A stretch of DNA of 32,336 nucleotides from Thomasclavelia sp. (GTDB lineage Bacteria > Bacillota_I > Bacilli_A > Erysipelotrichales > Coprobacillaceae): positions 1 through 32,336 of the forward strand of contig JAQVWN010000021.1 of NCBI GenBank assembly GCA_028749475.1, in the 5' to 3' direction. The first letter of the stretch is position 1. Each line of letters opens with the position of its first letter. The notes under the pieces are model-generated. The model saw only the letters and a list, made by a program, of their open reading frames with translations, was not told the origin of the DNA and did no database searches. The translations under genes were made by a program, and so were the position numbers. Shown here piece by piece: positions 1 through 32,336 of this stretch.

Positions 1-75
1 CAGTGTTGGTACTACTATTCCTTGTTTATGTTTGTTATATATTTCTATTTTTTGTTCCCTTGTAAGTTTTGCCAT
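1..75 (-). CDS. IS3-family-type transposase OrfA, N-terminal fragment (runs off left edge)
   Basis: The reverse strand opens with ATG at 75 and reads 25 codons without a stop to the window edge, beginning MAKLTREQKIEIYNKHKQG. This resembles the first helix of the helix-turn-helix OrfA proteins of IS3-family elements, which bind the element ends. A strong AGGAGG ribosome-binding site lies at 87-92, 11 bases upstream, inside a large inverted repeat (81-123). Only the start is visible, so OrfB, the frameshift site and the far terminal repeat cannot be checked. Family assignment rests on the N-terminal sequence and the end structure; confidence is moderate. Confidence 0.6.
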   Translation of the reverse strand, partial: MAKLTREQKIEIYNKHKQGIVVPTL

Positions 76-80
76 AATAA

Positions 81-126
81 AATGAACCTCCTTTATTTGG
101 GTGTCCAAATAACGGGGTTCATTTCA
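81..126 (-). mobile_element. Outer end of the insertion sequence with SD-sequestering inverted repeat
   Basis: Bases 81-99 and 105-123 form an imperfect inverted repeat: an 8-bp outer arm AATGAACC/GGTTCATT, an inner arm TTATTTGG/CCAAATAA, and a short mismatched middle. On the transposase strand the 3' arm contains the AGGAGG site. The element probably ends near 126, reading TGAAATGAACCCC inward, with the TG start typical of IS3-family ends. The stop codon of the next gene (134-136) lies only 7 bases outside. The exact boundary is inferred. Confidence 0.5.
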
Positions 127-133
127 TAAGTGC

Positions 134-613
134 TTATTTTGTCTTTGTGATTGCTTTTTTAAGTAATGATGCATCGCAGAATGAAACATTATTATGAAAT
201 TCTTTCATTCCATAAGTAAAATTCATTTTAGATTTCTTAGGGAATTGAACTCTTTTTATTTTACGATAATCCAATTCAACTCTTCCTATTAACATATGTC
301 TAGATCCTACAAAAATAATAGATTGAGAAGCATAAGCTACAAGGATTGAGAAAAGTGTAAATCCATTTAGCATGTACATCATAATATCACTACCAAAATC
401 AGTTACTAGAAAATAAATGAATACTCCAGCTCCGATAAGATAGAGAATGTATAATCCAATGATAACGATTCGACCGACTGTATTTAAACATAACTTATAA
501 CTTGGGTCTTTCTTTGTAGTTTTAATAACTGTAACTATATAATTAATAATTACATAAGTGATCCAAAGTAGTACTGCGGCAACTACTATGGGAAGTATAT
601 ATCCTATATTCAT
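134..613 (-). CDS. Hypothetical membrane protein, three predicted TM segments
   Basis: This 159-residue protein is not recognised. Three hydrophobic stretches are visible at about residues 5-28, 46-70 and 78-100. A basic C-terminal tail (about 105-159) is rich in Lys and probably cytoplasmic. The start is supported by AGGAG eight bases upstream of the ATG. It is transcribed towards the insertion sequence at the left edge, whose end lies only a few bases past its stop codon. The open frame is intact and its codon use matches the neighbours. No catalytic motif is visible, so no function is proposed. Confidence 0.75.
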   Translation of the reverse strand: MNIGYILPIVVAAVLLWITYVIINYIVTVIKTTKKDPSYKLCLNTVGRIVIIGLYILYLIGAGVFIYFLVTDFGSDIMMYMLNGFTLFSILVAYASQSIIFVGSRHMLIGRVELDYRKIKRVQFPKKSKMNFTYGMKEFHNNVSFCDASLLKKAITKTK

Positions 614-664
614 AATTACTCCTTTACTGATATATTATACATAAGTTTTTTAAAGAATAATAGT

Positions 665-1513
665 CTAATTATTTCTAGCATAGTATTCATCATAAGTAAG
701 AGAACTATTAGTGACTTTTTTAGCTAAGCTCTTACCTAAATAACGAATATGCCAACATTCATAACTATAACCAGTAAGACTTTCTTTATCTTTTGGATAA
801 CGAATGATAAATCCATAATCGGCTAATTTAGATACAAACCATTTATAATCGGGATGAGTTTCAACATCTTGGAATTTCTTATCATCTAAAGCAATATCCA
901 TTCCTAGACCAGTTGTATGTTCTGAATGTCCAGGACGTGAACAAGTTTTATCTGTTTCTTCAGTACCATAAACAGAAGCATTGTGATTATATATTTCTGT
1001 TTGCCATTTTGTAGAACGATAACCACTAACAACATATAAAGAAAATCCTTTTTCTTTACAAGCTTTTCTTAAAGCTTGGAAATCATCATAGACTACTTTT
1101 CTTACTTGATGATTCTTATAACTAGAGTTATAAGAATCTAAATCAGTATTAATGTTTACTAGATCACTTGGAGCATAACTCTCATCTAGTTTATAGACTT
1201 TATTTACTAAGGTATCGACATCATTTGGTTTTGTTTGATTAATTATGTTTGTATACCAGTTATCTTGGTCTAAGCCCATATTTACTCTTGTGACGATATC
1301 TTTAGTAGATAGTTTAGGGTTAGCTTTTTTATAAGCGTTATATCTTTTTAAATAATCTTTATGATAGTAACTAAGGGTTGAATATTCATTAGTAGCTTTT
1401 TTAGTAGTTTTAGTTGGAGTAGATGATCTAGGTAATAGCATTAATACTAAGGCCACTACGACAACTATGGAGATAACTCCAATAATAATATGTTTGATAT
1501 TTAATTTCTTCAT
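665..1513 (-). CDS. VanY-type D-alanyl-D-alanine carboxypeptidase (peptidase M15B)
   Basis: A 282-residue membrane-anchored zinc peptidase expected to trim the terminal D-Ala from peptidoglycan stems outside the cell. An N-terminal TM anchor spans about residues 8-28. A linker and an N-terminal region ending near RVNMGLDQDNWYTN, usual in Firmicute VanY proteins, follow. The M15 core shows SGYRS (163-167), the SEHTTGLGMD motif giving zinc ligands H199 and D206, and ECWHIRY with catalytic E252 and ligand H255. All expected residues are present. Its ATG shares one base with the stop of the upstream CapA-like gene (TAATG), so the two are translationally coupled. No VanR/S or VanH/A/X genes are nearby, which favours housekeeping wall remodelling over glycopeptide resistance. 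Confidence 0.92.
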   Translation of the reverse strand: MKKLNIKHIIIGVISIVVVVALVLMLLPRSSTPTKTTKKATNEYSTLSYYHKDYLKRYNAYKKANPKLSTKDIVTRVNMGLDQDNWYTNIINQTKPNDVDTLVNKVYKLDESYAPSDLVNINTDLDSYNSSYKNHQVRKVVYDDFQALRKACKEKGFSLYVVSGYRSTKWQTEIYNHNASVYGTEETDKTCSRPGHSEHTTGLGMDIALDDKKFQDVETHPDYKWFVSKLADYGFIIRYPKDKESLTGYSYECWHIRYLGKSLAKKVTNSSLTYDEYYARNN

Positions 1514-2724
1514 TATTTATAGACCTTCTTAAATTGACTAGGAATAGTATTTTCCATAACTGTTTTAAAATATTTTTTTACATCTGTTTGAGTATGTAAT
1601 ACTGAAGAGCTTGAAGCTAATTTGTTTGTACATTGAGAATACTTATAAACAGTACATAAATTATTACCATTATAATGATTAATTAAAGGTGTAACCTTAA
1701 TATTTTCAATACTAATAGTTTTATCTTTATTTTTTACAAAGTCACAGGTAAACATCATCTCTAATTGAGTATCTACTTCTTTCATAGTACTAATGACATT
1801 TCCTAGAGAATAGATAACTAATGTTTTATGTCCAGTACTACTAGTCTTATATTCCATCGTTTCTACTAAATGGGGATGAGAACCAACTACTAGGTCTACT
1901 CCACATTCTGTTAAGATATCCGCATAGTGCGTTTGAAGGGAATTTAAATTACGATCATTTTCAACGCCCCAATGAGTTGCAACAACTACAACGTCACTAA
2001 CCTTTTTAGCATTGGCCACTTCGGTTTTAACGGTGTTTTCATCTAAAACCGGAATTAGATAAGGATAAGCTTGCATTTGAGCTTGAATATGAGAATAGTT
2101 AGTATATTGATTTACTCCAAATGTATAAGCTAGAAAAGCAATTCTAATACCATTTTTATTAATAACACGAATATTATTACGATCTTCATTAGAAGAATAA
2201 GTTCCAATATGTGTTAAGCCTTTAACACTGTTAAAAGTATTGTTGTTGTTTAATACGCCATCCACATCTTCATCCATTGCATGATTAGTAGCACTAGAGA
2301 CAACATCAAAGCCAACTGTTTTAAGATTGCTAGCTAATACAGAAGGAGAGTTAAAGGCTGGATATCCAGAAGCTCCTTTATCATCTCCACCAAGAATTGT
2401 TTCTTGACAGATATATGAAATATCGGCTTTTTTAATATCACTTTTAATGTTTTTGTAACAACTAGTAAAGTCATATTTACCATCACCACTAGTCCCCGCT
2501 TGTTTATCAGCATATTCATAGACATTTTGATGGATGACATTATCACCAACGGCCAAAAAAGATACTGTATCTTTTTTTTCTTTTTTCTTTTTAACAGATG
2601 TAGTTGTTTTATCACTAGAATTAAAAGTCTTATATAGGATGATGCTACAACTACTAATTACTAAAACAGCGATTATAACTATTAGTAATGATTTCTTATT
2701 TATATTTTTAAATTTATATTTCAT
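1513..2724 (-). CDS. CapA/PgsA-family (PGA_cap) metallophosphoesterase-like envelope protein
   Basis: A 403-residue protein anchored by one N-terminal TM (about 12-34), followed by a Lys-rich linker and an external CapA domain. Family motifs are clear: LAVGDNVIH (57-65), the NH pair at 147-148, ATHWGVE (H251), GSHPHLVE (H283 and H285) and YSLGNVIS. CapA proteins take part in poly-gamma-glutamate capsule export or polymerisation in Bacillus, but many homologues have unknown roles. No capB or capC partner is present here. Overlap with the downstream VanY-like gene suggests a shared job at the cell wall. The linker KKKKEKK is encoded by A-runs, including an 8-base homopolymer at 2572-2579. Confidence 0.9.
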   Translation of the reverse strand: MKYKFKNINKKSLLIVIIAVLVISSCSIILYKTFNSSDKTTTSVKKKKEKKDTVSFLAVGDNVIHQNVYEYADKQAGTSGDGKYDFTSCYKNIKSDIKKADISYICQETILGGDDKGASGYPAFNSPSVLASNLKTVGFDVVSSATNHAMDEDVDGVLNNNNTFNSVKGLTHIGTYSSNEDRNNIRVINKNGIRIAFLAYTFGVNQYTNYSHIQAQMQAYPYLIPVLDENTVKTEVANAKKVSDVVVVATHWGVENDRNLNSLQTHYADILTECGVDLVVGSHPHLVETMEYKTSSTGHKTLVIYSLGNVISTMKEVDTQLEMMFTCDFVKNKDKTISIENIKVTPLINHYNGNNLCTVYKYSQCTNKLASSSSVLHTQTDVKKYFKTVMENTIPSQFKKVYK

Positions 2725-2730
2725 TTTATC

Positions 2731-2758
2731 TTGATTATTCCTATTATTAATTTATCAT
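2731..2758 (+). promoter_or_regulatory. Probable sigma-A promoter for the thioesterase gene
   Basis: TTGATT at 2731-2736 and TATCAT at 2753-2758 are separated by 16 bases. The start would fall near 2765, leaving a short leader that contains the AAGGAG site before ATG 2792. Confidence 0.55.
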
Positions 2759-2791
2759 TGAGTTACAAAGATAATAACACAAGGAGTTTTT

Positions 2792-3514
2792 ATGAACAAT
2801 ACACCAACCAAAAAAGATATTGAGATTTTATATGAAGATGTTGATTATAATGGACTATATAAAATGAGTAATCTATTTACAGCATTATCTAGTATAGCGA
2901 CAACCAATTCTTTTGATATCGAGTTTTATTCTAAAGATTTGCTTGATAAATATGGTTTTGTTTTAACTAAACAAACTCTAGTGTTAAATGAACCAATTAA
3001 GTTTACTGATGAGATATCTATTATTACTAGAGCTTATAAATGTAAAACAGTCCAAGCTTTTAGAACTTATGAAATATATAAAGGTGATAAACATATTGGC
3101 GGAGCGTATTCAATTTGGGCTTTATTGGATCTTCAAAAAAGAAGTGTAGCTAAACTTTCCGCTATTGGAGCTGATCAACTAAAAATTGAAAGTTATGAAC
3201 CTAGTGTAACTAAATTTAAAAAGATTACTGAAATAGAAGTTGAATTAATTGAAAAAAGAACAGTAAGAATATCTGATATTGATACTAATCAACATATGAA
3301 TAATGCTCGTTATGTTGAATGGTCTAATGATTTATTTAAAGAATTAAATACTAAATATTATGTAAGTGAACTTTCAGTTCACTTCTTACATGAGTTATCA
3401 TATAAAGATGAAGTAGATTTATATTTAGGTGTTCAAGATAATTATTTCTATATTATTTTTAAACACAATGAAACTGAATGCTTTAAAGCCGGTGGATATT
3501 TTAAAGAGATTTAG
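2792..3514 (+). CDS. Acyl-ACP thioesterase, FatA-like family
   Basis: A 240-residue cytoplasmic protein of the bacterial acyl-ACP thioesterase family (double hotdog fold), which hydrolyses fatty acyl-ACP and releases free fatty acid. The second hotdog opens with the signature RISDIDTNQHMNNARYVEW (about residues 161-179), including the conserved Asp, Asn-x-His and NN pattern. The first hotdog (residues about 10-130) carries LTKQTLVLNEPI and the ISIITRAYKC strand region. The length is normal for the family. AAGGAG lies 5-6 bases before the ATG. The next gene follows after 11 bases, so the two are probably co-transcribed. Which chain length it prefers cannot be read from sequence. Confidence 0.88.
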   Translation: MNNTPTKKDIEILYEDVDYNGLYKMSNLFTALSSIATTNSFDIEFYSKDLLDKYGFVLTKQTLVLNEPIKFTDEISIITRAYKCKTVQAFRTYEIYKGDKHIGGAYSIWALLDLQKRSVAKLSAIGADQLKIESYEPSVTKFKKITEIEVELIEKRTVRISDIDTNQHMNNARYVEWSNDLFKELNTKYYVSELSVHFLHELSYKDEVDLYLGVQDNYFYIIFKHNETECFKAGGYFKEI

Positions 3515-3525
3515 GAGGTACTACC

Positions 3526-4065
3526 ATGTTACAATGTCCAATTATAATTGAAGATGAAAGTAAATATTATGGTGGCTCTCAAGAGTGGTATCAAGATGAT
3601 TGGGCTTGTAAAGCAGGCTGTGGTAGTGTTTGTGCTACTAATGTAATATCTTATTATCAAGGTATTACTTCCATAACTAAAGATGACTATATTACTAAAA
3701 TGGAAGAAATATACCAGTATGTAACACCTGGTAAGATGGGTTATCCCTATATCTATTTATATGCTCGTAGTATTGGTAAGTACTTAAATATGAAGCATCA
3801 TATCATTAGGAATCCTAAACTTGAAGAAGGAAAAGAGTTTGTGAAAAAGAGTATTGATAGTGGTAATCCAGTATCATTATTAGTTTTAGCTCATACTTCT
3901 TTTAAACTAGGAGAAGATAAATGGCATTGGATGTCAGTCTTTGGTTATGATGATAAATATATTTATTATTCTTCTTATGGCAAACAAAAAAGGTTTAAAA
4001 TGAAAAGTCTTTTTAAACCTAATAGAATTAATACTGTTAAAATGGTTAGTTTTTATACTTTATAG
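3526..4065 (+). CDS. C39-like papain-fold cysteine peptidase (putative)
   Basis: A 179-residue protein with the layout of the Peptidase_C39_2 group. Gln23 sits in EWYQDDW, nucleophile candidate Cys32 in AGCGSVCATN, and His134 in KWHWMSVFGYDD, the usual order of oxyanion Gln, catalytic Cys and catalytic His. The run YIYYSSYG beyond it may hold the third residue. There is no signal peptide or TM segment, so it is predicted to be cytoplasmic, unlike many relatives. An AGGAGG site precedes the ATG. It follows the thioesterase closely, and its 3' end overlaps the convergent rlmA gene by 13 bases. Substrate is unknown. Confidence 0.7.
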   Translation: MLQCPIIIEDESKYYGGSQEWYQDDWACKAGCGSVCATNVISYYQGITSITKDDYITKMEEIYQYVTPGKMGYPYIYLYARSIGKYLNMKHHIIRNPKLEEGKEFVKKSIDSGNPVSLLVLAHTSFKLGEDKWHWMSVFGYDDKYIYYSSYGKQKRFKMKSLFKPNRINTVKMVSFYTL

Positions 4066-4859
4066 ACAGTTACTTTAATATCAATTGTAATATCTAAACT
4101 AGTAAGGGTGTCAATAGCACCCCTTTTTTCTTTTTTAATATGATAATAATGAGGAGTCATCATTAAAAGATTTAAAGCATCTTCTTTAGAAGATATATGA
4201 ACTTTCTTTTTTAAATCATATGATTCAACATTTTCAAATCCTAATCTAATATACTTATCAGATTTAATTTTTATTTCATCATAAATCAATTCTTTAATTT
4301 CTACTAAATGATAAGGATTAGCTGTTACATGAATAATGTAACCACCTTCCTTAAGAACTCTTTGAAGTTCTTCTTCATTGACAACTGTAAATAAGGCACA
4401 GACAAAATCTAAAGAATGAGACATAATTGGAATATTTTTACTATTACCTACTATCCAATAGATATCTTTAGAATATCTAGTAGCTTTATCAATTCCAATC
4501 TTAGAAATATCTAAACCATAGATATTACTACTATTAAAATGATTTTTTATTTTAGATGTGTAGTATCCTTCACCACAACCTAAATCTAGAATTTCTAGTT
4601 CATCACTAGTTTTATATTTATCAATACATTTAACAACTTCATTTAATATTGGATCGTAGTAACCTTTATTTAAAAACTCTTTTCTAGCAACTAATGATTC
4701 TTTCGAATCACCAGGATTATTATGAGCTTTATCAGGATTAAGCAACAAGTTTATATAACCTCTTTTAGAGATGTCATAACAATGTCCTTCATCACATTTA
4801 TAACTATTATTATCTTTTATTAATGGCTTACCACATCTAGGACAACTAAGCTTATTCAC
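4053..4859 (-). CDS. rlmA: 23S rRNA (guanine-N1)-methyltransferase, RlmA family
   Basis: A class I SAM-dependent methyltransferase with the RlmA layout. An N-terminal zinc ribbon (CPRC, then CDEGHCYD) leads into YINLLL, then the substrate segment NNPGDSKESLVARKEFL, the SAM motif EILDLGCGEGYYTSKI, and ANPYHLVEIKELIY near the C-terminus. These enzymes methylate G745 or G748 in helix 35 of 23S rRNA; which one cannot be decided here. Three in-frame starts are close together (GTG 4868, ATG 4865, GTG 4859). The GAGGTG site at 4868-4873 is spaced correctly only for GTG 4859, which I chose (269 residues). The gene converges on and overlaps the C39-like gene. Confidence 0.88.
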   Translation of the reverse strand: MNKLSCPRCGKPLIKDNNSYKCDEGHCYDISKRGYINLLLNPDKAHNNPGDSKESLVARKEFLNKGYYDPILNEVVKCIDKYKTSDELEILDLGCGEGYYTSKIKNHFNSSNIYGLDISKIGIDKATRYSKDIYWIVGNSKNIPIMSHSLDFVCALFTVVNEEELQRVLKEGGYIIHVTANPYHLVEIKELIYDEIKIKSDKYIRLGFENVESYDLKKKVHISSKEDALNLLMMTPHYYHIKKEKRGAIDTLTSLDITIDIKVTVYKV

Positions 4860-4877
4860 GACCATCACCTCTTTTGC

Positions 4878-4883
4878 ATTATA
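4878..4883 (-). promoter_or_regulatory. Extended -10 promoter for rlmA
   Basis: On the minus strand TGCTATAAT is a perfect extended -10 element, with TATAAT at 4883-4878 and no good -35. The start would fall near 4871, giving an almost leaderless mRNA that barely includes the GAGGTG site. This supports translation starting at GTG 4859. Confidence 0.55.
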
Positions 4884-4900
4884 GCATAAGGATTAAAATA

Positions 4901-4909
4901 TGGTATACT
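4901..4909 (+). promoter_or_regulatory. Extended -10 promoter for the TrmH-family gene
   Basis: TGGTATACT matches the extended -10 form TGnTATAxT and lies back-to-back with the rlmA promoter. Initiation near 4915 would leave about 10 bases before ATG 4925, including most of the GGAGGT site. Confidence 0.45.
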
Positions 4910-4924
4910 TTTATGGAGGTAACT

Positions 4925-5677
4925 ATGAAGATAAAAACATATCAAAAAGATTTAGATTATACATATACTCTAGGAGTCTTTGAAACAATCGAATTATTAG
5001 AGAATAAACCTGAATTAGTTTTAAGAATATATCTTAAAACTAACTCGAAAGATAATCGGGGTATTACAAAAATAAATGATTTATGTAAGAAACATAATAT
5101 TGAGATTATCTATAGTGATAAGACTATTAATCATTTAGCTAAAAAAGATAATTGTTTGTGTGTTGGGATAATTAAGAAATATAGTTCTAAACTAGAAGAG
5201 GGAAATCATGTCGTTTTAGTCAATCCTTCAGATATGGGTAATATGGGAACTATTATTAGAACAATGGTAGGATTTAATTATAATAATCTAGCAATTATTG
5301 CTCCAGGAGTTGATGTCTTTAATCCCAAGGTTATTAGAAGTTCAATGGGAGCAGTCTTTAGTATCAATATTGAATACTTTAATTCTTTCAAGGAGTATAA
5401 AGAAAGATTCAATCATGACATCTATACTTTAATGCTTAAAGGAGCTACTAATATCTATCAAATAGCTAAACCAACTAAATATCATACTTTAGTATTTGGT
5501 AATGAAAGTAGTGGTTTAGATGATAGTTATTTAAATGAAGGAACAAGTATCTTTATTCCTCATTCTAAAAATATTGATTCTTTAAATTTAAGTATGGCTT
5601 TAGGTATTACTTTAGCTAATTTTTCTAAAGATAATTTTCAAGATGTAAAGGTCCTTGGTGGTAAAATGGATAATTAA
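4925..5677 (+). CDS. TrmH/SpoU-family RNA 2'-O-ribose methyltransferase
   Basis: A 250-residue SPOUT methyltransferase. The knot motifs are in order: motif 1 NMGTIIR (106-112, conserved Asn and Arg), motif 2 VFGNESSGL (190-198), and motif 3 IPHSKNIDSLNLSMALGI (211-228) with the SLN-x-S pattern. The first 90 residues form a small N-terminal substrate-binding region. The frame stays open upstream to 4874, but GGAGGT lies six bases before ATG 4925, and the promoter sits inside the longer version, so the shorter start is preferred. It probably modifies rRNA or tRNA; the target nucleotide cannot be read. It is divergent from rlmA, pairing two RNA-modification genes on one promoter region. Confidence 0.9.
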   Translation: MKIKTYQKDLDYTYTLGVFETIELLENKPELVLRIYLKTNSKDNRGITKINDLCKKHNIEIIYSDKTINHLAKKDNCLCVGIIKKYSSKLEEGNHVVLVNPSDMGNMGTIIRTMVGFNYNNLAIIAPGVDVFNPKVIRSSMGAVFSINIEYFNSFKEYKERFNHDIYTLMLKGATNIYQIAKPTKYHTLVFGNESSGLDDSYLNEGTSIFIPHSKNIDSLNLSMALGITLANFSKDNFQDVKVLGGKMDN

Positions 5678-5683
5678 TTATTG

Positions 5684-5728
5684 GAGGTTTAAGAAGTATT
5701 ATTAATAATACTTTTCAAACCTCTTTTA
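5684..5728 (+). terminator. Rho-independent terminator after the TrmH-family gene
   Basis: Arms GAGGTTT (5684-5690) and AAACCTC (5717-5723) enclose an inner AAGTATTA/TAATACTT stem and are followed by TTTT. A second small hairpin, AGCCAT-AAA-ATGGCT (5732-5746) followed by ATTTT, may act as a backup. Confidence 0.8.
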
Positions 5729-5764
5729 TTAAGCCATAAAATGGCTATTTTCCTTAATATTATG

Positions 5765-5792
5765 TTGAATTTATATTGAAAAATAGTAGAAT
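5765..5792 (+). promoter_or_regulatory. Promoter of fba
   Basis: TTGAAT (5765-5770) and TAGAAT (5787-5792) are 16 bases apart. The implied start near 5799 excludes the longer in-frame ATG at 5776 and supports ATG 5824. Confidence 0.6.
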
Positions 5793-5823
5793 GAAGATGA
5801 AAAAAAAGAAAAGGAGAATTATT

Positions 5824-6690
5824 ATGGGATTAGTATCAGCAACAGAAATGCTTAAAAAAGCAAAAGCAGGTCACTATGCAGTAGGTCAATTCAATATCAA
5901 TAACCTTGAATGGACAAAATCTATTTTACTTGAAGCACAAGAATTAAACGCTCCAGTAATCTTAGGTGTATCTGAAGGTGCCGGAAAATATATGACAGGA
6001 TTTAAGACTGTATCAGCAATGGTAGCAGCAATGGTTGAATCTTTAAACATCACTGTACCAGTAGCTTTACACTTAGATCATGGTTCTTACGAAGGAGCTA
6101 AAGCAGCTGCTGAAGCTGGATTTACTTCTATCATGTTTGATGGTTCTCATTATGCAATTGATGAAAACATCGAAAAAACTAAAGAAATCGTTGGTTTCTG
6201 CCACGCTACTGATAAATCAGTAGAAGCTGAAGTTGGAGCTATCGGTGGAGAAGAAGACGGAGTAATCGGTGGTGGAGAAGTTGCCGATCCTAAAGAATGT
6301 AAAATGATCGCTGACCTTGGAATTGATTTCCTTGCAGCAGGTATCGGAAATATTCATGGTGTTTACCCAGCTAACTGGAAAGGTCTTGATTTTGATGCTT
6401 TAGCTAAAATTCAACAAGAAACTGGAACTATGCCATTAGTACTTCATGGTGGTTCAGGAATTCCTGATGAAATGATCAAAAAAGCTATCAACTTAGGTGT
6501 ATCTAAAGTTAACGTTAATACTGAATGTCAATTAGTATTCGCTGCAGCTACTAGAAAATACATCGAAGAAGGAAAAGATAAAGAAGGTAAAGGATACGAT
6601 CCTCGTAAATTACTAGCTCCTGGAGCTCAAGCAATTAGAGATTGTGTTAAAGATCGTATGGAAGTATTCGGTTGTATCGGAAAAGCTTAA
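5824..6690 (+). CDS. fba: Class II fructose-1,6-bisphosphate aldolase
   Basis: A 288-residue zinc-dependent aldolase that interconverts fructose-1,6-bisphosphate with glyceraldehyde-3-phosphate and DHAP in glycolysis. Visible features are HLDHGS (zinc ligand H83, catalytic D85), EAEVGAIGGEEDG, GIGNIHGVYP (H178), LVLHGGSG (H208) and KVNVNTE, which binds substrate phosphate. Numbering matches the well-known Geobacillus-type enzymes almost exactly, supporting the start at ATG 5824, preceded by AAGGAG. The codon choice (many ATC, AAC and TTC) differs from most neighbours and resembles adhE, as expected for a very highly expressed gene. It has its own promoter and terminator. Confidence 0.97.
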   Translation: MGLVSATEMLKKAKAGHYAVGQFNINNLEWTKSILLEAQELNAPVILGVSEGAGKYMTGFKTVSAMVAAMVESLNITVPVALHLDHGSYEGAKAAAEAGFTSIMFDGSHYAIDENIEKTKEIVGFCHATDKSVEAEVGAIGGEEDGVIGGGEVADPKECKMIADLGIDFLAAGIGNIHGVYPANWKGLDFDALAKIQQETGTMPLVLHGGSGIPDEMIKKAINLGVSKVNVNTECQLVFAAATRKYIEEGKDKEGKGYDPRKLLAPGAQAIRDCVKDRMEVFGCIGKA

Positions 6691-6697
6691 TCTTTTA

Positions 6698-6726
6698 AAA
6701 CTAGTACTTAGGTACTAGTTTTTTTG
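6698..6726 (+). terminator. Terminator of fba
   Basis: AACTAGTAC-TTAG-GTACTAGTT gives a perfect 9-bp stem with a four-base loop, followed by a T-run. Confidence 0.9.
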
Positions 6727-6754
6727 TCCTCTTTTTTTTAATGATAATAAATAT

Positions 6755-6760
6755 TATAAT
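6755..6760 (+). promoter_or_regulatory. -10 element for the diguanylate cyclase pair
   Basis: A perfect TATAAT without a recognisable -35. Initiation near 6767 would exclude the in-frame ATG at 6741 and favours the ATG at 6792. Confidence 0.4.
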
Positions 6761-6791
6761 GAGGGTAAGAAGTGTGAATGGGGAAATCAAT

Positions 6792-8456
6792 ATGAATAAG
6801 AAACAGATTCTTGTAAGGATCTTATTAATGGTCGGTGCGGTCGCATTAATAATAGAAGGATTGTCAATGTTATTCCCACATGGAGAAAATTTTGACAATA
6901 ATATTCAAGTTACCAAAATAAGTTCTAATCAAGAAGTAAGAAAATCAAATAACGGAATGGTTGGTCTTACTAATAAGGGTGATACACTTATTATGAAAGT
7001 CCATCTTCCTAAAAGTAAAAAAATAGACTCTAGTGTTCTATGCTTTTTTGCGTATCACGTTACAGTAAAAGCTACTTATAAAGATGAAACTATTTATTCT
7101 TGGGGACAAGATTATAATAGCGATAATAAGTTAATAGGACTTGTTTGTCCGCAAATTCCAATTCCTAATGAAGCCTGGGGTAATGATATAACCGTTGTAA
7201 TGAATGTAACTGAAAACAACGCTTTTTCTAGACTAGGAACTTTAAAAGTCTATGAAGGAAGTGCAGGACATGATTATGTAGTAGAAAGAGATATCTTTGC
7301 CTTCTTAATTTCCTTTACCGGAATTGTCGTAGGGATTGGATTAACGATTGCCTTGTTCCATCTTGGAGATAGTATGTTAGTAAGTGTTAAAGGTGCTTGT
7401 CTGGGCTTATCTATTTTTATAGTTGGTATCTGGATATTTACTTATTATGGTATTTATAATGTTTTTGTAGGCTCCAACGATATTATTGTTTGGAATGCTG
7501 TTGAATACTTTGCCTTATTTTGTATGTCGATTCCTATCGAAATATATGTTCGTTTATCAATAAGTGATAAAAAAGATAAGAAATTTATGAGTGTAATAAT
7601 TATCTTTAATATATTATTTGTAGTTATCGCTACTTTCTTAAATTACTTTAATATTGTGCATTTTAATGAATTACTTAATTTATCTCATATTACCCAAATA
7701 ATATCGATCTTAATAATGACTCGAGTTATCTACAAGAATAATAAGGATAATAAAATGGAATTAATATTTGATGGGTTTATTATCCTAGTAATTTTTGCGA
7801 TTCTAGATACGATCAGATATAATATTTGGATTTATACTGATATCAATACAATGATTAATTCTAATTCTTTTCTTCCATTAGGACTTAAGATATTCGTTAT
7901 TATTGTCTTAGTATCTTACTTAAATGAGTTAAATGATACTAAAGCTAAAGAAAGAGGATTAGAGAAATTAAAGAATATCGCTTATTATGATTCTTTAACT
8001 AAGGTTTATAATCGAACTAGAATTCAAGAAATACTTCAAACAATTAAAAAAGAAAATAAACAAGTATTTACTATTATTTACTTTGATATTAATTCATTTA
8101 AAACATTTAATGATAATAAAGGACATTTATATGGTGATCAAGTAATTAAACATTTTGCAAAGACATTAAATGTGGCATTTGGTGACATAGGTGCCCTTGG
8201 AAGAATGGGTGGCGATGAATTTATTGTCATTATTCAAAATAAATCATTATCATTAATAGAAAATAGATTAAAAGTATTTTCGAATGAAATAAAGAATGAT
8301 AAAGAATTTAAAAATATTTATTATGATTATGGTGTAGCCATTTCTAATTATGAACTTCCTTTAACTGTTGAAGAAGCTTGTCATATTGCTGATGAAGAAA
8401 TGTATAAAATGAAAAAGAATAATCATCGAGTAAAAGAAGGTGATTATAATGTTTAA
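6792..8456 (+). CDS. Membrane diguanylate cyclase with extracytoplasmic sensor (first paralogue)
   Basis: A 554-residue protein predicted to make c-di-GMP in response to an external cue. Order: a TM segment near the N-terminus (about 8-28), an extracytoplasmic region of roughly 145 residues, a block of about seven TM segments (about 175-390), then a cytoplasmic GGDEF domain. The domain shows YDSLTKVYNR, YFDINSFKTFNDNKGH and an intact GGDEF signature at 473-477, so catalysis is expected. No RxxD inhibitory site precedes the signature. ATG 6792 was chosen over upstream ATG and GTG codons because GGGG lies eight bases before it, and because its GGDEF position then equals that of the next gene. 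It overlaps the second copy by eight bases. Confidence 0.88.
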   Translation: MNKKQILVRILLMVGAVALIIEGLSMLFPHGENFDNNIQVTKISSNQEVRKSNNGMVGLTNKGDTLIMKVHLPKSKKIDSSVLCFFAYHVTVKATYKDETIYSWGQDYNSDNKLIGLVCPQIPIPNEAWGNDITVVMNVTENNAFSRLGTLKVYEGSAGHDYVVERDIFAFLISFTGIVVGIGLTIALFHLGDSMLVSVKGACLGLSIFIVGIWIFTYYGIYNVFVGSNDIIVWNAVEYFALFCMSIPIEIYVRLSISDKKDKKFMSVIIIFNILFVVIATFLNYFNIVHFNELLNLSHITQIISILIMTRVIYKNNKDNKMELIFDGFIILVIFAILDTIRYNIWIYTDINTMINSNSFLPLGLKIFVIIVLVSYLNELNDTKAKERGLEKLKNIAYYDSLTKVYNRTRIQEILQTIKKENKQVFTIIYFDINSFKTFNDNKGHLYGDQVIKHFAKTLNVAFGDIGALGRMGGDEFIVIIQNKSLSLIENRLKVFSNEIKNDKEFKNIYYDYGVAISNYELPLTVEEACHIADEEMYKMKKNNHRVKEGDYNV

Positions 8457-10089
8457 GAAACTTGTTACTGGAATAGGAGGATTAGTAATCTTATTTGGAT
8501 TATTCAATCTATTCTCTATGCGGCTTCCTGCGGGAACAGATATCACGGATAATGTTACATCTAAAGTTGTTAGAGCAGATGGAACAACTAAGACCTATGA
8601 CTCAAATATCTTTGAACTTGTTGGTAAGAAGGATAAAGTCTTTATTACGATTGACTTACCTAAAGATAAAAAAACTTCTAATTCATCTTTAGTATTTCAA
8701 ATTTATCATTCTAGAATAAAAGCTAAATTTGATAATAAAGAAATATATAGTTATGGTTATGACTTAGATAAAGATGAATTTATTGGTGGAAATAGTTATA
8801 TTATTCCTATTCCTTCTAATGCTTGGGGACAAAAAATAACGATTGAGTTAGAACCTACAGAAGATAGTGCATTTAGTCGAGTACCAAAAGTAGATATTTA
8901 TAAAACTCAATATGCATCTTTAGTGGGGGTTAATCGTAATCCTTTAGCTTTTGTCATATCTTTAGTTGCTTTAATAACTGGTGTTACAATTCTAATAGTT
9001 TATTTTGTATTTGATATGGATCGAGATATTGTGATTAATGGTGTATTAATTACTTTATTTGTAGTTTGTATCTCGGGTTATTTACTGATTCATTATGGTT
9101 CATTGTCCTTATTCTTTGGGGTTAACTCCTATCGGACAATCGCTCCATTAGAGTATATCTTCTTGTATCTAGTTGGATTGCCGGTCTTAATTTATATGGC
9201 TCAAGATATTAAACAAGCAAGATTTAAGAAAATAATTAGAGGTATTATGATTTTTCAAATCTTATTTGTAGTCGTGGCTTCAATTCTTCACTATACTAAT
9301 ATCATTCATTTAAACCAATTACTTATCCCGGGACAAATTTTACAGTTTATTGATATTATATTTATATTAAGTATTATAATTTATGATTATCTTCATGAAG
9401 GACACAAAGTAGCAATTACTTTTATTGGATTTATAGCGATGTGTGTATCAGCATTTATTGATGTGGTTGCCTTTTATGCTGCTAGATACTTATCATTAAA
9501 TAATGTGGTTGTAAATGATATCTTCTTTTTACCTATTGGATTATATTTATTTGTAATTAGTCTTTTAGTTAATTATGTAAGTAAGATTAGAGATAAGAGT
9601 ACTCTTATCCAAACTGAACAATATCTTCAAAGTGTCGCTTATTTAGATCCTTTATCAGGCGTAAACAATCGTTCAAAAATGAATGAAACATTTAATAATC
9701 TTTCTAGTAGAAAAGAAAAGAATTATATTATCGTTTATTTTGATTTAAACAATCTAAAGAATATAAACGATAATCAAGGTCATTTTAAAGGTGATGAAGT
9801 TATTAAAGCCTTTGGACAATTAATCTCCAAATACTTTAAAGACATTGGAACTATCGGCAGAATGGGTGGCGATGAATTTGTCGTTGTTGTGGAAAAGGAA
9901 AGTATTGTCGAAGTTCATAAAAGACTTCAACTAATGGAAAAAGCTAATAAACGTCTAGCTAATAGTATTTCATATGGTTATGGAATCGCTACTAGTAAAG
10001 ATAGTGCACCACTATTAATTGAAGAAGCTTTATATATTGCCGACAATGAAATGTATAAAATGAAACAAAGACAAAAAGAGGGTGGATAA
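8449..10089 (+). CDS. Membrane diguanylate cyclase with extracytoplasmic sensor (second paralogue)
   Basis: A 546-residue paralogue of the preceding protein with the same order: a TM near the start, an extracytoplasmic domain (about 28-165) with the shared AFSR motif, about seven TM segments, and a C-terminal GGDEF domain. YLDPLSGVNNR, YFDLNNLKNINDNQGH and GGDEF (473-477) are intact, and again no RxxD inhibitory site is visible. The start at ATG 8449 has AAGAAGG eight bases upstream inside the previous gene, so the two are translationally coupled. A GTG at 8440 is too close to that site. The external domains differ enough that the copies may sense different ligands. No c-di-GMP phosphodiesterase or effector lies in the window. 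Confidence 0.88.
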   Translation: MFKKLVTGIGGLVILFGLFNLFSMRLPAGTDITDNVTSKVVRADGTTKTYDSNIFELVGKKDKVFITIDLPKDKKTSNSSLVFQIYHSRIKAKFDNKEIYSYGYDLDKDEFIGGNSYIIPIPSNAWGQKITIELEPTEDSAFSRVPKVDIYKTQYASLVGVNRNPLAFVISLVALITGVTILIVYFVFDMDRDIVINGVLITLFVVCISGYLLIHYGSLSLFFGVNSYRTIAPLEYIFLYLVGLPVLIYMAQDIKQARFKKIIRGIMIFQILFVVVASILHYTNIIHLNQLLIPGQILQFIDIIFILSIIIYDYLHEGHKVAITFIGFIAMCVSAFIDVVAFYAARYLSLNNVVVNDIFFLPIGLYLFVISLLVNYVSKIRDKSTLIQTEQYLQSVAYLDPLSGVNNRSKMNETFNNLSSRKEKNYIIVYFDLNNLKNINDNQGHFKGDEVIKAFGQLISKYFKDIGTIGRMGGDEFVVVVEKESIVEVHKRLQLMEKANKRLANSISYGYGIATSKDSAPLLIEEALYIADNEMYKMKQRQKEGG

Positions 10090-10110
10090 CACCTTCTTTG
10101 TGTATTGTTT

Positions 10111-10138
10111 TTGATACAAAATTAATATATAGTATATA
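10111..10138 (+). promoter_or_regulatory. Promoter of murA
   Basis: TTGATA (10111-10116) and TATATA (10133-10138) are separated by 16 bases, just upstream of AAGGAG and ATG 10158. Confidence 0.5.
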
Positions 10139-10157
10139 GGAAAAGGAGTAAGTTAGA

Positions 10158-11414
10158 ATGAGAGAATTTATAGTAATTGAAGGCGGACATAAATTAAAAG
10201 GAACTGTAGAGGTTAGTGGTGCTAAAAACGCTACTGTAGCGTTAATTCCTGCTGCCGTATTATCTGATGAACCAGTAAAGATTTATGGGGTACCTGAAAT
10301 TAGTGATGTAGATGCTTTATCTGACTTACTTAAAGAACTTAATTGTACTGTAGAAAAAGAAAATGATATTTTAAGTATTGATCCTTCTAATTTAGAAAAC
10401 ATTCCTTTAGTATCAGAAGCAGTTGATAAACTTAGAGCTTCTTATTATTTAATGGGAGCATTACTTGGAAGATGTAAAAAAGTAGTAATGAAAAATCCCG
10501 GAGGTTGTTTTTTAGGACCTCGTCCAATTGATTTACATTTAAAAGGGTTTGAAGCTTTAGGAGCTAGTGTTTCTCATGAAGGAGATGCTTATGTAATTGA
10601 AGCTAAAGAACTTATTGGAGCTAGAATCTATTTAGACTTTGCTTCAGTAGGAGCAACGATAAATATTATGTTAGCCGCAGTTAAAGCTAAAGGTAAAACA
10701 GTTATTGAAAATGCGGCTAAAGAACCAGAAATAATTGATGTAGCTAACTTACTTACTAAGATGGGAGCTAATATTAGAGGTGTTGGTACTGATAGTATTA
10801 CTATTGAAGGTGTTGATTATTTAAAGGGATGTTCACATGAAATAATTCCTGATCGAATCGAAGCTGGTACTTTCTTAATCATGGCAGCTGCTGCTGGTGA
10901 AAAAGTAATTGTCAATAATGTCATTCCTCAACATTTAGAATCACTAATCTCTAAATTAAAAGAAGTTGGGGTTAAGATGGATAATGTCGGAGATAGTATT
11001 ATCGTGTATGGCCATGATAAATTAACTCATACCGATATTAGAACTCAAGTTTATCCAGGATTTGCCACAGATCTTCAACAACCATTAACAGCACTTCTAA
11101 CCCAAGCCAAGGGACAATCATTAGTAGTTGAAAATATTTATCCGGAAAGATTTGGTCACTGTGAACAGTTAAACAATATGGGTGCTAGTATTGAACTTGG
11201 TGATGCTTGTTGTCGAATTAACGGTCCTACTAAACTGCATGGTGCGCAGGTTTATGCTACAGATCTTCGTTGTGGAGCGGCTTTACTTGTAGCCGGGCTA
11301 ATGGCTGATGGAATTACTGAAATTGGTAATGTTCATCATATTGATCGTGGATACGCTAATATTGATAAGAAATTAATTTCTCTAGGAGCACATATTACTA
11401 GAAAGAAAATATAA
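10158..11414 (+). CDS. murA: UDP-N-acetylglucosamine 1-carboxyvinyltransferase
   Basis: A 418-residue cytoplasmic enzyme catalysing the first committed step of peptidoglycan synthesis: transfer of enolpyruvate from PEP to UDP-GlcNAc. It is a two-domain EPSP-synthase-type fold. The N-terminal region shows GTVEVSGAKNA, the loop PGGCFLGPRPIDLHLKG carries active-site Cys117 (the fosfomycin-target position), and RIEAGTFLI and TDLQQP lie in the second domain. Low-GC Gram-positives often have two copies; which one this is cannot be decided from one sequence. The start is supported by AAGGAG. It has its own promoter and is followed by a hairpin before map. Confidence 0.96.
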   Translation: MREFIVIEGGHKLKGTVEVSGAKNATVALIPAAVLSDEPVKIYGVPEISDVDALSDLLKELNCTVEKENDILSIDPSNLENIPLVSEAVDKLRASYYLMGALLGRCKKVVMKNPGGCFLGPRPIDLHLKGFEALGASVSHEGDAYVIEAKELIGARIYLDFASVGATINIMLAAVKAKGKTVIENAAKEPEIIDVANLLTKMGANIRGVGTDSITIEGVDYLKGCSHEIIPDRIEAGTFLIMAAAAGEKVIVNNVIPQHLESLISKLKEVGVKMDNVGDSIIVYGHDKLTHTDIRTQVYPGFATDLQQPLTALLTQAKGQSLVVENIYPERFGHCEQLNNMGASIELGDACCRINGPTKLHGAQVYATDLRCGAALLVAGLMADGITEIGNVHHIDRGYANIDKKLISLGAHITRKKI

Positions 11415-11419
11415 TTTTT

Positions 11420-11444
11420 AAGGGCTTAGAATATTCTAAGTCCT
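11420..11444 (+). terminator. Hairpin between murA and map
   Basis: AAGG-G-CTTAGAA pairs with TTCTAAG-T-CCTT across a tight loop, but the tail is TTTATATATA rather than a full T-run. It may be a partial terminator or an mRNA stabiliser, allowing read-through into map. Confidence 0.5.
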
Positions 11445-11463
11445 TTATATATAGGAGATAAGA

Positions 11464-12273
11464 ATGAAAGAAATATATGAAAAATTAGATAAGTTACATA
11501 GTGAAGGAATTAGAGTCCCTGAAAAATGGATGATTAAATCCAATACTCAAATTAAAAAGATCAAAGATGCGGCAGTAGTAAATAATGGTTTATTAGATTA
11601 TATTGAAGAACATATCAAAGCTGGATTATCTACTGATGATATTAATGATATGGCTATTGAATACTTAAAAAAACATAATGCTCGTAGTGCAGATTATAAC
11701 TATGAGGGATATCCTAAACATTTATGTACTTCTATTAATGATGTAGTCTGTCATGGAATACCTAGTAAAGATGTCATCCTTAAAGATGGTGATATCATCA
11801 ATGTTGATTGTACTACTCAATTTAAAGGTTATAACGCTGATGCTTCTAGAATGTTTATGATTGGTAATGTTTCTAAAGAAGCTAAAGATTTAGTGGATGT
11901 AACTAAAGAATGTTTAGAAATAGGTTGTAAGAGTATTAAGCCATGGAAGTCATATGTTGGCGATATTGGTATCGCCATTGAAAAATATGCTCATGAAAAA
12001 GGCTATAGTGTGGTAAGAGAATTTTGTGGACATGGAATAGGAAAAAAGATGCATGAGGATCCTTATGTTTTCCATTTCAATGCTCATCAAGATACAGTTT
12101 TACTAGTCCCAGGAATGGTCATTACTATTGAACCAATGATTAACCAAGGAAAAAGAGATGTTTGTATTGGCGAAGATGATTGGACTATTTATACTGTTGA
12201 TGGTAAATTAACTGCTCAATGGGAATATACAATCTTAATTACGGAAGAAGGGTATGAAATAATTTCTAAATAG
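11464..12273 (+). CDS. map: Type I methionine aminopeptidase
   Basis: A 269-residue metallopeptidase that removes the initiator Met from nascent proteins. The pita-bread fold motifs are present: HLCTSINDVVCHGIP, the ligands Asp in NVDCTT and NADASR, the GHGIGKKMHEDP histidine, Glu in TIEPMI and Glu in QWEYTI. About 20 extra residues precede the core, a little longer than the shortest family members, without the SEC-C zinc motif. AGGAG lies seven bases before the ATG. It sits 49 bases after murA and 8 bases before the AEC transporter, so the latter two are likely one transcript. Confidence 0.95.
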   Translation: MKEIYEKLDKLHSEGIRVPEKWMIKSNTQIKKIKDAAVVNNGLLDYIEEHIKAGLSTDDINDMAIEYLKKHNARSADYNYEGYPKHLCTSINDVVCHGIPSKDVILKDGDIINVDCTTQFKGYNADASRMFMIGNVSKEAKDLVDVTKECLEIGCKSIKPWKSYVGDIGIAIEKYAHEKGYSVVREFCGHGIGKKMHEDPYVFHFNAHQDTVLLVPGMVITIEPMINQGKRDVCIGEDDWTIYTVDGKLTAQWEYTILITEEGYEIISK

Positions 12274-12281
12274 GTACTTAT

Positions 12282-13190
12282 ATGGAAGATGTTTTAATTA
12301 AATCATTTACATTTGTCTTAATTATTTTTATTGGTTACATGTTTAAAAGATTTAAAATTTTAGATAAAAAAGATGCAAATATAATTGCGACAATAGTAAT
12401 GAATATCACTCTTCCATGTGCGTTATTATCTAATGGCCAAGGAATAGTGATTTCTCCGATTGTCTTAGTTTTAATTCTTGTGGGAGTTGGAAGTAATGTG
12501 GTAATGATGTTACTTGGTTATCTAGGATCTAAAAAAGAAAATCATCTTACTAAAGCGGCCTATATGATTAATTCTTCAGGTTATAATATTGGTAACTTTG
12601 TAATGCCTTTTACAACCGCCTTTTTCCCAGGTATGGGAATAGCTTATTTAATTTCCTTTGATATGGGAAACTCTTTAATGTGTTTAGGAGTTACCTATGC
12701 TTTAGCTAGTCAGGTAGCGACAGGTAAAAGTGATTTTAAATTATCACAAGTAATTAAAAAACTATTTTCATCAATTCCTTTTGATGTTTATATCTTAATC
12801 TTTTTACTTTCATTATTTGATATCAGTATGCCAAGAGCAGTGTTAGATGTTACATCTACTATTGGCGCTGGCAATAGTTTTCTAGCCATGTTGATGATTG
12901 GTTTAATGTTAGAAATAAAGATTCCTAGCAAAGAATTAACTAGTGTAATAAAAGTATTAGGAATTAGAATAATTGGTTTTATTGTCTTAGCTTTATTTAT
13001 TATGATATTACCAATACCGACTTTAGCTAAACACATTGTTATCTTAGCTTTAGCTGCTCCACTTACTACTGTATCAGCAGTCTATTCAACTAGAATAGGA
13101 TATGAGGCGGATATGCCAGCTGTGGCTAATTCACTGAGTATAATTATTGCCATAGCGATGATTACTGGTTTACTGATGATGTTTGTATAA
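12282..13190 (+). CDS. AEC-family (auxin efflux carrier-like) permease
   Basis: A 302-residue, very hydrophobic protein with about ten TM segments in two repeats, typical of AEC-family carriers, many of which export or import small organic acids such as malate. Characteristic stretches are FKILDKKDANIIATIVMNI near the first crossover and TTVSAVYSTRIGYEADMPAVAN near the end. The ribosome-binding site is weak (TAGGT), consistent with low expression or coupling to map eight bases upstream. The substrate cannot be predicted. A strong bidirectional terminator follows. Confidence 0.85.
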   Translation: MEDVLIKSFTFVLIIFIGYMFKRFKILDKKDANIIATIVMNITLPCALLSNGQGIVISPIVLVLILVGVGSNVVMMLLGYLGSKKENHLTKAAYMINSSGYNIGNFVMPFTTAFFPGMGIAYLISFDMGNSLMCLGVTYALASQVATGKSDFKLSQVIKKLFSSIPFDVYILIFLLSLFDISMPRAVLDVTSTIGAGNSFLAMLMIGLMLEIKIPSKELTSVIKVLGIRIIGFIVLALFIMILPIPTLAKHIVILALAAPLTTVSAVYSTRIGYEADMPAVANSLSIIIAIAMITGLLMMFV

Positions 13191-13195
13191 TAAAT

Positions 13196-13223
13196 AATCC
13201 CATCTATTAATATAGATGGGATT
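13196..13223. terminator. Bidirectional terminator
   Basis: AATCCCATCTAT-TAAT-ATAGATGGGATT is a perfect 12-bp stem between two convergent genes, with AT-rich flanks on both sides. It can serve the AEC transporter on plus and the DtxR-type gene on minus. Confidence 0.9.
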
Positions 13224-13225
13224 TA

Positions 13226-13594
13226 TTATTTACTATTTTTTACAAAAGCATTTATTTTATCCATTGTTTCATCGGAAATAACGTGTTCAATTCGACAAGC
13301 ATCTTCAACCGCAATATCTTTATCAACACCAATACTAATAAAGAAATCAGATAAACTTGTATGTCTAGAATAAATTTTAGTAGCGATAGCTTTTCCTTCA
13401 TCAGTAAGACTGATATAACCTTTAGGATCAGTCATGATATACTTTTCTTTTTTTAGATTAGCTAAGGCTACAGAAACACTTGGTTTAGAGTAATTTAATT
13501 CAGTAGCTATATCAATAGCTCTTACATCTTTATTCTTTTTTGATAAAACATAGATAGTTTCTAAATACATTTCGCCAGATTCATGCATAGCCAT
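13226..13594 (-). CDS. DtxR/MntR-family metal-dependent repressor with iron-type ligands
   Basis: A 122-residue regulator: winged helix (about 5-62) plus a dimerisation/metal domain (about 63-120). It has no C-terminal SH3-like domain, so its length is like MntR. Yet the primary metal site reads M9, C100, E103 and H104 (EDACRIEHVIS), which matches DtxR M10, C102, E105 and H106 rather than the Asp/Glu set of Mn-sensing MntR. The ancillary-site positions equivalent to DtxR E83 and H98 are S82 and V96, so that site looks lost. AGAGGTG precedes the ATG. It is divergent from the lipoprotein gene. Iron sensing is my inference; targets and operator are not identified. Confidence 0.88.
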   Translation of the reverse strand: MAMHESGEMYLETIYVLSKKNKDVRAIDIATELNYSKPSVSVALANLKKEKYIMTDPKGYISLTDEGKAIATKIYSRHTSLSDFFISIGVDKDIAVEDACRIEHVISDETMDKINAFVKNSK

Positions 13595-13626
13595 AGTATC
13601 ACCTCTTTTAAAAATTTTAACACAAA

Positions 13627-13656
13627 TTGATATAAGATTCTATGATGTTACATAAT
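13627..13656 (+). promoter_or_regulatory. Promoter of the lipoprotein gene
   Basis: TTGATA (13627-13632) and CATAAT (13651-13656) are separated by 18 bases. The start near 13663 leaves a 45-base leader ending in an A/G-rich ribosome-binding site. Confidence 0.45.
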
Positions 13657-13707
13657 ATTGAATAAAGTAAGATAACTTGTTAGAATTTAGAAAAGGGGAA
13701 AAGGAAA

Positions 13708-14169
13708 ATGAAAAAAATAATAGTCTTTTTTGTAGCAATTATGATGTCTTTTAGTATTGTTGGCTGCTCAGCTGCCAAAGATAAAGAAGTATTATCAGTT
13801 AAAGATTTTGAAACAATCACAACTAAAGAAGGTTTTACTTACTATGATATTACGAGTCAATATAGTTATAGTTATTTAAAGAATGTCTCAATCGCTAAAA
13901 ACTCAACATATCAAATAGAATTCTATCAATATGATACTTCTAGTAGAGCTAAATCATCTTTTGATAATAATAAAGATAATCTTGAAAACGATGCTAGTGG
14001 TTCTAAAACCACAAAATCTACAAATCTTAAAAACTATAATACTTATTCTATTACTGATTCATACTCATATGGTTATCTATGTCGGGTAGAAAACACAATG
14101 ATCTATGTCAATACAAAAAAAGCATATAAAGATGATGTTGTAAAGGTTTTAAAGAAATTAGGATATTAA
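13708..14169 (+). CDS. Small lipoprotein of unknown function
   Basis: A 153-residue protein with a lipoprotein signal peptide: MKK, a hydrophobic core, and the lipobox SIVGCS with Cys20 as the probable lipidated residue. The mature part is rich in Ser, Tyr and Lys and contains no motif I recognise. It should be anchored to the outer face of the membrane. It is divergent from the DtxR-type regulator, which could control it, but no operator is obvious in the 113-base gap. The terminator begins within its stop codon. Confidence 0.8.
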   Translation: MKKIIVFFVAIMMSFSIVGCSAAKDKEVLSVKDFETITTKEGFTYYDITSQYSYSYLKNVSIAKNSTYQIEFYQYDTSSRAKSSFDNNKDNLENDASGSKTTKSTNLKNYNTYSITDSYSYGYLCRVENTMIYVNTKKAYKDDVVKVLKKLGY

Positions 14170-14190
14170 GTCTTCTATTGAAGACTTTTT
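14168..14190 (+). terminator. Terminator of the lipoprotein gene
   Basis: AAGTCTTC-TATT-GAAGACTT forms an 8-bp stem that includes part of the TAA stop codon, followed by TTT. Confidence 0.85.
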
Positions 14191-14219
14191 CTTTATTCTA
14201 ATTTAATAGAGTGCTAATA

Positions 14220-14256
14220 TTAAGTATATATTAAGTTTACATTAATTTTTTTAATC
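14220..14256 (+). promoter_or_regulatory. Probable Pho box (PhoP-type direct repeats) upstream of ppk
   Basis: Hexamers TTAAGT (14220), TTAAGT (14231), TTAATT (14242) and TTAATC (14251) repeat with steps of 11, 11 and 9 bases. Tandem TT(A/C/T)A-type hexamers on an 11-base period are the known form of PhoP boxes in Bacillus-type promoters. The array ends about 27 bases before a perfect -10. Confidence 0.6.
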
Positions 14257-14282
14257 TTCCGATTTTGTTGGAATAGACTTGT

Positions 14283-14288
14283 TATAAT
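14283..14288 (+). promoter_or_regulatory. -10 element of the ppk operon
   Basis: A perfect TATAAT with no acceptable -35 at the usual distance (14260-14265 reads CGATTT). This fits a promoter that depends on an activator bound just upstream. Confidence 0.6.
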
Positions 14289-14317
14289 ATCAAATAGTCT
14301 AAAGGAGGAAATATAAT

Positions 14318-16351
14318 ATGAAAGGTTATTTAGAAAACAGAGAACTATCATGGTTAAAGTTTAATGATAGGGTTTTAATGCAAGCAGACGATAAGAATGT
14401 TCCCCTTGGGGAACAACTATCATTCATTTCAATATTTCAATCAAATATTGATGAATTTACAAGAGTTAGACTTGGATCTTTATATGATCAAGAACTTTTT
14501 TATCCTGGTCTAGAAGATGACAAGACAGGGATGACAGCTCAGGAACAAATCAAATCTTGTGCGAGAAAGATTAGATATTTATATAAAAAGAAAGATAAAA
14601 TTCTAGGAAGAATTTTATCAGATTTAAATAATTATGATTTTGAAATCTTAAATTTTAAAGATATCAAATCAAAAGAAGATAAGAAATACTTAGAGGATTA
14701 TTTTTATAATGAGTTACTACCTTTAATATCACCGCAAGTTATATCGAAAAGACAACCATTTCCTTTTTTAAATGATCGGGAATTATATATTGGTGTTCAA
14801 CTTGAAAGTAAAAAAGGAAAAAGAAAAACCGGAGTAGTATCTTTAACTGGAACAGCAGATAATCGTTTAGTTAGAATTCCGGGGACAAATACTTATACTT
14901 TGTCTGAAAATATTGTTATGCATTTTGTCTCTAAATTATTTCCTAAATATGTTGTTAAAAGAAAGAGTTTTATGAGAGTAACTCGAAGTGCGGATATTGA
15001 TGAGGATGATATCAATGTTGAAGAAGGTACTGATTATTTAAATATCATGGAAACCTTAATCAAACAAAGAAGAAGACTAGCTCCACTTAGATTAGAACTA
15101 TCTGGTTCATTAGATGATATTGAATTAGATTCTTTAAAACTATTATTAAAGATTGATGATAATCAAATCTTTAATAGTAAAAATACTTTAGATTTATCGG
15201 TTGTATCAGATATTAGAGATATATTAAAAACTAGTAATCCGGAATTATTCTATTCTAAATTAGAACCTCGTAATAGTTCAATGATTGAAAATACAACTCC
15301 AATGATTAAACAAATCGAAAAGAAAGATTTAATGCTAGCATATCCTTTTGAATCGATATCTCCATTTTTAAGATTACTTAATGAAGCCAGTAATAATCCA
15401 GAAGTAGTATCAATTAAGATGACTTTATATCGAGTAGCTCATACATCGAAAGTAGTTAAAGCATTAATTAATGCTGCTGAAAATGGAAAAGAAGTAGTAG
15501 TTTTAGTCGAGTTAAGAGCTAGATTTGATGAAGAGAATAATATTGGTTGGGCTAAAAGACTAGAACAAGCTGGAGCCCATGTTATATATGGTTTAGATCA
15601 TTATAAAGTTCATTCTAAATTATTACTAATAACTACTAAAAATCAAAGAGGTATTAATTATGTCTGGCAAGTTGGTACAGGAAACTATAATGAAACAACT
15701 GCTCGGCTATATACTGATTTAATTGTAATGAGTAGTTTTCAACCAATAGGAGAAGAAATAAATGATATCTTTAATCATTTACTTCGAGGTGAAACTGTTG
15801 AAAGTGTAGAACATTTAATGGTTGCTCCTAATGCAATGGAAAATAAAATTATTGATCATATTGATGCCCAAATAGAACTTTCTAAAAATGGAAAGAATGC
15901 TTATATTGGAATGAAATGTAACTCCGTTACATCAAAAGTGATTATGAATAAATTAGTTGAAGCCAGCCGGGCTGGTGTCAAGATTGAAATGATTGTTCGA
16001 GGAATATGTTGTCTAGTTCCTGGTATTAAAGGATCAACAGAAAATATTAAGGTTATAAGTATTGTTGGAAGATATCTAGAACATTCTAGAATATATATCT
16101 TTGGTAAAGATAATCCAGAAGTATATATTTCATCTGCCGATTTAATGACAAGGAACTTAGAAAAAAGGGTAGAAGTTGCAGCCCCAATCTATGATGAAGG
16201 AATTAGAGATACTTTAGTATCAATGTTTAAAACAATGTTTAAAGATAATGTTAAAGCAAGTAAACTTACTAGTGAAGGAGTATATCGCAAAGTAAGTAAT
16301 AAACATAAGGAAATTAATAGTCAGGAATATTTCTTTAAGAAACTAAAATAA
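14318..16351 (+). CDS. ppk: Polyphosphate kinase 1
   Basis: A 677-residue enzyme that reversibly polymerises the ATP gamma-phosphate into polyphosphate. It opens with the conserved ENRELSWLKFNDRV, followed by FQSNIDEFTRVR. The two catalytic PLD-like domains contain GLDHYKVHSKLLL with the autophosphorylated His at 432, and EHSRIYIFG with His589; these match E. coli His435 and His592. SADLMTRNLEKRVEVAAPI is also intact. Length is standard. AAAGGAGG precedes the ATG. Upstream are Pho box repeats; the phosphofructokinase gene begins 12 bases after the stop, so both form an operon. Confidence 0.97.
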   Translation: MKGYLENRELSWLKFNDRVLMQADDKNVPLGEQLSFISIFQSNIDEFTRVRLGSLYDQELFYPGLEDDKTGMTAQEQIKSCARKIRYLYKKKDKILGRILSDLNNYDFEILNFKDIKSKEDKKYLEDYFYNELLPLISPQVISKRQPFPFLNDRELYIGVQLESKKGKRKTGVVSLTGTADNRLVRIPGTNTYTLSENIVMHFVSKLFPKYVVKRKSFMRVTRSADIDEDDINVEEGTDYLNIMETLIKQRRRLAPLRLELSGSLDDIELDSLKLLLKIDDNQIFNSKNTLDLSVVSDIRDILKTSNPELFYSKLEPRNSSMIENTTPMIKQIEKKDLMLAYPFESISPFLRLLNEASNNPEVVSIKMTLYRVAHTSKVVKALINAAENGKEVVVLVELRARFDEENNIGWAKRLEQAGAHVIYGLDHYKVHSKLLLITTKNQRGINYVWQVGTGNYNETTARLYTDLIVMSSFQPIGEEINDIFNHLLRGETVESVEHLMVAPNAMENKIIDHIDAQIELSKNGKNAYIGMKCNSVTSKVIMNKLVEASRAGVKIEMIVRGICCLVPGIKGSTENIKVISIVGRYLEHSRIYIFGKDNPEVYISSADLMTRNLEKRVEVAAPIYDEGIRDTLVSMFKTMFKDNVKASKLTSEGVYRKVSNKHKEINSQEYFFKKLK

Positions 16352-16363
16352 AGGAGAGGTAAT

Positions 16364-17434
16364 ATGAGAGTTGGGATACTTACAAGTGGAGGAGACTGTC
16401 AAGCTTTAAACGCTACTATGGCTGGGCTAGCAAGAACTCTATATAAAAATGTTAAAGATGTTGAAATAATAGGTTTTATTGATGGTTATAAAGGTTTAAT
16501 GAATGGTAATTATAAGATAATGGAACCTAGTGATTTTGAAGGTATATCTAATTTAGGAGGAACTATCTTAGGTTCTTCAAGATGTCCTTTTAAAATGATG
16601 AGAGTAATTGAAGATGGCTTTGATAAAGTTGAAGCCATGAAAAATACTTATAAAAAACTAAAACTAGATAGTTTAGCAGTTTTAGGCGGAAATGGTTCTA
16701 TCAAATCGGCTAATATGCTTTCTGAGGAAGGGCTAAACGTTATTGGATTACCAAAGACCATCGACAATGATACTTGGGGTACTGATTATACTTTTGGTTA
16801 TCAAAGTGCTATCAATATTGCCACGAACTACCTTGATCAAATAAATACCACAGCTAATTCCCATCATCGAGTATTCGTCGTTGAAATAATGGGTCATAAA
16901 GTTGGTCATATCTGTTTAAGTGCAGGTATTGCTGCTGATTGTCCAATTATTCTTCTTCCTGAAATACCTTATGATATAAAAAATATTACTAAAGTTATTA
17001 AAAGAAGACAAAAAGCCGGGGTTAATTATACGGTGATTGCCTGCTCAGAAGGAGCTTTATCAGTTGATGAAGCTAAACTAACTAAGAAAGAATATAAAAA
17101 GGTTGTAGCTAAAAGAAAAGGATTATCAGTTGTTTATGGAATTGCTGATGAACTTGCTAAACAAATAGATGGCGAAATTAGAACAGCTGTTTGTGGTCAT
17201 GTTCAAAGAGGAGGTAATCCTTGTCCTTATGATCGCAAGATTTCTGCTTTATTTGGAATTGAAGGAGCTAGACTTATTATGGATCAAGACTTTGGTAAGT
17301 TTGTGGTCTTAAATGGTGAAAAGATTACTAGCATTAAATTAGAAGATACGGCTGGTAAACTTAAATATGTTGATGTTAAAGGTAAAACAGTTAAGAATGC
17401 AAAATTACTTGGCATATCATTCGGAGATGAATAG
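16364..17434 (+). CDS. 6-phosphofructokinase family enzyme, phosphoryl donor uncertain
   Basis: A 356-residue PFK-A family enzyme phosphorylating fructose-6-phosphate in glycolysis. Seen: GILTSGGDCQALNA, GFIDGYKGL, TILGSSR, LGGNGSIKSA, PKTIDND with catalytic Asp134, EIMGHKVGH and CGHVQRGGNPCPYDRK. Two donor-site positions are informative. Gly111 (E. coli Gly104) is the ATP-type residue, whereas Lys131 (E. coli Gly124) is the residue found in pyrophosphate-dependent and some ATP-dependent long PFKs. The Asp before the Gly is replaced by Asn110. The donor could therefore be ATP or PPi. Co-transcription with ppk (12-base gap, AAGGAG site) is unusual. Confidence in the family is high, in the donor low. 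Confidence 0.9.
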   Translation: MRVGILTSGGDCQALNATMAGLARTLYKNVKDVEIIGFIDGYKGLMNGNYKIMEPSDFEGISNLGGTILGSSRCPFKMMRVIEDGFDKVEAMKNTYKKLKLDSLAVLGGNGSIKSANMLSEEGLNVIGLPKTIDNDTWGTDYTFGYQSAINIATNYLDQINTTANSHHRVFVVEIMGHKVGHICLSAGIAADCPIILLPEIPYDIKNITKVIKRRQKAGVNYTVIACSEGALSVDEAKLTKKEYKKVVAKRKGLSVVYGIADELAKQIDGEIRTAVCGHVQRGGNPCPYDRKISALFGIEGARLIMDQDFGKFVVLNGEKITSIKLEDTAGKLKYVDVKGKTVKNAKLLGISFGDE

Positions 17435-17476
17435 GCTTAGGGCTATTTTTCTTTTAGTGAAAGAAAATAATACTAA

Positions 17477-17495
17477 TTAATGATATAATCATTAA
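17477..17495 (+). promoter_or_regulatory. Extended -10 promoter inside a 19-bp perfect palindrome, upstream of the MATE gene
   Basis: TTAATGAT-ATA-ATCATTAA is perfectly symmetric and contains TGATATAAT, an extended -10 with TATAAT at 17484-17489. A repressor bound here would block RNA polymerase. The ribosome-binding site AAAGGTG follows directly before ATG 17506. Confidence 0.5.
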
Positions 17496-17505
17496 AGGTG
17501 ATTAT

Positions 17506-18843
17506 ATGAAAAAGATGAATGTTGATTTATTACATGGAAATATTTTAAAAGGAATTCTTATTTTTGCTTTACCATTATTATTTTCTAATATCTTTCAGCA
17601 GTTATACAATACTGCTGATACTATGATAGTTGGTAATGCTTTAGGAGATGTTTCTTTAGCAGCGATTGGAGCAGCTACGCCCGTCTTTGAACTCTTAGTT
17701 GGATTTGCTCTTGGAGTCGGTAATGGATTAAGTATTGTGACGGCTAGAAGCTATGGTAGTGGCGATGAAAGTTTAATAAAAAAATCAGTTGCTAGTTCAA
17801 TCGTAATTGGATTTATCCTTTCGATTGTCATAGCTTTATTAGGACAAGTATTTTTATATCCTTTATTACAACTATTAAATACTCCAAGTAATATTATCAA
17901 TGAAGCTTATTCATATATATCTTTAGTAACATTATTTGTAATAGTAATGTTTTCTTATAACTTATGTGCCGGTCTTTTAAGAGCGATTGGAAATAGTATT
18001 ATGCCTTTAGTATTCTTAATCATTTCTTCTTTAATGAATATTGGTTTAGATTTATTCTTTATTGTCTTTATGGGACTTGGCATTAAAGGTGCAGCAATTG
18101 GAACAGTTATTTCGCAATTATTTAGTACAATTCTATGTTTAATTTATATTAAAACTAGATGTCCGATCTTAGTTCCAACTGCTAAAGACTTTACTCTTGA
18201 TAAAGAATTATATAAAGAACTGGCTGGTCAAGGATTTTCAATGGGATTTATGATGAGCATTGTTTCATCGGGAACAGTAATTCTTCAAAGTGCTATTAAT
18301 GGTTTAGGATATCTAACTATTGCTGGTCATACAGCTGCTAGAAAGATCCAAGCTTTTGGAACAATGCCAGTAGCTACGATAGCTTTAAGTATGATGACAT
18401 TTGTTTCTCAAAATAAGGGTGCCAATAATAGGGAAAGAATTAAAATTGGAATTAAATATGCTTTTTATATTTCTATTGCCTGGGGAATAATAGCTACTAT
18501 CTTAGCTTTATTATTTGCTAGACCATTAGTATCTTTAATCTCTGGCTCTTCTGAGAATGTTGTCATTGATAATGGCTCATTATATTTAAAAATAAATGCG
18601 CCATTCTATGCAATCTTAGGAATTCTACTTGTCCTTAGAAATTCACTGCAAGGACTAGGAAGAAAAATAATGCCTTTAGTTTCTTCAATAATAGAATTAG
18701 TTGGTAAAATAGTATTTGTAATCCTATTTATTCCAAGTTTAAAATACTTTGGAGTAATTATCTGTGAACCAATTATTTGGTGTTTAATGTGTACTCAATT
18801 AGCGTATGCGTTTTATACTAATCCATATATAAGGGGAGATTAA
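17506..18843 (+). CDS. MATE-family multidrug/toxin efflux transporter
   Basis: A 445-residue integral membrane protein with 12 predicted TM segments in two homologous halves. The first half shows FSNIFQQLYNTADTMIVGN and ATPVFELLVGFALGVGNG, typical of the MATE group common in Firmicutes; the second half shows AGHTAARKIQAFG and MTFVSQNKGANNRERIK. It probably exports cationic drugs or metabolites using Na+ or H+. AAAGGTG lies before the ATG. A HAD phosphatase gene starts one base after its stop, and an ABC exporter follows, suggesting one transcription unit. The palindrome over its -10 hints at local repression, but no regulator gene is adjacent. Confidence 0.92.
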   Translation: MKKMNVDLLHGNILKGILIFALPLLFSNIFQQLYNTADTMIVGNALGDVSLAAIGAATPVFELLVGFALGVGNGLSIVTARSYGSGDESLIKKSVASSIVIGFILSIVIALLGQVFLYPLLQLLNTPSNIINEAYSYISLVTLFVIVMFSYNLCAGLLRAIGNSIMPLVFLIISSLMNIGLDLFFIVFMGLGIKGAAIGTVISQLFSTILCLIYIKTRCPILVPTAKDFTLDKELYKELAGQGFSMGFMMSIVSSGTVILQSAINGLGYLTIAGHTAARKIQAFGTMPVATIALSMMTFVSQNKGANNRERIKIGIKYAFYISIAWGIIATILALLFARPLVSLISGSSENVVIDNGSLYLKINAPFYAILGILLVLRNSLQGLGRKIMPLVSSIIELVGKIVFVILFIPSLKYFGVIICEPIIWCLMCTQLAYAFYTNPYIRGD

Positions 18844-18844
18844 A

Positions 18845-19618
18845 ATGGATAGAAAATATATGTTTTTTGATATTGATGGAACACTAACTGATGAAAAAAC
18901 TAAAAAAATAGTCCCTAGTGCTTTAAAAGCTATTCGGGAGTTAGAAGATAATGGACACTTTGTTTGCATTGCCACAGGAAGAGCTCATTATAAAGCTGTT
19001 AACTTTGCAAGAGAAATAGGGGTTAAGAATCTTGTTTGTAGTGGCGGAGGAGCTTTAGTAGTAAATGATAAACTTATCTATAATGAACCATTAGATAATA
19101 AAAAAGCTAAAGCAATTATTAAAGAAGCCGAGGATTTAGGTATTGGTATCTTACTAATGTTAGATGATTCAATTGATGTTTATAGTAAGAATGATTTATT
19201 TGTTCAACAAGTTGGTAAAAGACAAGAACCAACTAATTATATCTATGATGAAAACTTAGATTATGATTCTTTAGATAAAATATATAAAATCTATTTATCT
19301 ATTTCATCAAAAGATGAAGATAAACTAACTCTTAAAGATACTTTAGGTTCTTTAAGATATGTTAAAGAATATTTAATGTTTCAATATGATGCCAAAGATA
19401 TTGGTATTAAAAGAATGATTAAAGAAGTTGGGGGAGAGGACAAAGATGTTTTTGTCTTTGGTGATGATGTTAATGATTTAGTGATGTTCAAAGAAGAATG
19501 GACATCTATTGCTTTAGGAAATGCTAAACAAGAATTAAAAGACAAAGCTTCATATGTAACTGATCTTAATATTAATGATGGTATTTATAAAGCATGTAAA
19601 AAATATAAATTAATTTAG
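18845..19618 (+). CDS. HAD-superfamily Cof-type phosphatase
   Basis: A 257-residue cytoplasmic hydrolase of the Cof (HAD IIB) type, which dephosphorylates sugar phosphates, nucleotides or cofactors. Motif I is FFDIDGTLTDE (nucleophile Asp9, acid Asp11), motif II is CIATGR, and motif IV is FGDDVNDLVMF. The cap domain lies between about residues 85 and 180. The catalytic set is complete. The GGGGAGA ribosome-binding site lies at the end of the MATE gene. The substrate cannot be predicted; the context (transporters on both sides) does not help. Confidence 0.9.
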   Translation: MDRKYMFFDIDGTLTDEKTKKIVPSALKAIRELEDNGHFVCIATGRAHYKAVNFAREIGVKNLVCSGGGALVVNDKLIYNEPLDNKKAKAIIKEAEDLGIGILLMLDDSIDVYSKNDLFVQQVGKRQEPTNYIYDENLDYDSLDKIYKIYLSISSKDEDKLTLKDTLGSLRYVKEYLMFQYDAKDIGIKRMIKEVGGEDKDVFVFGDDVNDLVMFKEEWTSIALGNAKQELKDKASYVTDLNINDGIYKACKKYKLI

Positions 19619-19629
19619 GGAGAAAATTT

Positions 19630-20322
19630 ATGATTGAAATTACAGGTCTGACAAAAAAATATGGGAAGCTAGTAGCAGCTAATAATATTAATTTAACTGC
19701 TCGTTCAGGAGAAATAACAGTTTTACTTGGTCCTAATGGAGCTGGTAAATCAACTACTATTAAAAGTATTGCGAATTTATTAAAACATGAGGGAGAAATT
19801 AAAATATGTGGATATCCTAATGGATCTATTGAAGCTAAAAGATGTTTTGGTTATGTACCTGAAACACCAGTTTTATATGATTTATTAACAGTCCAAGAAC
19901 ATATTGATTTTATTGGTAGTGCATACAAAATAGAAGATTACCAACAAAAAGCTGACAAATACTTAAAATTATTTGATTTAGAAAGTAAAAGAAAAAGTTT
20001 AGCCAAAGAACTATCTAAAGGAATGACTCAAAAGTTAAGTATGCTTTTAGCTTTTATGATTGAACCAAAAGCATTACTAGTTGATGAACCAATGGTTGGT
20101 TTAGATCCAGCTAGTATCGAACTTGTTTTAAAAGAATTAAGAGAAATAGCTAGTAGAGGTTGCGCAGTATTAGTTAGTACTCATATTATTGATATTGTAG
20201 CCGAAGTATATGATTGTGCTTATATCCTTAATCATGGTGAAATAGCCAAAGAAGTTCATAGAAGTGATTTAAAAGATGAAACTCTAAAACAATATTTCTT
20301 TGAAATTACAGGAGAAGAGTAG
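19630..20322 (+). CDS. ABC transporter ATP-binding protein
   Basis: A 230-residue nucleotide-binding subunit. Walker A is GPNGAGKST (34-42), the Q-loop region lies in FGYVPETPVLYD, the signature is LSKGMTQKLS, Walker B is ALLVDEPMVGLD and the H-loop is STHI. It belongs to the exporter-type ABC-2 group. It pairs with the membrane protein that starts two bases after its stop, and the ribosome-binding site of that partner lies within this gene. GGGAGA precedes its own ATG. Substrate unknown. Confidence 0.93.
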   Translation: MIEITGLTKKYGKLVAANNINLTARSGEITVLLGPNGAGKSTTIKSIANLLKHEGEIKICGYPNGSIEAKRCFGYVPETPVLYDLLTVQEHIDFIGSAYKIEDYQQKADKYLKLFDLESKRKSLAKELSKGMTQKLSMLLAFMIEPKALLVDEPMVGLDPASIELVLKELREIASRGCAVLVSTHIIDIVAEVYDCAYILNHGEIAKEVHRSDLKDETLKQYFFEITGEE

Positions 20323-20323
20323 A

Positions 20324-21883
20324 ATGAGTACTCTTCAAAAACTCTATTTCACTAAATTAAAAGCGCAAGTTCGTAATTTATTTAAATCAAAAATAAGTGC
20401 TATCTTTATCATAATTTTAGGATTATTTGTAATAGCTGGTTTTGTGACTATTATTATCAGTGGAGGTACTATTAGTACCTTAATGGTTAAAGATATGAGT
20501 GCCTTAGTAATGATGATTACTGTGGTTTTAGCAATCTTAGTATTTATTACCTTATTTAGTTCTAGAAAAGCTCTATTCTATGAAGAAGATGCTTACTATT
20601 TATTTAGTGGACCTTTTCTTAAAAAACAAGTAATGAAATACTTATGGGCTAATACTATCTTACAAGCCATATTATTTGGATTTGGAGCAGTATACTTTAC
20701 AGTATTTTTAGGATCTGAATATGATTTATCTATTCCAATGTATTTATTTTTATGGTTATTCTTTAGTTTAGTTATTTTATTCTTTTTAACATTAGTTGAT
20801 TATCTATATATTTTATCAATTAGTTCACCTAAGTATAAAAATCTTTCTAGAATAATTGCCGGAGTAATTGTGCTAGTATTTGTAGGAACATTTTTAGCTT
20901 CCATCATAATTAATGGAACTAATAATAATATCTTAGTTACTTATACAATGGCTGATAGTTTTAAATATGTTCCTATCTTTGGATGGTTTAAACAAGGATT
21001 ATTATCTTTTATTACTGGTGATTATCTCCAAGCTGTAATAATGCTAGGATTAATGGTAGTAACTTATTTAGTATTATTTAAAATATATATTTCATTTGAT
21101 GGTGATTTTTATGAACAAGCATTAGATGACGCTATTAGTTTTAGTGCTTATTATAAGAAAGTTAAAAGTGGTAAAGGTTCTTCAACCTTTACTAATAAAG
21201 TATCTAATGTTAATGGATCATTTAAACCTGGAGCCTGGGCTATTTTATCTAAGAATCTATTAATGATGAAAAAGACCAAGAGTTTTATTACTCCTCAAGA
21301 ATTACTATCACTAGGAACCTTTATTGTCGTTACTATCCTTTCTGATTTAGGAATGCTTTTCTTAATGTATTTCTTATTTCTTTGGATTATGTCTTCGATT
21401 CAAACTTCTAGTTTGATGCAAGACTTAAATAATATGCAAATATATTTAATACCAGATAAACCAATGAAAAAGTTATTAGCTTTAATAATTCCTGATTTAG
21501 TTAAATATTCTTTATTAACAGGAGTAGTTACTTTAGGAATGGGACTATTTTTAAAGTTACCATTAGAAAGTGTTTTATATTATGTTTTAACAGTTGTCGG
21601 ATTTGTATTTGTGATTGTATGTAGTTCCGTTCTTTCAGTTTATATTTTAAGAAGTCGGGCTAATCCAACTCTTCAAACTATTACTAGAATGTTAGTAATT
21701 GCTATTTGTTCATTACCATCTATTCTATTAATGTTAGGACTACTTAATTTCTTACACTTATCTCTGGAAACATCAATGAATATTCTGACTTATTCTTCTC
21801 TTGTATGTAATATAGTAATTTCATTTATTATCATATTATGTTGTAAAGGAATGATGAATGGTCGAGATATTAATTCTGATTAA
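20324..21883 (+). CDS. ABC exporter permease (ABC-2-like)
   Basis: A 519-residue protein with about 11-12 hydrophobic segments, grouped into an N-terminal set (about 25-240), a hydrophilic stretch around 265-320, and a C-terminal set. It resembles the large Firmicute putative ABC exporter membrane family. The frame is open from 20300, but AGGAGA lies correctly for ATG 20324, two bases after the ATPase stop. No extracellular domain or catalytic motif is visible. With the ATPase it forms a complete two-gene exporter of unknown substrate. A strong terminator follows. Confidence 0.85.
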   Translation: MSTLQKLYFTKLKAQVRNLFKSKISAIFIIILGLFVIAGFVTIIISGGTISTLMVKDMSALVMMITVVLAILVFITLFSSRKALFYEEDAYYLFSGPFLKKQVMKYLWANTILQAILFGFGAVYFTVFLGSEYDLSIPMYLFLWLFFSLVILFFLTLVDYLYILSISSPKYKNLSRIIAGVIVLVFVGTFLASIIINGTNNNILVTYTMADSFKYVPIFGWFKQGLLSFITGDYLQAVIMLGLMVVTYLVLFKIYISFDGDFYEQALDDAISFSAYYKKVKSGKGSSTFTNKVSNVNGSFKPGAWAILSKNLLMMKKTKSFITPQELLSLGTFIVVTILSDLGMLFLMYFLFLWIMSSIQTSSLMQDLNNMQIYLIPDKPMKKLLALIIPDLVKYSLLTGVVTLGMGLFLKLPLESVLYYVLTVVGFVFVIVCSSVLSVYILRSRANPTLQTITRMLVIAICSLPSILLMLGLLNFLHLSLETSMNILTYSSLVCNIVISFIIILCCKGMMNGRDINSD

Positions 21884-21895
21884 TAAATCAAATAA

Positions 21896-21925
21896 AAAAG
21901 GAGATTTCAAATGAAATCTCCTTTT
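21896..21925. terminator. Bidirectional terminator between ABC permease and aspartate kinase
   Basis: AAAAGGAGATTTCA and TGAAATCTCCTTTT form a perfect 14-bp stem with A-tracts on one side and T-tracts on the other. It serves convergent transcripts from both strands. Confidence 0.93.
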
Positions 21926-21934
21926 AGTATTTAA

Positions 21935-23263
21935 TTATTTTTCTCTATCGTTAGTAATGAATTCATCATAGATAGCTCTAATAGCTTCATTAAAGTGAAT
22001 ATTTTTTACTCCAACGATAATATTTAATTCGGATGATCCTTGATCAATCATCTTAATGTTGATACTCTTTTTAGCTAAAGCCGTAAATATTTTAGCGGCA
22101 GTACCACGACCATCACGCATACCACGACCAACAATGGCGATAAGAGCTAAATCAGATTCTAGTTCGACCATATCAGGATGAACTGCGCGGTGAATACCAG
22201 CTAATATTTTTTGTTCCTTATCAATAAATTCTTTTGTTTCTACAACAATAGTCATAGTATCAATTCCAGAAGGAGTATGTTCAAAAGATAAATTATTATC
22301 CTCTAACACTTGAAGTACTTTTCTTCCAAAACCAATTTCTTCATTCATCATATCTTTTTCAACCATAATAGTTGCAAAGCCTTTATGACCAGCAATTCCC
22401 GTAATAACGTGATCAGGTTTATGACAAGTACTTTCGACGATAAGAGTTCCGGGATCTTCTGGTTTATTTGTATTCTTGATAATAATTGGAATACCTAAAG
22501 ATCTAATTGGGAAGATAGACTTTTCATGAAGGACACTAGCTCCCATATATGATAATTCTCGAAGTTCTTTATAAGTGATTGTTCCAATCACTTCCGGATT
22601 CTTAACAATTCTAGGATCAGCTACTAAAAACCCTGAAACATCAGTCCAGTTTTCATATAATGAGACATTTCCATTTCTAGCAACGATACTTCCAGTTACA
22701 TCACTACCTCCTCTAGAGAAGGTTCTAATAGTTCCTTTGCCATCATTACTTGAACCATAGAAACCAGGTATTACACAGTGCTCTACAGAAGCTAATTTTT
22801 GAGAAAGAATCTTATCAGTTTTCTTTTCATCGTAATCGCCATTTTTATCGATGAAGATTACATCAGCGGCATCGATAAAAGTAAATCCTAAGTAATTAGC
22901 TAAGACAATACCATTTAAGTATTCTCCTCTACTTTCAGCATATTCCATACTTAGATGTTTTTTAAAGTTTCCTTTAATTACTTCAAATTCTTTACTTAGA
23001 TCTAAATCAAGTTTTAAATCAGTTATTATTTCATCAAATCTTCCAACTATTTCATTAAAGATATTATTAAAATCATTTTCACTTTTAGCGTTATAAGCTT
23101 TAATTAATAAATCAGTGACTTTAGTATCTTCTGGAAATCTCTTTCCTGGAGCAGAAGGTACAACATATTTCCTTGTTAGATCACTCATTATGATATCTTT
23201 TACTTTTTTAAATTGTTTAGCATTCGCTAAAGAAGAACCACCAAATTTTACTATTTTAGTCAT
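21935..23263 (-). CDS. Aspartate kinase, AK III/YclM-like
   Basis: A 442-residue monofunctional aspartokinase making aspartyl-4-phosphate for Lys, Met and Thr synthesis. The kinase domain shows KIVKFGGSSLANAKQ at the start and TFSRGGSDVTGS, which contacts Asp and ATP. PSAPGKRFPEDTKVTDLLI resembles the Bacillus YclM type. The C-terminal part carries two ACT domains (about 295-442) that should bind an amino-acid inhibitor, including IVGRGMRDGRGTAAKIF and IDQGSSELNII. The frame extends upstream to 23320, but AGGGAGA lies nine bases before ATG 23263, where the family start is. No lysine riboswitch or T-box is visible upstream. It is isolated from other amino-acid genes. Confidence 0.93.
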   Translation of the reverse strand: MTKIVKFGGSSLANAKQFKKVKDIIMSDLTRKYVVPSAPGKRFPEDTKVTDLLIKAYNAKSENDFNNIFNEIVGRFDEIITDLKLDLDLSKEFEVIKGNFKKHLSMEYAESRGEYLNGIVLANYLGFTFIDAADVIFIDKNGDYDEKKTDKILSQKLASVEHCVIPGFYGSSNDGKGTIRTFSRGGSDVTGSIVARNGNVSLYENWTDVSGFLVADPRIVKNPEVIGTITYKELRELSYMGASVLHEKSIFPIRSLGIPIIIKNTNKPEDPGTLIVESTCHKPDHVITGIAGHKGFATIMVEKDMMNEEIGFGRKVLQVLEDNNLSFEHTPSGIDTMTIVVETKEFIDKEQKILAGIHRAVHPDMVELESDLALIAIVGRGMRDGRGTAAKIFTALAKKSINIKMIDQGSSELNIIVGVKNIHFNEAIRAIYDEFITNDREK

Positions 23264-23433
23264 CTTATCTTTCTCCCTATGTATTGAAAATAAAATATCA
23301 TTTTTCAGCCTTAAATTCAACTATAATTGAAGGTTTAAGATACAGTCCAACACTAAAATAGGACAACTAAAGGGATATTGTTTTTGATAGAGTAATTAAG
23401 AAGTATAACGAAATGTTCTTTAACTATTTGGAA

Positions 23434-23461
23434 TTTACAAATAAAAACTATATGCTATAAT
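23434..23461 (+). promoter_or_regulatory. Promoter of a putative small RNA
   Basis: TTTACA (23434-23439), a 16-base spacer, and the extended -10 TGCTATAAT (23453-23461) make a strong promoter. It points into a region with no gene and a terminator 40 bases later. Confidence 0.6.
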
Positions 23462-23467
23462 ATCTAT

Positions 23468-23530
23468 GTAGTCGAGAGACTAGCATTGAATTGGTAAAAG
23501 AAAAAGGCGAGATTGTAACTCGTCTTTTTC
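23468..23530 (+). ncRNA. Candidate small RNA of about 63 nt
   Basis: Between a strong promoter and an intrinsic terminator lies a short segment with no coding potential. It contains a hairpin TAGTC-GAGA-GACTA with a GNRA tetraloop (23469-23482), a single-stranded linker, then the terminator stem. I do not recognise an Rfam family. It could be a small RNA or a leader whose gene has been lost. Confidence is moderate because nothing but the arrangement supports it. Confidence 0.4.
23501..23529 (+). terminator. Terminator of the putative small RNA
   Basis: AAAAAGGCGAG-ATTGTAA-CTCGTCTTTTT: an 11-bp stem with one G-T pair and a terminal T-run. Confidence 0.8.
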
Positions 23531-23636
23531 GCTATTTTGGGGCTTAGGATTAATTCAAAACATGAAATAAGATTAATAACTTATTTTATGATTTTTATAT
23601 TCGATTTTTTTAATATGGAGGGTATATTTTACTTCC

Positions 23637-23665
23637 TTGATTTATTCATTACTTATCGATATAAT
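23637..23665 (+). promoter_or_regulatory. Promoter of the riboswitch and cation exchanger
   Basis: TTGATT (23637-23642), a 17-base spacer and TATAAT (23660-23665). Transcription would begin near 23672, a few bases before the riboswitch aptamer. The preceding 23531-23636 stretch holds nothing I can identify. Confidence 0.8.
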
Positions 23666-23675
23666 ACAGGAGTAT

Positions 23676-23772
23676 TAAAGGGGAGTAGTCGCGTAATAAC
23701 ACGTATTTACATTCGCCATACCCGTTGCTAGCAACCGGATGTAAAAATCACTTAGTGAAGACAAGACCTTTA
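23676..23772 (+). ncRNA. yybP-ykoY manganese riboswitch
   Basis: The leader begins TAAAGGGGAGTAG, the strongly conserved 5' part of yybP-ykoY RNAs, and ends AAGACCTTTA, their conserved 3' part. TAAAGG (23676-23681) and CCTTTA (23767-23772) close helix P1. Internally TTTACATTCG pairs with CGGATGTAAA, topped by GTTGC-TA-GCAAC, and CATAC forms a candidate conserved loop. The 3' strand of P1 is also part of the downstream terminator. The two structures are exclusive, so Mn2+ binding should stabilise P1 and switch the gene on. This is the standard arrangement for this class. Confidence 0.85.
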
Positions 23773-23797
23773 TCGAAAGATAAAGTCTTGTCTTTTT
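23761..23797 (+). terminator. Riboswitch-controlled terminator
   Basis: ACAAGAC-C-TTTATC and GATAAAGTCTTGT pair around a GAAA tetraloop with one bulged C, followed by CTTTTT. It shares CCTTTA with aptamer helix P1. Confidence 0.88.
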
Positions 23798-23816
23798 AAA
23801 TAAATGGAGGAATAAA

Positions 23817-24761
23817 ATGATAATTCAAGTATTGTTGTTGATAGTAGGATTTATCCTACTGATTAAAGGAGCAGATATCTTTGTAGAAGGAGCAAGTAAA
23901 ATTGCTTTAAAATTTAATATCCCTCAAATAGTAATTGGTTTAACTATTGTCGCCTTTGGAACAAGTGCTCCAGAAGCCGCAATCTCAATTACTTCTGGAC
24001 TTAAAGGCTCAGCTGATTTAGCTGTTGGTAATGTCATTGGAAGTAATATAATGAATGTTTTACTTATTCTAGGTATTACTGGTTGTATTACTAGATTAAA
24101 AGTAAAAAAGAATACTTATAAATATGAAATACCTTTTGTGGTAGTAATTACTGGGGTATTACTACTACTAGGATATATTGGAAATAGTTTATCTTTTATC
24201 GATGGAATTATTATGTGGATGTTTTTCTTATTATTCCTTTACTATTTATATCGACTTACTAAATCCGGAGAAGAAACAAGTATCGATGAAATTGAAGAAT
24301 TAACTGACAAAGATACAACTCTTCGTTTAATAATCTTACTTATCTTAGGAATGGCAGCTATCGTTGGTGGATCTCAACTAACTATTAACTCATGTACAGC
24401 GATTGCGACTGAATTTGGTATTCCTCAAAGAATCATTGGTTTAACGATTGTAGCTTTTGGTACTAGCTTACCAGAATTGATTACATCCGTAACTGCTGCT
24501 TGGAAAGGAAAAGATGATTTAAGTGTTGGTAATATAGTTGGAAGTAATATCTTTAATATCTTATTTGTCTTAGGGACAACATCATTAATTTGTCCAACTG
24601 GAGTTCCTTTCCAACCAACATTTATTCTTGATGGTCTTATTGCGATTGCCGCGATGGTTCTATTTTATGTCTTCATTGATCGAAGAAAGATGGCTTTAAC
24701 TAAAGCCGGTGCAATCGTCATGCTAGCGGCTTATATCGTCTACTTTATAACTCTTTTATAG
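23817..24761 (+). CDS. CaCA-family cation exchanger (YrbG-like), probably manganese-responsive
   Basis: A 314-residue membrane protein of about ten TM segments with the two inverted alpha-repeats of Ca2+/cation exchangers. The first repeat has IVAFGTSAPE and NVIGSNIMNVLLILG; the second has IVAFGTSLPE and NIVGSNIFNILFVLG. The acidic GTS-x-PE residues that bind the cation are intact in both. By family it is annotated as calcium/sodium antiporter. The yybP-ykoY riboswitch in its leader points to Mn2+ export as a physiological role, since that class controls Mn efflux genes. TGGAGG precedes the ATG. A terminator with the next gene's ribosome-binding site follows. Confidence 0.92.
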   Translation: MIIQVLLLIVGFILLIKGADIFVEGASKIALKFNIPQIVIGLTIVAFGTSAPEAAISITSGLKGSADLAVGNVIGSNIMNVLLILGITGCITRLKVKKNTYKYEIPFVVVITGVLLLLGYIGNSLSFIDGIIMWMFFLLFLYYLYRLTKSGEETSIDEIEELTDKDTTLRLIILLILGMAAIVGGSQLTINSCTAIATEFGIPQRIIGLTIVAFGTSLPELITSVTAAWKGKDDLSVGNIVGSNIFNILFVLGTTSLICPTGVPFQPTFILDGLIAIAAMVLFYVFIDRRKMALTKAGAIVMLAAYIVYFITLL

Positions 24762-24789
24762 TGACATTTAATATCTCCAGATGTAAAAT
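24761..24789 (+). promoter_or_regulatory. Promoter nested in the terminator ahead of the GDPD gene
   Basis: GTGACA (24761-24766), exactly 17 bases, then TAAAAT (24784-24789). The -10 lies in the loop of the terminator hairpin, so initiation near 24796 gives an mRNA lacking the 5' arm. Confidence 0.5.
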
Positions 24790-24808
24790 AACGTTTGGAG
24801 GTTTTTTT
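24775..24808 (+). terminator. Terminator overlapping the GDPD ribosome-binding site
   Basis: CTCCAGATGT (24775-24784) pairs over ten positions, including two G-U pairs, with ACGTTTGGAG (24791-24800) around a six-base loop, then G and seven T. The 3' arm plus the next G contains the GGAGG site of the following gene, whose ATG comes directly after the T-run. Confidence 0.7.
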
Positions 24809-25516
24809 ATGAAACAAATAGCACATCGAGGATATTCTGATAAATATCCAGAAAACACTTTACTAGCTTTTAGTAAAGCTATAGAAAAAGGTTTTGATGG
24901 AATAGAAACAGATGTTCATAAAACTAAAGATGGTGTTTTAGTATTATGTCATGATGAAAAGATTGATCGAACTAGTAATGGTCAAGGTTATATCAAAGAC
25001 ATGACTTATGATGAACTTCTTACTTATAGCTTTAACTACAAAAATGAAGGCCTAGATGAAAAGATTCCTAAATTATCACAATTACTTGATTTAGTAAAAG
25101 ATAAAGACGTTATCTTAGATATCGAAGCTAAAACCGATAATATTCATTATGAAGGAATTGAACAAGATATTTATAATCTAGTAAAAGAATATAATTTACT
25201 AGATAAATGTTTATTTTCTTCTTTCTACCTTGATTCCTTATTTAAATTTAGAGAAATAGATAATACTTTAACTCTAGGTTACTTATGGGAAGATAACTAT
25301 GAAGAAAATAAACAAAAATGTATTGAAAACAATTTTAATTGTCATGCTAAAGAATCACTATTAGATGAAGATGAAATTAAAATATATGAAAGTAAAGGAT
25401 TAGAAATTAATACTTGGACAGTTAAGAACACCTTTAGATATAACTACTTTAGAGAACTAGGTGTTAACATGACAATTTCCAATAAATACTTTAAAGATAC
25501 TGCTGTAGTAGACTAA
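24809..25516 (+). CDS. Glycerophosphodiester phosphodiesterase
   Basis: A 235-residue TIM-barrel enzyme (GDPD family) that splits glycerophosphodiesters into glycerol-3-phosphate and an alcohol. It begins almost at once with the catalytic AHRGYSDKYPENTL (HRG and ENT). GIETDVHKTKDGVLVLCHD follows with the metal-binding E-x-D and the second catalytic His. DIEAK and the WTVKN strand near the end are typical. There is no signal peptide, so it acts in the cytoplasm. The frame is open from 24761, but GGAGG lies seven bases before ATG 24809, and the family start is there. Expression may come from the nested promoter. Confidence 0.93.
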   Translation: MKQIAHRGYSDKYPENTLLAFSKAIEKGFDGIETDVHKTKDGVLVLCHDEKIDRTSNGQGYIKDMTYDELLTYSFNYKNEGLDEKIPKLSQLLDLVKDKDVILDIEAKTDNIHYEGIEQDIYNLVKEYNLLDKCLFSSFYLDSLFKFREIDNTLTLGYLWEDNYEENKQKCIENNFNCHAKESLLDEDEIKIYESKGLEINTWTVKNTFRYNYFRELGVNMTISNKYFKDTAVVD

Positions 25517-25529
25517 CAGCAGTATCTTT
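25493..25529 (+). terminator. Terminator of the GDPD gene
   Basis: AAAGATACTGCTG and CAGCAGTATCTTT form a perfect 13-bp stem around an 11-base loop that contains the TAA stop. The tail is T-rich. Confidence 0.9.
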
Positions 25530-25593
25530 TCTTTTAAAGTTTGTGAAATTTTTATTATTTAATCAAACAGAATAAATCTTTAAAGTATTAAAC

Positions 25594-25615
25594 TGTAATA
25601 GTGTTAGCGTTTTCA
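25594..25615 (+). promoter_or_regulatory. cre (CcpA) site beside a putative adhE promoter -10
   Basis: TGTTAGCGTTTTCA at 25602-25615 matches the cre consensus TGWNANCGNTNWCA at every defined position. TGTAAT at 25594-25599 just upstream could be the -10, although no good -35 is visible. A cre over the start site normally means repression by CcpA. Confidence 0.55.
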
Positions 25616-25644
25616 ATGAAAATCCTTGATTTGTGAAAAGGTAA

Positions 25645-25680
25645 AAAAGTCCCCATATTCCTTGTGTTTATGGGGCTTTT
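25645..25680 (+). terminator. Leader hairpin upstream of adhE, possible attenuator
   Basis: AAAAG-T-CCCCATA pairs with TATGGGG-CTTTT around an 11-base loop, with one bulged T. The T-run is short and part of the stem, followed by GGG, so termination may be partial. It lies between the cre/promoter region and the adhE start; no good promoter is visible after it. Confidence 0.45.
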
Positions 25681-25737
25681 GGGTTAAAATTGACTTGCAA
25701 CAAATTAATTATTTCACAAAATTACGGAGGAAACAAA

Positions 25738-28404
25738 ATGGCAACAAAAAAACCTGCACCAAAAGCAGAAAAAAAAGCCGTTGCTCCAGTACAACCTACT
25801 GAAGCTCAAACTGATGCACACGTTGATACATTAGTTCAAGGTGCATTAAAAGCATTATCAGAATTTGAAAACTTTACACAAGAACAAGTAGACCACATCG
25901 TGGCAAAATGTTCTGTAGCTGGGTTAGATCATCATGGTATCTTAGCTGAAGCTGCTGTTAAAGAAACAGGACGTGGAGTATTCGAAGACAAAGCTGTTAA
26001 AAACTTATTCGCCTGCGAATATGTTACAAACAACTTACGTCATTTAAAAACCGTTGGTATCATCAATGAAGATCCTTTAACAGGAATCACTGAAATTGCT
26101 GAACCAGTTGGTGTTATTTGTGGTATCGTACCAACAACTAACCCAACATCTACAGTAATCTTTAAATCATTAATTGCTTTAAAGACTAGAAACCCAATTA
26201 TTTTCTCTTTCCACCCAAGTTCTCATGAATGTTCAGTTCAAGCTGCTATCGTTATGAGAGATGCTGCAATTGCAGCTGGTGCTCCAGAAAACTGTATTCA
26301 ATGGTTAGATATTAAATCTATGTATGCAACTAGTGCATTAATGAATCACCCTGGTGTAGCTACTATCTTAGCTACTGGTGGTAATGCCATGGTTAAAGCT
26401 GCATATTCATGTGGTAAACCTGCATTAGGTGTTGGAGCTGGTAACGTTCCTGCTTATGTAGAAAAAACTTGTAAATTAAAAAGAGCTGTTAACGATATCG
26501 TATTATCAAAATCATTTGATAATGGGATGATTTGTGCTTCTGAACAAGCTGCAATCGTTGATAAAGAAATCTATACTGAATTTGTTAAAGAAATGAAACG
26601 TTTCAAAACATATTGGGTAAATAAAGAAGAAAAAGCTAAACTTGAAAAATTCATGTTTGGAGTAAGTTCTCCTAAAGATGTTGAAACTGCTAAGTTAAAT
26701 CCTAACATCGTTGGTAAAGCTGCTTCTTGGATTGCATCTGAAGCTGGATTTGTCGTACCAGAAGATACTCAAATCTTATGTGTTGAATGTAATGAAGTAG
26801 GTGTTAAAGAACCTATGACTAGAGAAAAACTTTCTCCAGTACTTGCTATCTTAAAAGCTAAAGATACTGAAGATGGTATTGCTAAATGTGCTGCTATGGT
26901 TGAATTTAATGGTTTAGGTCACTCTGCTGCAATTCATACAGAAGATCATGAACTTTCTAAGAGATTTGGACATAAAGTTAAAGCTATTCGTATTATTGAA
27001 AACGCTCCATCTACATTCGGTGGAATTGGTTCAGTATACAATGCATTCATTCCATCACTTACACTTGGTTGTGGATCTTATGGACACAACTCAGTATCTA
27101 ATAACGTAAGTGCTGTAAACTTAATTAATATTAAAAGAATAGGGAGACGTAATAACAATATGCAATGGGTTAAACTTCCTCCAAAAATCTACTTTGAAAG
27201 AAATTCAATTAGATATTTAAGAGACATGAAAAAAATGGAAAAAGTCATGATTGTTACAGACAGAGGAATGTACAATCTTGGTTATGTTGCTAAAATCGAA
27301 GACGTTATCAAAAGAAGACGTAATAAAGTTGATATCGAATTATTCTTTGATGTTGAACCAGATCCATCTTTAAATACAGTTAAAGAAGGTCTTGAATTAA
27401 TGGATAAATTCGAACCAGATACAATCGTTGCTTTAGGTGGAGGTTCTTCAATGGACGCTGCTAAAGTAATGTGGTTATTATATGAAAACCCAGATGTATG
27501 TTTCGATGATATCAAACAAAAATTCATGGATATTAGAAAACGTGCTTTCAAATTCCCAGAACTTGGTAAGAAAGCTAAGATGATTTGTATTCCTACAACT
27601 TCAGGAACAGGATCAGAAGTTACTCCATTCGCAGTAATCACTGATACTGATGAAAACAAAAAATATCCATTAACTGACTACGCTTTAACTCCAACAGTTG
27701 CTATCGTAGATCCAGAATTCGTTGCTAGTTTACCAGGAGCAGTTGCTGCTGATACAGGAATTGACGTATTAACTCATGCAGTAGAAGCTTATGTTTCTAT
27801 CCTTGCATCAGACTTTACTGATGGATGGGCTAAACAAGCTGTTAAGTTAGTATTCGATTACTTAGAAGATTCAGTTAAAACAGCTAATCCAATCGCTAGA
27901 GAAAAAATGCATAATGCTGCTTGTATCGCAGGTATGGCATTCGCAAATGCATTCCTTGGTATGAACCACTCAATGGCTCATAAGATTGGTGGAGAATTCC
28001 ACGTACCTCATGGTCGTGCTAATGGTATCTTACTTCCTCATGTAATTAGATATAATGGTACTGTACCAACTAAACTTAATGTATGGCCTAAGATTGAAAA
28101 CTATAAAGCTGACGTTAAATATATGGAATTAGCTCAATTAATTGGATTAAATCCAAAAACTCCTGCTGAAGGTGTTAAGATGTTCGCTGATGCAGTAGAA
28201 GAATTAGAATACAAAGTAGGACTTGTATCTAACTTTGAATCTCAAGGAATTGATAAAGATGAATGGATGTCTTCAATTCATAGAATGGCTATGAATGCTT
28301 ATGAAGATCAATGTACTCCAGCTAACCCTAGAATGCCTATGGTTAAAGATATGGAAGAAATCATGACATATACTTGGGATTACAAAAATAAATTTGATAA
28401 ATAA
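25738..28404 (+). CDS. adhE: Bifunctional acetaldehyde-CoA/alcohol dehydrogenase
   Basis: An 888-residue fermentative enzyme reducing acetyl-CoA to acetaldehyde and then ethanol, regenerating two NAD+. An N-terminal Lys/Ala/Pro-rich extension of about 30 residues is unusual. The aldehyde dehydrogenase domain (to about 460) has active-site Cys266 in NGMICASEQ. The iron-dependent alcohol dehydrogenase domain contains [36 protein letters not shown] and [21 protein letters not shown] with the Fe ligands. Start: ACGGAGG lies before ATG 25738, and a TTG at 25690 is rejected. Codon choice is of the highly expressed type, as in fba. AdhE usually forms spirosome filaments. A cre site and Rex-like half-sites lie upstream. 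Confidence 0.97.
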
Positions 28405-28426
28405 TCAAAAATATTTAGTAAGATAG

Positions 28427-28463
28427 AAATTATATTTCTATCTTACTTTTTTTATTTGTCATA
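28427..28463 (+). terminator. Terminator of adhE
   Basis: AGTAAGATAGAAA and TTTCTATCTTACT form a perfect 13-bp stem with a five-base loop and a run of seven T. Confidence 0.95.
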
Positions 28464-28498
28464 ATTTTGTATGATTAGTCTTAGTAGGGGGAATTATT

Positions 28499-29755
28499 GT
28501 GGGAGAATTAAAACAAAATTCAATATCTCTTGGTAATACTATTTTAGGTATTGGATTAATAGTCTTAGGAATATTTACAACCTACTATCAATCCGATTTA
28601 CTAATGAGAATATATGACGTCATAGGATTTATCCTTCTATTTCAAGCAGGTAGAATGTTGATAAGCTATTTTGAACATAAAGATAAAAGTAATTTATTAG
28701 AAGTATTATTATTTATCGTAGCTGGATGTATCTTCTTCTTTTATACTGATATGCCAGTAGGACTTACAAAACTAGTGTTAGCTGGTTATATGGTAATCTT
28801 TGGAATCATTAAACTAATTGGTTACTACACCTATAAACAAAATAAAGTAGGTGGTCGTTTTATTGTCTTATCTATTGGTTTAATTGCAGTTATTGCCGGT
28901 ATCTTATCAATTGTCGGTAACTTTATCTCGATTGATACTATGTTAGTGGTAATAGGAATCTATACAATAGTTTTAGGAATAAACTATTGTATAGATGCAG
29001 TAGATATGATTTTACCTCGTAATAAATCAGATAAGTTCAAAAGAAAAATAAGAATAGACATTCCAATTGCAGTAGCAGCTTTAATGCCAAGACAAATGTT
29101 AGAATATATCAATAATCATGTTCAAACCATGGATCAAAAAGAATTCAATGATTATAAGAACGAAACTATTATGGAAGTCTTTGTCCATGTATCTCCAGAT
29201 GGTATGGGAGTTATGGGACATTGTGATTTATACTTTGATGGAGAAGTATTATCTTATGGTAACTATGACTTTAAATCTACTAAGTTATTTGAAATATTAG
29301 GTGATGGAGTACTTTTCACATGTAAAGATAAACAAGCTTATATTGATTTTGCAATTAAAGAATCTAATAAAACGATTTTTGGTTATTATTTAAACTTATC
29401 ACCAGAACAAATAGAATCAGTAAGAGCTAAAATAAAAGAAATAAAAGAAAATACTTATCAGTGGTATCCTATCGGATACACTGATAAAGATTTTAATGAA
29501 GATTATGCAAGTAGACTTTATCATAATACACAAGCAAATTTTTATAAATTTAAATCAGGTAAGTTTAAAACATACTTTGTTCTTGGAACAAATTGTGTCC
29601 TACTAGCTGATTCAATAATCGGAGCTAGTGGTAGTGATATCGTAGATATCAATGGAATAGTAGCCCCTGGTACTTACTATGATTATCTCGAAAAAGAATC
29701 TATTAGAGAGAACGGATTAGTATCAAAAAAGACTATCTATCACAAAATGACATAG
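28499..29755 (+). CDS. Six-TM (HdeD/DUF308-like) protein fused to a permuted papain-like domain
   Basis: A 418-residue protein starting at GTG, seven bases after AGGGGG. Residues 12-165 form six TM segments with short loops, like HdeD/DUF308 proteins. A basic linker (172-186) leads to a soluble domain of about 230 residues. That domain has H241 in VMGHCDLYF, then LSYGNYDF and FGYYLNLSPEQIESVR, and C366 in LGTNCVLLAD. This His-before-Cys order, with a small hydrophobic strand after each, resembles circularly permuted papain-like families such as DUF4105 and NlpC/P60 relatives. The resemblance is my judgement by eye. The fold suggests a membrane-tethered peptidase, amidase or acyltransferase, probably cytoplasmic by the positive-inside rule. 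Monocistronic between two terminators. Confidence 0.65.
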   Translation: MGELKQNSISLGNTILGIGLIVLGIFTTYYQSDLLMRIYDVIGFILLFQAGRMLISYFEHKDKSNLLEVLLFIVAGCIFFFYTDMPVGLTKLVLAGYMVIFGIIKLIGYYTYKQNKVGGRFIVLSIGLIAVIAGILSIVGNFISIDTMLVVIGIYTIVLGINYCIDAVDMILPRNKSDKFKRKIRIDIPIAVAALMPRQMLEYINNHVQTMDQKEFNDYKNETIMEVFVHVSPDGMGVMGHCDLYFDGEVLSYGNYDFKSTKLFEILGDGVLFTCKDKQAYIDFAIKESNKTIFGYYLNLSPEQIESVRAKIKEIKENTYQWYPIGYTDKDFNEDYASRLYHNTQANFYKFKSGKFKTYFVLGTNCVLLADSIIGASGSDIVDINGIVAPGTYYDYLEKESIRENGLVSKKTIYHKMT

Positions 29756-29816
29756 TTCATATTTAATTCATATAAGTGTCATACTATAACTATGTCGACA
29801 AAAGATAATTAATAAA

Positions 29817-29894
29817 AGTATAGATGCCCCCTCTCCCAAATAAAAGCATCTATACTAAAAAGAAGAAGAAACTTTCCCAGTTTCTTCTTTTTTT
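29817..29894 (+). ncRNA. Two tandem hairpins with C-rich loops: 3' UTR or small RNA
   Basis: Hairpin 1: AGTATAGATGC and GCATCTATACT (11 bp) around the loop CCCCTCTCCCAAATAAAA. Hairpin 2: AAGAAGAAACT-TTCCC-AGTTTCTTCTT followed by a T-run, an intrinsic terminator. Both loops expose CCC. They may simply end the preceding mRNA. A weak promoter (TTAATT 29763-29768, TATAAC 29785-29790) could also produce a separate RNA of about 100 nt. Confidence 0.5.
29863..29894 (+). terminator. Terminator after the HdeD-papain fusion gene
   Basis: An 11-bp stem with a TTCCC loop and a clear T-tail (29888-29894). It is the last terminator before the XRE-hsdM unit. Confidence 0.9.
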
Positions 29895-29964
29895 GTTTCA
29901 AAACACAGAATGAGTGTACTTTAAATAATGTATAAAATATGGTCTATCATTAAATACAGTCCAT

Positions 29965-29980
29965 ATAATGTGCATATTAT
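29965..29980 (+). promoter_or_regulatory. Candidate operator upstream of the XRE gene
   Basis: ATAATGTGCATATTAT is symmetric in 14 of 16 positions around TGCA and lies among several overlapping -10-like AT sequences (TATAAT 29964-29969, TATACT 29983-29988). Self-control by the XRE protein is inferred. Confidence 0.35.
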
Positions 29981-30017
29981 GATATACTATATTATATATT
30001 ATGTGAGAGGTGCAAAA

Positions 30018-30446
30018 ATGGACACATTTGGTAAAAGATTCAGGTTAGCCCTAGATTACAGAAATAAAGGAAAAAGGAAAAAAAACGCTGATTATCTGTC
30101 ACAGGAAAAGATAGCAATAATTCTTGGAACGAAGAGACAGCGAGTATGTGAATGGTTATCAGATATTAGAAAGCCTTCATTTAAGGAAACGGTAAAACTA
30201 TCCAAAATATTGGATGTTTCAGTAGTGTGGCTTATAACTGGAACAAATTTTGGTTACGATAAAGAAACAAAAAAAATTGAGAAAAAAAAGGCAACTGAAT
30301 ATCAAGAATTAATAGTGAAACAAGTAAAAGCACTTAATGATGTTTCGGCTTTATCCGGAATAGAACAAAGTATTCTTGAAATTCAAGAGATTCTAGAAAT
30401 AGATAATAGTAAAGAATTTGATGAAATGAAAGGGAAGAAGAAATGA
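30018..30446 (+). CDS. XRE-family (Cro/CI-type) HTH regulator linked to hsdM
   Basis: A 142-residue DNA-binding protein. Residues 1-75 form a Cro/CI-type HTH: FGKRFRLALDYR, LSQEKIAIILGTKRQRVCEWLSDIRKPS and LSKILDVSVVWLITG. The C-terminal part is charged and helical, perhaps for dimerisation. The frame is open upstream to 29928, but GAGAGGTG precedes ATG 30018. Its stop overlaps the hsdM start by four bases (ATGA), so expression of the two is coupled. A regulator in this position suggests control of restriction-modification timing, like C proteins, though it is longer than typical C proteins. Confidence 0.85.
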   Translation: MDTFGKRFRLALDYRNKGKRKKNADYLSQEKIAIILGTKRQRVCEWLSDIRKPSFKETVKLSKILDVSVVWLITGTNFGYDKETKKIEKKKATEYQELIVKQVKALNDVSALSGIEQSILEIQEILEIDNSKEFDEMKGKKK

Positions 30447-32242
30447 TAACATCAGAAGACATTAAAAGAAGATTATGGAATGGAGCAAACGATTTAAGAG
30501 GCTCTATGGATGCAAGTAGATACAAGGATTACATGCTAGGTTTATTGTTTTATAAATTTTTAAGTGATAAAACACTTGAAACTTTTCGACAAGTTTCAGG
30601 AATGAAAGAAGCAAGTGAAAAAGAAATAATTGAAGAATATACAAAAGCGATTGATTTAAATGGTAATTCTGTAACTAACATGTTACAAAAAGTACTTGGT
30701 TATTATGTTCAACCAAAATATTTATATCAACAATGGATTAGTGATATTGATAATGGATGTTTTGAGGTTCAAAAGGTGACAGATAGTTTGAATGATTTCG
30801 AAAGAACTATAGATGGTAGCAATGATTCTGATGACTTTAAAGGTTTATTTTCCAATTCTACATTAGATTTATCAGATACTGCTTTAGGAGCAGATTTGAA
30901 AACAAGAAATAATAACATCAAGCAATTAATCCAGTTGTTTGCAGATTTAAATATGGCAGACTTACAAAAAGGAGATATCCTAGGGGATGCTTACGAATAT
31001 CTAATTGGGATGTTCGCAATGGAATCTGGTAAAAAGGCTGGAGAGTTCTATACTCCTAGACAGGTTAGTGAAGTAATGGCTCAAATAGTTGCAAAATCTA
31101 GTAAGATTGAATCAATTTATGACGCTGCTGTTGGATCTGGATCTTTGTTATTGACAGTTAGTAAACATCTAGATAAAGAAGCTCAAAAAAATTTAAATTA
31201 TTACGGACAGGAAAAAAACACAGCAACCTATAACTTAACAAGAATGAATTTATTATTGCATGGTGTACGACCAGACAGAATGACTATTAGAAATGCTGAT
31301 ACGTTAGGGCAAGACTGGCCAGAAGATCCTTCAAGGCCAAGCGAAGGAGTTCAATTTGATGCTGTTGTTATGAATCCGCCTTATTCATTGAAAAAGTGGA
31401 ATAAAGAAGGAATTAAAGCTAGTGATCCTAGATTTGAATTTGTTGGAGTGTTACCACCTGACTCTAAAGGTGATTATGCTTTCTTACTACATGGTTTATA
31501 TCATCTAGGACAAAAAGGAACTATGGCAATTGTGTTACCTCACGGAGTTTTATTTAGAGGATCAGCAGAGGGCGAAATAAGAAAAAGATTAGTTGATAAG
31601 AATTATCTTGATGCAGTAATAGGCCTTCCTTCTAACCTATTCACTAATACATCTATTCCAGTTACAGTTATCATACTTAAAAAGGATAGAGGATTAAAAG
31701 ATCCTGTTTTAATCATTGACGCATCTAATGGATTCATTAAGTCGGGTAAGACAAACCAATTACAAGAAAAAGATATTGCTAAAATTGTAGACGCCTATGT
31801 AAATAAAACAGAGGAATTTGGGTATAGTCATCTAGCTTCATTACAAGAAATCAGTAAAAATGATTATAACTTGAATATTCCTCGCTATGTTGATTCTTAT
31901 AATGTTGATATTCCTCAAGATGTTAATGCTCATTTATTTGGTGGAATTCCAAATGAAAACATCAAGTCGCTAAAAATTCTACAAGAGGTAGTTCCAGATG
32001 TTTTAAAAGATTCTTTTAAAGAAATACGTCCTGGATATTCTGAATTATTAGTAACACCAGAGGAACTATCAAAAAATGTTCTTGGCAGTAAGCAAGTGAT
32101 TAAAGTTGAGGACAACATTAAGAAAGATGTTGATAATTATATTGATAAATATTGGAGAGTATTACGTAACCCAGAATCAAAAATAGTATCAAGTTTAAAA
32201 GAAGAAATGTGTACATTTGTAAATGATGTGAAACATAAATAA
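30443..32242 (+). CDS. hsdM: Type I restriction-modification DNA methyltransferase subunit
   Basis: A 599-residue N6-adenine methyltransferase subunit. The N-terminal HsdM domain shows LRGSMDASRYKDYMLGLLFYKFLSD. AGEFYTPRQVSEVMA leads into SAM motif I DAAVGSGSLLL (from D227) and the catalytic motif NPPY at 311-314. GDYAFLLHGL and LPHGVLFRGSAEGEIRKRL are usual in the family. The protein looks complete. HsdM needs HsdS for target recognition, and HsdR for cutting; neither is visible. The only sequence after hsdM is a convergent ORF, so HsdS is not directly downstream on the same strand. Overlaps the XRE gene. Confidence 0.95.
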   Translation: MITSEDIKRRLWNGANDLRGSMDASRYKDYMLGLLFYKFLSDKTLETFRQVSGMKEASEKEIIEEYTKAIDLNGNSVTNMLQKVLGYYVQPKYLYQQWISDIDNGCFEVQKVTDSLNDFERTIDGSNDSDDFKGLFSNSTLDLSDTALGADLKTRNNNIKQLIQLFADLNMADLQKGDILGDAYEYLIGMFAMESGKKAGEFYTPRQVSEVMAQIVAKSSKIESIYDAAVGSGSLLLTVSKHLDKEAQKNLNYYGQEKNTATYNLTRMNLLLHGVRPDRMTIRNADTLGQDWPEDPSRPSEGVQFDAVVMNPPYSLKKWNKEGIKASDPRFEFVGVLPPDSKGDYAFLLHGLYHLGQKGTMAIVLPHGVLFRGSAEGEIRKRLVDKNYLDAVIGLPSNLFTNTSIPVTVIILKKDRGLKDPVLIIDASNGFIKSGKTNQLQEKDIAKIVDAYVNKTEEFGYSHLASLQEISKNDYNLNIPRYVDSYNVDIPQDVNAHLFGGIPNENIKSLKILQEVVPDVLKDSFKEIRPGYSELLVTPEELSKNVLGSKQVIKVEDNIKKDVDNYIDKYWRVLRNPESKIVSSLKEEMCTFVNDVKHK

Positions 32243-32252
32243 TTCATTCAAT

Positions 32253-32336
32253 TTATTTATAATAAGCCAACAGTTGAGTTCTTTTTTCATTGGGAGTAAG
32301 AAGATCTAAAACAGACATAGGTATGCTGTTGGATCT
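32253..32336 (-). CDS. C-terminal fragment of an unidentified protein (runs off right edge)
   Basis: On the minus strand one frame is open from the edge through 27 codons to TAA at 32255-32253, ending LLTPNEKRTQLLAYYK. The other two minus frames have stops within this stretch or give unlikely protein. It converges on hsdM with a 10-base gap. I do not recognise the family: it is not the usual C-terminus of HsdS, HsdR or a tyrosine recombinase as far as I can tell. Confidence 0.4.
   Translation of the reverse strand, partial: RSNSIPMSVLDLLTPNEKRTQLLAYYK

Follow-up and report, generated by a model that had tools for sequence, protein, structure and literature searches.

A phosphate-regulon-type site ahead of a ppk–pfk operon with a candidate polyphosphate-linked phosphofructokinase

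A 32,336-nucleotide stretch of DNA from Thomasclavelia sp. was analysed (the whole stretch is referred to as the window). Comparison of sequences across relatives supports a phosphate-regulon site in front of its ppk–pfk operon, and the phosphofructokinase (PFK) encoded by the second gene is probably linked to polyphosphate, and probably uses it. Our preferred interpretation, whose prospects we place a little short of even, is that the operon is Pho-regulated and that its PFK phosphorylates fructose 6-phosphate with polyphosphate, or with short chains or pyrophosphate (PPi) derived from polyphosphate. The committed step of glycolysis would then be tied to a phosphate-storage polymer by a shared promoter, by gene order and by presence across genomes.

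Locus layout and gene order

The features of the locus are listed below in window coordinates.

14168–14187, plus strand: intrinsic-terminator-like hairpin (8 pairs, loop of 4, T tail), 3' of the upstream lipoprotein ORF
14218–14245, minus strand: three Pho-box-like hexamers, TTAATG-N5-TTAATA-N5-TTAATA, in 11-bp steps (17 of 18 letters agree with TTWAYA)
14220–14256, plus strand: four TTAA hexamers of the first-pass annotation, TTAAGT (14220–14225), TTAAGT (14231–14236), TTAATT (14242–14247) and TTAATC (14251–14256), in steps of 11, 11 and 9
14280–14288, plus strand: extended −10 element TGTTATAAT, with TATAAT at 14283–14288 and TGT ahead of it
14318–16351, plus strand: ppk, polyphosphate kinase 1, 677 residues, with all four PPK1 domains (TIGR03705)
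16364–17434, plus strand: pfk, PfkA-superfamily phosphofructokinase, 356 residues, of a PPK1-linked clade with an altered donor site

The G+C content of the window is 30%. Since the terminator-like hairpin separates ppk from the lipoprotein ORF, ppk appears to begin a transcription unit of its own. The −10 element stands without a −35, as had been described in the first-pass annotation: no −35-like hexamer is present 16–18 bp upstream of 14283–14288, and promoter-pair prediction was empty there. The spacing of 12 bases between the end of ppk (16351) and the start of pfk (16364) was also confirmed, and the two genes are predicted to be transcribed together. The ppk product scores 709.6 bits against TIGR03705 (cut-off 465.85) and, with its four domains, qualifies as a polyphosphate kinase 1.

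Adjacency of ppk and pfk, suggested earlier as a point to survey, proved to be a family-wide rule: of the 28 genomes in the family that carry this PPK, 27 show it, and the remaining one is interrupted by a contig end. The gap ahead of pfk, stop codon counted, is 12–49 bases in all 26 same-contig pairs. Outside the family, a pfk gene lies less than 4 kb from ppk in 15 of 80 PPK loci, in three arrangements, 11 of the 15 being Clostridia. Most PFK genes of the clade described below do not adjoin ppk, by adjacency counts that are lower bounds. The neighbours in 41 such loci, as named from translations, include dnaX-like genes in 14 and prmC-like and DUF1385-like genes in 4, and no second polyphosphate enzyme was seen among them.

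The phosphofructokinase clade and its phosphoryl donor

The pfk product contains a PF00365 PFK domain (298.6 bits, over the cut-off). In a tree, all 68 members of its clade fall on one side of a branch with an SH-aLRT value of 99, the clade boundary having been set after a gap in scores from 482.9 to 387 bits was seen. The mixed donor-site residues reported at first pass are present as GGNGS (Gly104, but Asn103) and PKTIDND (Lys124). The sugar site is intact, with the catalytic Asp127 and the acceptor residues Arg162, Glu222, His249 and Arg252 conserved in 68 of 68 members. The changes fall in the donor site, where we take the residue roles to be those of E. coli PFK: Asp103 is replaced by Asn and Arg171 by His, together with Lys76, Lys107, Gly104 and Lys124. 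Lys76, Lys107, Asn103 and His171 are specific to the clade and cluster in the nucleotide site as placed from the E. coli enzyme. An AlphaFold model of the PFK, computed from 10 rows, was poor (pLDDT 71).

PPK1 accompanies the clade almost without exception. It is present in 14 of 14 clade-bearing genomes of the Bacillota sample and in 71 of 72 of the Clostridia sample, compared to 89 of 321 Clostridia genomes without the clade, counts that ignore kinship. Among Clostridia-sample genomes having only the next-nearest PFK group, 14 of 57 carry PPK1. The single exception (G572) has a clade PFK with PPK1 not detected, and in one 69% complete genome (G001) a PFK fragment is present but PPK is missing. 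This near-restriction to genomes with PPK1 suggests that polyphosphate, rather than ATP, may be the phosphoryl donor of the enzyme. A tie between the PFK and polyphosphate had been offered as speculation in the first-pass annotation, and it gains weight from the co-occurrence and the donor-site changes. A broader proposal, which we advance more tentatively than the reading of the operon itself, is that Erysipelotrichaceae and Clostridia share an unrecognised PFK clade whose natural donor is polyphosphate, whose former adenine pocket is lined by Lys76 and Lys107, and which persists only in genomes whose PPK1 produces that donor. Phosphate starvation would induce such an enzyme together with ppk in Erysipelotrichaceae, giving bacteria an equivalent of the PPi-PFK bypass of plants.

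The nearest competitor is an accessory ATP-dependent PFK, whose co-expression with ppk would sustain the glycolytic rate at low phosphate and ATP, with PPK1 supplying ATP in reverse; we regard it as possible, although doubtful. Gly104, found in 68 of 68 members, may leave room for ATP as the donor, and actinobacterial PFKs with Gly104 and Lys124 are ordinary ATP enzymes. The product also passes the cut-off of NF002872 (321.4 bits against 253), whose label 'ATP-dependent 6-phosphofructokinase' is no test of the donor, and three further PFKs are encoded in the genome. It scores below the cut-off of the classical ATP-PFK equivalog TIGR02482 (241 against 371.35), with Asn103 and Lys124 in place of Asp103 and Gly124. 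The cluster of clade-specific residues in the nucleotide site argues against this alternative, and plain ATP use leaves the presence of PPK1 in nearly all clade genomes unexplained.

A PPi-dependent enzyme that releases phosphate in starvation, as the plant PPi-PFK is thought to do, and whose link to PPK1 is indirect, seems unlikely. Lys124 is found as in PPi enzymes, and Asn103 recurs in the PPi-type paralogue of the same genome (GGNDS). However, Asp104 is the mark of PPi-PFKs, and its place is taken by Gly throughout the clade; the scores against the PPi-PFK models are far below their cut-offs (TIGR02477, 85.7 against 587.95; NF010675, 119.6 against 273). Moreover, every cell makes PPi, so that dependence on PPK1 would be left unexplained.

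The hexamer repeats and the phosphate regulon

The four TTAA hexamers reported at first pass are present at 14220, 14231, 14242 and 14251. The fourth is probably not a box, because its step of 9 puts it out of register, and a reading as four plus-strand boxes was rejected on this ground. Against TTWAYA, the PhoP box consensus of B. subtilis, the minus strand gives the best reading of the window boxes, with one mismatch in 18; the window contains two sites with at most one mismatch to such an array, versus 0.2 expected from simulated sequence. In the 1.84-Mb genome, the exact pattern TTAA-N7-TTAA-N7-TTAA is found just twice, in the ppk promoter and upstream of a Na/Pi-cotransporter-like (npt-like) gene with PhoU domains, which is preceded by a perfect PhoP-type array. 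By eye, a 9-base step in the npt-like promoters of relatives marks a strand switch between two groups of boxes. Scored with a matrix trained on pstS promoters, the window site comes no higher than 12th among sites of the window and 4th within its own 5-kb locus. Taken alone, the window repeats are suggestive, and the case for them is made by conservation in relatives.

Training of the matrix used pstS promoters of 16 relatives only, with ppk promoters excluded. Thirty pstS loci were fetched and 28 viewed; the 16 used, each matching a regular expression, were chosen by eye, avoiding near-copies and unclear sites. The promoter test covered 22 of the 28 close-PPK genomes, that of the window among them; the other six had contig ends (G007, G028, G032, G039), masking (G011) or a broken reading frame (G034). 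The best match in each locus of about 5 kb lies less than 200 bp ahead of ppk in 15 of the 22 loci, the window being outside these 15. Only the 11-bp step gives this count; with steps of 6–10 and 12–18, the best match falls there in 0–5 of the 22 loci. When the matrix columns were permuted, a count of 15 was attained by 5 of 719 matrices. The position and the step are conserved across six genera, and the boxes at 14218–14245, at −100 from the ppk start, occupy the same place as the sites in relatives. The repeats are thus not missing in close relatives. In the 22-locus matrix test, clear boxes are absent ahead of ppk in G010 and G022. Clear boxes are also absent from nearly all clostridial ppk loci tested with the pstS matrix, a weak negative since the matrix suits AT-rich genomes only. 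Because most tested clostridial ppk genes are without boxes, Pho control is best viewed as a trait of the family, and it was rejected as the cause of the association between PFK and PPK.

The genome encodes pstSCAB-phoU-phoP-phoR, the response regulator and histidine kinase following pstSCAB-phoU (named from translations and a PhoU search). Both 11-bp-spaced PhoP-type direct repeats and a cognate PhoP–PhoR pair are present. Binding of the boxes by a WalR-type or other OmpR-family regulator seems less likely than binding by PhoP. The WalR consensus is TGTWAH-N5-TGTWAH, and plus-strand TGTAAA-N5-...-TGTAAA repeats upstream of ppk fit it in several relatives (G016, G025, G030). However, repeats of the pstS type (TTTACA, plus strand) stand at about the same place in four genomes of other genera (G014, G033, G017, G026), and the same upstream TGTTAA-type pair is also found ahead of the npt-like gene. 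Chance repeats in an AT-rich genome would agree with the low score that the matrix gives the window site and with its out-of-register hexamer, but are very improbable and were rejected on the conserved position and 11-bp step.

Phosphate regulation of ppk–pfk, as proposed at first pass, is therefore favoured by the conserved Pho-type site and the encoded PhoP–PhoR, Pst and PhoU, but its description as the signature of a PhoP-activated promoter lacks support in that form. The boxes lie about 40–75 bp ahead of the likely transcription start, whereas PhoP boxes are usually nearer the promoter, and they are further upstream than, and opposite in strand to, the plus-strand boxes of pstS promoters in the same family. 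For these reasons, activation is a step that we infer. Under the preferred Pho-regulated reading, phosphate limitation would lead to binding of phosphorylated PhoP to the 11-bp-spaced hexamers, which would most likely raise transcription of ppk and pfk together from the extended −10 element. The PFK would then draw on polyphosphate, or on short chains or PPi derived from it, sparing ATP and giving back phosphate when it is scarce.

Comparison with known systems

The available part of PMC4415409 describes Pho regulon sites as direct repeats of 11-nucleotide units and lists ppk as a Pho-controlled gene. The present locus resembles the Pho regulons of B. subtilis (PhoP–PhoR) and E. coli (PhoB–PhoR) in its 11-nucleotide repeats, in a ppk gene under a Pho-type site and in the encoded PhoP, PhoR, Pst and PhoU; it differs in the PFK gene that follows ppk.

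Polyphosphate-dependent glucokinase and NAD kinase take phosphate from polyphosphate, and NAD kinase and PFK have a GGDG motif in common (PMC8553519, PMC12965863, in the parts available); those parts, on polyphosphate-dependent kinases, name no polyphosphate-dependent phosphofructokinase. Literature searches, at the level of listings, returned no description of a ppk–pfk operon, nor one of a 'polyphosphate-dependent phosphofructokinase' so named. Should polyphosphate prove to be the donor of the PFK, upper glycolysis in a widespread gut lineage could run on stored phosphate rather than ATP, and the purpose of polyphosphate in anaerobic Firmicutes would gain a direct enzymatic test. Even with ATP as the donor, a PFK clade nearly always accompanied by PPK1 calls for an explanation.

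The PPi-PFK of Thermotoga maritima, likewise a member of the PfkA superfamily, reportedly prefers polyphosphate, a use that is only proposed for the present enzyme. Its place is in the PPi-PFK branch, where residue 104 is Asp; in the present clade this residue is Gly. Mixed donor-site residues are shared with the TIGR02483 (PFK_mixed) or group III PFKs, which combine Gly104 and Lys124. TIGR02483 is the second-best family match, and the product differs from this group in its score (317.8 bits, under the cut-off of 430.55) and in the Asn103, Lys107 and His171 of its clade.

Promoter and predicted operon layout

The ppk-pfk region of the window contains the following features:

14168-14187, terminator-like hairpin at the end of the upstream lipoprotein-like gene
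14220, 14231, 14242 and 14251 (inside 14200-14320), four TTAA hexamers
14280-14288, extended -10 TGTTATAAT, without a -35
14318-16351, ppk, encoding a complete PPK1
16364-17434, pfk, encoding a PfkA-superfamily enzyme, 12 bases after ppk

The hexamers, the -10 lacking a -35 and the 12-base gap, from which the first-pass annotation had read a Pho box and an operon, are all present in the sequence where it had placed them. The upstream lipoprotein-like gene is closed by the hairpin, so ppk begins a separate unit. A gene for an MntR/DtxR-family metal regulator (13226-13594, minus strand) lies close to the operon. Elsewhere in the window, two overlapping, similar ORFs (6741-8456 and 8440-10089) that encode a membrane region and a GGDEF motif represent a tandem duplication of diguanylate-cyclase-like proteins.

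Pho-box-like sites in the genome and in relatives

The genome (43 contigs, 1.84 Mb) contains two exact matches to TTAA-N7-TTAA-N7-TTAA, one in the ppk promoter and one upstream of a gene for a Na/Pi-cotransporter-like protein with PhoU domains (npt-like). The genome also encodes pstS-pstC-pstA-pstB-phoU-phoP-phoR (names from translations). The Bacillus subtilis PhoP hexamer consensus is TTWAYA; the window site gives its closest match, 17 of 18 letters, as TTAATG-N5-TTAATA-N5-TTAATA on the minus strand, and the npt-like site matches perfectly (18/18). A minus-strand TTAACA-N5-TTAACA pair between pstS and pstC (own-genome locus L104, 9102-9129, contig C26) suggests a putative internal Pho-controlled start within the pst operon. 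The npt-like promoters, at 11497-11560 of locus L105 and in L166-L178, carry two box groups, one per strand, with a 9-base step between them; this arrangement is conserved in relatives, and the groups possibly serve a divergent ABC-transporter-like gene as well. The available text of PMC4415409 defines the Pho repeat unit as 11-nucleotide and names Ppk among Pho-induced products.

The pstS promoters of relatives bear TTTACA-N5-TTAACA. A matrix built from 16 of them was used to scan loci of about 5 kb around ppk for three boxes with 11-bp steps. The annotation had named absence of the repeats before ppk in relatives as evidence against its reading; the site is instead real and conserved, the top site of the entire locus falling within 200 bp before ppk in 15 loci (six genera) among the 22 scanned. 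Other steps, ranging from 6 to 18 bp, gave 0 to 5 loci of 22, and 5 of 719 column-permuted matrices reached 15 loci, at least one of the five being the true matrix again because the first two columns are nearly identical. The window site is outside the 15 loci (rank 4 in its own locus, rank 12 in the window), and the upstream site is absent or poor in G010, G022 and G029 of the family sample. Thus, of the proposed PhoP-activated promoter, the conserved site with 11-bp steps stands, and the layout is not that of a textbook activating promoter. Many relatives have minus-strand boxes some 85-125 bp upstream of the ppk start, and four family genomes (G014, G033, G017 and G026) have plus-strand boxes. 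We infer that transcription is activated through these boxes; a PhoP-type regulator and the proposed direction of control are likely. Among 11 clostridial ppk loci scanned with the matrix, which suits AT-rich genomes only, a convincing box pair was found in L051 only; Pho control of ppk is therefore a family trait.

Association of the PFK clade with ppk

The survey of ppk-pfk adjacency that the annotation had called for covered a family sample of 43 genomes. A close PPK is present in 28, and pfk follows ppk on the same contig in 26 of these, with 12-49 bases separating pfk from the final sense codon of ppk. The pair in G041 is divided between two contigs, with the PPK tail adjoining pfk, and in G037 ppk extends past the contig end. 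Within genera, both genes are jointly absent from G020, G023 and G040. Outside the family, 11 clostridial PPK loci (15/80 among all loci) have a pfk of this type no more than 4 kb from ppk; it either follows ppk, precedes it in the same orientation, or is encoded on the other strand. These differing arrangements argue that the link is selected, rather than merely inherited.

The window enzyme belongs to a clade of PfkA-superfamily PFKs with an altered donor site. An alignment of ten members was searched against 392 Bacillota and 393 Clostridia genomes. The clade is found in 14 Bacillota genomes, all with PPK1, which occurs in 42/392 of that sample. Clostridia scores form two groups: 72 genomes score at least 482.9 bits, and the remaining matches among those listed do not exceed 387 bits. 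PPK1 is present in 71 of the 72, compared with 89/321 genomes lacking the clade and 14/57 whose sole PFK match is in the lower-scoring group (Fisher's test for clade and PPK1, 8e-32, treating related species as independent). The sole clade-bearing Clostridia genome without a PPK1 match (G572, C5:54751-55821) may reflect a gap in the assembly or a genuine exception. Clade pfk and ppk are at most 10 kb apart in at least 16 of the 71, and no close pair was seen in the others among the matches listed; the bulk of the association therefore does not look like physical linkage. A dnaX-like gene adjoins clade pfk in 14 of 41 loci examined; in these 14 clostridial loci (L232-L242 and others) it takes the place of ppk as neighbour, and PPK1 is encoded elsewhere in the genome.

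A quick-search tree combining 68 clade members with 23 other PFKs contains a branch (SH-aLRT 99) that holds the clade together on one side; L229, the member from G004, has a long branch. The clade PFK is always accompanied by at least one other PFK in six clostridial genomes with linked ppk and pfk, and the window's own genome encodes three further PFKs.

Donor site and proposed physiology

At twenty-three positions the clade has a near-invariant residue seldom found in other PFKs. Clade-typical residues (E. coli numbering) include Lys at 76 and 107, positions that we take to lie at the adenine of ATP, Asn at 103, presumably at its magnesium, His at 171, assumed to be near the transferred phosphate, Lys at 172, and Gln at 14, which is less telling because human PFK also has Gln there. 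The fructose 6-phosphate-site and catalytic residues (Asp127, Asp129, Arg162, Glu222, His249 and Arg252) are kept in 68/68 members, as are Gly104, which accommodates donors longer than PPi, and Lys124, a residue characteristic of PPi-dependent enzymes. An ATP enzyme is possible, since the window PFK passes an NCBIfam subfamily model labelled ATP-dependent PFK. The open donor site and added lysines would fit a long polyanion, and the favoured reading is that the PFK takes its phosphate from polyphosphate. Phosphate scarcity would lead the operon to yield polyphosphate metabolism and a dedicated PFK jointly.

In passages of PMC12965863 and PMC8553519 that enumerate polyphosphate-dependent kinases, no phosphofructokinase of this kind appears. 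A literature search at the level of result listings found no ppk-pfk operon and no polyphosphate-dependent phosphofructokinase. The PPi-PFK of Thermotoga maritima reportedly prefers polyphosphate (Ding et al. 2001). The T. maritima PFKs are cited in the accessible part of PMC10339645, according to which PfkA of this organism is inhibited by polyphosphate.

What the first reader, a model, noticed from the sequence alone, without database searches (positions are those of the whole stretch)
29817..29894. C-rich hairpin loops that can pair with the gene's own unusual SD: 5'/3' UTR switch or new small RNA
The loop of hairpin 1 offers CCCCCT (29827-29832) then TCTCCC (29832-29837). CCCCCT is the exact complement of AGGGGG (28486-28491), the ribosome-binding site of the gene that ends just upstream. 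TCTCCC is complementary to GGGAGA in the ribosome-binding sites of the HAD gene (18834-18839), the ABC ATPase (19618-19623) and aspartate kinase (minus strand, 23272-23277). In Staphylococcus a UCCCC motif in the icaR 3' UTR pairs with its own SD, and many Firmicute small RNAs use UCCC loops. SD complementarity is easy to get by chance, but the large C-rich loop in an AT-rich genome is striking.
Basis: partly seen in the sequence, partly recalled or inferred. Interest (0 to 1): 0.6.

Follow-up and report, generated by a model that had tools for sequence, protein, structure and literature searches.

The report
New C-loop small RNA family, Coprobacillaceae
The hairpin is part of a roughly 100-nucleotide small RNA gene, one of a previously unlisted family in gut bacteria (Thomasclavelia, Faecalibacillus, Massilimicrobiota and relatives), whose unchanging C-rich loops look built to block the ribosome-binding sites of messenger RNAs and whose genes mostly follow one regulator-like promoter box.

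Summary
The hairpin (29817-29856), its C-rich loop and a terminator (29858-29894) are real, and relatives show they matter. In one bacterial family (Coprobacillaceae, named from contig titles) the stem covaries (9 of 11 pairs with double changes; 0 of 500 shuffles) while loop CCCCUCUCCC is identical in 24 of 26 model hits. The feature is a separate gene of about 100 nt, found between different neighbours, with its own promoter: a TTCATA-N5-TTCATA direct repeat (29756-29772) just upstream of a -10. The strict box occurs 37 times in 30 of 43 family genomes (reversed control: 0); 32 of 34 distinct sites head a short terminated unit with C-rich motifs. The window's genome has a second one before pyrG. 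No Rfam family matches; Hfq is absent.
Best reading: a multicopy, Hfq-independent, trans-acting anti-Shine-Dalgarno RNA controlled by a response regulator, working like streptococcal csRNAs or Listeria LhrC but not shown related to them. Pairing with the neighbour gene's own Shine-Dalgarno sequence does not: complementarity is at chance level and the neighbour is not conserved. Regulator and targets remain unidentified; expression is unproven.

The parts
29756..29772 (+). Direct-repeat box TTCATA-TTTAA-TTCATA, 11-bp phase, occupying the -35 region; begins right after the DUF308 stop codon (ends 29755)
   Evidence: Strict form GTTCAYANNNAATTCATA: 37 sites in 30 of 43 family genomes, 0 for the reversed-pattern control; 32 of 34 distinct sites head a terminated unit with C motifs
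29782..29787 (+). -10 element (TACTAT), 9 nt downstream of the box; transcription start inferred at about 29794
   Evidence: Aligned with TATTAT/TATATT in relatives; box-to--10 spacing shared by the copies collected (the -10 letters were required by the search there). The generic sigma-70 scan did not list it
29794..29894 (+). Small RNA gene, about 100 nt (start inferred)
   Evidence: Promoter box, covarying hairpin and terminator; homologues in 27 of 43 family genomes at E<=0.1; no Rfam match
29817..29827 (+). Hairpin 1, 5' arm AGTATAGATGC
   Evidence: Fold; 9 of 11 pairs have changes on both sides in relatives
29828..29845 (+). Loop CCCCUCUCCCAAAUAAAA, the conserved C-rich (anti-Shine-Dalgarno) motif
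   Evidence: CCCCUCUCCC identical in 24 of 26 aligned model hits; the other two are the second type CCCCCUUCUUCCCC
29846..29856 (+). Hairpin 1, 3' arm GCATCTATACT
29858..29894 (+). Intrinsic terminator hairpin with loop UUCCC (29874-29878) and U tract
   Evidence: Fold; 37 of 54 box-driven copies carry CCC in the terminator loop
28499..29755 (+). Upstream gene: 418-aa membrane protein with DUF308 repeats; syntenic neighbour in part of the family, not a conserved target
   Evidence: Pfam PF03729; synteny; ribosome-binding sites of relatives
30018..32242 (+). Downstream HTH gene and type I restriction hsdM; in relatives pyrG lies here instead
   Evidence: Pfam HTH_3, HsdM_N, N6_Mtase; synteny

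Best explanation
The locus is a free-standing gene for a small RNA of about 100 nt, one of a multicopy family found in Coprobacillaceae. Shown by sequence: a covarying stem that displays an invariant CCCCUCUCCC loop, a terminator whose loop is often C-rich too, and a shared promoter made of a TTCAYA-N5-TTCAYA direct repeat just upstream of a -10 element. Inferred: a response regulator of the OmpR/PhoB type binds the direct repeat and switches on the RNAs; the exposed C-rich loop (and often the terminator loop) pairs with G-rich Shine-Dalgarno sequences (GGGAG, AGAGG, GAGGGG) of a set of mRNAs in trans and blocks ribosome binding. As Hfq is absent, this happens without it, possibly with another chaperone.
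For: Stem covaries while the loop does not. Homologues at different genomic neighbours, so not a leader or 3' UTR of one gene. Box found 37 times in 30 of 43 genomes against 0 for the control; 32 of 34 distinct sites followed by a terminator plus C motif, against 151 of 3000 random places. 54 candidate RNAs, median 105 nt, 50 with two or more C motifs, 37 with CCC in the terminator loop. Tandem copies roughly 150-220 nt apart in several genomes. A second copy in the window's own genome before pyrG. In Listeria LhrC, UCCC motifs in a hairpin loop, a single strand and the terminator loop were shown to bind the Shine-Dalgarno region (PMC4132741). csRNAs follow the same plan of direct-repeat box, -10 and terminator (PMC3091779).
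Against: No expression data. No target shown: exact 10-nt complements occur mostly as the antisense of the RNA itself; 8-nt complements before a start codon are only modestly above control; duplex energies with 70 local initiation regions are not significantly better than shuffled loops. The regulator is not identified: none of the seven Trans_reg_C (OmpR-type) genes found in the window's genome has an obvious TTCAYA-N5-TTCAYA box upstream, and the boxed regulator of six other genera gave no match in it at E<=1e-45. In Thomasclavelia the copy orthologous to the window's has a TTGACA-type promoter without the box, so control may differ between copies.
Confidence: 0.7

Rival explanations
1. Cis-acting 3'-UTR element of the DUF308 mRNA: the loop folds back on the gene's own AGGGGG Shine-Dalgarno sequence, as the first reader proposed (icaR-like).
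For: CCCCCT is the exact complement of AGGGGG 28486-28491; the gene ends at the box, so read-through would include the hairpin; DUF308 also lies upstream in some Thomasclavelia genomes.
Against: The RNA persists where no DUF308 gene is adjacent (directly after adhE in several Faecalibacillus-type genomes, tdk/prfA in G002, rRNA/ispF in G003). The DUF308 ribosome-binding site drifts. AGGGGG is not above chance. The promoter box is conserved at other loci.
Confidence: 0.07
2. The RNA acts by sequestering a protein or another small RNA through its C-rich loops (a decoy), not by pairing with mRNAs.
For: The loop is strictly conserved and repeated in multicopy form with two or more C motifs per RNA, which is also what a decoy would show; no conserved mRNA target was found.
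Against: No protein that binds C-rich loops was sought or is known in this family; in studied low-GC Gram-positive RNAs UCCC motifs pair with mRNAs (PMC4132741).
Confidence: 0.13
3. Only a transcription-termination region: two stacked terminator-like hairpins insulating the DUF308 operon, with no regulatory role.
For: The second hairpin is an intrinsic terminator and lies right after the gene.
Against: A terminator does not need an invariant 10-nt loop with a covarying stem, tandem copies, or the same promoter box in front of most copies.
Confidence: 0.04
4. Leader or attenuator of pyrG, which follows the RNA in many relatives.
For: pyrG is the downstream gene in eight of the ten relatives laid out, and B. 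subtilis pyrG is controlled by a C-rich attenuator (own knowledge).
Against: pyrG has its own GGGC start and attenuator-like hairpin further downstream; the RNA has its own terminator before it; in the window, G002 and G003 pyrG does not follow.
Confidence: 0.03

Closest known systems
csRNAs of Streptococcus (CiaR-dependent small RNAs; PMC3091779, PMC8186281)
   Same: Direct-repeat response-regulator box (NTTAAG-N5-TTTAAG) about 10 nt upstream of a -10; several copies per genome; short RNAs (51-202 nt) ending in a terminator; unpaired anti-initiation-region sequences; hfq apparently lacking.
   Different: Box is TTCAYA-N5-TTCAYA, not TTTAAG; csRNA anti-Shine-Dalgarno and anti-AUG sequences lie in unpaired regions between two stem-loops, here a C-rich motif sits in a hairpin loop; different bacterial family; regulator not identified.
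LhrC1-5 of Listeria (PMC4132741)
   Same: Multicopy RNAs with redundant UCCC motifs in a hairpin loop and in the terminator loop; two-component control (LisRK); binding at the Shine-Dalgarno sequence.
   Different: No Rfam hit to any sRNA family at the RNA; LhrC has a further motif in the single strand between the hairpins and binds Hfq, which is absent here.
UCCC-loop RNAs of low-GC Gram-positive bacteria (RNAIII, RsaE, SprD, FsrA; named in PMC4132741)
   Same: Use of an exposed UCCC motif as a general anti-Shine-Dalgarno key.
   Different: No sequence or structural similarity was detected by the Rfam scan.

Membership tests
csRNA (CiaR-dependent RNA) | CiaR box NTTAAG-N5-TTTAAG in the promoter | tested here: not met
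   Promoter carries TTCATA-N5-TTCATA
csRNA (CiaR-dependent RNA) | Direct repeat with 5-nt gap close upstream of a -10, followed by a terminator within about 250 nt | tested here: met
   32 of 34 strict sites; box-to--10 gap 9 nt in the window
csRNA (CiaR-dependent RNA) | Controlled by CiaRH | not testable with these tools
   No expression or binding data; boxes absent upstream of the window genome's seven Trans_reg_C genes by inspection
LhrC | Match to a described RNA family in Rfam 15 | tested here: not met
   No match at gathering score; only weak unrelated hits at E<=5 over the RNA loci, besides rRNA
LhrC | UCCC motifs in hairpin loop and terminator loop, several copies | tested here: met
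LhrC | UCCC motif in the single strand between hairpins | tested here: not met
   Linker between the hairpins in the window copy is one nt
Trans-acting base-pairing small RNA (general kind) | Free-standing gene with own promoter and terminator, neighbours not conserved | tested here: met
   (sequence evidence only)
Trans-acting base-pairing small RNA (general kind) | Conserved single-stranded seed with weaker sequence constraint on the stem | tested here: met
Trans-acting base-pairing small RNA (general kind) | Conserved complementary site in target mRNAs | tested here: inconclusive
PhoP (phosphate) regulon | Same box as the pstS promoter of these genomes | tested here: not met
   Where a box was found close before pstS (G003, G005, G023; a looser one in G000) it is of the TTTACA-N5-TTAACA kind, not TTCAYA repeats
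icaR-type 3'-UTR/5'-UTR pairing | Conserved pairing between loop and the same gene's Shine-Dalgarno sequence | tested here: not met
   Neighbour gene and its ribosome-binding site not conserved with the RNA

The most novel reading that the evidence does not exclude
In Coprobacillaceae one response regulator devotes most of its strong, conserved sites to a fleet of Hfq-independent C-loop anti-Shine-Dalgarno RNAs (one to several per genome, partly in tandem), an independent invention of the csRNA/LhrC principle that acts as a main post-transcriptional layer of these gut bacteria.
Probability: 0.5. Interest if true: 0.7.

Novelty: new variant of a known kind. Interest (0 to 1): 0.58.

Why it matters
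No match to this RNA was found in Rfam, and the two literature searches made here turned up no report of small-RNA regulation in Thomasclavelia, Faecalibacillus and their relatives, which are common gut bacteria. The family gives a ready set of genes, a promoter box and an invariant seed to test. It would be a further case, beside streptococcal csRNAs and listerial LhrC, of a two-component-type box in front of multicopy anti-Shine-Dalgarno RNAs, here in bacteria without Hfq, and so bears on how general that design is and what replaces Hfq.

Tried and rejected
PhoP/phosphate box: rejected, a different box stands before pstS where one was found. Own-Shine-Dalgarno switch and the named HAD, ABC and aspartate-kinase sites: chance level, DUF308 site not conserved. 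pyrG leader: rejected by synteny and separate pyrG attenuator. Short ORF: the start near 29792 gives six codons (MSTKDN), and relatives read ATG...TGA or GTGTCTTAA at this place, so no conserved frame (by eye). Phage-borne element: strict pattern gave no viral contig. Rfam family: none. Presence outside the family: none of 252 other genomes of the order, and all 8 class-level hits are family members. Conserved target by exact 10-mer: only the antisense of the RNA in most genomes. By 8-mer plus ATG: weakly above control, some same-genus repeats, no convincing orthologous target. Regulator search: an OmpR/PhoB-type regulator with TTCATATCTTTTTCACA-like boxes before its own gene in several of the six genera that carry it, but no match at E<=1e-45 in the window's genome.

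Full report
WHAT IS THERE. Hairpin 1 has an 11-bp stem (29817-29827 with 29846-29856) and an 18-nt loop, CCCCUCUCCCAAAUAAAA (29828-29845). It is followed after one nucleotide by an intrinsic-terminator hairpin (29858-29894, loop UUCCC). The stretch folds far better than shuffles (z -7.8). Rfam 15 has nothing at the gathering score in the window, and only weak unrelated matches at E up to 5 in the RNA loci of relatives, apart from rRNA genes near one of them.

CONSERVATION. A DNA search of 60 related genomes and inspection of the hits gave 12 genomes with the same hairpin. A covariance model of the hairpin core (R1, built from nine sequences) hits 27 of 43 genomes of the family at E<=0.1, 26 of 295 genomes of the order at E<=0.01, all in the same family, and 8 of 395 of the class, again all in that family. 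In the model-fitted alignment 9 of 11 pairs show changes on both sides, 95% of cells pair, and no shuffle reaches the covariation score (that alignment leans to the structure). The sequence-only alignment of nine shows 5 such pairs and again 0 of 500 shuffles for the score, and RNAalifold finds the same helix. The loop core CCCCUCUCCC is identical in 24 of 26 aligned hits; the two others carry CCCCCUUCUUCCCC. Note that nine of those sequences built the model. Named contigs with the hairpin include Thomasclavelia cocleata and T. saccharogumia, Faecalibacillus intestinalis and F. faecis, Longibaculum muris, Massilimicrobiota timonensis and Candidatus Stoquefichus massiliensis (a few unrelated contigs also match the pattern, as expected by chance). 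I therefore call the family Coprobacillaceae; that name is my inference from these titles.

A FREE-STANDING GENE. The common arrangement is adhE, optionally DUF308, the RNA, then pyrG. But the RNA lies between rRNA genes and ispF in G003, between tdk and prfA in G002, and between DUF308 and a type I restriction island in the window. Gene names other than the Pfam and NCBIfam hits are my reading of the translations.

THE PROMOTER BOX. Upstream lies TTCATA-TTTAA-TTCATA (29756-29772), 9 nt before a -10-like TACTAT (29782-29787). The strict form GTTCAYANNNAATTCATA occurs 37 times in 30 of 43 genomes; the reversed pattern never occurs. Of 34 distinct sites, 32 are followed within about 215 nt by a terminator and a C-rich motif, against 151 of 3000 random places in the same loci (the control places include the RNA genes themselves). 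With the looser box 54 distinct candidate RNAs were collected, 78-141 nt, median 105; 50 have at least two C motifs and 37 have CCC in the terminator loop. Several types exist: the window type; a second type (loop ACCCCCUUCUUCCCCAA) in tandem with the first in Thomasclavelia; a longer type with hairpins carrying UCCCCUC and UUCCCUCUCCC loops, twice in tandem in G035; and short types with ACUCCCU. In Thomasclavelia the first-type copy has a TTGACA promoter in place of the box. The box is not the phosphate box: where one was found close before pstS it is of the TTTACA-N5-TTAACA kind.

THE WINDOW'S OWN GENOME has two strict boxes: the window RNA and a second RNA with loop UUUUUCCCUCCCUU directly before pyrG on contig C27. 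C27 begins with hsdS-like pieces and an integrase-like domain, and the window contig ends in hsdM, so a restriction island probably split an ancestral tandem pair that relatives still have before pyrG (the contig join is inferred).

HOW IT LIKELY WORKS. Shown: structure, conservation pattern, box, terminator, copy number. Inferred: activation by an OmpR/PhoB-type response regulator (direct repeats in 11-bp phase over the -35 region are typical of this class, own knowledge) and pairing of the C-rich loops with G-rich Shine-Dalgarno sequences in trans. The inference rests on LhrC, where UCCC motifs in a hairpin loop, a single strand and the terminator loop were shown to bind a Shine-Dalgarno region (PMC4132741), and on csRNAs, which share the promoter and terminator plan (PMC8186281, PMC3091779). 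Hfq was not found in any of the 43 genomes while the same search found it in five control genomes.

WHAT IS MISSING. Targets: the exact 10-nt complement of the loop is rare outside the RNA genes. The 8-nt complement near a start codon is only somewhat above its control, and inspection gave no convincing conserved target. Over 70 initiation regions of the window's genome the mean duplex energy of the loop is equalled or beaten by 40 of 300 shuffled loops; the best local match is the phosphofructokinase ribosome-binding site GGAGAGG (start 16364), untested in relatives. Regulator: a PhoB-like regulator has TTCATATCTTTTTCACA-like repeats before its own gene in several of the six genera that carry it, but it gave no match in the window's genome at E<=1e-45; the seven Trans_reg_C genes found there show no such box.

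VERDICT. A real, conserved RNA gene family not found in Rfam. It works like csRNAs and LhrC by design, but fails their membership tests (other box, no Rfam relation).

Noticed in passing
window 30018-32242; L326 1-2044 (G000:C27): Type I restriction island: HTH gene and hsdM at the window's end; on contig C27 hsdS-like pieces in both orientations with an integrase-like domain, suggesting an invertible specificity gene. It seems to separate the two RNA genes.
   Followed up: partly
L133 about 1690-1750 (G000:C27, upstream of pyrG); L004 around 1700: pyrG in this family has a leader starting GGGC followed by a hairpin and U tract, like the reiterative-transcription attenuator known from Bacillus subtilis pyrG (own knowledge).
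   Followed up: no
L219 upstream of 1501 (G005:C5:630172): OmpR/PhoB-type response regulator with TTCATATCTTTTTCACA-like repeats just before its own -10, in several of six genera; possible autoregulated candidate for the box.
   Followed up: partly
L141 1533 and 2004 (minus strand), L142 1402, L152 1249 (G014): A genome without R1 hits still has TTCAYA boxes heading other C-rich short RNAs (ACTCCCT motifs), two of them as near-identical tandem copies about 470 nt apart; a more distant branch of the family.
   Followed up: partly
L158 849, L155 3910, L157 1555 (L155 and L157 read on the minus strand): Phosphate-type box such as TTTACATAAACTTAACA upstream of pstS.
   Followed up: no
window 16364: Phosphofructokinase ribosome-binding site AAGGAGAGG gives the best predicted duplex with the loop among 70 local genes.
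   Followed up: no
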